A stretch of DNA of 64,000 nucleotides from Leucobacter exalbidus. GTDB taxonomy: Bacteria; Actinomycetota; Actinomycetes; Actinomycetales; Microbacteriaceae. The translations under genes and the position numbers were made by a program. The notes under the pieces were generated by a model. The model made no database searches, was not told where the DNA came from, and saw only the letters and a list, made by a program, of their open reading frames with translations. The stretch spans positions 2,604,001-2,668,000 of the forward strand of contig NZ_JAFIDA010000001.1 in assembly GCF_017834145.1 (NCBI RefSeq). The letters are read 5' to 3'. This document shows, piece by piece, positions 1 through 64,000 of this stretch. The stretch's first letter is position 1. Each line of letters starts with the position of its first letter.

Positions 1-180
1 GCTAATAGCCCAAGCTAATACCCGAGTCGTGCAGACTCACAACTAACTTCGTATAGACGAACGGGCGGGGCTCAGGCCTCGCCCGTTCGTTTTCTGCGTC
101 TGTGGGCAGGCGTGTTGAGCGCGATAAGTGCTCGCTGACCTGCGCTATACTCGCAGGGGTTGAAAGGTAATTTCACCTAC

Positions 181-253
181 GCCTTGGTAGCTCAGTGGAT
201 AGAGCACTTCTCTCCTAAAGAAGGTGTCGCGGGTTCGATTCCCGCCCAGGGCA
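181..253 (+). tRNA. tRNA-Arg (anticodon CCT)
   Basis: Complete cloverleaf. The acceptor strand GCCTTGG (181-187) pairs with CCAGGGC (246-252) using one G-U pair, and 253 is the discriminator base. The anticodon stem CTTCT/AGAAG closes the loop CTCCTAA, giving anticodon CCT, which reads AGG. The T arm carries GGTTCGATTCC. No CCA is encoded. Part of the anticodon arm (216-228) is repeated downstream at 322-334. Confidence 0.97.
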
Positions 254-356
254 CAAATTAAAGAATCATGAAATACCAGGTCATGGCCTAAATCGGGCTC
301 TCGGCTGAAGCTTTCGCTTTTTAATGAAGGTGTCAGCGTGGGGCAAACGTGGGGCA
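216..356 (+). repeat. tRNA-Arg-linked module: 13-nt core duplication plus paired heptamers
   Basis: The tRNA segment TAAAGAAGGTGTC (216-228) recurs as TAATGAAGGTGTC at 322-334 with one mismatch, 106 bp away. Four bases later come two direct heptamers TGGGGCA at 339-345 and 350-356, spaced 11 bp. Between the copies lie the 3' half of the tRNA and a small AAGC-TTTC-GCTT hairpin with a T-run. The same arrangement follows tRNA-Lys at 46162-46300. Seen directly: the repeats and spacing. Inferred: tyrosine-integrase attachment core with arm-type sites, the relic of an integrated element. No integrase gene is present nearby. Confidence 0.6.
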
Positions 357-772
357 GAAGCCCTGCAAACACCGTTGGGCGTCGACGACGCTTGCGGGAA
401 GAGCTATGTGCTTTCGCGGTGCCGCGCAGAGATCTTTGGATGCTGTGGTGGCCTCGGTGTTGGCTTCGGGTAGCCGGTGCGCGTACTTTCTTATCATTGC
501 GGTTGAAGCGTGGCTAGAAGGTTTGTTAGTTTTGTGGGCGGTCAGTCGTCAACGAACTTCTTGGCCACACGGGCCATGACTGATGGGGTGGCTCTGCTTT
601 GAGCCCTCAACGTGGGACATGTTCGCTAGGGTGCACCCTTCAAATGTGCATCAGCAGCCAGTCTGGGCGGCTGTTTGGACCTTTGGGCGTTTAGTTGCTG
701 AGCTGTCTGGGGGCCTCAGCGCATTACCGCACGTATTTCCGCGGATTCTCGCGGCAGAACGCCCCATCGAAG
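357..772. other. No gene seen
   Basis: About 415 bp between the tRNA-Arg module and the HNH promoter. Both strands have only short open frames without a ribosome site, family motif or typical high-GC codon pattern. Its base composition is less GC-rich than the neighbouring genes, which would fit remnant DNA of a lost element, but nothing in it can be identified. Confidence 0.5.
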
Positions 773-801
773 TTGAATGTCGGGGGTCCCTGAGACAATG
801 T
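773..801 (+). promoter_or_regulatory. Possible promoter of the HNH gene
   Basis: TTGAAT (773-778) and CAATGT (796-801) are separated by 17 bp. Transcription would start near the ATG at 806, and no Shine-Dalgarno sequence precedes that ATG, so a leaderless transcript is plausible. The -10 match is weak. Confidence 0.3.
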
Positions 802-805
802 TTAC

Positions 806-2572
806 ATGAAGTTCTCACTGCTGGAACCACCGACGGAGTTGCTCGCTGCACTCGATAACGTCGTGTCAGGAATCCAGGCAGTGCGTGCGCAAATCAGTTC
901 CCTGCAAGCAGCCGAAGCACTTCTCCTGCAGGCGGGGTCAACGATTGCGGAGGGGATCGCGCAGTGCATTCCCCACGGGGTGCAGTCGGGTCGTTCGCTC
1001 GCGAAGAGCCAAGCGATGGCTTACCGCATGGTCCACACCGATATCGGGGCCGCGGTACACGAATCGGATCGTACGGTGGCCGCGAAAATGGAACGCGCGA
1101 CTGACCTCATCACTGACTACCCGGGAACATATCGGGCGTTGGCCGCGGGCCGGGTATCTGAAGGGCACGTGCGCGCGATCGTGGATGCGGGCGTCATTAT
1201 TACCGACGCGAAGCGGCGCGAGAAGTATGAGCGGGAAGCATTGCAGTTGGCGGAGGCGGAGACGGTGGGGCGGGTGCGCCCGCTCGTGAAGGAACTTGCC
1301 GAGCGGTGTGCCGAAGTGACCATCGATGAACGTCACGAGCGTGCGTGTGCGGGCCGCAACGTGATGGTGATTGACCGGGAAGACGGGATGGCTGATCTGA
1401 TCGCCCATCTCCCCGCAGCCCTCGCGCATGGCATCAAGGACAAGGTTGATCAGCTTTCCCACCACATCATCGCGAACCGTAATACCGAAACCTTCGGCGA
1501 TAAAGCAGGTAAGGGCGGTGCTGGGGGAGAAGCCGCGGCATCCGAAGACGGTGCGAGCGACTCTGGCGAAACCAGATCTCCCGAGATCGTGGATACCCGC
1601 ACGACGGATCAGGTGCGTGCTGATCTGTTGTGTGACATGTTGTTGACGAGTGATCCTATGAAGACGATGACGACGGGTACCCCGATGGGTGGTATCACGG
1701 CGCGGGTGCAGGTGATCGTGCCGATCACCCGACTCACGGGAACCACCACCGGAACTACCACAGGAACCGGAACCGCGACCGGGACCGAAGATACGGCGGG
1801 AAGCGGCAGGGGCCACCCGGCTTCGCTTGCCGGTTACGGCCCCATCGATACTGATACCGCGAAAGACCTGGCCTGCGCGACCAGCAGCTGGGAACAAGTG
1901 AAGGTGGATGCCGAAACGGGCACCATCATCACCGTGGATACCTACCGGCCCTCGGCAGAGCTACGAAGGTTTCTGGGGGCGAGAGACCAGCACTGCAGAT
2001 TCTTTGGGTGTCGCATGCCGCTACGAAAATGCGACATCGACCACACCATTGACGCGGCCCTGGGCGGGGCAACGAGCAGTGACAATTTGGGCCACATCTG
2101 TCGCCGACACCACACCCTCAAACACGCCACTCCCTGGGAAGTGATCCAAGACAAGAATGGTGTGTATACGTGGACGAGTCCCACCGGGCGGAAATATGAA
2201 GACATACCCGAGAGCGCGGTGAGATTCAGACCAGATCCCCCGGGTGAGGGGACGGATGGGCCCGAAACCCCGGACGGGTCGCCCCCTGATCAACCACCTG
2301 GAGCAGAGCAACCACTCTCAACAGAAGCAACTGAAACAACAGGCGTGACTGAGCGGCCCCGGGCAGAGCGGGTCTCAGCGGAATCGGTGTGGGGGCCGGG
2401 CTGGGACAAGCCTTTCGTGCCACGCACCTCGGCAAAGCGGGCGGCGAGTGACTCTACCGAGAGTGACTCCACTGAGAATCGCTCCACCCAGGGCGACTCC
2501 ATCAAGAATCGCTCTACCGAGAACGACCGCACCGATTCCCCATCAGATTGGTGCGATGACGAACCCTTCTAG
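806..2572 (+). CDS. DUF222/HNH endonuclease-domain protein (13E12-repeat family)
   Basis: 588 aa. The N-terminal two thirds is the DUF222 helical region common to actinobacterial HNH proteins. The HNH nuclease domain lies near residues 395-440, with CDIDH, an intervening Asn and HICRRHH metal-binding elements. A Thr/Gly-rich linker (about residues 312-330) and a Ser/Thr/Asp/Glu/Asn-rich tail (about 548-585) are low complexity and encoded by short DNA repeats. The family is multicopy in actinobacteria; in Mycobacterium tuberculosis its REP13E12 copies serve as phage integration sites. Cellular role is unknown. The ATG at 806 has no ribosome site, and the gene may be translated from a leaderless message. 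It stands alone next to the tRNA-Arg repeat module. Confidence 0.85.
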   Translation: MKFSLLEPPTELLAALDNVVSGIQAVRAQISSLQAAEALLLQAGSTIAEGIAQCIPHGVQSGRSLAKSQAMAYRMVHTDIGAAVHESDRTVAAKMERATDLITDYPGTYRALAAGRVSEGHVRAIVDAGVIITDAKRREKYEREALQLAEAETVGRVRPLVKELAERCAEVTIDERHERACAGRNVMVIDREDGMADLIAHLPAALAHGIKDKVDQLSHHIIANRNTETFGDKAGKGGAGGEAAASEDGASDSGETRSPEIVDTRTTDQVRADLLCDMLLTSDPMKTMTTGTPMGGITARVQVIVPITRLTGTTTGTTTGTGTATGTEDTAGSGRGHPASLAGYGPIDTDTAKDLACATSSWEQVKVDAETGTIITVDTYRPSAELRRFLGARDQHCRFFGCRMPLRKCDIDHTIDAALGGATSSDNLGHICRRHHTLKHATPWEVIQDKNGVYTWTSPTGRKYEDIPESAVRFRPDPPGEGTDGPETPDGSPPDQPPGAEQPLSTEATETTGVTERPRAERVSAESVWGPGWDKPFVPRTSAKRAASDSTESDSTENRSTQGDSIKNRSTENDRTDSPSDWCDDEPF

Positions 2573-2976
2573 GGGTAGGTGGATTGGCGGGGTGGGAGCC
2601 TAAGGAAAAGCGCAAGCTGTAGCGGATGCAATGACGGGTTCGCTGAGGCCTGCGGCAATTGCTGCTGAGCACCTGCAAGTGAAGGCTCTTGACCTGAACC
2701 CGCTGCTGACGGTGTGACCTCTCGACTTATGTCGGCGCTGGCGTGCGCCACTGCTGTTGGGGTTGGGGTTGGGGTTGGGGTTGGCCTGGATATCGGTGCT
2801 GACGTTGGGGTCGGTGCTGGCTTGGACGGAATCACTGACGCTGACGCTGATGTCAGTGCTTGTCTTGTCTCAAAGCAGCTGCTCTTGCGCTTGTTCCTGC
2901 TTGGGTTTCAGGCTGCACTAGTCGAGTGTGGGCTGGGTGATGCTCGTGATCCGATCGTCTGCGCACCGCGCGTCGT
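2573..2976. other. Intergenic region with low-complexity tract; no convincing gene
   Basis: About 400 bp between the HNH gene and the ABC operon promoter. Open frames on both strands here encode Val/Gly or Pro/Thr runs that merely translate the GGGGTT repeat. No ribosome site or family motif supports a gene. Short GACGCTGAC-type repeats occur near 2833-2855. Confidence 0.6.
2759..2784 (+). repeat. Tandem GGGGTT repeat (G-quadruplex-capable)
   Basis: Four perfect GGGGTT hexamers at 2759-2782 followed by GG. Four runs of four guanines separated by two thymines meet the sequence rule for a compact intramolecular G-quadruplex on the + strand. It lies about 195 bp upstream of the ABC operon promoter. 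A regulatory effect is not shown; replication slippage could also have produced it. Confidence 0.8.
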
Positions 2977-3018
2977 TTGCCATGCGTCCATTCTTTGAAT
3001 GATAATGATTCTCATTAT
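2977..3018 (+). promoter_or_regulatory. Promoter with Fur/Zur-family operator for the ABC operon
   Basis: TTGCCA (2977-2982) and GATAAT (3001-3006), 18 bp apart, form a good promoter. A perfect palindrome ATAATGA-TTC-TCATTAT (3002-3018) covers the -10 box. Its core AATGATTCTCATT differs by one base from the AATGATTTTCATT core of actinobacterial Zur boxes and is close to the classical Fur box. Bound repressor would block RNA polymerase, so the operon is predicted to be shut off by metal (zinc if Zur, iron if Fur). Regulator identity is inferred. Confidence 0.7.
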
Positions 3019-3733
3019 GGTTAATTGGTTACGCAATGCGGCGACAGCCGAACACCGAGCCCCGGCGCTCGAAGAAACACCGCAGCGCGCAGTGGTTTCC
3101 CTGCGTGAGATCTGTGTGCAGACAGCAGACGGGCGCACCCTGCTGTCAATCGACGCGCTCGACGTCTGCGCCGGTGACCGGATCGTCGTGACGGGCACCT
3201 CTGGGAGCGGCAAATCACTGCTGCTCAGTGTGCTCACCGGTCGACTGCCCGCAGGGCTTAGGCTTGCAGGCGAGCGTCGTAGCGTGGTGACGCGCATCGG
3301 CTTCGTGCCCCAGCGGGGATCAGAAGCCCTGCATCCGCTCACCAAGCTCGGGCGGCAGCTGCGGGCCGTTACGCGCACTTCAGCGCAGGCGGTCGCGGCC
3401 GCGCTCGAAAGCGTGGGACTGGGTGACCCCGCCTTCGCCGGCCGCCGCCCCGCGGAGCTTTCGGGTGGGCAGGCACAGCGCGCGGCCGTGGCCCTCGCGA
3501 TGCTCAGCGATGCCCCATTGGTGCTCGCCGACGAACCCACGAGCGCCCTCGACAACGAGACGCGCGAGGGGGTGGTGCAGCTGCTCGCCGATGCGTTCGC
3601 GGGCGACCGCACCCTCATCGTGACCACGCACGACGCAGTCGTCGTGCGTGCACTCGCGACCCGGCACATCGTTGTGCGCGACGGTGCTCTCACCGAACTG
3701 CCCGTCACCCACACCCCGGCGCTCGCCCTGTGA
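3017..3733 (+). CDS. ABC transporter ATP-binding protein (peptide/nickel/metallophore type, DppD-like)
   Basis: About 238 aa. Walker A GTSGSGKS, Q-loop FVPQRG, signature LSGGQAQRAA, Walker B LVLADEP and the H-loop in TTHD are intact, so this is an active ATPase subunit of a cytoplasmic importer motor. Three in-frame ATGs (2999, 3005, 3017) fall inside the metal-type operator. 3017 is chosen because transcription should begin only about 10 bp upstream; no Shine-Dalgarno sequence is present, so it may be leaderless. A later GTG is also possible. It is the first gene of a four-gene importer operon and overlaps the next ATPase by 4 bases. It lacks the C-terminal oligopeptide extension of longer OppD proteins. 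Confidence 0.85.
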   Translation: MVNWLRNAATAEHRAPALEETPQRAVVSLREICVQTADGRTLLSIDALDVCAGDRIVVTGTSGSGKSLLLSVLTGRLPAGLRLAGERRSVVTRIGFVPQRGSEALHPLTKLGRQLRAVTRTSAQAVAAALESVGLGDPAFAGRRPAELSGGQAQRAAVALAMLSDAPLVLADEPTSALDNETREGVVQLLADAFAGDRTLIVTTHDAVVVRALATRHIVVRDGALTELPVTHTPALAL

Positions 3734-4440
3734 ACGGGGCAATGGGGCAGACCCCCGCAGGACGGGCCCGACCTGTGGCGCTGAGCCTCGCAGGGGTTAC
3801 CGCTTCACACCGCACGGGGTCGCTCGCCCGCGTCGCGCTTGCCCCCACGACTCTCGAGGTGCACCGCGGCGAAACTGTGGCGGTGATCGGCCGCTCGGGC
3901 GCCGGCAAATCAACCCTCGCCGATATTGTGCTGGGGCTTCGCGCGCCCTCAAACGGCCAGGTTGAGGTGCTGGGCGAAGCCTGGAACAGCGCCTCCCGCT
4001 CCCCGCAGCGTGCCCTCCGTCACCTCGTGCAGGGTGTGCCCCAAGACCCGGCCACCGCGTTCGTACCGCGCTGGAGCATTCGCCAGAACATTGCCCGCGC
4101 CGTGCGGCAGCTCACTCGGGACACCAACGCCGAACCCCGCATTAGGCGCGCGGCCGATCTTGCCCAGCTTGACGCCGATCTGCTTGACCGCAGGCCCGCC
4201 GAGATATCGGGCGGGCAGGCCCAACGGGCGGCCATCGCACGGGCGCTGGCCGTTGATCCGGCGGTATTGGTGGCCGACGAGCCCACCAGCGCGCTCGACC
4301 CAGCCACCGCCCAGGCTGTTTCGGCCGCGCTGCTCGAGGTCGCCGCCGACGCGCATATCGCGCTGCTGCTCGTCACCCACGACCTTGCGTTGGCGGGCCG
4401 CTGCCACCGCACGATCACCATTTCTGCACCGACTCACTGA
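3730..4440 (+). CDS. ABC transporter ATP-binding protein (DppF-like)
   Basis: 236 aa, starting at a GTG that overlaps the previous stop codon (GTGA), which indicates translational coupling. Walker A GRSGAGKS, Q-loop GVPQDP, signature ISGGQAQRAA, Walker B VLVADEP and H-loop VTHD are all present. With the preceding ATPase it would form the heterodimeric motor typical of peptide/nickel-family importers. Its partner lipoprotein starts 21 bp downstream. Confidence 0.85.
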   Translation: MNGAMGQTPAGRARPVALSLAGVTASHRTGSLARVALAPTTLEVHRGETVAVIGRSGAGKSTLADIVLGLRAPSNGQVEVLGEAWNSASRSPQRALRHLVQGVPQDPATAFVPRWSIRQNIARAVRQLTRDTNAEPRIRRAADLAQLDADLLDRRPAEISGGQAQRAAIARALAVDPAVLVADEPTSALDPATAQAVSAALLEVAADAHIALLLVTHDLALAGRCHRTITISAPTH

Positions 4441-4461
4441 CCCGTCCGCGAAAGGACACCG

Positions 4462-6075
4462 ATGTTTGCTTTGAACCGTTTCTCGCTGCGCACTTCGCGG
4501 CCCCAGTCCCAGGCCCAGAACCAACGACCGCAGCAGCAACCGCAACAATCCCGTCGCCGAAGCCTGCTGCTGCGCGCTCCTCTGGCCAGTATCGCGATTC
4601 CGGCGGCCGTCGTGCTCTCACTCACGGGGTGCTTTGCGCAGCCCGCGGCCACTGGCGACGATGACGAGCGCATCTCGATCGCGATGCTGCAGCCGCCGCG
4701 CTCGGCGATGAACCCGCTCAGCGACGACGCGTTTAAGCTCGCGCGCTGGGCCACCGCCGAAACCCTCATCGTCATCGACGACGCGGGGGAGGCCCTGCCC
4801 GCGCTCGCCACAAAATGGGAGCGCATTTCAGACACCAGCTGGCAGTTCACCGTTCGCGAGGGAGTGCAGTTTCACAACGGCGGCGCCCTCAGTGCCGACA
4901 CCGTGGTCAATTCGCTGCAGCGCGCGATAGATGCCACCCCGCTGCCCCGCATTCTCGACGGGGTCGACATGACCGTGCGGGCCGAGGGTGACACCGTGAT
5001 CATCGACACCGCCGCCCCCGATCCGCTGCTGCCGCACCGACTCTCGAGCCCGCAGCTCGCCATCCTCGATGCCGAAGCGTACTCGAAGACCGGGGTCAAC
5101 CCGATCGGCACCGGATCAGGCCCCTTCGAACTCGTCGATGTTGACGGCGTCGTGGGCGCCACCCTCGACCGCTTTCCCGAGTACTGGGGCGAGTCGGCTG
5201 AGGCTACGGGGATCGATGTGAAGTTCGTGCCCGACGGCACTGCCCGGGCGGCCGCGCTGCGCACCGGCACCGCCGACATTGTCGAGGCGATTCCCGCAGG
5301 CCAAGCAGCCGAGATCGATGCCTCGCTGATCACCGAGGTGCCGATGCCCCGCACCAACACCCTGTACCTCAACACCGAAGCCGGGCCGTTCGCCGACCCA
5401 GCGGTGCGGGCCGCCGCACGCGAGGCCATCGACCGGGCCGCGATCGTTGAATCGGTGTATGAGGGGCGCGCCGACGTCGCCGAAGGGCTGCTCGGCCCGG
5501 CGCTGCCGTGGGCCGCCGACTACCGCTCCGAGCCTGAATTACAAGAACTGCTCGCCGCCCGCCCGCAGGCCGCGAAGGTCGACGGCGTGAAAATCTCGCT
5601 GGGCACCTTTACCGACCGGGCCGAGCTGCCCGAAGTAGCGGTGATGCTTGAGCAACAGCTTGAGGCCGCAGGCTTTGAGGTGCAGCAAGACGTGCGCGAA
5701 TACCAGTTCATCGAGGCCGACGCGCTCGAGGGCAAGTTCGACGCCTTCATTCTGTCGCGCGCCACCGTGCTCGATTCGGGTGACCCCGTCGCCTACCTCG
5801 CCTCAGACTTCACCTGCGAGGGCGGGTTCTCGATCGCGCAGCTGTGTGAGCAGCCCGTCGACCAGGCCATTCAATCCGCGTCAGAAGCCGAAGCTGGTCC
5901 GACCCGGCAGCTCGCCACGATGCGCGCCGAGACCGAAGTCTTGGCAACCGATGCGGTGATTCCGCTGCTGCACGAGCGCGTGATTCAGGGCGAGTCTGAG
6001 CGAATCGAGAACGCGGCCCGCGACCCGCGCGAGCGCCTGCTCGTCACACCCGACACTCACCGCACCGCAAAGTAG
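4462..6075 (+). CDS. Extracellular solute-binding lipoprotein, family 5 (peptide/nickel/metallophore)
   Basis: 537 aa. A long basic, Gln-rich leader precedes a hydrophobic segment and the lipobox LTGC (Cys57), so the mature protein should be lipid-anchored outside the membrane. The body has the SBP_bac_5 layout, including the ATKWERISDTSWQFTVREGV-type early region and the GTGPFEL-like segment seen here as GTGSGPFELV. AAAGGA lies 6-7 bases before the ATG. This family binds peptides, nickel and opine metallophores; the metal-type operator upstream favours a metal chelate as ligand, but the residues seen do not settle the substrate. Confidence 0.85.
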   Translation: MFALNRFSLRTSRPQSQAQNQRPQQQPQQSRRRSLLLRAPLASIAIPAAVVLSLTGCFAQPAATGDDDERISIAMLQPPRSAMNPLSDDAFKLARWATAETLIVIDDAGEALPALATKWERISDTSWQFTVREGVQFHNGGALSADTVVNSLQRAIDATPLPRILDGVDMTVRAEGDTVIIDTAAPDPLLPHRLSSPQLAILDAEAYSKTGVNPIGTGSGPFELVDVDGVVGATLDRFPEYWGESAEATGIDVKFVPDGTARAAALRTGTADIVEAIPAGQAAEIDASLITEVPMPRTNTLYLNTEAGPFADPAVRAAAREAIDRAAIVESVYEGRADVAEGLLGPALPWAADYRSEPELQELLAARPQAAKVDGVKISLGTFTDRAELPEVAVMLEQQLEAAGFEVQQDVREYQFIEADALEGKFDAFILSRATVLDSGDPVAYLASDFTCEGGFSIAQLCEQPVDQAIQSASEAEAGPTRQLATMRAETEVLATDAVIPLLHERVIQGESERIENAARDPRERLLVTPDTHRTAK

Positions 6076-6087
6076 GCGACCCCGCTC

Positions 6088-7953
6088 ATGCGACACAACC
6101 GCACCCTCGGGGTGGCCTCCCGCCTCATCAGCGTGGTCGCCCTGCTGCTGGTGGCCGGCGCGCTGCCCTGGCTGTCACAGCGCGACCCCGCGGCCTCGGT
6201 GCTGCGGGCCAGATACGCCGAGCTCGAACCCACCGCGCAGGCGCTCGCCTCGGTGCGCGCCGAGCTGGGTCTCGACGCCGGGCCCGTGGCCATGAGCGTG
6301 AACTGGTGGCTGGGGGTGCTGCGCGGCGACCTCGGTCACTCGTGGGTGAGCGGCGGCGAGATCGGCGCGGGCGTGTGGCACGCGCTCGCCGTGTCGGCCA
6401 CGCTCACCGGGTTCGCCCTCTTGGTTGCGGCGTTGGTGGCAGCGGCGCTGGTTGCCCCGGCCGCGCTACGCATTCTGCGCGACGCACCCCAACGCGGATC
6501 AGGCGCCGCCGGCGTTGCTCTTACCGCGCTGCCCGAGTTTCTGCTCGCAAGCGCACTGCTGGTGGTGATCGCGGTGCAACTGCGGTGGCTGCCACCGTAT
6601 GGCTGGACGGGCCTCGAGACCGCGATTTTGCCCGCGCTCGCCCTCGGCATTCCCGGTGGCGGGCTGCTGGGACGGTTGCTGGTCGACGCGATTGGGGGCG
6701 TGGCCGAGGCCCCCTGGGTGCGGGTGTGGCGACTCGCTGGCGCCCCCGCCCACGTGGTGCTCGGCGGCGTGCTGCGCCGTGCCGCCGCCGCGGTCATCGA
6801 CCAGGTAGGGCTCGTGTTGATTGGCATGCTGGGCGGGGCGGTGGCCGTCGAGCAGGTGTTCGCGATCCCGGGGCTCGGGCGCTACCTGCTGGGCGCCGCG
6901 AACGCGCAAGATTTGCCGGCGCTGCAGGCCGGCGTGCTGCTGATGGCGCTGGCGGCAACGGCCGTGGGCGTGGGCTCGGGCATTGCCCGGCGTGCGCTGC
7001 TGGGCGGGCCGCTCGCGCCCGGCGCGATTCCTGCCCCACCCGAGCCGCGTGGTGACGGCCGGGTCGCGCGCTACGCTGCGATCACTGCGCTGGCCGGGCT
7101 CGCACTGATTTTGGTGTGCGGGCTGCCGCGCGACCCCTACGCGCTCGCCCATGACCGCCTGGCCCTGCCCAGCGCGAGCCTGCCATTCGGCGCCGACGCG
7201 AGCGGCCGCGATCTGCTTGCGCGGGTGGCCCACGGCACCGTATCGACGCTCGGGCCGGCACTCGCGATTGTGCTCGTGGCCACGCTCGTGGGGGTGGTGC
7301 TCGCGCTGCTGGGGGAGGCCGCGCGCGGCCCCGCCGAGATTGCGAATGCCACGCCCCCGATTCTCGCGGGCGTGATCATCGCCGCCCTGCTCGGCCCCTC
7401 GGTCGGCGGAGCCGCGCTCGCCGTGCTGTGGGTCACCTGGCCGCCGCTGACCGCGCACGCCGCGGCGCTGATCGACGAAGCCACGGCGACGCCCTATGTC
7501 AGGTGGCTGCCGCTGACCGGGGTGTCTCGGGCCGAAATTTGGGGCCGGCACGTGCTGCCCGCGGTCGCCCCCGCGCTGCTGCGCCACGGCATGCTGCGCC
7601 TGCCCGGCGTCGCCCTCGCCCTCGCGGCCCTCGGATTCTTGGGCCTCGGGGCGCAACCCCCGCTGCCCGATTGGGGGCTGCTGTTGGCCGAGGGCATCGA
7701 CTATGTCGAGCGCGCTCCCTGGAGCACCGCGGCTCCGGCCGCCGCGCTGATCCTCACCTCGGTGTGCGCGGTGGCGATCGCGGGGCTGCGCGCCCTCGGG
7801 CGCTGGCGGGCACGGGGCGATGCTCGATCCGGATCACAGCCTGCCTCATCCCAGCAGGTGTCTGCCGCCGCCCATCAGGCGCAGCGCGTAGTCTTGGCGT
7901 ATGAGTCGTCGCCCCAAGAACCCGCAGTCCAACAAGTCCAAGCCCAAAGGTGA
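6088..7953 (+). CDS. Fused double permease of the peptide/nickel-type ABC importer
   Basis: 621 aa with two permease units in one chain. The first half (about residues 1-300) resembles DppB, with a coupling-helix region around VRVWRLAGAPAHVVLGG. The second half (about 330-590) resembles DppC, with VRWLPLTGVSRAEIWGRHVL as its coupling region. Most importers of this class use two separate permeases, so this is a gene fusion. It starts 12 bp after the lipoprotein gene. The last 18 codons overlap the start of the next small gene in another frame, so the natural C-terminus past about residue 595 may be poorly conserved. Confidence 0.85.
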   Translation: MRHNRTLGVASRLISVVALLLVAGALPWLSQRDPAASVLRARYAELEPTAQALASVRAELGLDAGPVAMSVNWWLGVLRGDLGHSWVSGGEIGAGVWHALAVSATLTGFALLVAALVAAALVAPAALRILRDAPQRGSGAAGVALTALPEFLLASALLVVIAVQLRWLPPYGWTGLETAILPALALGIPGGGLLGRLLVDAIGGVAEAPWVRVWRLAGAPAHVVLGGVLRRAAAAVIDQVGLVLIGMLGGAVAVEQVFAIPGLGRYLLGAANAQDLPALQAGVLLMALAATAVGVGSGIARRALLGGPLAPGAIPAPPEPRGDGRVARYAAITALAGLALILVCGLPRDPYALAHDRLALPSASLPFGADASGRDLLARVAHGTVSTLGPALAIVLVATLVGVVLALLGEAARGPAEIANATPPILAGVIIAALLGPSVGGAALAVLWVTWPPLTAHAAALIDEATATPYVRWLPLTGVSRAEIWGRHVLPAVAPALLRHGMLRLPGVALALAALGFLGLGAQPPLPDWGLLLAEGIDYVERAPWSTAAPAAALILTSVCAVAIAGLRALGRWRARGDARSGSQPASSQQVSAAAHQAQRVVLAYESSPQEPAVQQVQAQR

Positions 7954-8119
7954 GGAGCCCTCGCCCGCAGCGAAGCGCAAGCAGATGTTTTTGGCGATCG
8001 GGATGGGCCTGGCCGTGGGCCTCGTGCTGAGCCTGATCACTCAGTTTTGGCTCTGGCTTCCTGCCGGGTTGGCGATGGGCTTGGCGACCGGCGCGATCAT
8101 GAGGCCACCGGCCGAGTAA
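7901..8119 (+). CDS. Small membrane protein
   Basis: 72 aa with a Lys/Pro-rich cytoplasmic N-terminus (residues 1-25) and two closely spaced hydrophobic segments (about 29-46 and 49-65) ending RPPAE. It overlaps the permease gene by 53 bases in a different frame. Frame choice is supported by the clean membrane hairpin and basic start. No family is recognised. It may belong to the importer operon or be independent. Confidence 0.65.
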   Translation: MSRRPKNPQSNKSKPKGEEPSPAAKRKQMFLAIGMGLAVGLVLSLITQFWLWLPAGLAMGLATGAIMRPPAE

Positions 8120-8180
8120 GCGGCGCAATCAAAGGGGGAGCCGGGCCGGGCGGGCCCGGTCGATGCAGCGCGGCACAAAA

Positions 8181-8232
8181 TGTCAACTGCATTGACATTC
8201 ACGTTTACATCTGGCGTTCGATGTGTCATGAT
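8181..8232 (+). promoter_or_regulatory. Promoter and 17-bp palindrome upstream of the oxidoreductase/cupin pair
   Basis: TTTACA (8204-8209) and CATGAT (8227-8232) with a 17-bp spacer form a promoter about 30 bp before the ATG at 8262. Immediately upstream is the perfect inverted repeat TGTCAA-CTGCA-TTGACA (8181-8197), a likely regulator site. The regulator is not identifiable from the window. Confidence 0.5.
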
Positions 8233-8261
8233 CGTGAGTGGACATCGAAGACGAGGACTCC

Positions 8262-9683
8262 ATGAAACCCACCATTTTTGAAACACACCGCCCCGCAGCG
8301 AAGATCGTTGAAGACTCACTCTCAGACACGAAGCTGGGCTGCTTCTGGGTCGAAGATGTGGCAGATTCTGCCGCACGCTACCCCGTGCTTGCCCAAGACG
8401 CACGCGTCGATGACGTCGTCGTGGGCGGTGGCTACGCGGGCCTGTGGACCGCGATCAAGCTGAAGACCGAGCACCCCGAGCGCCGCGTCATGCTGCTTGA
8501 GGCCGTGCAAATCGGCTGGGCCGCATCGGGCCGCAACGGTGGCTTCTGCGAGGCCAGCATCACCCACGGTGAGCCCAACGCCGAATCGCGGTGGCCCAAC
8601 GAAACCGGCGTGCTCAGCCGACTCGGCTACGAAAACCTCGACGCCATGGAGCGGTTCTTCGCCGAGCACGAGCTCGACGTCGATTTTGAGCGCACCGGTC
8701 AGCTCGCCGTTGCCAACGCCCCCCACCAGGTAGATTGGCTGGGCGAGAGCGACGACCCCACCGTTGAAGTGCTGAACGCTGAAGAGGTGCAGGGCCGCAT
8801 CAACTCGCCCACCTTCTTGGGCGGCGAATTTGCACCCCGCGAAAACGCTAACCTGCACCCCGCGAAGCTGGCCGCCGAACTCGCGCGTCACGCCGCGAAG
8901 ATCGGCGTCGAGATTCACGAGGGCACCCCCGTGAAGAACCTCGAAGGATCGACCGATACCCCCATGCGGCTCACCACCGACGGCGGCATCGTCACCGCCG
9001 AGCGCGTGGCACTGTGCACGAACGTGTTTCCGTCGCTGCTCAAGCGCTACCGGTTCCACACCGTACCGGTGTACGACTACGTGCTGATGACCGAGCCACT
9101 CACCGACGAACAGCTCGCCTCCATCGGCTGGGACGGCCGCGAAGGCCTCGCCGATATGGCGAACCAGTTTCACTACTCGCGTCTCACCGCCGATAACCGC
9201 ATTCTGTGGGGCGGCTACGACGCGGTCTACTTCTCGGGCGGCAAAATCAAGCGCCAGTACGAAGACCGCATCGAAACGCACCGCAAACTGGCGAGCCACT
9301 TCTTCACCACCTTCCCGCAGCTCGCGGGCGTGAAGTTCAGCCACCGCTGGGCCGGCGTCATCGACACTTCCACCCGCTTCTGCGCCTTCTTCGGCCAGGC
9401 ATACGGGGGACGCGTGCAGTACGTTGCCGGGTTCACCGGCCTGGGCGTGGGCTCCACCCACTTCGCCGCAGACGTGCTCGTCGACCGGTTCGAGGGGCGC
9501 ATCACCGAGCGCACCGAGCTTGAGATGGTGAGGCAGGTGCCACTGCCCTTCCCGCCCGAGCCCGCAGCCTCGATCGGCATCAACGCCACGAGGTGGGCCC
9601 TCGACCGCGCCGACCACAATGACGGCAAGCGCAACGTCCTGTTGAAAACGCTTGACGCCCTCGGCCTGGGCTTCGACTCGTGA
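8262..9683 (+). CDS. FAD-dependent oxidoreductase (DAO family, gamma-glutamylputrescine-oxidase-like)
   Basis: 473 aa from the ATG at 8262, which has ACGAGGA at suitable spacing; a GTG at 8238 would add 8 residues but sits at the predicted transcription start. The dinucleotide-binding motif VVGGGYAGLWTA lies near residue 50 and is followed by the acidic end of strand 2 (LLEA). WAASGRNGG is the second flavin-contact motif of the DAO/PuuB group. Members oxidise amine or amino-acid substrates and release hydrogen peroxide. The overlapping cupin gene suggests one catabolic unit, perhaps for a polyamine-type substrate; the substrate is inferred. Confidence 0.82.
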   Translation: MKPTIFETHRPAAKIVEDSLSDTKLGCFWVEDVADSAARYPVLAQDARVDDVVVGGGYAGLWTAIKLKTEHPERRVMLLEAVQIGWAASGRNGGFCEASITHGEPNAESRWPNETGVLSRLGYENLDAMERFFAEHELDVDFERTGQLAVANAPHQVDWLGESDDPTVEVLNAEEVQGRINSPTFLGGEFAPRENANLHPAKLAAELARHAAKIGVEIHEGTPVKNLEGSTDTPMRLTTDGGIVTAERVALCTNVFPSLLKRYRFHTVPVYDYVLMTEPLTDEQLASIGWDGREGLADMANQFHYSRLTADNRILWGGYDAVYFSGGKIKRQYEDRIETHRKLASHFFTTFPQLAGVKFSHRWAGVIDTSTRFCAFFGQAYGGRVQYVAGFTGLGVGSTHFAADVLVDRFEGRITERTELEMVRQVPLPFPPEPAASIGINATRWALDRADHNDGKRNVLLKTLDALGLGFDS

Positions 9684-10069
9684 GCGCCGCACAGCCTGAG
9701 TCAGGCGAGCTGCTGCCCGAGGGGCAGAACCTGGCCATCAGCGCGCTGACCGCGCCCGTTGCACTCGAAGCAATCGCCGAGGACGACATCGTCTCGGGCG
9801 AACCCCAGCAGGGGTTCACCGAGCTCGGCTCCATCGCGGGCGCCGAGGTGGGCATCTGGGAGCTGCGCTCAGGCGTGGTGACCGACACCGAGGTCGATGA
9901 GCTGTTCATCGTGCTCTCGGGTGAGGCCACGATTGAAATTCTGTCGGGCGACGACGCTGGCCGCGAGGTCACCGTGCGCACGGGCGACACGATGCGGCTC
10001 GTGGGTGGCACCCGCACGAAGTGGACCGTGGGCGACCACATTCGCAAGGTGTATATCGCAGCAGAATAA
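9680..10069 (+). CDS. Cupin-domain protein
   Basis: 129 aa, GTG start overlapping the oxidoreductase stop by 4 bases. The single cupin barrel carries ELRSGVVTDTEVDELFIVLSG-like strands and RTGDTMRLVGGTRTKWTV, which places it in the cupin_3 (DUF861) group that accompanies DAO oxidoreductases. The first metal-binding motif is poor in histidine, so it may not be a classical metal enzyme. Probably acts with, or downstream of, the oxidoreductase. Confidence 0.8.
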   Translation: MSAAQPESGELLPEGQNLAISALTAPVALEAIAEDDIVSGEPQQGFTELGSIAGAEVGIWELRSGVVTDTEVDELFIVLSGEATIEILSGDDAGREVTVRTGDTMRLVGGTRTKWTVGDHIRKVYIAAE

Positions 10070-10077
10070 CCCAAATC

Positions 10078-10119
10078 GATCACCCGTTCTCGCGTATACC
10101 GAGCGATCAGCGGGTGATC
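10078..10119 (+). terminator. Hairpin after the cupin gene
   Basis: GATCACCCG (10078-10086) pairs with CGGGTGATC (10111-10119), with an inner CTCG/CGAG pairing. It lies 9 bp after the cupin stop and just before the next start. No T-run follows, as is common in high-GC actinobacteria; an operator role is also possible. Confidence 0.45.
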
Positions 10120-10133
10120 GGTAGGATTATGAC

Positions 10134-11324
10134 GTGGAAGAGCGCAGAAGCGATACCAACCCCACCGAGAGCGCGGAGCAAGAGCTCCCTCTGGGTGTGA
10201 GAATTGCTGCTGCCTGGTCGTGGCGTTTGATCATGATTGCCCTCGCTTTGGCGGGGGTGCTGTGGCTCATCGTGCAGGTGCGAATCATTGTGATTCCCGT
10301 GCTTGTGGCCATTTTGCTCACCGCGTTGCTGTCACCCGTGGTGCGGTGGTTTGAGAAGCACGGCGCACCCAAATGGTTTGGTGTGCTCGTCGCCATGGCC
10401 TCATTCGTGGCCGCGGTGTGGGTGCTGATCACCCTGATCGTGACGCAAATGCGCAACGGGCTGCAAGACCTGAGCACGCGCTCGACCGAGGTCTGGCAAG
10501 ACATGCTGACCTGGGTTGAGCACAACTCGTTTGGTATTTCGGCCGATCAGATTGATTCGTTTGGCACCCAGCTCATGAAGACGATCGAGGGCCACCAGTC
10601 TGAGATCTGGAACGGTGCCCTGGGGGTTGCGACCTCTGCGACGCAGTTCGTCACCGGCCTGCTGCTCACTATTTTCTCGCTGATCTTTATGCTGATCGAC
10701 GGCAAGCGTATTTGGTACTGGGTGCTTGGCTTCTTGCCGGCGAACGCCCACGCCCCCGTCGATGCCGCCGGCAGCGCCGGTTGGGTGTCGACCGGCCAGT
10801 ACGTACGCGTGCAGATCTTCGTCGCGTTCGTTGATGCCGTTGGCATCGGCGTGGGCGCGGCGCTGCTCGGGGTGCCGATGCCGATTCCGATCGCCATTCT
10901 CGTGTTCTTGGGATCGTTCATTCCGTTTCTCGGTGCGATCTCGACGGGCCTGCTCGCCGCCTTCGTGGCGCTCGTTTACAACGGCCCGGTCAACGCCCTC
11001 ATCATGCTGGGCGTGGTGATTCTCGTCAACCAAATCGAGGGCCACGTGCTGCAGCCGCTCGTCATGGGCAGCGCGGTGCGCGTGCACCCCCTGGGTGTCG
11101 TGCTCGCCGTATCAACGGGTGCACTGCTCGCCGGTATCCCCGGTGCCCTGTTCGCCGTGCCCGTCGCGGCCTCGGCCAACGCAGTGGTGAACACGCTCGT
11201 GAAACGAGAATGGGTGCCCGGGATCGACCCGGTCGCAGAGTATCACCGACGCGAAAATACGCGCTCTACCGCTAAAAAACGCGCACGTTCATTCGCACGA
11301 TTTACCCGCAAGGAAGGACACTGA
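10134..11324 (+). CDS. AI-2E family transporter (PerM/YdiK-type membrane protein)
   Basis: 396 aa beginning at a GTG. About seven or eight hydrophobic segments, with the family's long soluble loop in the middle (about residues 105-155) and the conserved late segment with LIMLGVVILVNQIEGHVLQP. Family members export small molecules or act as Na+/H+ antiporters; the name from autoinducer-2 export does not apply to all. The basic C-terminus (STAKKRARSFARF) is cytoplasmic. Its stop overlaps the ilvA start by one base, so the two are co-transcribed. Confidence 0.85.
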   Translation: MEERRSDTNPTESAEQELPLGVRIAAAWSWRLIMIALALAGVLWLIVQVRIIVIPVLVAILLTALLSPVVRWFEKHGAPKWFGVLVAMASFVAAVWVLITLIVTQMRNGLQDLSTRSTEVWQDMLTWVEHNSFGISADQIDSFGTQLMKTIEGHQSEIWNGALGVATSATQFVTGLLLTIFSLIFMLIDGKRIWYWVLGFLPANAHAPVDAAGSAGWVSTGQYVRVQIFVAFVDAVGIGVGAALLGVPMPIPIAILVFLGSFIPFLGAISTGLLAAFVALVYNGPVNALIMLGVVILVNQIEGHVLQPLVMGSAVRVHPLGVVLAVSTGALLAGIPGALFAVPVAASANAVVNTLVKREWVPGIDPVAEYHRRENTRSTAKKRARSFARFTRKEGH

Positions 11325-12568
11325 TGGCCGAGGTTTACACCGCACCCACACTGGCCGAGTTCGAACGAGCCCTTGAGGTGGTGCACCGTGTGACGCGGCG
11401 TACGCCCCTCGAGTCTTCTCGTTTTCTCGCCGAAAGCCTGGGGGTATCGCGCGTCTACATGAAGTGCGAGAACCTGCAGCGCACCGGTGCGTACAAGCTG
11501 CGTGGCGCATTCAACCGCCTGAACCAGCTCACCGAAGAAGAGCGGGCCCGCGGCGTTGTCGCCGCGTCTGCCGGCAACCACGCCCAGGGCGTGGCCTACG
11601 CGGCGCGCGAGCTCGGCATCAAGGCGACCATTTTCATGCCGCTCGGTGTCGCGCTGCCCAAGCTGCAGGCCACGAAGGGCTACGGCGCTGACGTGCAGCT
11701 CGTTGGCGCAAGCTTTGACGAGACCAACCAGGCCGCACAGACATTCGTCGCCGAAACTGGTGCGGTGTTTATTCCGCCGTTCGACGACGACGCAGTCATC
11801 GCAGGCCAGGGCACGGTCGCCCTTGAGATGCTCGCGGTCGCCCCCGAGATCGAAACGTTCGTGGTGCCCATCGGTGGCGGCGGGCTTATCGCCGGTGTCG
11901 CTGCAGCGGCCAAGCAATGGGCTGCTGCCAACGGCCGCACCATCAGGGTCATCGGCGTGCAGGCCGAGAACGCCGCGCCCTACCCCGCGTCGCTCGCGGC
12001 TGGCGAACCGATCACGATTCAGACCAAGTCGACGATCGCCGACGGTATCGCGGTCGCCCGCCCGGGTGTGCGCAACTTCGACGTCGTGAACAAGTACGTC
12101 GACCAGGTTGTCACCGTCAGCGATGACGACATCGCACGCGCCATCGTGATGCTGCTCGAGCGTGCCAAGCTGGTGGTCGAACCCGCTGGTGCGGCCGGTG
12201 TCGCGGCGATTCTCGCGGGCAAGGTTTCGGCCACCGGCGTCACCGCCACGGTGCTCTCTGGCGGCAACATTGACCCGCTGCTGCTGCAGCGCGTGATTGG
12301 TCACGGCCTCGCGGCGTCTGCGCGCTACACCAAGCTGCGCATCCTGCTGCCCGACAAGCCCGGTCAGCTGGTGCGCACCGCCACCATCGTCGCCGAGAAC
12401 AACGCGAACGTGGTGGAGGTCATTCACACCCGCCACGCGACTGAGCTGCCCGTCAGCGAGGTGGAGCTCGAGCTGCACGTTGAGACCCGCAGTCTCGAGC
12501 ACGGTGAGCAGGTGGCGCAGGCACTGCGCGACGCGGGCTACGTGGTGCGTGTGGGCGAGCGCTACTAG
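11324..12568 (+). CDS. ilvA: Threonine ammonia-lyase (threonine dehydratase)
   Basis: 414 aa. A PLP-dependent fold type II enzyme that converts L-threonine to 2-oxobutanoate and ammonia, feeding isoleucine synthesis or threonine breakdown. The PLP lysine is Lys58 in AYKLRGAF, and the phosphate-binding glycine loop is IGGGGLIAG. A single C-terminal ACT-like domain (about residues 335-414, RILLPDKPGQL) matches the shorter form rather than the 500-residue biosynthetic form with two ACT-like domains. The ATG overlaps the upstream transporter stop (TGATG). Confidence 0.93.
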   Translation: MAEVYTAPTLAEFERALEVVHRVTRRTPLESSRFLAESLGVSRVYMKCENLQRTGAYKLRGAFNRLNQLTEEERARGVVAASAGNHAQGVAYAARELGIKATIFMPLGVALPKLQATKGYGADVQLVGASFDETNQAAQTFVAETGAVFIPPFDDDAVIAGQGTVALEMLAVAPEIETFVVPIGGGGLIAGVAAAAKQWAAANGRTIRVIGVQAENAAPYPASLAAGEPITIQTKSTIADGIAVARPGVRNFDVVNKYVDQVVTVSDDDIARAIVMLLERAKLVVEPAGAAGVAAILAGKVSATGVTATVLSGGNIDPLLLQRVIGHGLAASARYTKLRILLPDKPGQLVRTATIVAENNANVVEVIHTRHATELPVSEVELELHVETRSLEHGEQVAQALRDAGYVVRVGERY

Positions 12569-12604
12569 CGCAGCGTTACTGGCCTCGAGCTGCATAGATT
12601 ACAA

Positions 12605-12650
12605 AGCGCCGCGGTGCGCTGACCGGTATTGGTCAGTGCACCGCGGCGCT
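12605..12650. terminator. Bidirectional terminator between ilvA and the siderophore-interacting gene
   Basis: A 20-bp stem with one non-Watson-Crick position: AGCGCCGCGGTGCGCTGACC (12605-12624) and its partner at 12631-12650, with a 6-base loop. It lies between two converging genes and can serve both. Confidence 0.85.
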
Positions 12651-12712
12651 GTGTTGTGCGGGCCTATGTGCAGAGCGAACGGGGCTGCCGAGCGGGCGGA
12701 GCTGCCGCTGCG

Positions 12713-13609
12713 CTACGCCTCGGGGAAGATCTGCCCCACAGCTTCACGCTTCTCGGCCTGGAACCCGTCTTCGGCGCGGCCGAGGGCCCAGTATGCCGAC
12801 AGCGAGAGCGCTCGGCGTTCGATTCCCCAGCCATTGTGCAGCAGTAGGCGCAGCTGCTTCATCGCGTCACGCTCACCGTGTGCGAACACCTCGGGGTGCA
12901 CCTCAGGCTGCGGCAGCTCGCGCGCGGCCGCCACGAGCACGGTGCCGTGCACCGCGGGTGCGGCGGGTTCCGTGCCTGCTTCTGGTTGTACAGGAGCGCG
13001 GTGCAGCCAGCGCACCTCGACCCCCGCGGGAGCCTCGAGCTGCAGCTCATCGCCGGCGTCACCCACCTCGATGAGTACGAGCCCGGTGGCAGCCGCAGGC
13101 AGCGCCTCGAGCGCCGCGGCAATGGCGGGGATCGCCGATTCATCGCCGAGGTACAGCCGGGGGAGCGTTGCGTCGGCCGACGGCAGAAACTGCCCGCCGG
13201 GGCCCGACAGCGTCACCACATCGCCGGGCTGCGCGGTCGCCGCCCATGGCCCAGCGATGCCATCGCTGCCGTGCACCACAAAGTCGAGGGCCATGGTGCC
13301 GGCGGCCTCGTCGATCGACCGCACCGTGTACGTGCGGTTGACGGGCAGATCAGCCAACGGAAGCTGCTCGCGCAACACCTCGAGATCGTAGGGATGCTGC
13401 AGCCCCAGCTCGGGCTTCGCAAACAAGAGCTTCACGTACTTGTCGGTGCGCGCCACGCGTTCGGGATCGGCCGCGCTAAGAAACGCTGCGAAGCCCTCTC
13501 CGCCCAAATGCACGCGCACGAGGTGCGGGCTCAACTGCTCGGTGCGCACCACGGTGAGGGCGCGCGGAACCCCGCCTCGGCGACGAGGCGGAACAATGTT
13601 TTGCGTCAT
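12713..13609 (-). CDS. Siderophore-interacting protein (ferric-siderophore reductase, ViuB/SIP family)
   Basis: 298 aa. The N-terminal FAD-binding barrel contains the RTYTVR flavin motif. The NAD(P)H-binding half includes YLGDESAIPAIAAALEAL and ends in the family's AYWALGRAEDG motif. These cytoplasmic flavoproteins reduce ferric siderophores to release iron. An insert near residues 205-230 (Pro/Ala/Glu-rich) is longer than usual. No recognisable DtxR/IdeR box lies upstream. The start ATG follows a stretch with a large inverted repeat. Confidence 0.92.
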   Translation of the reverse strand: MTQNIVPPRRRGGVPRALTVVRTEQLSPHLVRVHLGGEGFAAFLSAADPERVARTDKYVKLLFAKPELGLQHPYDLEVLREQLPLADLPVNRTYTVRSIDEAAGTMALDFVVHGSDGIAGPWAATAQPGDVVTLSGPGGQFLPSADATLPRLYLGDESAIPAIAAALEALPAAATGLVLIEVGDAGDELQLEAPAGVEVRWLHRAPVQPEAGTEPAAPAVHGTVLVAAARELPQPEVHPEVFAHGERDAMKQLRLLLHNGWGIERRALSLSAYWALGRAEDGFQAEKREAVGQIFPEA

Positions 13610-13643
13610 GACTTCACCGTAGCCGGTATAGGTGCAAGCTCGC

Positions 13644-13675
13644 CGGTGCCCGGCGTAAAGTTACGCCCGGCACCG
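13644..13675 (-). terminator. Inverted repeat between the META-like gene and the SIP gene
   Basis: CGGTGCCCGGCGTAA (13644-13658) pairs with TTACGCCCGGCACCG (13661-13675) with one internal mismatch and a 2-base centre. It sits 3' of the minus-strand META-like gene and 35 bp before the SIP start, so it could terminate the former or regulate the latter. No T-run is present. Confidence 0.45.
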
Positions 13676-13741
13676 AAAGCCGCACCCGATGCCGCCTAAT
13701 GGCGTCGCGTGGCGAGGGTAGTAGGGCCGCTGCCGACGTGA

Positions 13742-14272
13742 TTACTCGGGCTGCTGTGCCGATCGCACGAGCACGAACTCTTCGCCTGCGGTATCGGTGA
13801 GAATCAGCTCGTGGTCAGAGGTGACCTCGGCGTGAATAGCGCCCCAGATCGCGGTCGGAATATTGACGTTGTTGCACGCAATCAGGGTCATGGGGCCGGG
13901 TTCACCGCCCATGAAGGTGCCCTTCGTATCGACCTCCCAGGTGCTTGACGCACCGTTGCAGCCGTCTGAGGCCTTCCACGTGTCGTCATCAGAGAACACG
14001 ACGAACGCTTCTTGGTTGGCTGGCTTGGGTGCCTGCCAGCGCCCCAGAATGGCCATATCGATGGGCTGCGCTGAGCCCTCGTTCTCGGGCCCCGAGCCAT
14101 CGGCCAGTGTGTTTTCATCGTGCGCGTCTTCGGCCGGAGTCTCTTCCGTGCCGGTGCTCGACGCGCTCGGCGGCCCAAACACTGGCGCAGTGAGTGCGTG
14201 CGCGGTGAGCACCAGGCCGAAAGCGAGTACGCCTGAACAGGCTATTCCCAAAGCAAACTTCAACGTTGACAT
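13742..14272 (-). CDS. Secreted HslJ/META-like domain protein (copy 1)
   Basis: About 176 aa if it starts at the internal Met (MSTLKFALG); the longer frame to 14335 adds an unlikely leader. A signal segment (GIACSGVLAFGLVLTAHAL) is followed by a Glu/Asp/Ser-rich linker and a globular domain with LGRWQAP and DDTWKASDGCNGASSTW, the GCN-type motif of HslJ/META domains. A cysteine in IACNNVN could pair with the GCN cysteine outside the cell. The adjacent minus-strand gene is a paralogue with matching upstream sequence. Function is unknown; META-domain proteins are linked to envelope or stress roles. Confidence 0.7.
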   Translation of the reverse strand: MSTLKFALGIACSGVLAFGLVLTAHALTAPVFGPPSASSTGTEETPAEDAHDENTLADGSGPENEGSAQPIDMAILGRWQAPKPANQEAFVVFSDDDTWKASDGCNGASSTWEVDTKGTFMGGEPGPMTLIACNNVNIPTAIWGAIHAEVTSDHELILTDTAGEEFVLVRSAQQPE

Positions 14273-14443
14273 TGCGACTCCCGAATCTGTGACGTGTGGT
14301 CGTGAGATCGAGTGTAACGGTGAACCACCTCGCATATCGGGGTGATTCGGGGTGGAACGCGGGTGATATCCCCGGGCATTGACGCGCTGGGTGCGCAGGG
14401 GTGGCGGGGGTGCGGCCGGGTATACCCGCGGTGCAGCCAGTAA

Positions 14444-14899
14444 CTATTGCGCTGAACGCTCGAGCACGAACGTGAGGCCGATGTCGTCGAACAACAGCAG
14501 CGAGGGGCCTGCAGCCACTTCAACGCGGGTGGCACCCCTGAGCGCCCGGGGGATGAGCGCGTTATAACAAGCGATGAGGGTGGTCGGGGTTTCGACTCCG
14601 CCGTCGAACGCACCCTGCGGGCCAACCTCCCACGTGCTCGCCGCTTTGTTGCATCCGTCTGAAGCCTGCCACGTGCCGTCGGCATAAAACTCGACGTAGG
14701 CCTCTTGGTTCGCAGGCTCGGGTGCTTTCCACCGACCAATGAGCTCCCGGCTGAGCGGATTCGTGGTGTGCTCCTGCCCGCTTCCGCCTGCGCCGCCCGG
14801 CCCAAACGCCGGCAGCGTGAGCGCGTGGGCGGTGAACACGAGCCCAAAGGCCAGCACTCCCGCGCACAGCATTCCCAGCGCATGTTTCATCGTTGACAT
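14444..14899 (-). CDS. Secreted HslJ/META-like domain protein (copy 2)
   Basis: About 151 aa from the Met of MSTMKHALGM. It shares with copy 1 the signal peptide (GMLCAGVLAFGLVFTAHAL), IGRWKAPEPANQEA, DGTWQASDGCNKAASTW and the IACYN cysteine, and ends ERSAQ. Clearly a tandem duplicate. The DNA just upstream of both genes is also alike (GTGACGTGTG and GAGTGTAA elements in the same order), so promoter and gene were duplicated together. No known function. Confidence 0.7.
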   Translation of the reverse strand: MSTMKHALGMLCAGVLAFGLVFTAHALTLPAFGPGGAGGSGQEHTTNPLSRELIGRWKAPEPANQEAYVEFYADGTWQASDGCNKAASTWEVGPQGAFDGGVETPTTLIACYNALIPRALRGATRVEVAAGPSLLLFDDIGLTFVLERSAQ

Positions 14900-15041
14900 G
14901 AAAGCTCCCCAGCTGTGACGTGTGTCGTGCAACCGAGTGTAAACGTCAGGGCAGCGGCGCGGCTAGGGCAATAGAGCGGTTAGGGGAGCGGTGCGGCTCT
15001 GGCAAAGGCCTGGCTAGAACCGCGAGAAACCGCCTGAAACG

Positions 15042-16862
15042 TTACTTCAGCGCGTCGGGTGCTTCAGCGCCCGGCGCGGGCGTGAGCCGCTGCTCAAGCA
15101 CATCGGTGAGTTCGGCGATGCGTAGGCTATCGCGGCGCAGCTCGTCGATTTCGTGCTCCAGCGCGGTGACGCGATCGCGTTCATGCTGCAGTTCATCTGC
15201 GATGCCTGAAACGCTGGGGCTGAAGAGACGCCGCAGCCGTGACTTGATGCGGTGGCGGGCGGGGCTGGTCATGGGGAGCCTCTCTGGGAGCGGTGAATAC
15301 GGGGCGGTCGGCTGCGCGAGCGACACCGTGGTGCCGGTGGCTTCGCGGCTGCCGCCGAGCGATCTGAAGGTGAGCGCGAGCCCAAACCGTTGGGCTTCTG
15401 TTTCGAGCTGTGCGCGGCTGAGATGCCACCCGGTCGGATCCTCAAAGGTGACATCAACAGCGTGTTTCTCGTGAAACGTGAACCGCGCTGAGCCGCCGGT
15501 GGCCAGCGCCATGCGGGCCAGCCGCCACACCTGCTCGCGACCCAAATGCCCGAGCTGTTCGAGCAGGTGATTCGCAACGAGGTCGAAAGCGCCGACGACG
15601 CCCACATCATGCGGCAACGCGAGGGCGGTCACGCGATACAGATTGGCATGGGCGTATTCGGGCGGCGTATGATGATCCGGATCATGCTGCTCACCCCAGT
15701 TCGAAGCTTGGGCGAGCGCAATTTCGCAGAAATCGGCGCCGATCACGCGGCGCGAGGGGCGCTGCGCCGCGAACGCGCGCGTGAGGGTGCCCGCGCCCGA
15801 TCCCAGCTCGATCAGCGTGGGGGCGTGTGCGTCGCCGGTCTCCAGCCACCAGCGCCCCGCAGCCCATTCGGCCTCGCGCGCCTCGGCCAGCGGGTCGCCC
15901 GAGAAATGCTCGTCCCAAAACTCGCGGTGCAGGTTGAACGCACCAAACCAGTTGTTGAAGCGCCGCCGCGTGGCATCGGGGGTGACGAGCTGGTAGCCCG
16001 GAATGGGGGTGCGCCAGTTCTTGTCGTAGTTGATGGTGAGCCAGTGCTCGGTGTCGGCGGGGGCCGGAAAATCGGTGTCGTTGATGCGCACCGTGCCAAA
16101 GGGCAGCATCTGGTCGACCCGGGTCGCATCGCGCACGTGAAACGGTTGATTAACGCAGCCGTCTGCCGTGAAGAACGCGGTGAACACGTCAATATAGTGC
16201 TGAAGCGCACCCGCCTCATCGCGGAACATCAGCTGCAGGTGAGCCGCGCTGTGGCGCCGCACCTCGTAGCCCGCGGCCGCGATGGCGTGACCGAGGCGGA
16301 ATGCCTCAGCGGCCACCTCAACGGGGTCGGTGTGCGTCGACAGATACGCGATATCGGCGTCGTCATCGTGGGGCAGCAGCGACTGCGAACGCACCGCCCC
16401 CAACAGTGTGCCGCCCACCACGAACGGGCGCAGCCCGCGCGCGGCGAGGAAATCGACGAGCTCGGCGGCGCGCTGCACAATGCGAGTTTGCACCTCGTCG
16501 CCCATGACCTCGAGGGCGACTCCGAGCCGCCCCCATTTATTGATCACGAGCGTGGCGCCCGACGCGTCGATCACGCGGGTGCGCTGCGGAGCCTTCGTGA
16601 ACTGTGTTTCGGCGCCCGCGAGCTCTGCGCCAGAGGCCGAATCGGTGAGGCTGACGCGGGCAGAGCCCACGAGGTACGGCAACAGCGCGGCGGGCCACTC
16701 GACCTCGCCCCCCGGTACCGGCTGCGATGTCGAAGCGCCGTTCGCCCGTTCGCGCACGTCGATGGACCACACGCGGGCGTCGTCAAAGTACACGTCAACA
16801 GACGCGGTGCCGGCGGGCAGTTCGGGGAGCGTAAGCGCGGTGAGAGAAGCAGTCAGATGCAT
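15042..16862 (-). CDS. LicD-family transferase fused to a SAM methyltransferase and a coiled coil
   Basis: 606 aa. Residues about 1-130 form an unrecognised beta-rich region. About 140-290 is a LicD/fukutin-type nucleotidyltransferase domain with VVGGTLLGAVRSQ and PHDDDADIAYL, the acidic catalytic signature. About 345-500 is a class I methyltransferase with the SAM motif LIELGSGAGTLT and the acidic loop GADFCEIAL. About 545-595 is a heptad-rich coiled coil. LicD proteins attach phospho-substituents such as phosphocholine to surface glycans. The divergent neighbour is glf, so a role in decorating a galactofuranose polymer is inferred. Confidence 0.75.
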   Translation of the reverse strand: MHLTASLTALTLPELPAGTASVDVYFDDARVWSIDVRERANGASTSQPVPGGEVEWPAALLPYLVGSARVSLTDSASGAELAGAETQFTKAPQRTRVIDASGATLVINKWGRLGVALEVMGDEVQTRIVQRAAELVDFLAARGLRPFVVGGTLLGAVRSQSLLPHDDDADIAYLSTHTDPVEVAAEAFRLGHAIAAAGYEVRRHSAAHLQLMFRDEAGALQHYIDVFTAFFTADGCVNQPFHVRDATRVDQMLPFGTVRINDTDFPAPADTEHWLTINYDKNWRTPIPGYQLVTPDATRRRFNNWFGAFNLHREFWDEHFSGDPLAEAREAEWAAGRWWLETGDAHAPTLIELGSGAGTLTRAFAAQRPSRRVIGADFCEIALAQASNWGEQHDPDHHTPPEYAHANLYRVTALALPHDVGVVGAFDLVANHLLEQLGHLGREQVWRLARMALATGGSARFTFHEKHAVDVTFEDPTGWHLSRAQLETEAQRFGLALTFRSLGGSREATGTTVSLAQPTAPYSPLPERLPMTSPARHRIKSRLRRLFSPSVSGIADELQHERDRVTALEHEIDELRRDSLRIAELTDVLEQRLTPAPGAEAPDALK

Positions 16863-16905
16863 AAGTTTTGGGACCTTTGGCAGGAAGCCCCTAGTCTACC
16901 GGTGA

Positions 16906-18078
<1,173 letters not shown>

Positions 18079-18167
18079 CCAAGCGCTGATCACGCGGCGC
18101 CCAGGCGCTGACCACGCCGCGCCCAGGTGCTGCGGTGCGGCGCGTGATCGCCGCCCCACGAATTACG

Positions 18168-18224
18168 GCCTCCCCGACGGTGCCAGCTGCTGAGTTTTTT
18201 CAGTCAGCACATGGTCGGGGAGGC
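18168..18224 (+). terminator. Nested hairpin downstream of glf
   Basis: GCCTCCCCGAC (18168-18178) pairs perfectly with GTCGGGGAGGC (18214-18224). The loop holds a second hairpin, GCTGCTGA with TCAG-T-CAGC around a T6 run. Just upstream (18085-18150) are imperfect repeats of a GCGCCCAGG-containing unit. It probably terminates glf. Confidence 0.65.
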
Positions 18225-18324
18225 TTTATGCTGTCAGCGGGCGCAAACAAACTGTCACGTGTTGCGCTTTACGGTCTACGCTGAGGGACACTGAAGCGTG
18301 TGGCGAACCTGGGGGAGGATGTCT

Positions 18325-21300
18325 GTGCGTTACCTATCACGAGCCGTCGCTGGGGGTGTGCTCGCGGTTGCGCTGGTGCTGAGCGGATCGCCGGCACAAG
18401 CCTTTCAACTGAACGATGCGCGCCTCGATGCGGGGCTTCGAACACCGGCCACGGCCGAGGCACTGTCAGATGCGGTGCCGGGTGACGCGGGTGTCACCGA
18501 GGCAGAGGCCGACGGGAACGGCACGTCTGCAGCAGGGGAAGGACCTGCTGCTGGGGACTCGGCGGGCGGGGACTCGACGGGCGGGGACTCTGCTGGCGGC
18601 GATTCTGCTGCTGACGCTGACGCTGACGCTGACGCTGATGCCGGATCCGGGCCAAGCGCCGACGCCGGGTCTGAGGCGCAAGCTGATGCTGGGGCTGGTG
18701 TTGAACCTGACGCCGATTCTGATGCGGGCTCTGAGGCAGGCGCCGACGCGGTTGACGACTCAGCCGGATCCGGTGCTGACGCTGAAACAGCTGCGTCGGC
18801 GAACGAAGGTGCAGAGACGCCAGCTGACGAAACATCAGCTGCCGACACTCCTGATCGCAAGACCGTCAAGAAGCAGGCGAGGCAGACGAATCCTGCGGCA
18901 GGTTCCGTGACGGTGCCCGAGCAGCTCGCCGTCGACGGCAACATCATCATCGTTCCCGATGAACACGGCGCCATCAGTCTCGAAGACTTGACCGCGGGGC
19001 ACGTTCCCGAGGTCAGCGCGGGCGCCGTGTTGGTGGCGACGAGCGACCTTGGAACACTGCCGGTCGATGTAGCTGCTGTGCAGGGCGACATCGTGCCGGG
19101 GGGCAAATTTAGTGGCGTTGTCACGCTGAGTGATGAGGCGATCGAAGCGACCGAAGAGCTGTGGGAAGCGAGCGATCACCAAAGCGGTGATGAGCCGAGC
19201 GCGGCCGAGGTGGCTGAGCTTGCGGTCGCAGCTGCAGCAGATGTGGGGCAGCCCCTCGTGGCAGACGGAACGGTCACCCCCACCGCCGCGAGCGAGGCGT
19301 ACACCTCGAGCCTGGCGAACTCTGACGCGGTCACCAACGCGGCGGTGTCGCGCAGCCACCCCGTCGACATCGTGAACTTTGGGGGCACCGCGCGTACGCA
19401 GGCCACGCAGGCCGAAATGACAAAAATCGTGACCGATACCTCGGCGTTCTGGAAATCACAGACCAACGGTCAGATCAGCGCGATGCCGGTGGCCAGCTAC
19501 CGCGCAGCCACCACGAAACTCAATCTGTGCATGGACCCGACGAGAGACGCGCGGCTGTGGGATGAAGCGGCAAAGAAGGCCGGGTTCAGCGACATGAACC
19601 GCTACGTGGGGTCGGGCCGTCACCTCGTCGTGTTCGTGAATGCGAACTGTGACAGCACCGTCGGCTGGGGCAACATTGGCACCCTGCACAGCGGCGGCGT
19701 CACCTGGATCAACCTGGGTGCGAGGCCCGCAGGGGTGGCCGTGAGCGACATGACGCACACCACCGCGCACGAGATCGGCCACAACCTGGGGCTCGGTCAC
19801 GGTGACGCACGCTCGTGTGCATCACCGCACTCGGCGGGCCCGACCTCGGGCGTGAACGGGTACCCCACAGGCGGCCGCGGTTGCCAAGACTTTGGGTATC
19901 TCGATCTGTGGAACGTGATGGGAATGTACCTGCAAACGTACGGTACGAAGCCCCCGGCCCTCGCGATGAGTCAGAAGCGGCTGCTGGGTGTGACGAACTC
20001 CACCATGCTGAAAGAGGTCACCTCATCGGGTGGCCTGAGTCAAACCTTCACGCTCTCAGGCGCGGGGCTCAACAGCGGCCTGCGTGGCCTGCGGGTGCAG
20101 ACTCCATCGCCCGGTGGCACGATCTTTGTGGAGTACCGCAACGGGCTCGGGCAGGATTCGGGGCTTGCGATGCTGGGGCGCGGTGAAGTCATGTTCAACC
20201 GCGGCACCAACCAGCAGGTGAGCGTGGGCACCGGCGTGAAAGTCATGCAGGGATATGCGGGCGTGGGCAGACGCAGTGTCGCGGCCAACACCTGGTCAGG
20301 CGGCAGCAGGCACCTCACCATGAACCAGGGTGCGACGCACAAAACGTATGGCGACACCGCACGCGTGTACGTGTCGGCGGCTGCATCGAATGCGACCGCC
20401 AGCACCGCCTCGGTGCGCGTGATGTACAAGGGGTTCAAACCCGGTGGGAAGACCGTGTCAATCGCGGTAGAAAAGGGTGGCTCGGCGCTCGCTGGTAAAA
20501 AGCTGCAGGCCAAACTTTCGGGTCGGTGGGCTGTGTCATACGGCGGGATCCCGACGAGTATCAAGCTGAGCTACCGGTGGTACCGCGACGGCAAAGCGAT
20601 CTCGGGCGCCACGGGCAAGTCGTACCGCACCAAGGCTTCAGACACCGGTAAACGAATCACGGTGCGGGTGAAGCCGTCGGCGGCTGGGTATGTGACCGGC
20701 GCGGGGTCGCTGTCGAGCGCGAAGAAGATCGCGAAGACGCCCTATTACGACGTCGCCTGGGGGCACAAGTATTACAAGGAAACCGCGTGGGTGAAGTCTC
20801 GCGGCATCACCGCCACGATCACGTCGGGCGGCAAATCCTACTTCAAACCCACTGGCGGCCTGACGCGCTCGGCGATGGCCGTGTTCATGTACAACCTGAA
20901 CACTCCGAAGGGAGCGACGAAACCCAGGGGGTTCAAGGTACCCAAGAAGTCACCGTTTAAGGACGTGTCGACGAAGCACAAGTATTACAAGCAGATCGCG
21001 TGGATGTCGACCTCGGGAATCTACACGGGCACCAAAACATCGACGGGGCATACATTCTCGCCCGGCGCCACTGTGACGAGGGCGCTGATGGCCAACGTCA
21101 CTTACCGCATGGACAAAAAGGTGGCGTCGAAGACGAGTTTCAAGGCCCCCGCGAAGTCGCCGTTCAGAGACGTGTCGACGAAACACAAGAACTACAAGCA
21201 GATCGCGTGGATGTATAAAACGAACCTGCACCGTGGGGTCGCGCTCGCAACGGGCAGGTCGAAGTATCAGCCGACCAAGAAGGTGACGCGGCAAGAGTTT

Positions 21301-21330
21301 GCCCGCGTGCTGTACCGGTATACACACTAG
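18325..21330 (+). CDS. Secreted metzincin metalloprotease with SLH repeats
   Basis: About 1001 aa. GTG 18325 is chosen because GGGGGAGG ends 6 bases before it; the ATG at 18319 directly abuts that site. A signal peptide ends near SPAQA. Residues about 70-180 are an Asp/Ala/Gly/Ser-rich linker. The protease domain has the zinc motif HEIGHNLGLGH (His482, Glu483, His486, His492) and a Met-turn WNVMGMY (Met532), a metzincin resembling the M11/gametolysin group. Then follow a beta domain, an Ig-like bacterial repeat (about 710-800) and three S-layer-homology-type repeats (about 805-1000) with PFKDV/PFRDV starts. Expected on the cell surface, held by SLH-glycan contacts; substrate unknown. Confidence 0.85.
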   Translation: MRYLSRAVAGGVLAVALVLSGSPAQAFQLNDARLDAGLRTPATAEALSDAVPGDAGVTEAEADGNGTSAAGEGPAAGDSAGGDSTGGDSAGGDSAADADADADADAGSGPSADAGSEAQADAGAGVEPDADSDAGSEAGADAVDDSAGSGADAETAASANEGAETPADETSAADTPDRKTVKKQARQTNPAAGSVTVPEQLAVDGNIIIVPDEHGAISLEDLTAGHVPEVSAGAVLVATSDLGTLPVDVAAVQGDIVPGGKFSGVVTLSDEAIEATEELWEASDHQSGDEPSAAEVAELAVAAAADVGQPLVADGTVTPTAASEAYTSSLANSDAVTNAAVSRSHPVDIVNFGGTARTQATQAEMTKIVTDTSAFWKSQTNGQISAMPVASYRAATTKLNLCMDPTRDARLWDEAAKKAGFSDMNRYVGSGRHLVVFVNANCDSTVGWGNIGTLHSGGVTWINLGARPAGVAVSDMTHTTAHEIGHNLGLGHGDARSCASPHSAGPTSGVNGYPTGGRGCQDFGYLDLWNVMGMYLQTYGTKPPALAMSQKRLLGVTNSTMLKEVTSSGGLSQTFTLSGAGLNSGLRGLRVQTPSPGGTIFVEYRNGLGQDSGLAMLGRGEVMFNRGTNQQVSVGTGVKVMQGYAGVGRRSVAANTWSGGSRHLTMNQGATHKTYGDTARVYVSAAASNATASTASVRVMYKGFKPGGKTVSIAVEKGGSALAGKKLQAKLSGRWAVSYGGIPTSIKLSYRWYRDGKAISGATGKSYRTKASDTGKRITVRVKPSAAGYVTGAGSLSSAKKIAKTPYYDVAWGHKYYKETAWVKSRGITATITSGGKSYFKPTGGLTRSAMAVFMYNLNTPKGATKPRGFKVPKKSPFKDVSTKHKYYKQIAWMSTSGIYTGTKTSTGHTFSPGATVTRALMANVTYRMDKKVASKTSFKAPAKSPFRDVSTKHKNYKQIAWMYKTNLHRGVALATGRSKYQPTKKVTRQEFARVLYRYTH

Positions 21331-21360
21331 CCACGCACGCACGCATGCACAACGCACAAA

Positions 21361-21402
21361 GCACAACCGCGGCGCCCTCAGATGAGGAAGCCGCGGTTGT
21401 GC
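21361..21402. terminator. Bidirectional terminator between the metzincin gene and glfT2
   Basis: GCACAACCGCGG (21361-21372) and CCGCGGTTGTGC (21391-21402) form a perfect 12-bp stem with an 18-base loop between converging genes. Confidence 0.85.
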
Positions 21403-21437
21403 GTTATGGTGTGCGAGGTGAGATCGCGCTCGATTGC

Positions 21438-23342
21438 CTAGCGGCCCTCGAAGGTCTTCTTCCACTCTTCGACCGAGGTGATCTGGGGGAGTGCCGCGCG
21501 GTACTCGGCGGCCAGACGATCCCAGTTCTTTTCGATGCGGCGGCTGAGCGCGCGTGATTCGCGCAGCAGGCGACGGAACTTGACGCGGTCGTGGCGGTAC
21601 CACATCTTGCCGCTGCCGTCGGCGGCGCCGACAATCACGCTGGAGTGGTGCGGAATCTGCCACCACGCGGCGTCGCGCTTCGCGTACTCAAGCTCGGGCG
21701 CCCGCATCTCGGCCTCAGCGCTCGCACGGCGCCAGTGCTTGGGCACCATGCGCAGCGTGAACAAGGCGAGCCTCAGTCCCTTGGGAGACTCGAGCGACTC
21801 TTCGAGCGAGGGCAGTGCGCGACCACCGATGGCGACCGGCGTGTGCTCATCGTGCGGCTTGTACACGCGGGTCTCGGGGTAGTCAGCGGCGCGGGCACGT
21901 GCCGCTGGCATATCCTTCGAGATCGACTTGTGTAGCTCGTGCGGGCCGCGCAACACCGAGCGCATGCCCTCGACGGCGAGCTCGGTCGCGTAGTACTGCA
22001 TGTTCAGCAGCTTCTTAATGTCTTGTCGGCCGCTGTTTTGGATCAGCTTGCCGCCGTGCGGGCGGTCAGAGTGCAAGAGACCAGCGACGATGCGGTTGCG
22101 GGTGTGGAAGAACGCCTGCCAGTCTTGTGAGTCGTCCTTATCAAGCCACGACACGTGCCACAGTGCCACACCGGGCATCGAGACCGTGCGGTAGCCGGCG
22201 GCGCGGGCGCGCAGGCCATACTCGGCGTCATCCCACTTGATGAACACGGGCAGCGACAGGCCGATCTCGGCGATGATCTTCTTCGGGATCATGCACATCC
22301 ACCAGCCGTTGTAATCGGCATCGAGGCGGGCGTGCATCCACTTCGTCTGGCGCAGGTTCTGCTTGCGGAAGTCGTGGCGGTGCTGCTCCTCAAACGAAGG
22401 GCCCCACATGAACGGCTCGGGGCGTACGACCTCGGCCCAGGCATGCACCACGGGCTTATCGAGAAGGTCGAACATGTGCCCGCCAACGATCACGGGTTCG
22501 CTGTTGAAGCGGCCAAACTGGAGGCCGCGCAGTGCGCTCTCGGTCTCAAATTCGACGTCGTCATCGAGTAGCATCAAGAAATCTGAGTCTTCGCGCTCAA
22601 GCGTTTCGGCCATCGACCGCGAGAAACCGCCTGAGCCGCCCAGGTTGCCCTGTTCGATGAGCTGCAGCTTCTCGCCCAAGTGCGCGGCCACCTCGGTGAA
22701 GCCCGCCTGGTCGCGCACCTTCTGCGTGCCCTGGTCGACCAAGAAAATGCGGTCGATGCCTTCGAGCAGCGCCGGGTCAGCGGCCACGTTCTCGAGCGTT
22801 GAGACGCAGTAGTCGGGCTTATTGTAGGTGGTCATGCCGAGGCTGAGCTTGCCGGTCTGCACCGGGGTCGCGTCGGTGGTCCACGCACCGCTTTCGAGCA
22901 CGAGATCATCGGTGCTGGCGATCAGGTCGAACCAGTACCAGCCACCGTCGCTAAACATGCTGAGGGGCAGATCGAAGACGTGCTCGGCGCTGCCTGAGAC
23001 CTCGCGGGAGTCGACGCGCTGCTGCACGCCGCTCGCGTTCGAGCGGTACACAATGACGGTGCCGGGGCCCTGGGTGCGCAGCGTCAGGCGCACCGCGTTA
23101 ACGACGGTCCAGCGCTGCCAGTAGGCGGCAGGAAACGCGTTGAAATAGCTGGCGAAAGACACGCGCTGGCCGGCACGAACCCGGCTGCTCGAACGCGACA
23201 GGACATTGTCGATGTGCGCGTTCTGACTCAGGCGTACCTGCTTGTCGCCGATCTTGGACCAGACCTCGGCGTCTGCGTACAGCGGCAGCACATCGGGATC
23301 CTTGTTGATCGGAAATACAACGTTTTGCAGGGTGGTCGGCAT
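21438..23342 (-). CDS. glfT2: Galactofuranosyltransferase GlfT2-like
   Basis: 634 aa, the length of mycobacterial GlfT2 (about 637). The N-terminal beta-sandwich begins VVFPINKDPDVLPLY; a GT-A domain follows with LSLGMTTYNKPDYC, the metal-binding DDD in LMLLDDDVEFE (about residues 256-260), WDDAEYGLRARAAGY and the HVSWLDKDDSQDW active-site region; the helical C-terminus completes the fold. The enzyme polymerises galactan from UDP-galactofuranose on a lipid-linked acceptor at the inner membrane face. glf nearby makes the donor. In a non-mycolic actinobacterium the product is probably a different galactofuranan. Confidence 0.92.
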   Translation of the reverse strand: MPTTLQNVVFPINKDPDVLPLYADAEVWSKIGDKQVRLSQNAHIDNVLSRSSSRVRAGQRVSFASYFNAFPAAYWQRWTVVNAVRLTLRTQGPGTVIVYRSNASGVQQRVDSREVSGSAEHVFDLPLSMFSDGGWYWFDLIASTDDLVLESGAWTTDATPVQTGKLSLGMTTYNKPDYCVSTLENVAADPALLEGIDRIFLVDQGTQKVRDQAGFTEVAAHLGEKLQLIEQGNLGGSGGFSRSMAETLEREDSDFLMLLDDDVEFETESALRGLQFGRFNSEPVIVGGHMFDLLDKPVVHAWAEVVRPEPFMWGPSFEEQHRHDFRKQNLRQTKWMHARLDADYNGWWMCMIPKKIIAEIGLSLPVFIKWDDAEYGLRARAAGYRTVSMPGVALWHVSWLDKDDSQDWQAFFHTRNRIVAGLLHSDRPHGGKLIQNSGRQDIKKLLNMQYYATELAVEGMRSVLRGPHELHKSISKDMPAARARAADYPETRVYKPHDEHTPVAIGGRALPSLEESLESPKGLRLALFTLRMVPKHWRRASAEAEMRAPELEYAKRDAAWWQIPHHSSVIVGAADGSGKMWYRHDRVKFRRLLRESRALSRRIEKNWDRLAAEYRAALPQITSVEEWKKTFEGR

Positions 23343-23442
23343 ATAGCGCGCGCCTCTCTAGCGGCTGACAAGGGCAATTTGGCTATTCTACTGGCGTGCC
23401 GCCGAGTGCGGCCTGATCTGGCTTGATCCGGCCGCATCTGCA

Positions 23443-23799
23443 CTACGAGATTTCGAGCCGGTCGCCCGCACGCCACACGGCGACGGTGAGCTCGGGAAAC
23501 TTGGCGGCGATTTCGCGCAGAATCTGAAACTCGACCCGGTCGGCGTTACGGGTGTGGGCGTCGGCATCGGGGCCGCCCGCGCGGGCGGTCAGACGGGCGA
23601 GCGAGTACTGGGCGAGTAGCCCGAGCTCTTCGAGTCGATCCTCGCGCAGCGAGTACACCACCAGCTCGTCAATCTCGGGGACTTCTTCAGACGCGGTGGC
23701 CGGGTCTTGCCCGCCGCGCACCAGTGATTCCATGGCGGTTTCACGTTCGAGCCTGGCGTAGGCGCGCAGGGTGGCGAGTTGGTCGCTCGAGCTCTCCAT
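23443..23799 (-). CDS. Hypothetical soluble protein between the O-antigen ligase and glfT2 genes
   Basis: 118 aa, acidic, mostly helical with Leu/Ala/Arg/Glu patterns (ARLERETAMESL, LREDRLEELGLLAQYSLARL) and a beta-like end (LTVAVWRAGDRLEIS). It has no signal peptide or membrane segment. It starts 7 bp after the stop of the O-antigen-ligase-like gene, so it is co-transcribed with it, and is followed after 100 bp by glfT2. I do not recognise a family. Confidence 0.6.
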   Translation of the reverse strand: MESSSDQLATLRAYARLERETAMESLVRGGQDPATASEEVPEIDELVVYSLREDRLEELGLLAQYSLARLTARAGGPDADAHTRNADRVEFQILREIAAKFPELTVAVWRAGDRLEIS

Positions 23800-23806
23800 G
23801 ATGGGG

Positions 23807-25192
23807 TTACCTCTGGGTTTCTTTGAGCGTAATCACGCCGGTGTCGCGCGGAATGGGCACCCGGCGCCAGGCGAGCTTTTTGGGTTCGGCGTCGAGAGAG
23901 GGGAGCTGAAAATCGTAGCGTGATTTTACGGCAATGAGTACGAGCAGCACCCAGTTTCCTTCGAGCAGCAGTCGGCTCTCGGTGAACGACTGCACAATGA
24001 GCGCGATCATCACGAGATAGGGCCACAGTGCACTCGTGGCGTAGGGGAGTGCCGGGCCAAAGCCGCGGCGGGGCGGGTCGACGGCCCGAAACCACACGCG
24101 CCACACGGTGAGGGCGACGAGTGGCAAGAACACGAGCACACCGACGATGCCCAGCTGCAGCCAGACATCGAGCCACGCGTTGTGCGCGCTCATCACCTGC
24201 AGGCCAGCCTTCCGATCGAGGGAGGTGAACGGCTCGGTCCAAAACGGCCAGTAGCTCACCCAACCCCAGCCAAACCAGGGGCGATCTTCGGCGAGCCCGA
24301 TGACCTTGGTCCAGGTGTCGACGCGGCCGGTGAGGTCGCCGCTCTTACCGAGCAGCCCAAACACGAAGTCGCGGGCAAACAGGGTAACGGCGATACCCGC
24401 CGCAATCAGGCTGATCGCGGTGATGTAGAGCGGTACCCGGCGCTCGGGCCGCAGCCGCCTCGCCCACAATGCGAGGGCGAGGCCGGCCGCGCATGCGGCG
24501 AGCGCCACCCACACGGTCGCGCCGCGGGTGAGCAGAATGGTGCCGAAGGCGACGGCCACCCACAGCCAGCCGGTGACGGGGCGTACGAGGCCGGCGCGCA
24601 GTTGAATGCCGAACACGATCAGGCCGATCAGGGCGATGAAGCCGAGCAGCACCGAGCTTGCGACGAGTCCCTGAATGGGGCCGCCGGTGAAGAGTAGGTC
24701 GCGGCTCCAGTACAGCAGCTTGGGGGTTTTGCCCTCGGGCTTTTCCATCCACAGTGGCATCAACGGGTGTTTGATGACCAGTGACACGAACAGTTCAAAC
24801 ACGAGGGAGAGGCCGAGCAGGTAGCGCAGTGCCGTGCTGAGGGTGCGCAGCACTTCCTGCCAGGTGAGCACGAAGGCGAGCACGACCGCGAGCAGCGTGG
24901 TGGCGAGCTGCGCGATGACGCCCAGCAGCGTCTCGAATCGGTACTGTGACCAAATAATCGACAGTACGGCGAGCCCTAAGAACCAGTACAGCGGTGAGGG
25001 CAGTCGGTACCACCTGAACCGGGCCGGTTTTTCGCGCACGAAGATCACGATGCCAAACACCGTGAGGACTACGGCAAGCGCGAGAAACCCGGGCCAGCCG
25101 AGCAAATTACGCACTCCGTTACTTCCGAGCACAAATACAAAAGCGCAGATCGCATAAGCGCTCACGCCGAGTCGGGTCTTGCTCTGGGCCAT
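23807..25192 (-). CDS. O-antigen ligase/polymerase-like membrane protein
   Basis: 461 aa from the Met of MAQSKTRLG; the longer frame to 25273 would run through the divergent manA start. About ten to twelve membrane segments, with the large external loop (HNAWLDVWLQLGIVGVLVF preceding a late helix) that marks the Wzy_C family. The PWFGWGWVSYWPFW region lies in the periplasm-equivalent face. Such proteins transfer or polymerise lipid-linked glycans outside the membrane. With glf, glfT2 and the LicD fusion it forms a surface-polysaccharide region; substrate inferred. Confidence 0.82.
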   Translation of the reverse strand: MAQSKTRLGVSAYAICAFVFVLGSNGVRNLLGWPGFLALAVVLTVFGIVIFVREKPARFRWYRLPSPLYWFLGLAVLSIIWSQYRFETLLGVIAQLATTLLAVVLAFVLTWQEVLRTLSTALRYLLGLSLVFELFVSLVIKHPLMPLWMEKPEGKTPKLLYWSRDLLFTGGPIQGLVASSVLLGFIALIGLIVFGIQLRAGLVRPVTGWLWVAVAFGTILLTRGATVWVALAACAAGLALALWARRLRPERRVPLYITAISLIAAGIAVTLFARDFVFGLLGKSGDLTGRVDTWTKVIGLAEDRPWFGWGWVSYWPFWTEPFTSLDRKAGLQVMSAHNAWLDVWLQLGIVGVLVFLPLVALTVWRVWFRAVDPPRRGFGPALPYATSALWPYLVMIALIVQSFTESRLLLEGNWVLLVLIAVKSRYDFQLPSLDAEPKKLAWRRVPIPRDTGVITLKETQR

Positions 25193-25250
25193 AGTCGGTA
25201 TGGTAGAGCATGCTTCGTGCTGAGCCCTGATGTAGTCGTGAAGGAGTGGT

Positions 25251-26603
25251 GTGCTGATCTTCATCGAGAACACCCCGCGCAGTTATGCGTGGGGCTCGAC
25301 TGACGCGCTCCCCGAGATGCTCGGCACGCTCCCCAACGGGTTGCCGCAGGCCGAACTCTGGTTGGGTACGCACCCGGGAAGCCCGGCGCACATCGCGAAG
25401 GCGACGCCCGCACCGCACACTGTGATTGATCTGGTGGAGGCTGACCCCGCACGCTACGGCGTGAATGGCGGCCCGCTGCCGTTCCTGCTGAAGGTGCTTG
25501 CGATTGGGGCGCCGCTCTCGCTGCAGGTGCACCCCGATCTGGCGCAGGCGCAGGCGGGCTTCGCTGCCGAAGAGGCTGCGGGCGTGCCGCGCGATGCCCG
25601 CGAACGCAATTACGGTGATGCCAATCACAAACCTGAGCTGCTGGTCGCGCTCAGCGAGGTGAGCGCCCTGTCTGGGTTCAGATCCCTCGTTGCCGCGCGC
25701 GATGACCTCAGCCGGTATGTGCACGCGGCCACCCAAGCCGGTGACATGCAGGGCGCCGCAGCGCTGCAGACGGTCGCGAACCACATCTGTCCCAACGCCA
25801 CCCACACCCGCGACGACGATCTGCGCCGCGCATTTCTGGCCTGGGTGTTTAGCCCCGATCCCGCAGTGGCGAGCGCGCTTAAGGCCCTCGCGTCGCTTGC
25901 GGCGCGAGGCACGCATGATCCGGATCAAGAACCCACCCCGCGAGATCGGGCCCTGCGCGCCCTGATCCGCACGAACCCGGGTGACCCGGGCGTGCTTGTC
26001 GCCCTGCTGCTGCACCACGTGCTGTTGCAGCCGGGGGAGTCGATCTACCTGGGGGCGCGGCAGCTGCACGCCTACCTCGGGGGGATCGCTGTCGAGGTGA
26101 TGGCTGCTTCAGACAATGTGTTGCGCGCGGGCCTCACCGAGAAACACATCGACGTTGCCGAGCTCACCCGCATTCTCGACCCCGCAGAGCTCGAAGAACC
26201 CCGCTGTCACCCCAGCCGCCTCGCCCCGGGGCTCGACGCCTGGCAGCCCGCTATCGACGACTTTCAGCTCGTGCGTGCCCGCCTGTGCGATCCCGAAGAA
26301 GACACCGGCGGCCAGGTCATCCCCGTCAGGTATGAGGGTGAAGCCCGCGCCGTCACCATCCACCTGCCGCAGCCCGCCGTGCTCATGGTCACCCGCGGGC
26401 GCATTCGCATCGAACGCGCAGACGCCGCAGACCACGGCCTCGAGGCTGGCGAACCTGAGGCCCGGGTCGCCGAGGTTGCCGCAGCCCGCCGCGGCCAGTC
26501 ACTGTATGTGTCAGCGGGCGCCCCCATCAACCTCACCGGGCACGGCGAAGTGTTTCTCGCCACCGTCGGTGGAATTGATCTGCAGCCACCGCGGGTAAGC
26601 TGA
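25251..26603 (+). CDS. manA: Mannose-6-phosphate isomerase, class I
   Basis: 450 aa, GTG start with GAAGGAG upstream. Interconverts fructose 6-phosphate and mannose 6-phosphate using zinc, supplying GDP-mannose for glycans. Recognisable blocks: SYAWGSTDALPEMLG at the start, ELWLGTHP, SLQVHPDLAQAQ with the metal-binding Gln/His, YGDANHKPELLVALSE, and YLGARQLHAYLGGIAVEVMA with the active-site segment. The C-terminal jelly roll has PAVLMVTRGRI. Divergent from the O-antigen-ligase gene with 58 bp between starts. Confidence 0.93.
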   Translation: MLIFIENTPRSYAWGSTDALPEMLGTLPNGLPQAELWLGTHPGSPAHIAKATPAPHTVIDLVEADPARYGVNGGPLPFLLKVLAIGAPLSLQVHPDLAQAQAGFAAEEAAGVPRDARERNYGDANHKPELLVALSEVSALSGFRSLVAARDDLSRYVHAATQAGDMQGAAALQTVANHICPNATHTRDDDLRRAFLAWVFSPDPAVASALKALASLAARGTHDPDQEPTPRDRALRALIRTNPGDPGVLVALLLHHVLLQPGESIYLGARQLHAYLGGIAVEVMAASDNVLRAGLTEKHIDVAELTRILDPAELEEPRCHPSRLAPGLDAWQPAIDDFQLVRARLCDPEEDTGGQVIPVRYEGEARAVTIHLPQPAVLMVTRGRIRIERADAADHGLEAGEPEARVAEVAAARRGQSLYVSAGAPINLTGHGEVFLATVGGIDLQPPRVS

Positions 26604-26608
26604 ACCTC

Positions 26609-27121
26609 GTGTCGTTCGTGAAGCAGCGTGATCCCGCGCGCCCATCAGGTAAGCCAGCTCAGACCGGTCGCCTCGGCGGGCTCGGCCGCGTACTCATCGT
26701 GTTCTACATCGTGCTCGCCCTTGCCGCCAGCTTCAGGTCGATCTACCAGATCATCTCGAAGTTCGACGAGGCGCCCCTCGCGTACTCGCTGTCGGCGCTC
26801 GCCGCAGTCGTGTACGTGCTTGCGACGGTGGCGCTGATTCGTCGTCGCGGGGTGTGGCGGCCGATCGCCTGGATCGCGCTGACGTTTGAACTGTGCGGTG
26901 TGCTCGTGGTTGGCGTGCTGAGCCTCGTGGCACCGCAGCTGTTTGGGCATCCGTCGGTGTGGTCCAACTTCGGCCAGGGATACATTTTCATTCCGCTCGT
27001 GCTGCCCATCCTCGGGCTGCTGTGGCTGCGCGGTGACGCGCGTGCTACTCGTGCTGCTGCCGGTGTTGCTGCTGCTCAGCACTCCACGCCCACGCAGGGA
27101 GACGCCGATGCTGGTCTTTGA
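26609..27121 (+). CDS. Four-helix integral membrane protein
   Basis: 170 aa, GTG start five bases after manA. Basic N-terminus, then hydrophobic segments at about residues 28-46, 60-80, 87-110 and 124-140 and a hydrophilic Ala/Thr/Gln tail. Homologous small membrane proteins commonly precede ribF in this family of bacteria, from memory. Its last 14 bases overlap the ribF start, so expression is coupled. Function unknown. Confidence 0.75.
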   Translation: MSFVKQRDPARPSGKPAQTGRLGGLGRVLIVFYIVLALAASFRSIYQIISKFDEAPLAYSLSALAAVVYVLATVALIRRRGVWRPIAWIALTFELCGVLVVGVLSLVAPQLFGHPSVWSNFGQGYIFIPLVLPILGLLWLRGDARATRAAAGVAAAQHSTPTQGDADAGL

Positions 27122-28064
27122 ATCGCTGGATGCGCTTGACCCCGCGGTCTTTGCGACAGGCAGCTGTGTCGCCGTCGGTAAGTTTGATGGCCTGCACCGG
27201 GGGCACCAAGCGATTTTGCAGCAGCTCGAGCGCGCGGCCACGTGTGACGCCGAGCAGGGGGAACGCAGCCGCACCGTCGTGCTGACGTTCGCCAATAACC
27301 CGCTGAGCTATCTCAACCCGGCGCACTGCCCGCACCCACTCATGAGCAAAGCGCAGCGGCTCGCCGCTTTTGCTGACGCCGGGGTGGATGTCTGCGTGAT
27401 GCTCGAGTTTGATGAGAAGCTTGCGAGCATTCCGGCCCACGATTTTGTGGCTGACGTGCTGGTGGAGAAATTGCGTGCACGGCACATCGTCATGGGCGCT
27501 GATTTTCGTTTCGGTCACCGCGGTGCCGGTGACGGCGCGTTACTTGAACAGCTCGGTGCCGAGCTCGGGTTTCGTGCTGAGCTGGTCGAGTGGGTCGAAG
27601 ACAACGAGGGAGAACAAATGTCATCTTCGCGTGTACGAGAGGCCCTCGCGGTCGGAGATGTTGAAGCAGCGCAGCGCATGCTGGGCCGGGCCGCCGTGGT
27701 GCGCGGCGAGGTCGTGCACGGTGATGCGCGCGGGCGTGAGCTCGGGTTTCCGACGGCCAACCTCGGCGGCAACCTCGAAGGATTTGTGCCCGCCGACGGC
27801 GTGTACTCGGGCTGGGTCGTCATTGACGGGGTGCGCCGTGAAGCCGCGATCTCGGTGGGGAATAACCCCACCTTCACCCCCAACGAGCAGTCACGCGTTG
27901 AAGCCTTCATTCTTGACTTCGAGGGCGACCTCTACGGTCAGGCCATGGAGGTGCATTTCGCGCACCGGTTGCGCGGCATGGTGAAGTTTGAATCGCTCGT
28001 CGCGTTGATCGATCAGATGCACGACGATGTGGCACGTGCACGCGTGCTGCTCGCTGGTGACTAA
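27108..28064 (+). CDS. ribF: Bifunctional riboflavin kinase/FMN adenylyltransferase
   Basis: 318 aa from the ATG at 27108, preceded by CAGGGAGA; the upstream in-frame extension lies inside the membrane-protein gene and is rejected. Makes FMN from riboflavin and then FAD. The adenylyltransferase half has GKFDGLHRGHQAI and SSSRVREAL; the kinase half (from about residue 195) has GDARGRELGFPTANL and SVGNNPTF. Cytoplasmic. It provides cofactor for the flavoenzymes elsewhere in the window. Confidence 0.95.
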   Translation: MLVFESLDALDPAVFATGSCVAVGKFDGLHRGHQAILQQLERAATCDAEQGERSRTVVLTFANNPLSYLNPAHCPHPLMSKAQRLAAFADAGVDVCVMLEFDEKLASIPAHDFVADVLVEKLRARHIVMGADFRFGHRGAGDGALLEQLGAELGFRAELVEWVEDNEGEQMSSSRVREALAVGDVEAAQRMLGRAAVVRGEVVHGDARGRELGFPTANLGGNLEGFVPADGVYSGWVVIDGVRREAAISVGNNPTFTPNEQSRVEAFILDFEGDLYGQAMEVHFAHRLRGMVKFESLVALIDQMHDDVARARVLLAGD

Positions 28065-28093
28065 AGACCTGAAGTCTGCTGCGCTCGGGGCAC

Positions 28094-28126
28094 ACCGCTG
28101 AATTCTGTGCGCAGCTGCGCAGCGGT
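28094..28126 (+). terminator. Hairpin after ribF
   Basis: ACCGCTG (28094-28100) pairs with CAGCGGT (28120-28126); the loop contains a further GCGCAGCTGCGC self-complementary stretch. It lies 30 bp past the ribF stop. No T-run. Confidence 0.5.
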
Positions 28127-28322
28127 CATTCACAAAACCTGGGCCAGGGGTGTCTGACTGTGAAGCCCCCGGTGTTAGACTGGACACACGGTTGCCGGTG
28201 ACGAGTGCGTCACGAGCCCCGCGTGCCATGAGATCTTGCACGCGATGTCTGGCCAGATGCTCGCCCAGCCGCCCGCGCCTCGGTCGCATGCCGAGACCGC
28301 ATCACGCCGATCAGGAGTTCCA

Positions 28323-30479
28323 TTGGCAAGCAATTCTTCCACGCGCAAGGCCGGCCCACGGGGCGGATCAAAGTCGCGTAGCAACGGACGCCGCAAGCAG
28401 ACCCACAACGAGGGCATCATTCCGCTCTTGGCCCGAGCCGTGCGCGAAGTTGAAGCTTCGGTACAGCGCGGCAAGGCGACCCCTGCGAACCGCACCAAGT
28501 TTCACGTCATCGCCCTGTTGATGCGCGAAGAGCGCGCCAGGGTAAAAACCGAAGAGGGCGTGAGCGACGCCGAACGCACTGAGACGCTGAAGCGCCTCGA
28601 CGGCGTAGCCGCCATCCTCGCCAAGACCGCTGCGCGTGACACGAGCCTCATTACGCTGCTCGAGCCCACCGCCCCGATCACCGAGGCGACGCGTCTGCTC
28701 AAGCGCAAGATGATCGGCCAGGCCGGCATCGAACTGCCCGAACTCGAGCCCGCGACGGTCTCAGCTGTGACGGCGACGCGACAGGTGGTTGTGCCGCCCG
28801 AGCTGGCAGAGCGTCAGGTGGAGCCCGCGGGCATCGTCGCCCGCAAGCTGGCCAGCCCCTTCCTGCAGCCCAACCTGGCACCGCCCACGCAGCCGACCCC
28901 CGTGGTACGACTCGCGAACTGGGAGCTGCTGTCGCCGCTGCTGAAGTCCTTTGAACAGGGCGGCGGCGGTTCGGCATGCATGCCGCTGCCCGAGCCGCCC
29001 GTGCCCGATCGCTTGGCCCCGGTAGGCCGCGAACTGATGCCCCACCAGGCGAAGTTCTTGGCGAGTGTGCGCGACGGCCACCGCAGCTTCTTGCTGGCTG
29101 ATGAGCCTGGCCTGGGCAAAACAGCGCAGTCGGTCATCGCCGCTTCGGTGGCAGAGGCGTACCCGCTGCTCGTGGTCGTGCCCAATGTCGTCAAGATGAA
29201 CTGGGCGCGCGAGGTTGAGCGCTGGACGCCGGGTCGCCGAGTGACCGTCGTGCACGGTGATGGCGCCGAGATCGATGCGTTTGCCGATGTGTTCGTGATC
29301 AACTACGAAATTCTTGACCGCCACCTGAGCTGGATCTCAGACTTCGGTTTCAAGGGCATGGTCGTTGACGAAGCCCACATGATCAAGAACACGAGCTCGC
29401 AGCGGTCACGCAACGTGCTCGCGATCGCTGATCGTATTCGTGAGCGCACCCCGGGCACCTCGCCGCTGATGGTCGCACTGACGGGCACCCCGCTGATCAA
29501 CGACATTGATGATTTCCGCGCCATTTGGCGGTTCTTGGGCTGGACCGACGGCGATAAGCCCGGCGCCGAGCTTATGGCCAAGCTGGAGCACAACGGCTGG
29601 ACCCCGGCCAACACGTCGTTCTACCCCGAAGCGCGTCAGAGCGTCATCGACATGGGCATCGTGCGCCGTCGCAAGCTCGATGTTGCGAAGGACCTGCCCG
29701 CCAAGCGCGTGGTTGATCTGCCCGTTGAGCTCGACGACGACATGGGCCGAGGCATCATCGAGGCTGAGCGCAAGCTCGCCGACAAGCTCGTATCTCGCTT
29801 CACCACGGTGAAGAACGGCAAGCTCGGGCTGAAGCTCTCTGACGACGCCATCATTCGCATGGTGTGCCTGCAAGAACTCGAAGAGTCGAACGCGTCGGCC
29901 GACGGCCTCAACGTGTTCACGATGGTGCGCCAGATCGGTCAGGCGAAGGCCGGCCTCGCCGCCGATTACGCGGCTCAGCTCGTGCGCTCGGTGGGCAAGG
30001 TCGTGTTCTTTGCCAAGCACGTCGACGTCATGGACAAGGTGGAAACGCAGCTGGCCGAGGCTGGCCTGCGCACCGTGTCGATTCGTGGCGATCAGACCGC
30101 CGTGTTCCGGCAAGAACAGATCGACCTGTTCAACACTGACCCCGAGGTTTCGGTGGCGGTGTGCTCGCTGACCGCCGCCGGTGTGGGCGTGAACCTGCAG
30201 GCCGCCTCAAACGTGGTGCTGGCCGAGCTGTCGTGGACCGACGCCGAGCAGACGCAGGCGATCGACCGCGTGCACCGCATCGGGCAGGAAGAACCCGTCA
30301 CTGCGTGGCGTATCGTCGCCGCCCAGACCATTGACGCGCGCATTGCCGAGCTCATCGACGGCAAGGCCGGCCTCGCCGCCCGCGCCCTCGACGGCGGCCC
30401 CGCACGCGAAGAGGATGCTGACCCCGTGCAGCTGCTCGCGCTGATGCAGGTACTGCGTCGCGCGCTTGCCGCCGCGTAG
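28323..30479 (+). CDS. SNF2-family DEAD/DEAH helicase-like ATPase
   Basis: 718 aa from a TTG at 28323, which has AGGAG 6 bases upstream and starts MASNSSTRKAG; an ATG at 28236 would add 29 residues without homologous character. The N-terminus is Lys/Arg/Gly-rich. The motor has motif I LLADEPGLGKTAQSV, Ia LVVVPNVVKMNW, II VVDEAHMIKN, III ALTGTPL, and the second lobe with SIRGDQ, CSLTAAGVGVNLQAASNVV and motif VI QAIDRVHRIGQ. The layout resembles SMARCAL1-type annealing or fork-remodelling ATPases. It is probably a DNA translocase; biological role in this host unknown. Confidence 0.88.
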   Translation: MASNSSTRKAGPRGGSKSRSNGRRKQTHNEGIIPLLARAVREVEASVQRGKATPANRTKFHVIALLMREERARVKTEEGVSDAERTETLKRLDGVAAILAKTAARDTSLITLLEPTAPITEATRLLKRKMIGQAGIELPELEPATVSAVTATRQVVVPPELAERQVEPAGIVARKLASPFLQPNLAPPTQPTPVVRLANWELLSPLLKSFEQGGGGSACMPLPEPPVPDRLAPVGRELMPHQAKFLASVRDGHRSFLLADEPGLGKTAQSVIAASVAEAYPLLVVVPNVVKMNWAREVERWTPGRRVTVVHGDGAEIDAFADVFVINYEILDRHLSWISDFGFKGMVVDEAHMIKNTSSQRSRNVLAIADRIRERTPGTSPLMVALTGTPLINDIDDFRAIWRFLGWTDGDKPGAELMAKLEHNGWTPANTSFYPEARQSVIDMGIVRRRKLDVAKDLPAKRVVDLPVELDDDMGRGIIEAERKLADKLVSRFTTVKNGKLGLKLSDDAIIRMVCLQELEESNASADGLNVFTMVRQIGQAKAGLAADYAAQLVRSVGKVVFFAKHVDVMDKVETQLAEAGLRTVSIRGDQTAVFRQEQIDLFNTDPEVSVAVCSLTAAGVGVNLQAASNVVLAELSWTDAEQTQAIDRVHRIGQEEPVTAWRIVAAQTIDARIAELIDGKAGLAARALDGGPAREEDADPVQLLALMQVLRRALAAA

Positions 30480-30536
30480 TACTGGGCGCAACGTTTAGGC
30501 TCAACGCCTAGGGGCAACGCCCCGCGCTGAAATGAA

Positions 30537-30588
30537 GGCCGTGGCAGCCGGTTCCCATTACGGGAACTGGCTGCCGCGGCCATTTTTT
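30537..30588 (+). terminator. Rho-independent terminator of the SNF2 gene
   Basis: A 20-bp stem with few wobbles (GGCCGTGGCAGCCGGTTCCC at 30537-30556 with its partner at 30562-30581), five-base loop, then a T6 run at 30583-30588. Confidence 0.92.
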
Positions 30589-30747
30589 GTGCGCAAAACG
30601 GGTGCGAAGCAGGCCTGAATTAACGCGCAGGCACAACCCGTGCGAAACCTGGCAGTATTACCACTCACGCATCGTATAGCTGCCACCGATAGCATGGAGC
30701 TTGAGGCATTGTGGCCCGCGCCAGGCGGGCGTCGAATGAGGAGAAAC

Positions 30748-31788
30748 ATGCGCATAGGTGTGCTTTGTTCAGGTGGCGACAGCCCCGGCATGAACGCTGC
30801 GATTCGCGGCGCGGTGCTGCGCGGCGTCGATGTACACGGCTTTGAGATGGTCGGCTTTATGGACGGCTGGCGAGGCTTTCACGAGGGTGACCTCATCGAG
30901 CTCGACCGCACGGCCGTGCGCGGGCTCTCGCCGCTCGGGGGAGTGGTGCTCGGTACCAGCCGGGTACCTCCCTTCGAAGCGCCGATCGGTGATGACGTAG
31001 AAGCGGGTCTCGCCCCGATTGAAGCCAAAATGGAGCAGTACGGCATCGACGCCTTTATGCTCATCGGGGGCAACGGCACCCAGACCGTGGCACAGATTCT
31101 GTCAGGCGGGGGGATCCCGGTCATCGGGCTCCCTAAAACCATCGACAATGACTTGAGCGGCACCGACTTCACGTTTGGGTTCGACACCGCGGTCTCGATT
31201 GCGGCCGAAGCCATTGACCGGCTTCGCACCACCGGTGACTCACACCGTCGCTGCATGGTGCTCGAGGTGATGGGACGCGACGCGGGCTGGATCGCACTGC
31301 ACGCCGGCATGGCCGGCGGCGCACAGGTCTCGCTGATTCCCGAGCGCCCCGAGTCCATCGAGCAGGTGAGCGAGTGGGTACTCAGCGTGCGCGACCGCGG
31401 ACGTTCGTCGCTCGTGGTGGTGGCCGAGGGATTCAAGCTCAAGGGCGGCGAATCGGTGGTGCGCGACGGCCTCGACGGGTACGGACGCCCCAGGCTGGGC
31501 GGCGTCGCAGAAACTCTTGCACCTCTGATCGAGCAGCACACCGGCATTGAAACCCGGGCGACGGTGCTCGGGCATGTGCAGCGCGGTGGCTCACCCACCG
31601 CATTCGACCGGGTGCTCGCCACGCGCACCGGTATGGCCGCGGCCGACGCCGCCCGCTCGGGGCAGTGGGGCACAATGGCGGCGCTCAAGGGGGACCGCGT
31701 CGAAATGGTGCCGCTCGAAGAAGCGGTGGGCCGGCTCAAGACGGTGCCCGTGGCCCGCTACGAAGAAGTGCGCCTGAACTTCGGCTAA
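30748..31788 (+). CDS. pfkA: 6-phosphofructokinase
   Basis: 346 aa from the ATG at 30748 with GAGGAG upstream; the upstream frame extension lacks homology. Phosphorylates fructose 6-phosphate in glycolysis. Substrate motifs: CSGGDSPGMNAAIRG (nucleotide loop), IGLPKTIDNDL with the catalytic Asp, and VLEVMGRDAGWIAL. The usual GGDGS metal/phosphate motif reads GGNGT here (Asn109, Gly110). The retained glycine favours ATP rather than pyrophosphate as donor, but Lys130 in PKTIDND is shared with the pyrophosphate-type and mixed group III enzymes, so donor choice is uncertain. Confidence 0.9.
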   Translation: MRIGVLCSGGDSPGMNAAIRGAVLRGVDVHGFEMVGFMDGWRGFHEGDLIELDRTAVRGLSPLGGVVLGTSRVPPFEAPIGDDVEAGLAPIEAKMEQYGIDAFMLIGGNGTQTVAQILSGGGIPVIGLPKTIDNDLSGTDFTFGFDTAVSIAAEAIDRLRTTGDSHRRCMVLEVMGRDAGWIALHAGMAGGAQVSLIPERPESIEQVSEWVLSVRDRGRSSLVVVAEGFKLKGGESVVRDGLDGYGRPRLGGVAETLAPLIEQHTGIETRATVLGHVQRGGSPTAFDRVLATRTGMAAADAARSGQWGTMAALKGDRVEMVPLEEAVGRLKTVPVARYEEVRLNFG

Positions 31789-31833
31789 CCCTGAACGTCG
31801 GATAGCACTGAACTTCGGTTCACCAGACGTAGC

Positions 31834-31877
31834 AATAGTTCGGCCCGGGGCGTGTGTACGCCCCGGGCCGAACTATT
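31834..31877. terminator. Bidirectional terminator between pfkA and the mycoredoxin gene
   Basis: AATAGTTCGGCCCGGGGCG (31834-31852) pairs perfectly with its complement at 31859-31877 around a six-base loop. It lies between converging genes. Confidence 0.92.
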
Positions 31878-31896
31878 ATTCCCAGCGATGCCTGCG

Positions 31897-32166
31897 TTAG
31901 ATACCGAGCGCAGCCTTCACATCGTTAATGCTCGGGTTCGTGGCCGTCGTGCCGTCGGGGTAAATCACGGTCGGCACCACCTGGTTGCCGCCGTTGATCT
32001 CGCCGACGAGCTCGGGCGTACCCGGCGTCTGCTCGATATCAACGATCGTGTACCCGATACCGGTCTTATCGAGCATGAGCTTGAGGCGCTTGCAGTAGCC
32101 GCACCACTCGGTCGAAAACATGGTGATGGTTCCGGCGGCGGGCGTAAATTCTGCAACAGTGCTCAT
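31897..32166 (-). CDS. Mycoredoxin-like glutaredoxin-family protein
   Basis: 89 aa thioredoxin-fold protein with the active site WCGYCKRL, the cis-proline segment QVVPTVI and the TNPS C-terminal block. CGYC is typical of actinobacterial mycoredoxin-1, which reduces mycothiol mixed disulfides. The mycothiol-synthesis gene mshD at 60854-61813 fits. Cytoplasmic, single-gene unit, with GGAGC before the ATG. Confidence 0.9.
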   Translation of the reverse strand: MSTVAEFTPAAGTITMFSTEWCGYCKRLKLMLDKTGIGYTIVDIEQTPGTPELVGEINGGNQVVPTVIYPDGTTATNPSINDVKAALGI

Positions 32167-32270
32167 TGAAGCTCCTTAAGGTGTTTATTTCAGTCTAGAT
32201 TGTGCAACCTGCTCCCACCCCGAATAATTCCGGCTGACAGGCACCCCATAGCGCATGAATGCTGCTTTCA

Positions 32271-32288
32271 GGTGAACGGAGGGTGAAC
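32271..32288 (+). promoter_or_regulatory. PHO box (PhoP/RegX3-type direct repeat) upstream of pit
   Basis: GGTGAAC at 32271-32277 and again at 32282-32288, spaced exactly 11 bp; on the minus strand this reads GTTCACC-N4-GTTCACC, the Streptomyces-type PHO box. It lies 146 bp upstream of the pit start, just before a possible TTGACC promoter (near 32303). The box points opposite to pit, unlike the one at pstS. In Streptomyces, pitH2 is repressed by PhoP; the same sign here is an inference. Confidence 0.7.
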
Positions 32289-32433
32289 ACGCAAAGCCTG
32301 GCTTGACCTCACACCGTTCTGGTGGAACCATAAGTGTGGCGCACGCGGGTCTTTCGACTGCCTCAACAAACGGTGAAGTTTAGATGACTTCGCGGGGTGT
32401 CCCCAGGAACCAAATACCTAACGAAAGACGCCG

Positions 32434-33783
32434 GTGGAACTCACTCTCATCGTGCTGCTGGTCATCGTACTGGCTCTCTTCTTCGACTTCACTAACGGTT
32501 TCCATGACACCGCGAATGCGATGGCTACCCCCATCGCGACCGGTGCGCTGAAGCCCAAGACCGCGGTGATTCTTGCCGCGTGTCTGAACCTAGTCGGAGC
32601 CTTCCTCTCTACAGAGGTTGCCAAAACTATTTCGGGCGGCATCATCAACGAGGGTGAAGGCGGGGTGCTCATCTCGCCAGAGATGATCTTCGCTGGTCTC
32701 CTCGGTGCTGTGGTCTGGAACTTGGTTACCTGGCTCTACGGTTTGCCGTCGAGCTCCTCACACGCACTCTTTGGTGGCCTGATTGGCGCCGCTGTGGTCG
32801 GTGCAGGCTTCGAAGCAATTAACGGCGCGGGTCTCCTCTCGAAGGTGCTCATCCCCGCGCTGGCTGCTCCGCTCACCGCCGGCATCGTGGCGTTCATCGC
32901 CACCAAGGTGGCCTACGCGATTACGCGACGCAACGACGGCAAGAAAGACGGCCGCGGTCGCTACCGCTACGCCCAGATCGCTTCGTCATCGCTGATCGCC
33001 CTCGCACACGGCACGAACGACGCCCAGAAAACGATGGGTGTCATCACGCTGACGCTCGTCGCTGCGAACCTGCAGGATCCAGACACTGGCCCGCACATCT
33101 GGGTCGTCGTCACCTGTGCGCTTGCAATCGCCCTGGGCACCTACTCGGGCGGCTGGCGCATCATTCGCACGATGGGTGCGGGTCTCACGCAGGTGAAGCC
33201 CGCTCAGGGCTTTGCCGCTGAGACGAGCACCGCCGCAACGATCCTCGCCTCGACGCACCTCGGCTTCGCGCTCTCAACAACGCAGGTCGCCTCGGGCTCG
33301 GTCATCGGCTCAGGCCTCGGCCGCCGCGGATCAACGGTGCGCTGGCGTACCGTCGGCCGCATCGCCTCGGGCTGGCTGTTCACGCTGCCCGCCGCTGGCG
33401 CGGTAGGCGCGCTGGCTGCGGTTATCGCGCACATCGGCCCGGTCGGCATCATCATCGACGCGGTGATTGGGTTCGGCGTCATCTTGTTCATCTTCTGGCG
33501 CTCAAACCGCAACAAGGTGGATCACGATAACGCGATTCCCTCGCCCGACGTTGCCGAGTCTGGCTACGCCGTGCGTATTCGCAAGGGCACAGTCAAGGCA
33601 GAGACGACGCCGACCGGTTCGGTGCAGTCACTGTCACCCGTTGAGCAGTCTGCCGTGCGAGACGACCGTGCAGCGCGCGAGGCCCGCAAGGCCGCAGAAC
33701 GCGCGGTACGAGCTGCCGAAAAGGCCGAGCGTGCAGCACGCAAGAAAAACGGTAAGGGCAAGAAGTCGGGGGACGCACGATGA
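32434..33783 (+). CDS. pit: Inorganic phosphate transporter, Pit family
   Basis: 449 aa, GTG start. Low-affinity metal-phosphate/proton symporter of the cytoplasmic membrane. The two inverted family signatures are present: DFTNGFHDTANAMAT near residue 10 and LAHGTNDAQKTMGVI near residue 190, plus GLPSSSSHAL. About ten membrane segments. A charged Ala/Arg/Lys/Glu-rich tail (about residues 385-449) is cytoplasmic and longer than in many homologues. The small membrane-protein gene overlaps its stop by 4 bases. Confidence 0.93.
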   Translation: MELTLIVLLVIVLALFFDFTNGFHDTANAMATPIATGALKPKTAVILAACLNLVGAFLSTEVAKTISGGIINEGEGGVLISPEMIFAGLLGAVVWNLVTWLYGLPSSSSHALFGGLIGAAVVGAGFEAINGAGLLSKVLIPALAAPLTAGIVAFIATKVAYAITRRNDGKKDGRGRYRYAQIASSSLIALAHGTNDAQKTMGVITLTLVAANLQDPDTGPHIWVVVTCALAIALGTYSGGWRIIRTMGAGLTQVKPAQGFAAETSTAATILASTHLGFALSTTQVASGSVIGSGLGRRGSTVRWRTVGRIASGWLFTLPAAGAVGALAAVIAHIGPVGIIIDAVIGFGVILFIFWRSNRNKVDHDNAIPSPDVAESGYAVRIRKGTVKAETTPTGSVQSLSPVEQSAVRDDRAAREARKAAERAVRAAEKAERAARKKNGKGKKSGDAR

Positions 33784-34076
33784 TCGACTGGATGGCATTC
33801 GTCACGGTATTCGTGGTCTCGCTCGGTTCGGCCGTGTTTGTGGTCGCACTGTACTCCCTCGGCATTCGTTTCCTCGCGACTCCCGCGGCCCCGGCCCGGC
33901 GTGCTGACGGCACGCTCGAGCCGGTGGGCGCGCCGCGTGATGACGAAGATGACGACATCGAAGAGGCCGAGCGCCCCGCGTGGGCTACGTTCTGCGCGCG
34001 CCTGTTCTTCGCACTGTCAGTGATTGTCGCGGCCGTGGGAATCTTCCTGATTATTCCTGCGCTGCACCCCTGGTAG
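33780..34076 (+). CDS. Small two-helix membrane protein coupled to pit
   Basis: 98 aa, ATG overlapping the pit stop (ATGA). One hydrophobic segment at residues 7-30, an acidic loop with GAPRDDEDDDIEEAERP, and a second at about 74-94. A two-helix protein coupled to a Pit transporter suggests an accessory subunit; no family is recognised. Confidence 0.8.
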   Translation: MIDWMAFVTVFVVSLGSAVFVVALYSLGIRFLATPAAPARRADGTLEPVGAPRDDEDDDIEEAERPAWATFCARLFFALSVIVAAVGIFLIIPALHPW

Positions 34077-34145
34077 CGAGATCCGGATCATTCGTCGTGC
34101 GCCTCAGGCCACGACGAACTCGGCTCGCTCAAGTAGGGTGTGGAT

Positions 34146-35549
34146 ATGAACGCCGCATCAGCACATCAGGTCACTAAAATTGTGGCCGGGCTGCGGCACG
34201 GCTTTGAGCAGGGGATTACCAGGCCAGAGTCGTGGCGCAGAACCCAGCTCATCCACCTGCGTGATCTCTTGCTGGAGCGCGGCGCCGATTTCGAGCGCGC
34301 GCTGCAGCAAGACCTCGGCAAATCAGCCGCCGAAGCGCAGGTCACCGAGATCGGCTTTGTGGTTGCCGAGATCGGTCACACGCTCAGCCAGCTGCGTAAA
34401 TGGATGCGCGCTAAGCGCGTAGATACTCCGCTCGCGCTGGTGCCGGCCACGGCCAAGATCGTGCCTGAGCCGCTCGGGCTCGCGCTCATCATCACGCCGT
34501 GGAATTACCCGCTGATGCTCGCGCTGTCGCCGCTCGTCGGCGCGATTGCCGCGGGTAACGCCGTGATCGTGAAGCCGAGCGAACTGGCGCCAGCCACCTC
34601 AGCGCTGCTTGCGCGGTTGCTGCCCGAAGCCCTCGACCGGCGTGCGATCGCCGTGGTCGAAGGGGCGGTCGAGACGACGACCGCGCTGCTGAGCGAAAAG
34701 TTCGACCACATCTTTTACACCGGCAGCGGCAAGGTGGGGCGCATTGTTGCGCGCGCAGCCGCCGAGCACCTCACCCCGATCACCCTCGAACTCGGGGGTA
34801 AATCACCCGCCTACGTTGATCGCACCGTGCCGCTCGCAGACGCTGCGAAACGTATCGTGTGGGGCAAATTCATGAACGCGGGGCAGACCTGCGTCGCCCC
34901 CGATTACGTGCTGGGCGACGCCGATACGCTCGCCGAGCTCGCACCTCACCTCACCGCGGCCATTCACGAGCTCTACGGCAGCGCAACAAAAGACAACCCC
35001 GACTACGGGCGCATCATCAATGACGCCAACTTTGGCAGGCTCGTGAGCTACCTGGCAGACGGGCGCATCGTCACGGGCGGCGACTACGATGCCGACGCGC
35101 GGCACATCTCGCCCACGGTGCTCGCCGACGTCGACCCCGAAGCCGCTGTGATGCGCGATGAGATCTTCGGCCCGATCCTGCCGCTCATCGCGGTCGATTC
35201 GCTCGATGCCGCGCTCGCGTTTGTGACCGCACGCGACAAACCGCTCGCAGCGTACGTATTTAGTGACGACGCGTCGGTGCGCCGCCGGTGGGAGCGCGAA
35301 ACCAGCTCGGGTGCGCTCGGTCTTGGGGCGCCCGTATTGCACCTGTCGGTCACCGACCTGCCCTTTGGCGGGGTGGGCGCGAGCGGTACGGGCGCCTATC
35401 ACGGTGAACGATCATTTCTTACCTTCAGCCACGAGAAAGCGGTGCTCACGAAGCCGCTGCGCCCCGACACCCTCGCCGCGACCGTGATGCCGCCGTACAC
35501 CCGCGCAAAATCACGATTGATCACGCGCTGGCTTCCCAAACTGATGTGA
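34146..35549 (+). CDS. Aldehyde dehydrogenase (ALDH3-like, NAD(P)-dependent)
   Basis: 467 aa from the ATG at 34146 (AGGG 10 bases upstream). Oxidises aldehydes to acids. Motifs: IITPWNYPLMLALSPL, the cofactor loop FYTGSGKVG, the catalytic Glu in LELGGKSP, and the catalytic Cys in NAGQTCVAPDYVL; EIFGPILPL follows. The compact length of about 460 residues and the sequence order match the ALDH3 group acting on fatty or aromatic aldehydes. Substrate not predictable. It stands alone between pit and the uracil permease. Confidence 0.92.
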   Translation: MNAASAHQVTKIVAGLRHGFEQGITRPESWRRTQLIHLRDLLLERGADFERALQQDLGKSAAEAQVTEIGFVVAEIGHTLSQLRKWMRAKRVDTPLALVPATAKIVPEPLGLALIITPWNYPLMLALSPLVGAIAAGNAVIVKPSELAPATSALLARLLPEALDRRAIAVVEGAVETTTALLSEKFDHIFYTGSGKVGRIVARAAAEHLTPITLELGGKSPAYVDRTVPLADAAKRIVWGKFMNAGQTCVAPDYVLGDADTLAELAPHLTAAIHELYGSATKDNPDYGRIINDANFGRLVSYLADGRIVTGGDYDADARHISPTVLADVDPEAAVMRDEIFGPILPLIAVDSLDAALAFVTARDKPLAAYVFSDDASVRRRWERETSSGALGLGAPVLHLSVTDLPFGGVGASGTGAYHGERSFLTFSHEKAVLTKPLRPDTLAATVMPPYTRAKSRLITRWLPKLM

Positions 35550-35631
35550 CGGCTTGAGGGCGCTAGAATTATCGATTGGTGTGGGCGACGACGCCCCACG
35601 CATATTTGAATAGCGCACTGAAGGAGCTCTA

Positions 35632-37008
35632 ATGACGTTGCCGTGGACCCCGCATGGAGATGGCCGCACTGTCGCGCCTGACGCGATCGTACTGCCAGAG
35701 GAACGGCTGAGTTGGGGCCGCACCATCGGGTTCGGCGCGCAGCACGTGGTGGCGATGTTTGGTGCGACCTTCCTCGTGCCGCTCATCACCGGGTTTCCGC
35801 CCACCGCCACGCTCTTCTTCTCGGGCTTGGGCACGCTGCTGTTCTTGGTGCTGACGGGCAACCGCCTGCCCAGCTACCTGGGCTCATCGTTCGCGTTCCT
35901 CGCGCCGATCGCCGTGGCGACCGCCGGCTTCGAATACGGTGAACCCGGCGGCCTCGCCCGCGCCTCCTTCGGCATCCTCGCCATGGGTGTGCTGATGGCG
36001 ATCGTCGGTATCGTGGTGCAGCGGTTTGGTACCGGCTGGATCAACGCCATGATGCCGCCCGTGGTGATGGGTGCCATCGTCGCGCTGATCGGCCTGAACC
36101 TGGCCCCCGCGGTGAAGAACAACTGGCTCGGTGACCCGGCCAACAACCCCGACGTGAACCAGGGGCTGCACTCAACGGCGGCGCTCATCACGATCGGCTC
36201 GGTGCTGCTCATCACGGTGCTGTTCCGCGGTATCTTGGGCCGCCTCTCAATCGTGCTCGGCATGGTCGTGGGCTACATCTCGGCGGCGCTCATGGGTATC
36301 GTCAACTTTGACGCGGTCGGCGAAGCGGCCTGGGTGGGCCTGCCCGATTTCCACCTGCCCGCTAACCCGTTTGCAGACCCCTCGCTGTGGGGCATTCTGC
36401 CAGCGTTCTTGCCCGTCGTGCTCGTGCTGATCGCCGAGAACGTCGGCCACGTGAAGAGCGTCGGCCTGATGATCAACCGCGACCTCGACCCTGTCACGGG
36501 CCGCGCCCTGCTCGCCGACGGCGCAGCCACGATTCTGGCCGGCTTCGGCGGCGGCTCGGCCACCACCACGTACGGCGAGAACATCGGCGTGATGGCCGCT
36601 ACCCGTGTCTACTCGACCGCGGCCTACTGGGTCGCGGGTATCCTCGCGATGCTGCTCGGCTTCTCGCCCAAGGTGGGCGCGTTGATCTTCTCGGTGCCCG
36701 CCGGCGTGCTTGGCGGCGTGACTGTCGCACTCTACGGCCTGATCGCCCTCATCGGTGTGAAGATCTGGCTCGATAACAAGGTCGATTTCTCGAAGCCGAT
36801 CAACCAGTTCGCGGCCGCCATTCCGCTGATCGTGGGCATCGCCGATTTCAGCCTGCAGATCGGCAACGTGGTCTTCAACGGCATCGCGCTCGGCTCGATG
36901 TCTGCGATCGCCGTCTACCACGTAATGAAGGGCCTGCAGAAGCTGCGTGGCGGCGCCGAGGTTGAAGTTGCCGACCCCGTAGTGACGGCACAGACCAACA
37001 TTCGGTAA
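35632..37008 (+). CDS. NCS2-family nucleobase permease (uracil/UraA-like)
   Basis: 458 aa, AAGGAG 7 bases upstream of the ATG. Fourteen-helix proton symporter of the cytoplasmic membrane. FGAQHVVAMFGATFLVPLITG, the LPSYLGSSFAFLAP block and the AENVGHVKSVG segment with its transport Glu/His are those of uracil permeases; GGSATTTYGENIGV completes the substrate site. A GTGGGCG/CGCCCCAC hairpin lies in the 80-bp leader near 35581-35600 and might affect expression. No pyrimidine genes are adjacent. Confidence 0.9.
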   Translation: MTLPWTPHGDGRTVAPDAIVLPEERLSWGRTIGFGAQHVVAMFGATFLVPLITGFPPTATLFFSGLGTLLFLVLTGNRLPSYLGSSFAFLAPIAVATAGFEYGEPGGLARASFGILAMGVLMAIVGIVVQRFGTGWINAMMPPVVMGAIVALIGLNLAPAVKNNWLGDPANNPDVNQGLHSTAALITIGSVLLITVLFRGILGRLSIVLGMVVGYISAALMGIVNFDAVGEAAWVGLPDFHLPANPFADPSLWGILPAFLPVVLVLIAENVGHVKSVGLMINRDLDPVTGRALLADGAATILAGFGGGSATTTYGENIGVMAATRVYSTAAYWVAGILAMLLGFSPKVGALIFSVPAGVLGGVTVALYGLIALIGVKIWLDNKVDFSKPINQFAAAIPLIVGIADFSLQIGNVVFNGIALGSMSAIAVYHVMKGLQKLRGGAEVEVADPVVTAQTNIR

Positions 37009-37084
37009 TCACTTTTTGCCGCCCCGGCCGCGAAACTCCGCACACGTTGCGGCGATTCACGGCTGGGGCGTTTAGGGTGGCGAT

Positions 37085-40000
37085 GTGTGGAGTGTAGATC
37101 GGCGTCGGCGACCAGAACAGGGTCGCGAGGTTCGCGGCGCTTCAAACGAGGTAACGAGCCAAGAAACAGAGCAGCTCATCCCTGCGAATGAGGGTGCGTT
37201 GGCGCGTGCGCCGCAACCAAAAGAACCAGAGCCTGACTTGGCAGCAGAACTGACCGGCCCGGTATCGCTCGTCGATGCCTACGCCGACGAGCACGCCCAG
37301 TGGCGTGCCGAGCTCGCCCGCGTCGGCGGGCGCAACCCGCTGCTGCACTTCGATGATCGGCCTGCAAACCGCATCGAGCTGTCTTCGACTCACCCGGGTG
37401 GTCTGCCCCAGTTCATCACGGGCAATAAAATTTTGTTGTCGGCGCTGATCCGCGACGACCTCGCGCTGCGGCACGCCAAGTTCGCGGCAGGCCGCGTCAC
37501 CGACAAAGCCATCGAGATGCGCACCGTGCGCGGCCTCGAAACCGTGCACCTCGGTGTGGGCATTGCCAAGTGGACCTTCGAGGGCGAAGAGTTTTGCGCC
37601 CCCGTGCTGCTGCGTCCCGTCGCTATTCGCCGGTACGGGCGCGACTACGAGCTGAAGCTCAAGCAGTTCCCCGTGGTGAACTCAGAACTGATTCGCGTGA
37701 TGCGCGAGCAGTTTGGCATTTCGGTTGACGCACGCGTGCTCATCGAGCTGTCGCAGTCCGAGGGTGTCTTCAAGCCGCAACCGGTGATCGACCGACTGCG
37801 GCAGATGGCCGCCGGGGTGCCCGAGTTTGTGGTGCAGCCAAGGCTGGTGGTGTCGTCGTTCCACAACGTGTCACAGCTGCTCGTGTCTGACGCCAAAATG
37901 CTTGACTCTCAGCTGCTCGCAGCGATCTGCGGCAGCGAACCCGCGCGCAAGGCACTGCGCGAGGGCTTTCGCCCCGTCACCCCCGCCCCGTCAGACGAAC
38001 GCTCACCCGATACCGACCGGTACCTGTACGACGCCGACGCTGAACAAGACGATGTGCTCGCGCAGATCGCCGCGGGGCACTCGCTCGTCGTGCACACCCT
38101 GCCCGGCACCGGTGGCACCCAGACCGTGGTCAACGCCATCGGCGGCCTCGCCCGTGCGGGCAAGCGCGTGCTCGTGGTGTCGCCGCGGCGCGCCACGCTC
38201 GACGGCATCACACACCGACTCACCCGCGCAGGCCTGCCCGGCCTGTCGGTGTCGCCGCGTCGCCTGCGCCGTGGGCTGGTCGAATCGATCAGCCGCAACG
38301 AGAACGCTCGTGGCGAGCAGCTGCGCGACGTCGACGCTGCGCTCACCCGCCTGCGCGGTGCGCTCGTCGATTACCGATCGGCGCTGAAGAGCGACGACCC
38401 CCGGTTTGGGGTGTCGCCCATTGAAGCGCTGCGTGAACTCACGCAGTTGTCGCTCGCCGAGCACCCGCCGTCGACGACGGTGCGCCTCAACGATCAGGCG
38501 CTCGCGCAGCTGATGATCGACCGTTCGGCGACCGCTGAAGCACTCACCGAGGTCGCGCGCCTCGGCCAGTTCCAGTACGGCCCCGAAGACTCACCCTGGT
38601 ACGGCGTCAGCTTTGGCACGACCGACGAGGCGCGCAAGGCGTATGCGCTCGCGGTTGATCTTGCCGAGTCGCAGCTGCCGCGCCTGATTTCGATGGCGAA
38701 CGAGCTCATCGGCCAGACGTCGATGCGCCCCTACGAGACCATCGCCGAGCTCGGGGTGTACCTGCGGCTGCTGATGGGGCTGCGCGACACCCTCGACCGC
38801 TTTAACCCCGACGTGCACGACCGCTCGCTCGCAGAGGTGATCGCAGCGCACGCTCCCCGCGGCACTGACGATATGACCGCGGCGAACAAGCGCCGTCTGC
38901 GCAAGCTCGCCCGCGAGCTGGTGCGCCCCGGTGTGCACATCACCGACATGTACTCGCGCCTGATGCAGATTCAGCAGCAGCGCGTGATGTGGCAGCGCTA
39001 CAGCACGATCGAGGGCGCCCGCCCCGAGGTGCCGCTGGGCATCTCAGACGTCGTGAGCGCGTACCAGACCGCCTACCAAGATCTTGATGCGCTCGACCGC
39101 ATTCTCGGCACGGTGTCTGAGCGTGACCGGTTGAAGAACCTCACCCTGGGCGCCCTCGCCGAGCGCATTTCTGATCTCGCCCGCGAGTCAGAGGTGCTGC
39201 AGAACATTCAAGAGCGCACCACGATTGTGGAGCGCATGCGCCAGGCGCACCTGGAGCCGCTGCTCGATGACCTCTCGGCGCGGCACGTGCCCGCCGATGA
39301 GGTCGCGGCCGAGCTCGAACTTGCCTGGTGGCAGTCGGCGCTCGAGCGCATGCTACAGACGAACCAGGCACTGCTTGGTGCGAACACGACCGTGATCGAA
39401 CGCCTTGAAGCTGACTTCAGGCTCGTCGATGATGCGCACTGCGGTGCGAACGGCACGCTGCTTGCGGCGTCGCTCGCCGATGCGTGGCGCGTGGCCGTGC
39501 TCGATCACAAGCACGAGGCCCTCGCGATGCGTGAGGCGCTGCGTAGCCGGTACGTCACGGCCGCGGTGCTGGCGCAGCACGCCCCGACTCTGCTGTCGAC
39601 GCTCGCCCCCGTGTGGGCGATGTCGCCGTACGAGGTGGCGCTGCTGCCCGACTCGATGAAGTTTGACACGGTGCTGCTGGTTGATGCCGGCGCCACCACG
39701 CTGGTGGAGAACCTCGGCGCGATTAGGCGCGCGACCCAGGTGATTGCGTTTGGCGACACCATGACGCAGAGCCCGTCACCGTTTGAGATTGCGGTCGGTC
39801 CCGTCGAGGAGCCCACCGATTCGGCCGTTGATGAGGCGCCCGCGCACGAGCAGTCGGCGTTCGCGCAACTCAGCGAGGTACTGCCCACGCTCACGCTCAC
39901 GCGCAGCTACCGCGCCGGCGGCGAAGACCTCACGCACCTGGTGAACACCAGGTTCTACGACGGTGCGATTCAATCAATGCCGTGGGCCGGATCCTTCCTC

Positions 40001-40927
40001 GGCCGGTCAAGCCTGACGTTTGATTTTGTGCCCGGTGGGCAGGGTCTGCCCGATAAGCACACGGGCGCGGTGGAGAGCACCGACGCCGAGGTGGAGCGGG
40101 TGGTGCAGCTCGTCCTCGAGCACGCCCACGACCGCGCGAGCGAATCCCTGATGGTGATCACCGCGAGCGAGCGGCACGCGGTGCGCGTCTACCAGGCCGT
40201 GCTGCAGGCGTTCTCGAAGTTTCCGCAGTACCGCGAGTTCTTGCTCGGCGAACGCGCCGAACCGTTCGCGGTGCTCACTCTTGAGCAGGCGACCGCGCAG
40301 AGCCGCGACCGCGTGATCTTCTCGATCGGCTACGGCCGCACCCCGCACGGCCGGGTGCTGTCGAACTTTGGTGGCTTGGGGAAGCCGGGCGGCGAGCGGT
40401 TGCTCGCGGTCGCGATGACCCGGGCCCGCCGCGCGATGACCATTGTGAGCTGCTTTAAGCCCAAGGATCTTGACGCCGCACGCATCAAGCACGGCGTCGT
40501 TGATCTGGCCGAACTGCTGGCCCACGAACACCCGGCGCCCGTCGAGCAGGCACTGCCGGCGCAGCGCGACCCCATGCTGGGTGAGCTCGCCGACCGCCTC
40601 GAGGCGTACGGCATGCACGTGGTGCTCGACTACCTCGGTGTGATTCCGATCGCCGCATCCTACGGGGAACGCGCGATTGCGATCGACATCGACCTGGGTG
40701 ACGGCTCCGACAGCCTGCGCGATACGCTGCGGCTACGGCCGGCGGTGCTCAGGCGCCTCGGCTGGCACTACCACCGGGTGCAAAGCTTCGACCTGTTCAG
40801 CGACTCTGACGGGGCGGCGCAGCGCATCGCCCGCATGGTCGGATGCGAGCACAACGGTGCCGGTGCCGCCGCAGGCGACGCACAAGAAACCGCTGCCATT
40901 GCGGGCGATACGCCCGCGGCGCAGTGA
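37085..40927 (+). CDS. Large SF1-helicase-like protein with degenerate ATPase motifs and C-terminal MTES_1575-type nuclease fold
   Basis: 1280 aa, GTG start with AGGGTGG upstream. The N-terminus (about 60-310) resembles the DUF4011-like region of such proteins. The Walker A site is TLPGTGGTQT: glycine (residue 344) replaces the lysine. The Walker B site is LLVDAGAT: Ala868 replaces the catalytic glutamate. Late motifs survive (LTLEQATAQSRDRVIFS, LLAVAMTRARRAM). The last about 110 residues, with AIAIDIDLGDG and RDTLRLRPAVLRRLGW, resemble the Vsr-like REase_MTES_1575 domain named after Microbacterium testaceum. ATP hydrolysis is doubtful. Possible nucleic-acid binding or defence/repair role is inference. 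Coupled to a small gene downstream. Confidence 0.78.
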   Translation: MWSVDRRRRPEQGREVRGASNEVTSQETEQLIPANEGALARAPQPKEPEPDLAAELTGPVSLVDAYADEHAQWRAELARVGGRNPLLHFDDRPANRIELSSTHPGGLPQFITGNKILLSALIRDDLALRHAKFAAGRVTDKAIEMRTVRGLETVHLGVGIAKWTFEGEEFCAPVLLRPVAIRRYGRDYELKLKQFPVVNSELIRVMREQFGISVDARVLIELSQSEGVFKPQPVIDRLRQMAAGVPEFVVQPRLVVSSFHNVSQLLVSDAKMLDSQLLAAICGSEPARKALREGFRPVTPAPSDERSPDTDRYLYDADAEQDDVLAQIAAGHSLVVHTLPGTGGTQTVVNAIGGLARAGKRVLVVSPRRATLDGITHRLTRAGLPGLSVSPRRLRRGLVESISRNENARGEQLRDVDAALTRLRGALVDYRSALKSDDPRFGVSPIEALRELTQLSLAEHPPSTTVRLNDQALAQLMIDRSATAEALTEVARLGQFQYGPEDSPWYGVSFGTTDEARKAYALAVDLAESQLPRLISMANELIGQTSMRPYETIAELGVYLRLLMGLRDTLDRFNPDVHDRSLAEVIAAHAPRGTDDMTAANKRRLRKLARELVRPGVHITDMYSRLMQIQQQRVMWQRYSTIEGARPEVPLGISDVVSAYQTAYQDLDALDRILGTVSERDRLKNLTLGALAERISDLARESEVLQNIQERTTIVERMRQAHLEPLLDDLSARHVPADEVAAELELAWWQSALERMLQTNQALLGANTTVIERLEADFRLVDDAHCGANGTLLAASLADAWRVAVLDHKHEALAMREALRSRYVTAAVLAQHAPTLLSTLAPVWAMSPYEVALLPDSMKFDTVLLVDAGATTLVENLGAIRRATQVIAFGDTMTQSPSPFEIAVGPVEEPTDSAVDEAPAHEQSAFAQLSEVLPTLTLTRSYRAGGEDLTHLVNTRFYDGAIQSMPWAGSFLGRSSLTFDFVPGGQGLPDKHTGAVESTDAEVERVVQLVLEHAHDRASESLMVITASERHAVRVYQAVLQAFSKFPQYREFLLGERAEPFAVLTLEQATAQSRDRVIFSIGYGRTPHGRVLSNFGGLGKPGGERLLAVAMTRARRAMTIVSCFKPKDLDAARIKHGVVDLAELLAHEHPAPVEQALPAQRDPMLGELADRLEAYGMHVVLDYLGVIPIAASYGERAIAIDIDLGDGSDSLRDTLRLRPAVLRRLGWHYHRVQSFDLFSDSDGAAQRIARMVGCEHNGAGAAAGDAQETAAIAGDTPAAQ

Positions 40928-41202
40928 CCGGCACAGTGACCTGCGAACCGGGCACGCCTGGTGTGCCGGGCACAGTGGGCACGTCGGGTACTCCTGGTGC
41001 GCCGGGCACGCCTGTGGTGCGCCGTAATCGGCGTGCGACGCGGCCGGCGCCCGCGGGCGTCGATCCGCGCCCGTCGCAGCACGCCCTCACCTCACGCGCG
41101 AGCGAAGACCGACCCGAGGGCTGGGGTGATGCCTCAGCATCGAAACAGGTCAGTTCGTACGACGCAGAACTGCAGCGAGACAAGCCGCCGCACTGGGGCT
41201 AG
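40924..41202 (+). CDS. Small protein with a short collagen-like segment
   Basis: 92 aa, GTG start overlapping the helicase-like stop (GTGA). Residues about 8-30 are seven Gly-X-Y triplets (GTP-GVP-GTV-GTS-GTP-GAP-GTP), then a basic segment, and an end SYDAELQRDKPPHWG that resembles the conserved tail of small proteins following this helicase-like gene in relatives. No signal peptide. Too short for a stable collagen helix, so the triplets may be a flexible linker. A longer upstream frame is Arg/Cys-rich and lies inside the helicase gene; rejected. Confidence 0.7.
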   Translation: MTGTVTCEPGTPGVPGTVGTSGTPGAPGTPVVRRNRRATRPAPAGVDPRPSQHALTSRASEDRPEGWGDASASKQVSSYDAELQRDKPPHWG

Positions 41203-41237
41203 GCGATCCGGGGACGCGGTTTCTTGATAGAAAGATC

Positions 41238-41264
41238 GCGCGACCGCAGTGACTGCGGTCGCGC
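41238..41264. terminator. Bidirectional terminator
   Basis: GCGCGACCGCAGT (41238-41250) and ACTGCGGTCGCGC (41252-41264) form a perfect inverted repeat separated by one base, between converging genes. Confidence 0.85.
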
Positions 41265-41297
41265 TGCGAAGCCCACGATGGCTTCGATTCGTGAAAA

Positions 41298-41561
41298 TTA
41301 GTCGCTGGACGAGCTGGAGCTTGACGAGCTTGAACCTGAGCTTGACGAGCTTGACGAGCTTGAAGGCTTTGCTGCCGAGTTACCCGCGCGCGAATCGGTG
41401 CGGTAGAAACCCGAACCGTTGAAGGTTACGCCGAGCGATCCGAAGACCTTGCGCAGCTTACCTTCGCACTCGGGGCACACCGAAAGTGCGTCATCGGAGA
41501 ACGACTGGTAGATGTCAAAGGCGTGGCCGCAATCAGCGCAGCGATAAGCGTATGTAGGCAC
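41298..41561 (-). CDS. FmdB-family zinc-ribbon protein with poly-Ser tail
   Basis: About 87 aa from GTG 41561, giving the family's usual start MPTYAYRC; the frame extends 3 codons further to a TTG. Zinc ribbon with CADC and CPEC knuckles, then GSLGVTFNGSGFYRTD, the FmdB family signature. The last about 25 residues are almost only serine, encoded by tandem 9-base repeats. The family is small, widespread and of unknown biochemical role; the name comes from a formamidase-operon regulator. It precedes no co-directional gene closely. Confidence 0.88.
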   Translation of the reverse strand: MPTYAYRCADCGHAFDIYQSFSDDALSVCPECEGKLRKVFGSLGVTFNGSGFYRTDSRAGNSAAKPSSSSSSSSSGSSSSSSSSSSD

Positions 41562-41572
41562 AGTGCTCAATG

Positions 41573-42166
41573 CTAGCCGGTACGGCTGAGAGACGTGGTG
41601 ACCGCGCCGGGCGAGACGGCGCCGGTGACCGCAATATCGTGGGGATCTCGGGGGATCTGGGGAAGCCGATCGGCGTCGAACACCACCGCGTACACCGGCA
41701 GCGTGGCGGGCAGCTGCACGAGGCAGCGGTCATAATATCCCATGCCCCAGCCCAGCCGGGTGCCGCAGCTATCGACCGCGCACGCCGGCACAAGCAGCAC
41801 ATCGGTGCGGGCCGGGGCATCGCCACCGAGGAGCTCGCCCGTGGGCACGGTGATGCCGTGACGCCCGGGCACGAGTGGCGCGCCCTCGTGCCGCACCCAA
41901 TCGAGTTGCGCGTCGGGCAGCGACACGGGCAGCAACACCTCGAGGCCCTGCGTGAGCGCCCAATCAATGAACGGGCCGGTGTCGGGCTCATCGGGCACCG
42001 CGCTGTAACACGCGACCGATGTGGCCGCCGAGCGCTCGACGAGCGAGATCAACCTGCGGGTGAGCTGTTTGGTTGCGATCATGCGATCAGCCGCGGTCAT
42101 TGCCGCGCGGCCCCGGCGTACGAATGCCCGAATTTCGGCCTTGGTGGGGTGAGCGCTCGCCTGCAT
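41573..42166 (-). CDS. 5-formyltetrahydrofolate cyclo-ligase
   Basis: 197 aa from the ATG at 42166 (MQASAHPTKAEIRAFVRR); the open frame runs much further upstream antisense to galU and is not coding there. Converts 5-formyl-THF to 5,10-methenyl-THF with ATP, salvaging folate. Motifs: KAEIRAFVRRGRAAM at the N-terminus, PLVPGRHGITVP, VPACAVD and GTRLGWGMGYYDRCL, which holds the ATP/phosphate-binding site. The FmdB gene follows 12 bases downstream. Confidence 0.92.
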   Translation of the reverse strand: MQASAHPTKAEIRAFVRRGRAAMTAADRMIATKQLTRRLISLVERSAATSVACYSAVPDEPDTGPFIDWALTQGLEVLLPVSLPDAQLDWVRHEGAPLVPGRHGITVPTGELLGGDAPARTDVLLVPACAVDSCGTRLGWGMGYYDRCLVQLPATLPVYAVVFDADRLPQIPRDPHDIAVTGAVSPGAVTTSLSRTG

Positions 42167-42274
42167 GCTCCCAGCATAGATCGGTCGAGTTCGCGCGGGT
42201 CTCAATACAGGTTGTATGACCGCAGAATGCGCGAATACAGGGCGCTCGGTGCGACTGCGGGTAGGCTGACTGGT

Positions 42275-43201
42275 ATGACTGAAGCGCACAAGCCCCGCCA
42301 GACGGTGTCGAAGGCGGTCATTCCGGCCGCGGGCCTGGGGACCCGGTTCTTGCCGGCGACCAAGGCGATGCCCAAGGAGATGCTGCCGATCGTGGATAAG
42401 CCCGCGATTCAGTACGTCGTTGAAGAAGCCGCGCAGGCTGGCCTCGGCGATGTGCTGATCATCACGGGCCGCAACAAAGACAATCTGCTCAACCACTTCG
42501 ATAGCGTGCCCGAGCTGGAATACACGCTCGAGCGCAAGGGTGACGAGGGCAAGCTCGACAAGGTTCACCAGTCGAGTGAGCTGGCCGAGGTGCACTTCCT
42601 GCGTCAGGGGCAGCCCAACGGGCTGGGCCATGCGGTGGGGCGTGCGCGCTGCCACGTCGGCGATGAATCGTTTGCGGTGCTGCTGGGTGATGATCTGATT
42701 GATGCGCGTGACCCGCTGCTTGATCGCATGATCGCTGAGCACGATTCCCGTCAAGCGACCGTGATCGCGTTGATGGAGGTGCCGGCCGAGTCGATCCATC
42801 TGTATGGTTGCGCCGCGGTTGAGGCGACCGATGTTGATGACGTGGTGCGCATTACCGGGCTGGTGGAGAAGCCGTCGGCCGATGAGGCGCCGTCGAACCT
42901 GGCCGTGATTGGCCGGTACGTGTTGCGCCCCGAGATCTTTGATGTGCTTGATGTGCTGCCGCCTGGCCGCGGCGGTGAGATTCAGCTCACTGATGCGTTG
43001 CATCATCTGGCTGAGGGTCACGGTGACGCACCGGTGTACGGTGTGGTGTTCCGTGGTCGCCGGTATGACACGGGAGACCGTGCTGACTGGATCAAGGCGA
43101 ACGTGTTGTTGGGTGTTGATCACGAAGAACTGGGTGAGGAGATCACCGATTGGGTTATCGGGTTCGCCGAACAGCTTCGCGCACGACGCTCAAACGGCTA
43201 A
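42275..43201 (+). CDS. galU: UTP-glucose-1-phosphate uridylyltransferase
   Basis: 308 aa from the ATG at 42275. Makes UDP-glucose for glycan synthesis. The nucleotide-binding start VIPAAGLGTRFLPATKAMPK, the uridine contact FLRQGQPNGLGHAV, the metal Asp in VLLGDDLID and GLVEKP are intact. It heads the order galU, GNAT acetyltransferase, GlpR/SepX-like gene known from other actinobacteria; there the Glp/MoeA-like gene usually sits between the first two but is absent here. Next start is 2 bases after its stop. Confidence 0.95.
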   Translation: MTEAHKPRQTVSKAVIPAAGLGTRFLPATKAMPKEMLPIVDKPAIQYVVEEAAQAGLGDVLIITGRNKDNLLNHFDSVPELEYTLERKGDEGKLDKVHQSSELAEVHFLRQGQPNGLGHAVGRARCHVGDESFAVLLGDDLIDARDPLLDRMIAEHDSRQATVIALMEVPAESIHLYGCAAVEATDVDDVVRITGLVEKPSADEAPSNLAVIGRYVLRPEIFDVLDVLPPGRGGEIQLTDALHHLAEGHGDAPVYGVVFRGRRYDTGDRADWIKANVLLGVDHEELGEEITDWVIGFAEQLRARRSNG

Positions 43202-43203
43202 CG

Positions 43204-43821
43204 GTGCCGATCGGGCACGAGATTAGCGAGCCCGCGCCCCGCTTTGCCGGGCGGGTGGGGCTGCGACTGGTGCACCCCCGCGACGCCAACGTGCTTGCCG
43301 TGCTGCTCACTCAAAATCGGGGCTGGCTGACCCAGTGGGAAGCGACGCATCCTTCGGGGCGGGGGAGCGTACCCGGATCAGTACCCATGCGCCCGATCAT
43401 CAAGTCGATGCGCAAACAACTGCGTGCCGGCACCGGGGTGCCCTTCGTGATCACCTACGACGGTGAGATCGTCGGGCAGCTCAGCCTTGCCGAGATCAGT
43501 GGCGGAGCACTGCAGTCGTCACAGATCGGGTACTGGGTCTCGCAACACGTGGCCGGGCGGGGGATCGTACCCACCGCGGTCGCGCTCGCGATCGATTACC
43601 TGTTTGAAGAACTGGGGCTTCACCGGGTCGAAATTTGCATTCGCCCCGAGAACGCGGCCTCGCTGCGCGTGGTCGAAAAACTCGGGATCCCCTACGAGGG
43701 TCGCCGTGCCTCCTACATTCATATCGACGGTCAATGGTGCGACCACGACTGCTTCGCGGTCGTGCGCGACAATATCCCGCCCGAACTTTCTGCAGCGTTA
43801 CGGCGGGCCTTCGAGGTATAG
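43204..43821 (+). CDS. GNAT N-acetyltransferase, RimJ/RimL type
   Basis: 205 aa from GTG 43204, two bases after galU, so it relies on translational coupling (no clear ribosome site). LRLVHPRDANVLAVLL starts the fold; IGYWVSQHVAGRGIVPTAVALAIDYL is the acetyl-CoA motif A (with the unusual AGRGIVPTA form); HRVEICIRPENAASLRVVEKLG is motif B. The group acetylates N-termini of ribosomal or other proteins. The position matches rimJ of the mycobacterial galU cluster. Confidence 0.9.
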   Translation: MPIGHEISEPAPRFAGRVGLRLVHPRDANVLAVLLTQNRGWLTQWEATHPSGRGSVPGSVPMRPIIKSMRKQLRAGTGVPFVITYDGEIVGQLSLAEISGGALQSSQIGYWVSQHVAGRGIVPTAVALAIDYLFEELGLHRVEICIRPENAASLRVVEKLGIPYEGRRASYIHIDGQWCDHDCFAVVRDNIPPELSAALRRAFEV

Positions 43822-43998
43822 CCTGCGAGGCCGCTATGCCTGGCGCGCGCAAAATTGGTGCGTGCCAGGGTTGCAACTTGGGGCGAACTATGGCCTCGCT
43901 GGAGAAGCGGTGAAAGATTTTCGTCGCACACGCCGCCGCAGAAAATTCGGCGGCGCGCCGGGCGCCGTTCTCCAGCTGAACACCGTACAGTGAGATTC

Positions 43999-45057
43999 AT
44001 GACTGGCGGCGTACTCGGAGGCGGAGTGATCTTTGTGGTCGCTGCGCTGCTTTGGGCCGCCGTGTTGGTGCCCTCGTGGATGCGGCGCCGTGAGTTTCGT
44101 GCGGCCGAGCGCAATGCCCTGCGGTTGCAGCGCACGCTGCGCGTGCTCGCCGAAACCAGCGAAGTGCCCGAAGAGATTCGTCTCGAGGCCACCGCCAAAG
44201 AAGCGCTCGCGCACGAGAAGATTCTGCGCAGTGCCCGTAAGCAGCTCGACGCTGAACGTGCAGCCGACCTGGCTGATGCTCGCGCCGAGCAGGTGCGCGC
44301 TGAGATTCGTGCCCAGCAAATGAAACGAAAAGAGCGCGCTGCGGTGCATGCTTCACGATTGCGCCGCCCCGTTGTTCGTCGCGTGCGCGCCACCGCTGCC
44401 CTCGGGGCAGTGCTCGGTCTGCTTACGATGCTCGTGGGTGTCGGCGTGGCTATCGCCGGCGTCGGCGCTGCCGCACTGATCTGGGGTGCGCTCGTCACCG
44501 CCACCTCGGTGGGCGCGCTCGTGCTGCTGGCCCCCGGCCGCGTGCGCACGAAGGTGCTGCCGGTCGAGATTGAAGTGTGTGACGAAGCTGCGCAGCTGCC
44601 CGTGCAAGTGGAGCCCGTGGCCGTTACCGACGTTTCGGCCCAGGCTGAAGCGCACCGCCGCGCACAGCAGGCAGCGGCCGAACGCATCGAGCGAGCACGC
44701 GCACTGGCTCGCGCCCGTGCTGCGCGCCCCGCGCCCCGCGAAAACCAGATCGACTCCATGTTGCTGGGCGAACCGGGTGCGGTTGCTGCCGCGGCTGCTG
44801 CCGCCGTGGGAACCCTGCAGCCCGAGCGTCGCACGCTGACGCCCGAGCATGTACCGGCGCCTCGGCCTGCGGTGGCCCGCCCCGCAGCCGCTGCATACGG
44901 TGCAGCTGCGCCCCGCCCCGCGGTGCCTCAGGCCCCGCGGTACACCTCGCAGCAAGAAGCGGCTCGCGCTCGCCTGCGGCAGATGGGCGTAGTGGGGGAC
45001 ACCAGCGAGGGCATGCTGAATCTCGATGACGTGCTGCGTCGTCGTCGCAGCAGCTAG
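43999..45057 (+). CDS. GlpR/SepX-like divisome membrane protein
   Basis: 352 aa from ATG 43999, starting MTGGVLGG. One N-terminal membrane helix (residues 5-25), then the family segment LVPSWMRRREFRAAERNALRLQRTLRVLAETSEVPEE, a long Ala/Arg/Glu coiled coil (about 60-115), two more membrane helices (about 128-175), and an Ala/Pro/Arg-rich tail with LRQMGVVGDTSEGMLNLDDVLRRRR. The N-terminal segment and location after rimJ match corynebacterial GlpR and streptomycete SepX, membrane proteins of cell division and polar growth. The C-terminal peptide could be a partner-docking motif; inferred. Confidence 0.78.
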   Translation: MTGGVLGGGVIFVVAALLWAAVLVPSWMRRREFRAAERNALRLQRTLRVLAETSEVPEEIRLEATAKEALAHEKILRSARKQLDAERAADLADARAEQVRAEIRAQQMKRKERAAVHASRLRRPVVRRVRATAALGAVLGLLTMLVGVGVAIAGVGAAALIWGALVTATSVGALVLLAPGRVRTKVLPVEIEVCDEAAQLPVQVEPVAVTDVSAQAEAHRRAQQAAAERIERARALARARAARPAPRENQIDSMLLGEPGAVAAAAAAAVGTLQPERRTLTPEHVPAPRPAVARPAAAAYGAAAPRPAVPQAPRYTSQQEAARARLRQMGVVGDTSEGMLNLDDVLRRRRSS

Positions 45058-45148
45058 AACCCGCAGTTCAGCGTCATATTTGTGACGCACAAACGGCGTG
45101 TTTAATTTTTCTGCGCCGTTACCCGGCTGATATTCTGAAGCTCGTTAA

Positions 45149-45221
45149 GGGTCTGTAGCGCAGTTGGTAGCGCGCCTCGTTCGCATCGAGGAGGTCAGGG
45201 GTTCGATTCCCCTCAGATCCA
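45149..45221 (+). tRNA. tRNA-Ala (anticodon CGC)
   Basis: Acceptor GGGTCTG (45149-45155) pairs with CAGATCC (45214-45220), discriminator A. Anticodon stem CCTCG/CGAGG closes the loop TTCGCAT, anticodon CGC, reading GCG. T arm GGTTCGATTCC. CCA is not encoded. A short CCT/AGG hairpin and T5 run at 45231-45247 may terminate it. Unlike the other two tRNAs, no core repeat or TGGGGCA pair follows. Confidence 0.97.
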
Positions 45222-45431
45222 CTCTAAATAAGCCTCTGATCAGGTTTTTCTCACGGCGCTGAGATTATTTCATCTTCGTGTCAACACTCACGCCAACGGG
45301 ACACATGTTTTCGTTTGCTGTGCTTCACTTGCAGGCCGCGGTCTGCAAGGCCGTTCTTGGGGTGGCGCTGCGGTAGCGCTAAACTTCGATCACTTGCGTG
45401 CGCATGAAGTGGGGCGGCTGGGAACTAGAAT

Positions 45432-46070
45432 ATGCAAGTGACCCCCACTATCTGGCTTTCCCTTGTGTCTACGAGTGTAGTTATTAGCCTCACTCCCGGT
45501 GCCGGAGCCATCAACACCATGGCGAATTCGCTGTCAGTGGGGTGGAGGCGCTCCTTCTGGGGCGTACTTGGCCAGCAGCTTGCGTTAATGGCTTACCTGA
45601 TCATCGTCGCGGCTGGCGTCGGAGTGTTCGTGGCGAACTCTCCGATCATGTTCAATACCATTCGGTATCTTGGAGCGGCCTACCTGGTCTACCTCGGTAT
45701 TCGACAGCTTCTCGCCCGGCCGACGGCCTCAACGGCCCCCGACAAGACCGAGATGGAAGCCGTCGGCGCGTCAGTCGGAGCGCTCATTCTGCGTGGATTC
45801 TGGGTGAACATCTTGAACCCCAAGGCTGTGGTGTTCTTTTTGGCCTTCGTGCCCCAGTTCATTAAGCCCGACCTGCCACTGGTGCCGCAATACACACTGC
45901 TCGCCGTGACATTGGTGGCTGTGGACGTATTAGTCATGTGGGGGTTCTTTGCGACCGCTGCGAAACCATTTCGTGGCTTCGCAGCAACCCCGCGAGGGCA
46001 ACGCATCATCGGCCTCGTGTTTGGGGTGCTGTTTGTGCTCATGGGAATTCTGCTGCTGTTCTTGCACTAG
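45432..46070 (+). CDS. LysE/RhtB-family amino-acid exporter
   Basis: 212 aa, six hydrophobic segments. The signature SLTPGAGAINTMANSLSVG is in helix 1, GYLVYLGIRQLL-type sequence (here AAYLVYLGIRQLL) in helix 3, and NILNPKAVVFFLAFVPQF in helix 4. Members export lysine, homoserine, threonine or similar compounds; the substrate cannot be read from the sequence. Between two tRNA genes, single-gene unit. Confidence 0.9.
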   Translation: MQVTPTIWLSLVSTSVVISLTPGAGAINTMANSLSVGWRRSFWGVLGQQLALMAYLIIVAAGVGVFVANSPIMFNTIRYLGAAYLVYLGIRQLLARPTASTAPDKTEMEAVGASVGALILRGFWVNILNPKAVVFFLAFVPQFIKPDLPLVPQYTLLAVTLVAVDVLVMWGFFATAAKPFRGFAATPRGQRIIGLVFGVLFVLMGILLLFLH

Positions 46071-46127
46071 ACACGAACACGCGGGTGTACAAAACAGGGT
46101 CTGACATCCGCTAAGCTTAGTTCTTGG

Positions 46128-46202
46128 GCCCCTATAGCTCAGCGGTAGAGCTTCGGACTTTTAATCCGCAGGTCGTAGGTTCGATCCCTACTGGGGGCAC
46201 CA
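46128..46202 (+). tRNA. tRNA-Lys (anticodon TTT)
   Basis: Acceptor GCCCCTA (46128-46134) pairs with TGGGGGC (46192-46198), discriminator A and an encoded CCA (46200-46202). The anticodon loop is CTTTTAA, anticodon TTT. T arm GGTTCGATCCC. The segment TAATCCGCAGGTC (46162-46174) from the anticodon arm recurs exactly at 46267-46279. Confidence 0.97.
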
Positions 46203-46300
46203 AAGTAACACAATAATACGCCTGGTCAGAAACTATTTCTGACTGGGCGTTTTTTTGTTGTCGTAATAATCCGCAGGTCACGTGGGGCAAATCTGGGGCA
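46162..46300 (+). repeat. tRNA-Lys-linked module: exact 13-nt core duplication plus paired heptamers
   Basis: TAATCCGCAGGTC of tRNA-Lys (46162-46174) is repeated exactly at 46267-46279, 105 bp away. Three bases later are direct heptamers TGGGGCA at 46283-46289 and 46294-46300, 11 bp apart, the same heptamer and spacing as behind tRNA-Arg at 339-356. A likely integrase attachment relic. The IS5-family element has inserted about 130 bp further on. No integrase or phage gene remains. Confidence 0.62.
46218..46257 (+). terminator. Rho-independent terminator of tRNA-Lys
   Basis: A 15-bp stem ACGCCTGGTCAGAAA (46218-46232) with TTTCTGACTGGGCGT (46236-46250), followed by a T7 run. It lies between tRNA-Lys and the duplicated core. 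Confidence 0.88.
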
Positions 46301-46423
46301 GCGACGTCGCCCTAGGCGAGCGGCCTCCGTGTTAAACCTCACCTTTTATGCCTGGTGGAGCGTACCGCGGTACTGAGTATTTAGTCGATGCGGTAGGACT
46401 CAAAGTTTCCAGTGACTTGGCGC

Positions 46424-47321
46424 CTAGGGCATGTCTCGTAAATGTTGTGTCCAGGCGATGACCGCGTGAAGTAACACTGCTGCCCGGTACGTCAACGACA
46501 GTTTGTCGTACCGGGTTGCGATGCCTCGCCACTGTTTCACGTGGCAGAACCGTCGCTCGATCACGTTACGTCCTCGATAGTTCTCGGCGTCGAGTTTGGG
46601 TGGGCGACCGCCCTGACTTCCGCGGCGTTTGCGATGCCCGATCTGGTCTCTCGGTTCAGGGATGACCGCCTCAATGCTGCGCTCGCGTAGATGGGCGCGA
46701 ATTGCGCGAGACGAGTATGCCTTGTCGCCGCGGACCGCGTCCGGGCGAGTGCGCGGCCTGCCAGGCCCGGTTCGTTCCACACGCAGAATCTCAAGCAGCG
46801 GCAATAACATCGGCGAATCGCCGTCTTGCCCGGCCGTGCAGACAGTCACCAGCGGCAACCCGTTGCCGTCTACGAGCTGATGAATTTTAGTCGAGAGGCC
46901 GCCGCGAGAACGACCCACCGCATGATCAAGCGGCTCGGTCAGCAGATTCTTGTAATTCGATGTATCCCTTTTTTAGGCGCGTCACGTTCGTTGCGTGCTG
47001 ATGCGCGCGAGCGATCGTGGAGTCCACCGAAATCGACCAATCAACCATTCCGGCAGCATCTGCCTCCGCCATCAATTGGCCAAGGAGGGCATCCCAGGTG
47101 CCGTCTGCGGCCATGCGGCGATGCCACCGCCACACTGTCTGCCAAGGTCCGAACGCGGCAGGAAGATCACGCCAAGCAATGCCGCACCGGTAGCGATAAA
47201 TGATGCCCTCGACCATGGTGCGGGCATCGGCATAGGGGCGCCCTTGTCGACCAGTCGGGCCAGGAAGCGATCCCGAAATCAGGTTCCACTGGTCATCGTT
47301 GAGGAGCTGGAATCTTGACAC
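46424..47321 (-). pseudogene. IS5-family DDE transposase, two frames (frameshifted)
   Basis: The upstream frame (47321-46926, 131 aa) begins MSRFQLLNDDQWNLI and holds the first catalytic Asp in SVDSTIARAHQHA, ending ELQESADRAA. The downstream frame (46918-46424, 164 aa) holds VGRSRGGLSTKIHQLVDG, the second Asp in RGDKAYSSRAI and the Glu in RNVIERRFCHVKQWRG. Joining needs a +1 shift; reading through at GAC-C-GAG near 46944 gives ESAD-EPLDHAVGRSRGG, like intact relatives, which suggests one inserted base. A programmed shift at A6G3 (46966-46974) is the alternative, but the frame reached from there contains no better match. Confidence 0.75.
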
Positions 47322-47367
47322 GCATCAACGATCCCAGACTCCACCCCAAATCTTTACGAGACACGCC
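46428..47367 (-). mobile_element. IS5-family insertion sequence
   Basis: About 940 bp. Terminal inverted repeats: the left end GGCATGTCTCGTAAA (from 46428) and the complement of the right end GGCGTGTCTCGTAAA (ending 47367) match with one difference. CTAG flanks both ends (46424-46427 and 47368-47371), a 4-bp target duplication typical of IS5-type elements. The transposase is on the minus strand in two frames. The stop codon of the distal frame (TAG, 46424-46426) is supplied by the flanking CTAG, not by the element. It lies just downstream of the tRNA-Lys repeat module. Confidence 0.85.
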
Positions 47368-47447
47368 CTAGTACTCGGTGATGGTTATTGAGCGGGCTCA
47401 ATAATCGAGTAAGGATAAAGCCGCATCCTGTGCTCGATGGAAAAGTG

Positions 47448-47481
47448 AGCAAGGCTGCTCTGCACGCAAAGCAGCCTTGCT
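47448..47481 (+). terminator. Hairpin between the IS element and the META-like lipoprotein gene
   Basis: AGCAAGGCTGCT (47448-47459) and AGCAGCCTTGCT (47470-47481) form a perfect 12-bp stem with a 10-base loop and a following CTTTC. It ends 31 bp before the next start, so it may end upstream transcription or act as a leader element. Confidence 0.65.
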
Positions 47482-47511
47482 CTTTCAAGACGTGAATGCT
47501 TCACTGGCTGC

Positions 47512-47922
47512 ATGAGCCACTTGTCCTCTGCGATCGTTCGTTACACCGCGTGCGCGCTGGGCGTTTTCTCGGCAGGGCTGGCCCTCGCCGGGTGCGCGAG
47601 TTCAGCCGCAGCCCCGTCAGAGACGCCTGCTGAGTCTGTCGCTGTGCTGGGAACCTGGGCCGAAGCGCAAAGCGCCCACCCCGCAAACATCGAGATCAAG
47701 GACGGCAACCAATTTGTCGCGTTTGACGGCTGCAATACGTTGAACGGTACCTGGCAGCAAGACGGGGAGACCGTCGCTTTCGAGACGATTTCTACGACTG
47801 AAATGGCGTGCTCAGACGAGGCCTGGCTCACTGGCCTCGCAACCGGGCACATTGCGGGCACCGAAATGACCATTCTTGACGCCGAAGATCATGAACTGGG
47901 GCGTCTCATTCGTGACAAATGA
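47512..47922 (+). CDS. HslJ/META-like lipoprotein (third copy of the group)
   Basis: 136 aa, ATG at 47512. The signal peptide ends in the lipobox ALAGC (Cys near residue 26), so it should be lipid-anchored. The domain has VLGTWAEAQ, AFDGCNTLNGTWQQDG and MACSDEAWL, the GCN plus second Cys pattern of the secreted pair at 13742-14899, although the sequences have diverged. Function unknown. It lies next to the IS element. Confidence 0.78.
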   Translation: MSHLSSAIVRYTACALGVFSAGLALAGCASSAAAPSETPAESVAVLGTWAEAQSAHPANIEIKDGNQFVAFDGCNTLNGTWQQDGETVAFETISTTEMACSDEAWLTGLATGHIAGTEMTILDAEDHELGRLIRDK

Positions 47923-48049
47923 TCGACCGCCACGCGCACGATAGCTGCGCTCGAGGTGAACTTCGGGTGGTCTCGGGTGTGTGATCAGCGAGACCCGCGT
48001 AGACTCGCTGAGTCGACCGGCTGTCCTCGGTCACAGGTGGAGTGAAATC

Positions 48050-48682
48050 GTGTCTCGTGAATATATGCGCCCCGTGCTGCAGCCCAGCGCACGCTTCGAC
48101 TGGCGTATCGGCGCCGACGAACCCGGGGCCGTCTCGCGCCTCGCTCAAGAGACCTCCTGGGCGCTGCTCGACCGCGTACGCAGCGTTGCCGACCCCGCCG
48201 TAGTTGAGCGAGTCGTGGGCCTCGCGGCAGGCGACGAGGGTATCGACGACATCGCCGAGCTGTGGGCTCGCGAAGGCGAGCACTCGCTCGCGGGCGTGCT
48301 GTGGCGCCTGTACTTGCTGCGTCGGGCGGTTGCCGCTGATGCCGCCGGATCAGCCGACCTGTTTCGCCGCGGCATCGTGGCCGCAGAAACCATTGACCCG
48401 GTGGTGGCGGGTGCCACCGATCCGGTGACGCCCGAGTCGATCTCACTGCTGTGCGAAACAATATTGCGTGGAGCTTTCTTGGGGGACATGGGTGCCGCGC
48501 TTGATCGGGCGGCCAGCTACTGCCGCGTGATGTCATTGGGGTCGGCCGATCTGGCTGATGCCCGCGACATCTTGGACGACGAACACGCGGCTCACCTTAC
48601 ATCGCGCGCCCTGCGGTATTCCACGATGGCCCACGAACTGCACGCCGGGGCACGCCGCTGGCGCGACGGTACCCTCGCGTAG
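48050..48682 (+). CDS. Conserved helical protein, function unknown
   Basis: 210 aa from GTG 48050, with GGTGGAG 7 bases upstream; the frame extends to 47981 without ribosome site. Almost all alpha-helical, with RFDWRIGADEPGAVSRLAQETSWALLD at the start and RGIVAAETIDPVVAGATDPVTPE in the middle. From memory, actinobacterial homologues are sometimes labelled as an RNA polymerase beta subunit, but nothing here resembles RpoB and I do not accept that label. No signal or membrane segment. Confidence 0.75.
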   Translation: MSREYMRPVLQPSARFDWRIGADEPGAVSRLAQETSWALLDRVRSVADPAVVERVVGLAAGDEGIDDIAELWAREGEHSLAGVLWRLYLLRRAVAADAAGSADLFRRGIVAAETIDPVVAGATDPVTPESISLLCETILRGAFLGDMGAALDRAASYCRVMSLGSADLADARDILDDEHAAHLTSRALRYSTMAHELHAGARRWRDGTLA

Positions 48683-48831
48683 TTGAGGAGCTCAGCGGAT
48701 GAGGTAACCCTGGGACGCAGGCGCACCCGGGCCGGGGAACCTGTGCACCAAACAGCACTCTCCACTACAATTAAGAATGCCGGGCCGCAGTAACCCCGGG
48801 CTCCAATTTTTGCCGCTTCGAGCGGCCTCCC

Positions 48832-48862
48832 GCCGAGAGGCGTTTCTGCGGCTCGGTTTTTT
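48832..48862 (+). terminator. Terminator downstream of the helical protein
   Basis: CCGAG (48833-48837) pairs with CTCGG (48852-48856), with extra pairing in the loop, and a T6 run follows at 48857-48862. The preceding 150 bp contain another GC-rich stem (CCGGGCCGC...CCCGGGCTC) but no recognised riboswitch. Confidence 0.6.
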
Positions 48863-48958
48863 CATGCCCAAAATAATGGGCGGCAGAACTTTGTTCCGTG
48901 AGTGGTTATGCCCGCTATGTTTACGGTCGCCGTATCTGAAGCAGCGATGGGCGCAGCG

Positions 48959-50929
<1,971 letters not shown>

Positions 50930-51003
50930 GCGACGATTGCGTCGCGCTATTGATCACGGCGCAACATTACTCCTCGCGGGGCCGCGGCACTACCACTAAA
51001 TAA

Positions 51004-51048
51004 AGCCCGGCTCCCAGCGAATTCGAAGCGAATGCTGGGAGCCGGGCT
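51004..51048 (-). terminator. Terminator of the pst operon
   Basis: AGCCCGGCTCCCAGC (51004-51018) pairs perfectly with its complement at 51034-51048. On the minus strand the stem is followed by TTTATTT. It lies 15 bp past pstB. Confidence 0.9.
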
Positions 51049-51063
51049 AAAAGACCTGGTGGG

Positions 51064-51843
51064 TTATCCGAAACGGCCACTCACGTAGTCTTCGGTGGCC
51101 TTGATCGCCGGCGTCGAGAAAATCGTTGACGTGTCATCGAACTCGATGAGCTTGCCGGGCTTACCCGTGCCAGCGATGTTGAAGAACGCGGTGCGGTCTG
51201 AGACGCGCGACGCCTGCTGCATGTTGTGCGTCACGATCACGATCGTGTACTGCTGCTTCAGCTCCGCGATGAGATCCTCGATCGCGAGGGTCGAGATCGG
51301 GTCGAGGGCCGAGCACGGCTCATCCATCAGTAACACCTGGGGGGAGACCGCGATGGCACGCGCGATGCACAGGCGCTGCTGCTGGCCGCCCGACAGACCC
51401 GATCCGGGCTTATCGAGGCGATCCTTGACCTCGTTCCACAGGTTCGCACCGGTCAGTGCGCTCTCGACCAGCTCCTCAGCGTCACTCTTCGAGATGCGGC
51501 GGCTGTTGAGCCGCACGCCCGCGAGCACGTTCTCACGAATCGACATCGTGGGGAACGGGTTGGGGCGCTGAAACACCATGCCCACCTGGCGGCGCACGAG
51601 CACCGGATCAACGCCGGGGCCGTAGAGGTCTTCGCCATCGAGCAGCACCTCACCCTCGACGCGTGCGCCGGGGATGGCCTCGTGCATGCGGTTGAGCGTG
51701 CGCAAGAACGTCGACTTGCCACAGCCCGACGGGCCGATGAACGCGGTGACGGTGCGGGGCTCGATGTTCATCGTGACGCCCTCTACCGCGAGGAACTTGG
51801 AGTAGTAAACGTTGAGGTCAGAGATCTCGATGCGCTTCGACAT
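51064..51843 (-). CDS. pstB: Phosphate ABC transporter ATP-binding protein
   Basis: 259 aa. Energises high-affinity phosphate uptake and belongs to the Pst sensing complex. Walker [18 protein letters not shown], the PstB-specific [16 protein letters not shown], signature [14 protein letters not shown], Walker [14 protein letters not shown] and H-loop THNM are intact. Last gene of pstSCAB, 85 bp after pstA. No phoU follows. Confidence 0.97.
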
Positions 51844-51928
51844 GCTGAGTGCTTTCTGTTGGTGAGAAGTGTGTGGATCTTGCGCGGGGCCGCAATCGGC
51901 GGGAACGTGTGCGCGAGATGAGGAGTGG

Positions 51929-53050
51929 TTAGCGGCCGAACTTCGGCGAGAACCACTTAGCGATGAGTCGTGCCAGCAGGTTGAGTACCATCACGATGAC
52001 AATCAGCAGCAGCGCGGCGGCCCACGAGCGCTCGATGAACGCGAAGGCCGGGTTGCCCTGGTTGGCGAACTGCGTGTACACGTACACGGGCAGCGACTGC
52101 ATGCGGTCTGAGAACAGGTTCAGGTTCATCGATGCGGTGAAGCCGGCGGTGATGAGCAGCGGGGCCGTCTCGCCGATGACGCGGGCGATGGCGAGCATGA
52201 TGCCCGTGGTGATGCCCGCGATTGAGGTGGGCAGCACAACCTTGATGATGGTGCGCCACTTGGGCACGCCGAGGGCGTAGGCGGCCTCACGCAGTTCGTT
52301 GGGCACGAGGCGCAGCATCTCTTCGCTCGAGCGCACGACGACCGGGATCATCAGCACCGCAAGCGAGACCGCGCCCACGATGCCCATGCGCACGCCGGGG
52401 CCGAGGAACATGGCGAAGATCGCGTACGCGAACAGGCCCGCGACGATCGAGGGGATACCGGTCATCACGTCGATGAGGAAGGTGATGGTGCGGGCGAGGC
52501 GGCCGCGGCCGTACTCGACGAGGTAGATCGAGGTGAGCAGGCCCATCGGCACAGCGATGATCGTGGCCGCCAGTGTGATCAGCAGGGTGCCGTACATGGC
52601 GTGCAGCGCGCCGCCGCCCTCACCGGTGACGTTGCGCATCGAGGAGTTGAAGAACTCGACGTCGAAGCGGGCGACACCGTTCGACACAACAGTGATGCCC
52701 ACCGAGATCAGCGGCACCATGGCAAGCGCGAACGCGCCGGTGACGAGGCCGGTGACGAGGCGATCAAGCGCCTGACGGCGACCCTCGATGAGGCTCGACA
52801 TTATCCAGATGATGACGAGGTAGCCCAGGGCACCCACCACAGCAGCGCCGACGAGCGAGAACTCAGACCCGTTGGCGACAGCGAGCAGGATGAACAGCGC
52901 GATCGACGCGACATAGCTTGCACCCAGCAGAATCCAGGGGGCGCGCTTCGAGAGCCGGTTACCGGCGAGGCTCGAACCGGCCTGTACGGGGCGCACGGTG
53001 ATCGGCGGGCGGGTCGCCCGATCCGGAGCAGCGTTCGTGAGCTGGCTCAT
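51929..53050 (-). CDS. pstA: Phosphate ABC transporter permease PstA
   Basis: 373 aa, with a longer N-terminal part than usual: four hydrophobic segments, two of them (about residues 35-80) preceding the classic domain. The permease domain has [12 protein letters not shown], the coupling region [25 protein letters not shown] and [12 protein letters not shown]. The ATG overlaps the pstC stop by one base. Confidence 0.95.
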
Positions 53051-54081
53051 CAGTTTGCCTCCTGGAATTCGGCGCGGCGGCTAACGATCCAGCGCGCGAG
53101 GGCGTTCACGAGGAACGTCACGATGAAGAGGATGAGGCCGGTGGCGATGAGAATGTTGATGTTCTCGCCGTAAGCCTCGGGGAACGACAGCGCAATATTT
53201 GCGGCGATCGTGGAGGGGTTCTCAGAGGTGAGTAGCTTCAGGCTGACGAGGCCGGTGGCCGAGAGCACCATGGCAACGGCCATGGTCTCGCCCAGCGCGC
53301 GTCCGAGGCCGAGCATGGCCGCCGAGACGATACCGGGGCGGCCGAAGGGCAGCACCGCGAGCTTGATCATTTCCCAGCGGGTGGCGCCGAGCGCGAGCGC
53401 GGCCTCCTCCTGCAGCTTGGGAGCCTGGAGGAACACCTCGCGGCAAATGGCGGTCATGATCGGCAGGATCATCACCGCGAGCACGATGGCCGCGGTGAGA
53501 ATCGTGCGGCCAGTGCCCGAGACAACCCCGCCGAAGAGGGGGATCCAGCCGAGATTGTCATTCAGCCACACATACACGGGGCGAATGGTGGGCGCGAGCA
53601 CACCGATGCCCCACAGGCCGAAGACCACGCTGGGCACCGCGGCGAGCAGGTCGACGATGTAGCCGAGCAGCTGCGCGAGGCGCCGGGGCGCGAAGTGCGA
53701 GATGAAGAGCGCGATGCCGATCGACAGCGGCAGCGCGAACAGTAGCGCGAGGGCCGCAGCCCACACCGTACCGAACACGAGCGGGCCAACGTACGACCAG
53801 AAGTTGCTGGTGAGTAGCGAGGCGGTCTCATTGGTCGCGTTGAACGCGGGGATACTGCGCACAATGAGAAACAGCGCGACGGCGCCGAGAGTGACAAGAA
53901 TCATGCTGCCTGCGAAGACAGCGGCGCGTGAGAAAACGCGGTCGCCGATGCTCAGCACGGTCTTAGACCGTGATGCTGAGGCACGCAGCGTATTCGGTGA
54001 CGGGTCACCTGGGGGCGTAGCGCCAGCAGGTGAGGTACCTGTGGGCGTTGCGCCCGAGGGCGTGGCAGTGGAGTGGGTCAC
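53050..54081 (-). CDS. pstC: Phosphate ABC transporter permease PstC
   Basis: 343 aa, GTG start. A Pro/Gly/Thr-rich, repeat-containing N-terminus (SGATPTGTSPAGATPPGD) is encoded by short GC-rich DNA repeats at about 54005-54065. Then six membrane segments and the coupling region REVFLQAPKLQEEAALALGATRWEMI, and GRALGETMAVAMV near the end. Forms the channel with PstA. Confidence 0.95.
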   Translation of the reverse strand: MTHSTATPSGATPTGTSPAGATPPGDPSPNTLRASASRSKTVLSIGDRVFSRAAVFAGSMILVTLGAVALFLIVRSIPAFNATNETASLLTSNFWSYVGPLVFGTVWAAALALLFALPLSIGIALFISHFAPRRLAQLLGYIVDLLAAVPSVVFGLWGIGVLAPTIRPVYVWLNDNLGWIPLFGGVVSGTGRTILTAAIVLAVMILPIMTAICREVFLQAPKLQEEAALALGATRWEMIKLAVLPFGRPGIVSAAMLGLGRALGETMAVAMVLSATGLVSLKLLTSENPSTIAANIALSFPEAYGENINILIATGLILFIVTFLVNALARWIVSRRAEFQEAN

Positions 54082-54120
54082 TCGGGCTCCTGTGTGGGAA
54101 CGGGCTGGACGACCAGAAGA

Positions 54121-54159
54121 GGGCCGCGAGGGTTACCTTGACGGTAACCCCTGCGGCCC
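54121..54159 (-). promoter_or_regulatory. Intercistronic hairpin between pstS and pstC
   Basis: Two stacked perfect stems, GGGCCGC/GCGGCCC and GGGTTACC/GGTAACCC, with a 5-base loop, between pstS stop and pstC start. In binding-protein operons such hairpins often give partial termination or mRNA protection so that the binding protein exceeds the permease; inferred here. Confidence 0.7.
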
Positions 54160-54167
54160 ACTCTTGG

Positions 54168-55271
54168 CTAGCTGATGGCGTCGATCGCGGGGGTGATCTT
54201 GTCGCGCAGTGAGGCGGTGATGGGCGCGCTGCCCGCTGCCTCGGCGGCGGCCGACTGGCCCTCTTCGCTCACGATGTAGCTGAAGTACGACTTCACGAGC
54301 TCTGCGTTCGCGGGGTCTGCGTAGGCTTCGCAGCCGACGAGGTAGCTCACGAGCACGATCGGGTAGACGCCGCTCTCGGTCGACTTTCGGTCGAGCGTGA
54401 TCGCGAGGTCGGTGGCGCCGCGGCCCTCTTCGAGCGGTGACGCGTCAACGATGGCCGCTGCGGCCTCGGGGGTGTACGCGACGTACTCTTCGCCGACCTT
54501 GATCTCGACGGTGCTGAGCTCGCCAGCCTGTGACGCATCGGCGTAACCGATGGTGCCGACACCCGAGGTGACCGCTGCAACGACGCCCGAGGTGCCCTGG
54601 GCACCCTCGCCGCCGAACTCTGAGGGCCATGACTCGATCGCGCCGACAGACCAGTCATCGGGGGCTGCCGCTGCGAGGTAATCGGTGAAGTTTTCGGTCG
54701 TGCCCGACTCATCAGAGCGGTGTACCGCGGTGATTGCGAGATCGGGGAGTTCGACGCCTTCGTTCTGATCAGCAATTGCCGGATCATTCCACTTGGCGAT
54801 CTTGCCCTCGAAGATCTGCGCAACGGTGGGCGCATCAAGCTTGAGGCTTTCGACACCTTCGACATTGAAGATCAACGCGATGGGCGAGATGTATGCGGGG
54901 AACTCGACGATGCCGCTGTCTACGGCGCAAGCTTCAAAGGGGCCGGCGGTGATTTCTTCGGCCTCGAACGCGCGGTCTGAACCAGCGAATGAGCTGGCAC
55001 CCTGCTGGAACGTTTCGCGGCCGGCACCTGAGCCGGTCGGGTCGTAGTTGACCGTAACGCCTGAGTTGGCGGTCTGGAACCCAGCGATCCATGCGTTCTG
55101 CGCGGCATCCTGTGACGACGCGCCTGCACCGATGAGCTCACCGGCGAGCGATGACGATGAGGTCTCGCCGTCAGAAGCCGCGGGGGCCTGCTCGTTGGCT
55201 GCGCAAGAGGTCAGAGTAAGTGCTGCGAGGCCGCTGATGGCTGCGACCTTGGTCAGAGCTGAGAGCTTCAC
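54168..55271 (-). CDS. pstS: Phosphate-binding lipoprotein PstS
   Basis: 367 aa, GTG start. The signal peptide ends with the lipobox LTSC (Cys near residue 23); a Ser/Glu-rich linker follows. Phosphate-site sequences are clear: IGAGASSQDAAQNAWI, the TGSGAGRETFQQG loop and HRSDESGTTENFTDYL. Captures phosphate outside the cell for PstCAB. A PHO box lies 92 bp upstream on the same strand. Confidence 0.97.
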   Translation of the reverse strand: MKLSALTKVAAISGLAALTLTSCAANEQAPAASDGETSSSSLAGELIGAGASSQDAAQNAWIAGFQTANSGVTVNYDPTGSGAGRETFQQGASSFAGSDRAFEAEEITAGPFEACAVDSGIVEFPAYISPIALIFNVEGVESLKLDAPTVAQIFEGKIAKWNDPAIADQNEGVELPDLAITAVHRSDESGTTENFTDYLAAAAPDDWSVGAIESWPSEFGGEGAQGTSGVVAAVTSGVGTIGYADASQAGELSTVEIKVGEEYVAYTPEAAAAIVDASPLEEGRGATDLAITLDRKSTESGVYPIVLVSYLVGCEAYADPANAELVKSYFSYIVSEEGQSAAAEAAGSAPITASLRDKITPAIDAIS

Positions 55272-55362
55272 TGGGGTGATCCAATCTAGAGAACGGATGT
55301 TGTCATGGCCTGTGCCACGTCACTAACACTAGAAAGCTTGGGTGTCTTGCGGCTCGCTAATG

Positions 55363-55380
55363 GGTGAACAGCGGGTGAAC
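55363..55380 (-). promoter_or_regulatory. PHO box upstream of pstS (shared with the CapA-like gene)
   Basis: On the minus strand GTTCACC-CGCT-GTTCACC, two direct repeats with 11-bp spacing, the PhoP-type site, followed by possible -10 sequences near 55327-55333. It lies in the 177-bp region between the pstS start and the divergent CapA-like start (55449), so it could control both. Confidence 0.82.
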
Positions 55381-55448
55381 TCGAGCACGAAGGAAGCTGA
55401 GGGGGCTTTGTGGCGCAGGTGTCGTGGGCTGCGACTACCATTGAACAA

Positions 55449-56729
55449 ATGAACGGGATCAAGAAATATGCACTGGCAATGTCGGCGGCGCTGCTCGTCT
55501 TAGCTTCGGTGGGCTGTGCGCCAGAGCCCGGCACTGAAGCCGATACCAAGACCTCAACGTCTGCAACAGATGCCAGCGCTGAGGAGTCAGGCGCGGGCGA
55601 ATCAGACGCTGCGGCCACCCCTGAGGCACCCGCGGCCGAGCCCGTGTCGCTGCCCGGCGCTGGCCCCGAGTGCCCCACTGACCACTGCGTGAGCGTGGCG
55701 GTGTCGGGTGACCTGTTGTTCCACGAAGGACTGTGGTCGCAGTACGCGATCGAAACGAACGAGGCGGGTCAGAACTTTGACTTCGTGCCTTTGCTCGAGG
55801 GCCAGAAGGCGTATCTCGACCAGACCGATCTTGCGGTGTGCCAGATGGAGACGCCCCTCGCCCCGGTGGGCGGCCCCTACCTGGGATACCCGGCGTTCAG
55901 CACACCGCCCGAGCTCGCAGCCGCGGTGAAGGCCGTCGGCTACGACGTGTGCACCACCGCCTCAAACCACACGGTGGATCAGGGTACCGAGGGGCTGCTG
56001 CGCACCCTCGATGGGCTCGATGCCGCGGGGATCGCGCACACCGGCTCGTACCGTGCCGAGGGCGATCGTGACGAACCGCTGATCGTTGAAGCGAACGGCG
56101 CGAAGGTGGCCATCTTGACCTCGACGTTCTCGCTGAACGGGCTGAACGCTGAGCACGACTGGCAGGTGGACTTTCGCATGGAAGAGCCGCGCGTTGATCC
56201 CGAGCGCATGATTATCAAGGCGCAGAAGGCGCGCGACATGGGCGCCGATCTCGTCATCGGTGTGCAGCACATTGGCGAGGAATACTGGTCAGAGCCGACA
56301 CCGGGTCAGATGGAACTGGCACACCAGCTGCACGACAGCGGGCTGTTTGACTTTGTCTACCAGCACCACGCACACGCCGTGCAGCCGCTCGAAGACTACA
56401 ACGGTAAGTGGGTGCTCTACGGCACCGGCAACACCATTAGCGAATCAGCGCCCGCGGCGCAGCAGGTGAACAACGAGTTCTTGATGACGCGAGTGCAGTT
56501 CGCGAAGCAGGCCGACGGCACTTGGACCACCAACGATGTGGCCTGGAACGCGGCCACGAACACCCAAGATGGTGCGTATAAGTGGTGCTCGGTGATGCCC
56601 GATCAGCCGCAGGGTGTGTGCCAGTCACCCGAGTTCGACAGCGGTGTGCTGTCGCGCACGGCCGCCACGGTGAACGCGATGGGCGCTGCAGAATCAGGCG
56701 CACACGAGTGGCTCGTGACGCAGGAGTAG
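55449..56729 (+). CDS. CapA-like (PGA_cap) lipoprotein
   Basis: 426 aa from the Met of MNGIKKYALAM; the frame continues 13 codons upstream without support. The signal peptide ends in the lipobox ASVGC (Cys near residue 22), then an Ala/Glu/Thr-rich linker. The calcineurin-like PGA_cap domain has VSGDLLFHEGLW, MCQMETP-type sequence (here VCQMETPL), ASNHTVDQGTEG and QHHAHAVQP. Relatives take part in poly-gamma-glutamate or related surface polymer handling, but no capB/capC is near. The shared PHO box suggests a phosphate-starvation role, possibly at the cell surface; inferred. Confidence 0.85.
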   Translation: MNGIKKYALAMSAALLVLASVGCAPEPGTEADTKTSTSATDASAEESGAGESDAAATPEAPAAEPVSLPGAGPECPTDHCVSVAVSGDLLFHEGLWSQYAIETNEAGQNFDFVPLLEGQKAYLDQTDLAVCQMETPLAPVGGPYLGYPAFSTPPELAAAVKAVGYDVCTTASNHTVDQGTEGLLRTLDGLDAAGIAHTGSYRAEGDRDEPLIVEANGAKVAILTSTFSLNGLNAEHDWQVDFRMEEPRVDPERMIIKAQKARDMGADLVIGVQHIGEEYWSEPTPGQMELAHQLHDSGLFDFVYQHHAHAVQPLEDYNGKWVLYGTGNTISESAPAAQQVNNEFLMTRVQFAKQADGTWTTNDVAWNAATNTQDGAYKWCSVMPDQPQGVCQSPEFDSGVLSRTAATVNAMGAAESGAHEWLVTQE

Positions 56730-56737
56730 CCCGGGGG

Positions 56738-57700
56738 CTACGCCGCTAGAACAGTGAGCGCGCCGGGCATCGACTGCACATGAAACGGGCCAACGCCCAC
56801 TTCGTCGCCGTCGGCAAATGCGATCTCATCGCCCGCGTCGATACACACACTCTCCACCGAGGTGATGCGCACCTCGGGGAGGGTGGTGTGTTGGCCGCGG
56901 GCGAGCAGCCCCAGCACGCTGAACAGCCGCAGCTTGCGGGCGTGCGATACCTCGACCAGCTCGAGCCGCCCGTCATCAGTACGCGATAGAGGTGAGATTG
57001 GGATCCCGCCGCCGAGCGTGCGAATGTTCATCACCGTGGCCAACAGCCCGGTGTAGCTGCGGTCAGCGGTCTGCTGCGTGTGCGGGGTCTGTGTGCGCGG
57101 GGTCTGCTGCGAGATGCGGAACGTGCGCGTGCGCAGCGCCAAGATCTCGGCGATCAGACCGTAGGCGTAGCGCAGCGGGCCGATGGGCAGCCGCAGCGCG
57201 TTCGCACGACGATTGATCGCGGCATCAAAGCCGATGGAGAGCCCGCCCGCGAACCAATGCTCGCGAGGGCTGCCATCAGCGCCGTGAAATGTGACCCTCC
57301 CAAGGTCGACCCGCCGCGGTCGCACTTCGGCGGCGAGCAGCCCCGTCACCGCGGTGGCGGGGTGGCGCGGCAGATCAAACTGGCGCGCAAAATCGTTGCC
57401 GCTGCCCGCGGGCACGATGCCGATGGGCAGCTTTCTGGCCGTGGGCACCTGCAACACGGTGCTGATGAGCCCGTCGCCGCCGACCAAAATCAGGCCGCGC
57501 AGGCCGCCAGCAATCTCTTGCGCCAGCTGCCGCTGGCTCTCAGCCGCCGAAGACGCCGAAATCGTGACCCAGGTCACCCCGGCCGCGCGCAGGGCACGGC
57601 CCACCTTCGCTGCCACCCGCGGCCCCCGCCCCAGCGCTGAAGCGGGGTTCACGACGAGCGCGAAGGGGAGATGAGCGGGCGAGCGCGGGGCGCCGGTCAA
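56738..57700 (-). CDS. Diacylglycerol/lipid kinase-family protein
   Basis: 320 aa with the DAGK catalytic domain: VVNPASALGRG, the nucleotide loop LILVGGDGLISTVL, GIVPAGSGNDFARQFDLP, and the late DDGRLELVEV and DAGDEIAFADGDEVG segments. Phosphorylates a lipid such as diacylglycerol with ATP at the membrane. Its start overlaps the Nudix gene stop by 4 bases, so it is the last of the ppk operon. Confidence 0.9.
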   Translation of the reverse strand: MTGAPRSPAHLPFALVVNPASALGRGPRVAAKVGRALRAAGVTWVTISASSAAESQRQLAQEIAGGLRGLILVGGDGLISTVLQVPTARKLPIGIVPAGSGNDFARQFDLPRHPATAVTGLLAAEVRPRRVDLGRVTFHGADGSPREHWFAGGLSIGFDAAINRRANALRLPIGPLRYAYGLIAEILALRTRTFRISQQTPRTQTPHTQQTADRSYTGLLATVMNIRTLGGGIPISPLSRTDDGRLELVEVSHARKLRLFSVLGLLARGQHTTLPEVRITSVESVCIDAGDEIAFADGDEVGVGPFHVQSMPGALTVLAA

Positions 57701-58737
57701 TGCTTAAAGGGGTACATTTCGACCCCAAGAATGCCAGCACCCGGGCGGGTGCGTGAGAAGTGAAACACCGAAAATCCGCCGGGCGGCAGCGCGGTCGCCT
57801 CGGCCAAATAGTCACCGGGCACGCTGCCGGTGGCGAGCACGAGTTCGCGGGCGAGATCGGGCAGCACCGGCCGGTGGCTGCACACAATCGCGTTCTTGCC
57901 ACGCTTCACGATTTTGCCCACGAGTGAACGGGTGAGCGATAAATCGCCGGCATCCCAAAAATCTTGGCTCAGCGCCTCGTTAGCGCGCACCCGCTTGTCA
58001 AGGTGCTCGGCAATCGGCGCCACGGTCTCGAGGCAGCGCACCGCCGTCGACGAGTAGATGCGCCGCGGCCCGAAGGCTGCAAGCGACGGCACCAACACCT
58101 CGGCCTGTTCGTCACCCACCGTGGTGAGCGGCCGCTGGTGATCCTCGGGGGAGAGCGGGCTGCGCGGCGCGGCCTTGGCATGCCGCAGCAGCGTCACCGA
58201 GAACGTGTCGAGCAGATCGTGCGAAGCCAGCCGCAAAAACACGTCAAAGAGCTCGCGGTCGGCTTTATAGCTCAGACGGGCGCGGGCACGCGACGCGGGC
58301 ACCCACTCGAGGGCCTGCACCTCACGATTGGGGGTGAACGTAGACGCCAGCGCACACGCGGGGGTCACCTCAGCGGCCCAGTACTGCACCGTTTTGCGGG
58401 CGGTATCGCCCACGGTGTAGTTAATGGTGCCCAGGTTGAGGCCGAGCGAGACCTGCAGCCCGGTCTCCTCGTGCGTTTCGCGCACGGCCGCCTGTGGCAT
58501 GCTCTCGCCGGGGTCAACCTTGCCCTTGGGGAAGGACACATCACCCTGTTTGGTGCGGTGAATGAGCAACACCATCAGCTGATCAACGGGGGGCACCACA
58601 GCGGCGCCGGCCGTAGCGGCCGAGCCGCCCGCGACGGTCGTAGCGCTCGCCGGGGTGCCCGTGCCCGATCGGGCAGCGGCTTCGGCGGGCACGCGACGCC
58701 AGCAGACGGTGCCCGCGGCAAGAATTTCGCGACTCAA
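57697..58737 (-). CDS. MutT1-like fusion: Nudix hydrolase plus histidine phosphatase
   Basis: 346 aa, TTG start overlapping the ppk stop by 3 bases. The Nudix domain (about residues 1-175) has the box GKVDPGESMPQAAVRETHEETG with all catalytic Glu/Arg residues. The histidine-phosphatase domain (about 180-345) has the LLRHAKA phosphate-binding motif and CSHRPVLPDL. This two-domain layout and position beside ppk match mycobacterial MutT1, which removes oxidised guanine nucleotides and diadenosine polyphosphates. An Ala/Gly/Thr-rich insert (about 20-50) is unusual. Confidence 0.9.
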   Translation of the reverse strand: MSREILAAGTVCWRRVPAEAAARSGTGTPASATTVAGGSAATAGAAVVPPVDQLMVLLIHRTKQGDVSFPKGKVDPGESMPQAAVRETHEETGLQVSLGLNLGTINYTVGDTARKTVQYWAAEVTPACALASTFTPNREVQALEWVPASRARARLSYKADRELFDVFLRLASHDLLDTFSVTLLRHAKAAPRSPLSPEDHQRPLTTVGDEQAEVLVPSLAAFGPRRIYSSTAVRCLETVAPIAEHLDKRVRANEALSQDFWDAGDLSLTRSLVGKIVKRGKNAIVCSHRPVLPDLARELVLATGSVPGDYLAEATALPPGGFSVFHFSRTRPGAGILGVEMYPFKH

Positions 58738-60857
58738 CGGGGTCTCCGTGACCGCGCCTGGGTGCGGTCGTTCATCACGAGGTCTTGCAGGTCTGGGAGC
58801 AGGTCACCTCGCTCATTAACAATTCGGCGCTGCCAGGTACCATCGGCGAGCATGCGCCACGACGATACTTCGTCGCTGAACGCAAACTCAAAGAAGCGGT
58901 CGATGCGCGCGAGGTGCTCACGGTCGGTCAACTGCACGAGCACCTCGATGCGGCGATCGAGGTTGCGGTGCATGAGGTCGGCGCTGCCGATGAAGATCTC
59001 ACGCGATCCGGCATTCTCAAAAGCGTAGATGCGTGAGTGCTCGAGGTAACGGCCGAGCACCGAGCGCACCTGAATCGTTTCAGACAGCCCGGGGACCCCG
59101 GCGCGAATCGAGCAAATGCCGCGTACCCAGACCTCGATAGGCACTCCGGCCTGGCTGGCCACGTACAGCGCATCGATGATGGCCTCGTCGACCATCGAGT
59201 TGGCCTTCAACTTGATGCCACTGGGCAGCCCGGCGCGGGCGTTATCGGCCTCGCGGGCGATGCGGTCGAGCAGACCTTGGCGCAGCTGCAGCGGGGCCAC
59301 GAGCAACCGGTCGTAATCGGTTTCGATGGCGTAGCCCGAGAGCACATTGAAGAGCTTCGTGACGTCGCGCCCCACGTCGGGTGACGAGGTGAACAGCCCA
59401 AAGTCTTCGTAGATGCGGCTGGTCTTCGGGTTGTAGTTACCGGTGCCGATGTGGCAGTAGTGCGCGAGCCGGTCGCCCTCGTCGCGAATCACCTGCACAA
59501 GCTTGCAGTGGGTCTTCAGGCCCACCATGCCGTACACCACGTGCACACCAGCCTGCTCCAGTTTGCGGGCCCACGAAATGTTGGCTTCCTCATCGAAGCG
59601 GGCCTTCACCTCAACGAGCGCGAGCACCTGCTTGCCGGCCTCGGCCGCCTTGATCAGCGCGGCAACGATGGGGCTATCGCCCGAGGTGCGGTACAGGGTC
59701 TGCTTAATAGCGAGCACATCGGGGTCGGTGGCTGCCTGCTCGAGGAACGCCTGCACACTCGTGGCGAATGACTCGTACGGGTGGTGCACGAGCACCTCGC
59801 GGCGTGCGATCGCCGCGAACGTATCGGGCTTGTCACTGGGCGAGTTCGTGCGAAACTTCGGGTGCGTGACCGGAATATGCGGCGCAAACTTGAGGTCTGG
59901 GCGGGGAATGCGTGCGAGCGCGAACAGGCCACTCAGATCGAGCGGCGCGGGCAGCGTGTACACCTGCTCGGCATCGATATCGAACTCGCGCACGAGCAGG
60001 TCGAGAGTGGCCTCGTCCATGTCATCAGAGATCTCGAGGCGAATGGGCGGGCCGAAGCGGCGACGCAGCAGCTCTTTCTCGAGCGCCTGAATGAGGTTCT
60101 CGGTCTCGTCTTCCTCGATCTCCATGTCTTCGTTGCGTGTGACACGGAAGACGTGGTGGTCGAGTACCTGCATGCCGGGGAAGAGCCCGTCGAGCTGGTT
60201 CGCGATGAGCGCTTCGAGCGGAATGTAACGCACATCGTCTTCGGTTTCGCGGCGATCCACGCGCACATAACGCGGAATCATTTGCGGCACCTTGAGGCGC
60301 GCAAACTCGGTCTTTTCGGTGTTGGGGTTGAACACGCGAATCGACACGTTGAGGGCGCGGCCCGAAATGTAGGGGAACGGGTGAGCCGGGTCAACAGCGA
60401 GCGGCATCAGCACGGGGTAAATGTTGTGCTCGTAGTAGTTCGTGAGAATTTCGCGGTCTGCGCTATCAAGCTCTGACCACTCGACGATACGAATGCCGGC
60501 CTCGGCAAGCTTGGGCTGCACCTGCTCCTTAAAGCAGGTCGCGTGCCGCAGTTGCAGTTCGTAGGCAACCCGGTTAATGTCGGCGAGCACGTCAGTGGGG
60601 GCGCGCCCCACATTGGTGGGCACGGCGAGACCGGTGACGATGCGGCGCTTCAACCCGGCGACGCGCACCATAAAGAACTCGTCGAGGTTTGACGCGAAGA
60701 TCGCGAGAAAGTTTGCGCGCTCAAGCAGCGGAACCGTGGCATCCTCAGCGAGCTCAAGGACGCGCTGATTAAATGCGAGCCAACTGAGCTCGCGATCGAT
60801 GTAGCGGTCTGCCGGCAGGGCTTCTACGCCCTGGACGATGCTGGTTTCTTCGCTCAT
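58734..60857 (-). CDS. ppk: Polyphosphate kinase 1
   Basis: 707 aa. Reversibly makes polyphosphate from ATP. The four-domain PPK1 layout begins RYIDRELSWLAFNQRVLELAED. The autophosphorylated His lies in GLKTHCKLVQVIRDE; ATP contact HIGTGNYNPKTSRIYEDFG and the second catalytic His in EHSRIYAFENAG, then SADLMHRNLDRRIEV. Overlaps mshD and the MutT1-like gene by 4 and 3 bases, so the products are coupled. Confidence 0.97.
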   Translation of the reverse strand: MSEETSIVQGVEALPADRYIDRELSWLAFNQRVLELAEDATVPLLERANFLAIFASNLDEFFMVRVAGLKRRIVTGLAVPTNVGRAPTDVLADINRVAYELQLRHATCFKEQVQPKLAEAGIRIVEWSELDSADREILTNYYEHNIYPVLMPLAVDPAHPFPYISGRALNVSIRVFNPNTEKTEFARLKVPQMIPRYVRVDRRETEDDVRYIPLEALIANQLDGLFPGMQVLDHHVFRVTRNEDMEIEEDETENLIQALEKELLRRRFGPPIRLEISDDMDEATLDLLVREFDIDAEQVYTLPAPLDLSGLFALARIPRPDLKFAPHIPVTHPKFRTNSPSDKPDTFAAIARREVLVHHPYESFATSVQAFLEQAATDPDVLAIKQTLYRTSGDSPIVAALIKAAEAGKQVLALVEVKARFDEEANISWARKLEQAGVHVVYGMVGLKTHCKLVQVIRDEGDRLAHYCHIGTGNYNPKTSRIYEDFGLFTSSPDVGRDVTKLFNVLSGYAIETDYDRLLVAPLQLRQGLLDRIAREADNARAGLPSGIKLKANSMVDEAIIDALYVASQAGVPIEVWVRGICSIRAGVPGLSETIQVRSVLGRYLEHSRIYAFENAGSREIFIGSADLMHRNLDRRIEVLVQLTDREHLARIDRFFEFAFSDEVSSWRMLADGTWQRRIVNERGDLLPDLQDLVMNDRTQARSRRPR

Positions 60858-61813
60858 GTGTCCATTCTGTCACTAGGGGTGCCCAAATCGGGCCTTAGCC
60901 ACTGGCGGCTACGTGAATCAATGGTGAACTCGGCGCGTTCATACAGCCCCACGGCGGTGCTGTTGTCACCGTCGACGTACAGGCTGACGGCGCTGGGGCG
61001 GTGCTCGGCCATGCGCGCGAGCGTGGCCCGGAGTAGCAGCTTGCCCAATCCCTGGCCCGCATAGCTGGGGCGCACGCCCACGGCGTACAGCTCGCACGAC
61101 ACGTCGCCGCCATCGCGCAGCGTCTTCACCCAGGTTGATCCGGCAAGCTCGCCGCCCGCGTCGAGCAGCAGCAAATCATCACTGTCAAACCAGGGCTCGA
61201 GGCGCATCTGGGCGAAATCGGCGACCGTGATGCGGCCCTGCTCGGGGTGCGTCGCGAACGCGGCAGCGTTCGCCGCGACCCACGCGGCCGCATCGGCGTC
61301 GACGCTCGCCTCCGCGCCAAACGCCCGCAACCGCAGCCCGGCGGGGGTGGGAAGCGCGAGCGGCGCAACTTGGTCGGTGGGCAGCAGATCCGGATCAAGA
61401 GCCATGCGGTACAGCGACCGTGCGGGGTGGAAACCCGCCGCGGTCAGCGCGGCATCGGTCTCGGGGCGGTCGCCGTGCACCCACGAGCGCACTTCGCCCG
61501 GGGCACGCTCGAGCAGCAGGCGCAGGGTCTGCGCCGTGAATTCGGGGGAGCGCAGGCCCGCGATGATGGCGAGGTCGAGCTCGCCCTCGCCGATGATGCC
61601 GACGCCCGCAAGGTCTGCGGGAATGGAGTGGCTCGCGGGGAGCGGGTCGCCCGCCGTGATGAGAAACAGCTCGCGGAGGCCGGCGGCCGCGGCCAGCATT
61701 GCCTGGTCAGATACGGGCGATGCGCCGTCGGCGAGCTCAATCTCGGTGAGCAGCGCGCGGGCGTGCGCCAGCGATTCGGGCTGTGTCACAGCGTGCAGTT
61801 GCGGGTTCGACAT
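60854..61813 (-). CDS. mshD: Mycothiol synthase
   Basis: 319 aa with two tandem GNAT domains, as in MshD (about 315). Acetylates the cysteinyl-glucosaminyl-inositol precursor as the last step of mycothiol synthesis. SWVHGDRPETDAAL lies in the degenerate N-terminal GNAT; the active C-terminal one has LYAVGVRPSYAGQGLGKLLL and SLYVDGDNSTAVGLYERAEF. It lies 44 bp downstream of the GlnR-like gene, the order known in mycobacteria and streptomycetes. Confidence 0.95.
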   Translation of the reverse strand: MSNPQLHAVTQPESLAHARALLTEIELADGASPVSDQAMLAAAAGLRELFLITAGDPLPASHSIPADLAGVGIIGEGELDLAIIAGLRSPEFTAQTLRLLLERAPGEVRSWVHGDRPETDAALTAAGFHPARSLYRMALDPDLLPTDQVAPLALPTPAGLRLRAFGAEASVDADAAAWVAANAAAFATHPEQGRITVADFAQMRLEPWFDSDDLLLLDAGGELAGSTWVKTLRDGGDVSCELYAVGVRPSYAGQGLGKLLLRATLARMAEHRPSAVSLYVDGDNSTAVGLYERAEFTIDSRSRQWLRPDLGTPSDRMDT

Positions 61814-61857
61814 CGGTGCTCCTTCACTGCGCGGGGGCGCGGTTACGCGAGGAAAAT

Positions 61858-62553
61858 TTACTCGGCGTCTGCCTGATGGTCATCCTCGGGCGTGTCGCGC
61901 GCACGGGCAAAGCCGTAGCCCACGCCGCGCACCGTGCTGATGAGGCCATCGTGCTCACCCAGCTTGGCACGCAACCTGCGCACATGCACGTCAACCGTGC
62001 GGGTGCCGCCGAAGTAGTCGGTGCCCCACACCTCAGACAGCAGCTGTTCACGTGTGAACACGCGCTCGGGGTGCGCGACTAAGAAGTAGAGCAGCTCAAA
62101 CTCTTTGTAGGTCAGGTCGAGTGGCCGGCCGTGGAGGCGGGCGGTGAAGTTGGCCTCGTCGATGACTACACCGGCGGCGTGCACCTCAGTTTGGGCGCCC
62201 TGCTCGGCCACGTTGACCGCGGGGCGCAAAAGCCGCAGACGCAGTTCAATCTCTGCGGGCCCGGCGCCGGGAAGCAACACGTCGCTGACACCCCAGTCGG
62301 GCTGCACCACGCCGAGCGCAGACTCGGGGAGCACCGCGATGCGCGGGGCGCAACTGGTGGAGGCGAGCTCTTTACACACCTCGCGCGCAAGCCGCACATT
62401 GTGCGAACCGTCGACAATGATGCAGTCATACTGCGAGCGCATGGCGGGCGGTAACCGCAGCCCCAGCGGGGAAACCCGCAGGTCGTGGACCAGCAGCTCA
62501 AGCGAGGGCAGGGCATCTGCCGGGGCGCGGTCAGTGAGGCAGAGTAGCTGCAT
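61858..62553 (-). CDS. glnR: GlnR-like winged-helix response regulator
   Basis: 231 aa. The receiver domain is atypical: the usual acidic cluster is reduced and YDCIIVDGSHNVRLAREVCKEL resembles GlnR, which works without a partner kinase. The C-terminal winged helix has LTYKEFELLYFLVAHPERVFTREQLL, DYFGGTRTVDVHVRRLRAKLG and the RGVGYGFA wing. GlnR controls nitrogen-assimilation genes and cross-talks with PhoP. Position beside mshD supports the assignment. Head of the glnR-mshD-ppk gene line. Confidence 0.88.
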   Translation of the reverse strand: MQLLCLTDRAPADALPSLELLVHDLRVSPLGLRLPPAMRSQYDCIIVDGSHNVRLAREVCKELASTSCAPRIAVLPESALGVVQPDWGVSDVLLPGAGPAEIELRLRLLRPAVNVAEQGAQTEVHAAGVVIDEANFTARLHGRPLDLTYKEFELLYFLVAHPERVFTREQLLSEVWGTDYFGGTRTVDVHVRRLRAKLGEHDGLISTVRGVGYGFARARDTPEDDHQADAE

Positions 62554-62649
62554 GGGCGCGTCCCTTCGCCGACGGAGGTGGGGTCGTCGACCATATTACT
62601 GGTCGCGGCATAGACCCCGTTGCCACCCGGGCTGTGGGACAATGGCCAG

Positions 62650-62961
62650 GTGAACGACACCACCGAGCCAGACGCACCCGAAATGTCGAGTGTGCAGTCC
62701 TGGCACGTCCCCCGCCTCATTACTGCGTGGGCCGCTGCGCTGGTGATGGGAGTGCTGGTGACAGTGCTCGTGCAAGAAAGTGATCGTTTTTCTTGGCTCG
62801 TGCTCGCCGTCGGTGTGTCGACCCTCGTCACCTTTGCGCTGCAGATCGGCACGGCCGAACGCGTCGGATTCATCACGCGAGTCTCTTTTAGCGTCGCCGG
62901 ATCAGTGGTCATCATCGCCGCGATCGACATCGCCGTGCTGATCGCGACGCGTCTTTTCTAG
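62650..62961 (+). CDS. Three-helix small membrane protein
   Basis: 103 aa from GTG 62650; the frame extends 10 codons upstream without support. Hydrophilic N-terminus (residues 1-22), then hydrophobic segments at about 26-46, 53-72 and 80-101. Divergent from glnR with about 95 bp between starts. No family recognised; a position beside glnR is common to relatives from memory. Confidence 0.75.
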   Translation: MNDTTEPDAPEMSSVQSWHVPRLITAWAAALVMGVLVTVLVQESDRFSWLVLAVGVSTLVTFALQIGTAERVGFITRVSFSVAGSVVIIAAIDIAVLIATRLF

Positions 62962-63069
62962 CGGCTGACTAGCAGTAAGGCTGAGCCGTATCTCGCCGCT
63001 GGGATGGGCCGTCGCGACATCTGTGCCGCATGGCACCGCAAAGCGCTCACGAGTTGCTAGACTGACCGC

Positions 63070-63180
63070 ATGCTGCTTGCACTTGAACTCTTCTTTCTTG
63101 GACTCCTGGGTCTCGCATCGCTCGCGATTGCTTGGGTCTCTGGCACCGTTATCTACAAGCTCTTCAAAGGTCAGCACTAG
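63070..63180 (+). CDS. Very short membrane peptide upstream of the YgfZ-type gene
   Basis: 36 aa from the ATG at 63070 to a TAG at 63178-63180: MLLALELFFLGLLGLA followed by more hydrophobic residues and a basic end YKLFKGQH. One transmembrane helix with a positive C-terminus. A TAGACT -10-like box lies about 10 bases upstream of the ATG, so it may be leaderless. I recall similar short peptides before this folate-binding gene in relatives; function unknown. Confidence 0.6.
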   Translation: MLLALELFFLGLLGLASLAIAWVSGTVIYKLFKGQH

Positions 63181-63212
63181 AAGCGCTTTCCATTAACGAA
63201 CAGTCTGCGGCG

Positions 63213-64000
63213 ATGAGCGTATTTCTCGATCTCCCCGCAGCGATCGCTGACGAGGCCACCGGTGTGGCCGCCCACTACGGGGAGCCGCTGCGTGAGCAGC
63301 GTGCCCTTGAAGGCGGCACCGCTGTCGTTGACCTGTCCCACCGCGGCATCGTGGTGGTGTCGGGTGATGACCGGTTGTCATGGCTGAACTCGATGACGAG
63401 TCAGCAGCTCACAGGGCTGCGACCCGGCGAAAGCACTGAGACCCTGCTGCTCGACCCCAATGGGCGTATCGAGTATGCGATCAGGGTCGTTGACGACGGC
63501 ACCCAAAGCTGGTTGCTCGTTGACGAGGGGCTGGCCGAGCGGCTGACGGCGTTCTTGACGCGCATGCGTTTCGCACTGCGCGTCGTCGTCGCTAATCGCA
63601 GCGAAGACTTTGCGGTGGTAGGCGCGTTCGGCAACGGCGCTGCCCTGCGGTTGCTGCGCGAGCTAAACCCTGAAGTTGAATGGGTTGACCCGTGGCAGGG
63701 CGTGCAGCGCGGCGGTGTGCAGTATGCGCGCGGCGAGCATGCTGGTGCCCACTGGGAATTCACGCAGTGCGTGTTCGCGCGCGACCGCCTGGCCGCCGTT
63801 ACCGCGGGGCTCGGCCCCGACGTGCGCGCCGCGGGATTGATGGCGCTTGCCGCGCTTGAGGTGCGCGCCTGGCGCCCTACCCAGCACGGTGACCTCGACG
63901 AGCGCTCCATCGCACACGAGTTTGACTGGATGCGCACCGCCGTGCACCTCACGAAGGGGTGCTACCGCGGGCAAGAGACCGTCGCCAAGGTGCACAACCT
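63213..64000 (+). CDS. ygfZ: YgfZ-family folate-binding protein (GcvT-like), partial
   Basis: 262 aa visible, cut by the window end, so the C-terminus is missing. ATG at 63213. The GcvT-like fold is clear: LSHRGIVVVSGDDRLSWLNSMTSQQL, LLLDPNGRIEYAI and the YgfZ signature KGCYRGQETVAKV near the end of the window. YgfZ (IBA57 in eukaryotes) binds folate and supports maturation of some iron-sulfur enzymes. The KGCYxGQE motif separates it from true aminomethyltransferases. Confidence 0.92.
   Translation, partial: MSVFLDLPAAIADEATGVAAHYGEPLREQRALEGGTAVVDLSHRGIVVVSGDDRLSWLNSMTSQQLTGLRPGESTETLLLDPNGRIEYAIRVVDDGTQSWLLVDEGLAERLTAFLTRMRFALRVVVANRSEDFAVVGAFGNGAALRLLRELNPEVEWVDPWQGVQRGGVQYARGEHAGAHWEFTQCVFARDRLAAVTAGLGPDVRAAGLMALAALEVRAWRPTQHGDLDERSIAHEFDWMRTAVHLTKGCYRGQETVAKVHN

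Follow-up and report, generated by a model that had tools for sequence, protein, structure and literature searches.

A tRNA-Lys gene of Leucobacter exalbidus is followed by a second copy of part of its own sequence and then by two TGGGGCA heptamers, and a similar arrangement stands behind a tRNA-Arg gene in the same 64,000-nucleotide stretch of DNA (the window). What left these sequences behind, and does the repeated piece of tRNA have a role of its own? The question bears on integration more generally since, to our knowledge, little is understood of how tyrosine integrases come to use a different tRNA. A preliminary description, made from the window alone, had proposed an undescribed element family whose integrase moves between tRNA genes. 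We compared the locus with related genomes, phage contigs and published integration systems.

Architecture of the tRNA-Lys locus

The reported layout, an exact 13-mer repeat at 105 bp followed by TGGGGCA-N4-TGGGGCA, is correct base for base (Table 1). The repeated word, TAATCCGCAGGTC, has no third copy in the 64 kb even with one mismatch allowed, and two copies appeared in none of 100 shuffles. Because the anticodon occupies positions 46160-46162, the 13-mer begins at its third base; it ends at tRNA nucleotide 47. The hairpin separating the two copies is strong (DNA fold z -4.9). This fold result is for the Lys locus, so that a terminator common to both modules, as had been described, is confirmed in part. 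By eye, hairpins of this kind often include CTGRTCAG or a near form (window positions 46222-46229; L293, L310, L294, L363 and L364) at a similar distance from the tRNA, and this motif may be an extra protein site.

No integrase gene is left at the Lys site, where integrase searches gave no significant match and only the doubtful trace listed in Table 1. In the whole genome, the integrase family alignment found nothing at E<=1e-50, a search by the integrase of a related phage contig (L070) returned five weak matches, and no displaced tRNA-Lys 3' half is left. What the window contains is a scar, not an element. An IS4/5-type element, about 126 bp past the heptamers, is a later insertion.

Table 1. 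Features of the tRNA-Lys locus and of the tRNA-Arg(CCT) scar in the window.
Feature	Position	Strand	Basis or remark
tRNA-Lys(TTT), target gene	46128..46202	+	ARAGORN
Presumed element-derived part of tRNA-Lys	anticodon loop (46158-46164) onward	+	crossover position read from relatives
Core within tRNA-Lys, third anticodon base to variable loop	46162..46174	+	
Hairpin with T run, resembling an intrinsic terminator, between core and its copy	46217..46250	+	
Second core copy (half core), 3 bp ahead of first heptamer	46267..46279	+	
TGGGGCA heptamer 1, presumed P' arm-type integrase site	46283..46289	+	same order in L070, G433, G416, G398
TGGGGCA heptamer 2, presumed P' arm-type integrase site	46294..46300	+	
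Possible but doubtful integrase C-terminus trace (VRF...CPRFAPR reading)	46301..46343	-	three-frame reading; position only
IS4/5-type insertion sequence, CTAG-flanked	46427..47368	-	PF01609 and DUF4096; ends by eye
tRNA-Arg(CCT), target of sister scar	181..254	+	ARAGORN
Second core copy of Arg(CCT) scar, 12/13 bases, spacing 106	322..334	+	
Double heptamer of Arg(CCT) scar	339..356	+	
Broken integrase C-terminal remnant behind Arg(CCT) scar	381..512	-	34% over 44 aa to L070 integrase

Sister modules in the same genome

Exact matches to the double heptamer number two in the window (Table 1) and three in the 3.18-Mb genome, compared with none for a reversed control. With up to two mismatches the count rises to 15 places against 13 for the control, so just the three exact places stand out. 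All three lie behind a tRNA gene with a core copy, namely tRNA-Lys, tRNA-Arg(CCT) and tRNA-Arg(CCG). The third module, outside the window (G000:C1:1006148-1006165), has an exact copy of GTACCGTAGGTC at a spacing of 129; behind it, a short tail, LPSNVIRFPGLAS, is similar to those of intact integrases. The integrase remnant of the Arg(CCT) scar was matched at E 6e-4 in a search of six sequences. A shared spacing between core and copy (106 versus 105) had been noted, and this holds for the Arg(CCT) and Lys modules; it does not hold over all modules, in which the spacing varies from 104 to 163.

Related modules belong to integrated elements, one of them a tailed phage

On the phage contig L070 the P heptamers come first and the 3' half of tRNA-Lys second; a hairpin, the core copy and the other heptamer pair follow, up to the 3' end of a tyrosine integrase gene. 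Its integrase matches PF00589 (E 1.8e-19) and, below threshold, a SAM-like domain, with no match to models of arm-binding domains. Core copy, heptamers and an open integrase gene likewise follow tRNA genes in G433 (Arg-CCG), G416 and L369 (both Ala-CGC) and G398 (Val-CAC), and G403 carries the same module. A tyrosine integrase gene adjoins attP in L070, G433, G416, L369, G398 and G003 (with Pfam assignments for L070 and G398 only). Integrases of this kind were found at E<=1e-30 in 8 of 398 family genomes, at E<=1e-50 in 5 of 54 Leucobacter genomes (six places), and at 12 loci on viral contigs, L070 among them; the single L070 protein as query recovered L070 itself and one remote contig. The idea of one integrase family that changes its target while the heptamers stay constant is borne out for Lys, Arg-CCG, Arg-CCT, Ala and Val, and the large insertions that had been suggested as a check in relatives do occur at these or similar tRNA genes.

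Heptamer pairs flank the core on both sides in L070 (216 and 501), G398 (1475952 and 1516396), G003 and the L369/L071 contig, as arm-type integrase sites do. This placement strongly suggests the arm-site role already proposed for them. No P-side pair was seen in G433, whose contig ends there, or in the window.

The element in G398 extends 40.8 kb from the tRNA-Val core at 1516524 to a displaced tRNA 3' half at 1475771, with a heptamer pair at either end, the far pair having one mismatch. A search for phage genes with ten of its proteins, eight of which had matches, identified terminase (phrog_9), tape measure (phrog_9228) and minor tail (phrog_1885) genes, and this element is a tailed phage. 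Both ends were also found on the L369/L071 contig, 37.9 kb apart, giving 38 and 41 kb for the two in-clade elements measured. G003, at tRNA-Met and outside the clade of core-copy integrases defined below, has both ends and a displaced 3' half at 40.3 kb. The G433 element has RecE/RecT-like matches. Wherever both ends were found, the far end carries a displaced tRNA 3' half, 37.9-40.8 kb off. The proposal that the two 13-mers bound the element therefore fails, the second 13-mer lying inside attP.

A second copy in G416 separates module and host. Part of the same element is present there at a place without a tRNA gene. Its sequence starts within the anticodon loop, at TTCGCAATGAGAAGG..., directly after host DNA, and runs through the tRNA 3' half, the hairpin, the core copy and the heptamers into the integrase gene, most of which is included. 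Because this copy brings the complete module, the module is element DNA. An anticodon-loop attachment had been predicted, and junctions in the relatives place the crossover within that loop. A junction on L356, 27 kb onward, reads ...GATAGCGTTCG and then other DNA; if this is the other end of the element, the two ends have only TTCG in common, within the 5' part of the loop, and these four bases would mark the crossover. The non-tRNA copy lacks the first 43 integrase residues and continues into a repeated segment of ~1.4 kb; both G416 elements are broken or rearranged. By eye, the non-tRNA site (L354 6738; L356 7260-7430) lies upstream of an amidohydrolase-like gene. At a third junction (G416:C1:791545 onward; L357 7546-7966) a displaced Ala 3' half comes before a core copy and heptamers that have both decayed. 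We read it as an older scar; scars may build up in layers where one tRNA is used repeatedly.

The second core fits the current target and marks one clade of the sampled integrases

We compared the 26 bases ahead of the heptamers in ten module rows with 28 tRNA types (73 windows). The tRNA of the module itself scored highest alone in six rows (L070 Lys, our own Arg-CCG and Arg-CCT, G433 Arg-CCG and two near-identical Ala rows). It was not the single best in the other four, being tied with Met in two Lys rows and one point behind a single other type in G403 and G398. Nine copies paired with their own tRNAs reached a score of 106 against a permuted mean of 66, a value attained by 5 of 100,000 permutations (identical labels allow ties), and the true pairing over the five targets was the best of 120.

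A chance repeat was rejected as an explanation: 669 mismatched pairings gave a longest shared word of 11, once, compared with 15, 13, 12 and 11 in four modules. When 223 distinct heptamer stretches were screened, repeats of at least 11 bp ending 2-4 bp before the heptamers occurred solely in L070, L003, L001 and L229, the last being an L. chromiireducens record. L002 scored 9 in this screen (9 exact bases, or 12/13 with one mismatch), and nine other stretches scored 9 or 10; a 10-bp repeat lies 2 bp ahead of the heptamer pair in L060/L067. In a separate chance test, 3 of 19,875 comparisons scored 10 or 11, and these may be real tRNA sequence.

On the integrase tree, the 5 of 22 rows that bear the copy form a single clade with 100/100 support, and the copy label requires one change, compared with 4.7 when shuffled. 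Within the clade the match is 10-12 of 12 bases, directly ahead of the heptamers (2-4 bp). Of the 17 remaining rows, 11 were checked for a copy of the target tRNA half close to the integrase, the other six being left out for a missing sequence or tRNA half (L373, L248, L249, L376, L378) or because only a neighbouring tRNA was available (L252). The best match was 8-9 of 12 in ten of these 11; L365 had 10 of 12, 314 bp away and without heptamers. G003 has the same heptamers and no core copy (own tRNA rank 26 of 28), so the copy is not required by every integrase of the wider family. Among ten control phages, tRNA half and heptamers were both present in MinS1, Catfish and TZGordon only; with the same or similar heptamers, these reached 8-9 of 12. 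Catfish, TZGordon and TinaLin were compared by their whole tRNA-Lys, not by a short core.

The unusual feature is the second core, which appears confined to one clade among the sampled integrases and fitted to the current target tRNA. It may be an accessory core-type half-site for the integrase. Alternatively, it might be a passive relic of the capture of the tRNA 3' half, in which imprecise excision joined host DNA to the old core beside P', and have no present function. The copy does comprise the right half of the core only, and it persists in scars that lack a working integrase, both of which such an origin would explain. A relic, however, would be expected to match old targets or to drift, whereas in one clade with open integrase genes, four targets and identities to L070 down to 47% the copy fits the present target each time. 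We consider a relic rather unlikely, and a functional second core somewhat more likely than a relic.

Comparison with known integration systems

The layout matches that of actinophage integration cassettes. In mycobacteriophages of Cluster J, according to the accessible parts of two reports, attP lies beyond the int 3' end and has a 44-bp core whose left end is in the anticodon loop, ~100 bp between core and int, and pairs of arm-type sites on either side; in Cluster K1 a putative stem-loop terminator lies between the core and the P3 site (PMC3706429, PMC3203893). With this known layout, and with a tailed phage in G398, the notion of an undescribed element family finds no support. Unlike in Clusters J and K, TGGGGCA takes the place of the arm motifs, and a second, target-matched half core before the P' pair is not mentioned in those parts of the reports. 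We recognized no description of a second core beside P' arm sites in the literature covered, which is partial and thus weak evidence of novelty; as far as searched, the target-matched second half core is new.

The phages of tRNA-dependent lysogeny, as the accessible portion of PMC10865867 presents them, resemble the present elements in using tRNA targets, several per integrase family, in the position of the crossover, and in secondary sites that share the left part of the core only. Their core is ~8-17 bp, the tRNA gene is broken on integration, and the phage brings a whole tRNA gene. Here, in contrast, tRNA-Lys is whole and the relatives supply a 3' half only, and the defining features of that mode were not found. 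The heptamers of our modules are nonetheless held in common with TinaLin and its relatives. The Gordonia phages TinaLin (L069), TZGordon (L411) and Catfish (L403), which have the same or similar heptamers with a whole tRNA-Lys shortly beyond, are candidates for tRNA-dependent lysogeny and are not named in Table 2 of that paper, in the form accessible.

It is conceivable that the core copy is the old short core of such an attP, to which a tRNA 3' half was added later, given that TinaLin and TZGordon combine the same heptamers with a short anticodon-loop-like stretch and a whole phage tRNA-Lys. The TinaLin stretch, however, lies by eye ~75 bp from the heptamers rather than 2-4 bp, and its integrase is distant from the copy clade in the tree, which makes this origin improbable.

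In the sections available, the Islander survey (PMC4383910) includes a class of islands with anticodon-centred crossover and a displaced 3' fragment, as in our relatives; the window scar differs in having neither integrase nor displaced fragment. The filters described there ask for an integrase ORF and a length of 2 kb or more; the window site would presumably be rejected. An att sequence of Group B Streptococcus prophages, TTATAGTTGGGGCGAATTTGGGGCATAA, is similar to the heptamers in having two TGGGGC-like words four bases apart, but it is the att sequence itself, beside an HU-family gene and not a tRNA gene, in what is accessible of PMC11357604. The available text of PMC3094311 has the heptamer in terminators only.

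The module is very probably neither a pair of junctions nor a host site

The two core copies could also be the attachment junctions at either end of an element that has shrunk to 105 bp, since they are exact, at a tRNA gene and in direct orientation. We regard this as very improbable: heptamers, not the rest of the tRNA, follow the second copy, the displaced tRNA 3' half stands at the far junction in G003, G398 and the L369/L071 contig, both copies move together inside the element in G416, and the attP of L070 contains both.

A last alternative, a conserved host regulatory or tRNA-processing site, would account for the similar position behind tRNA genes at three loci of one genome, but can be dismissed almost entirely, because heptamers and copy occur in phage contigs, are missing at most fetched related loci of the same tRNAs, and lie beyond the hairpin and so probably outside the tRNA transcript. 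The heptamers are missing at 26 of 28 scorable Leucobacter tRNA-Lys loci (30 were fetched from a search of 54 genomes), a count that speaks against the conserved host site posed as a check on the preliminary description, and at 27 of 30 Arg-CCG and 29 of 30 Arg-CCT loci. In L268-L270, LysE, tRNA-Lys and a 233-aa protein keep their order without heptamers.

Nor are the heptamers private to one family. Stretches with the pattern GTGGGGCAAANNTGGGGCA number 113 in viral sequences and at least 118 in genomes, from many phyla; a same-strand tRNA gene lies within ~420 bp upstream in 15 of these, our own included, and others have a downstream tRNA. A loosened search of the 398 family genomes found nine places in seven genomes, G122, G250, G232, G064 and G089 among the matches, compared with five control places.

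Several further occurrences were seen. On Bacteroidales-type contigs (L149, L168, L178, L196, L222, L234) a double heptamer lies ~75-77 bp from various tRNA genes, in the orientation opposite to the Lys case. In Pseudomonas marginalis (L191 5921-6147) two double heptamers ~200 bp apart on one strand are perhaps the P and P' arms of one attP. A Lys scar in G408 (L264 1654 onward) has mutated heptamers (TGGGGCATACGTGGGGCT), then by eye a cold-shock-like reading frame, with no integrase match at this scar.

A probable fossil attL and a putative three-site attP

The Lys site is very probably a fossil attL, in which host tRNA adjoins the P' side of attP, left by a temperate phage whose prophage has since been lost. 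By analogy with the relatives, the phage would have joined the chromosome inside the anticodon loop; since it supplies its own tRNA 3' half, the tRNA stays whole. Behind this half would have come the hairpin, the second short core copy, two direct TGGGGCA sites and the 3' end of the integrase gene, as in the relatives, with a further heptamer pair on the P side and the original tRNA 3' half moved to the far end. The integrase presumably performs the joining, its N-terminal domain binding the heptamers as arm-type sites. The second core may serve as a half-site of the core type: if the integrase domain that reads the target also binds here, a copy that changes along with the target would be expected. 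The three scars of this genome would date from deletions that removed three prophages but spared the end restoring the tRNA; the insertion sequence would have reached the Lys scar afterwards.

We tentatively propose, with slightly less than even confidence, that attP in this clade has three kinds of site: arm sites, a crossover core, and a target-matched half-site beside the P' arms. This half-site might hold an integrase protomer through both of its DNA-binding domains and so help to assemble or direct the complex. Each change of target would then force a rewrite of the half-site, because one integrase domain must read both tRNA and half-site, and attP would keep a record of integrase specificity.

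The clade combines constant presumed arm sites with four targets at which the integrase gene is still open, or five if the Arg-CCT fossil is counted, and a second core that changes in step. It would thus let core recognition be read from natural sequences, and it adds to attP a part whose role can be tested. In addition, scars without an integrase but with recognizable ends can accumulate behind tRNA genes: this genome has three, and G416 has an older, decayed one beside the end of a newer element.
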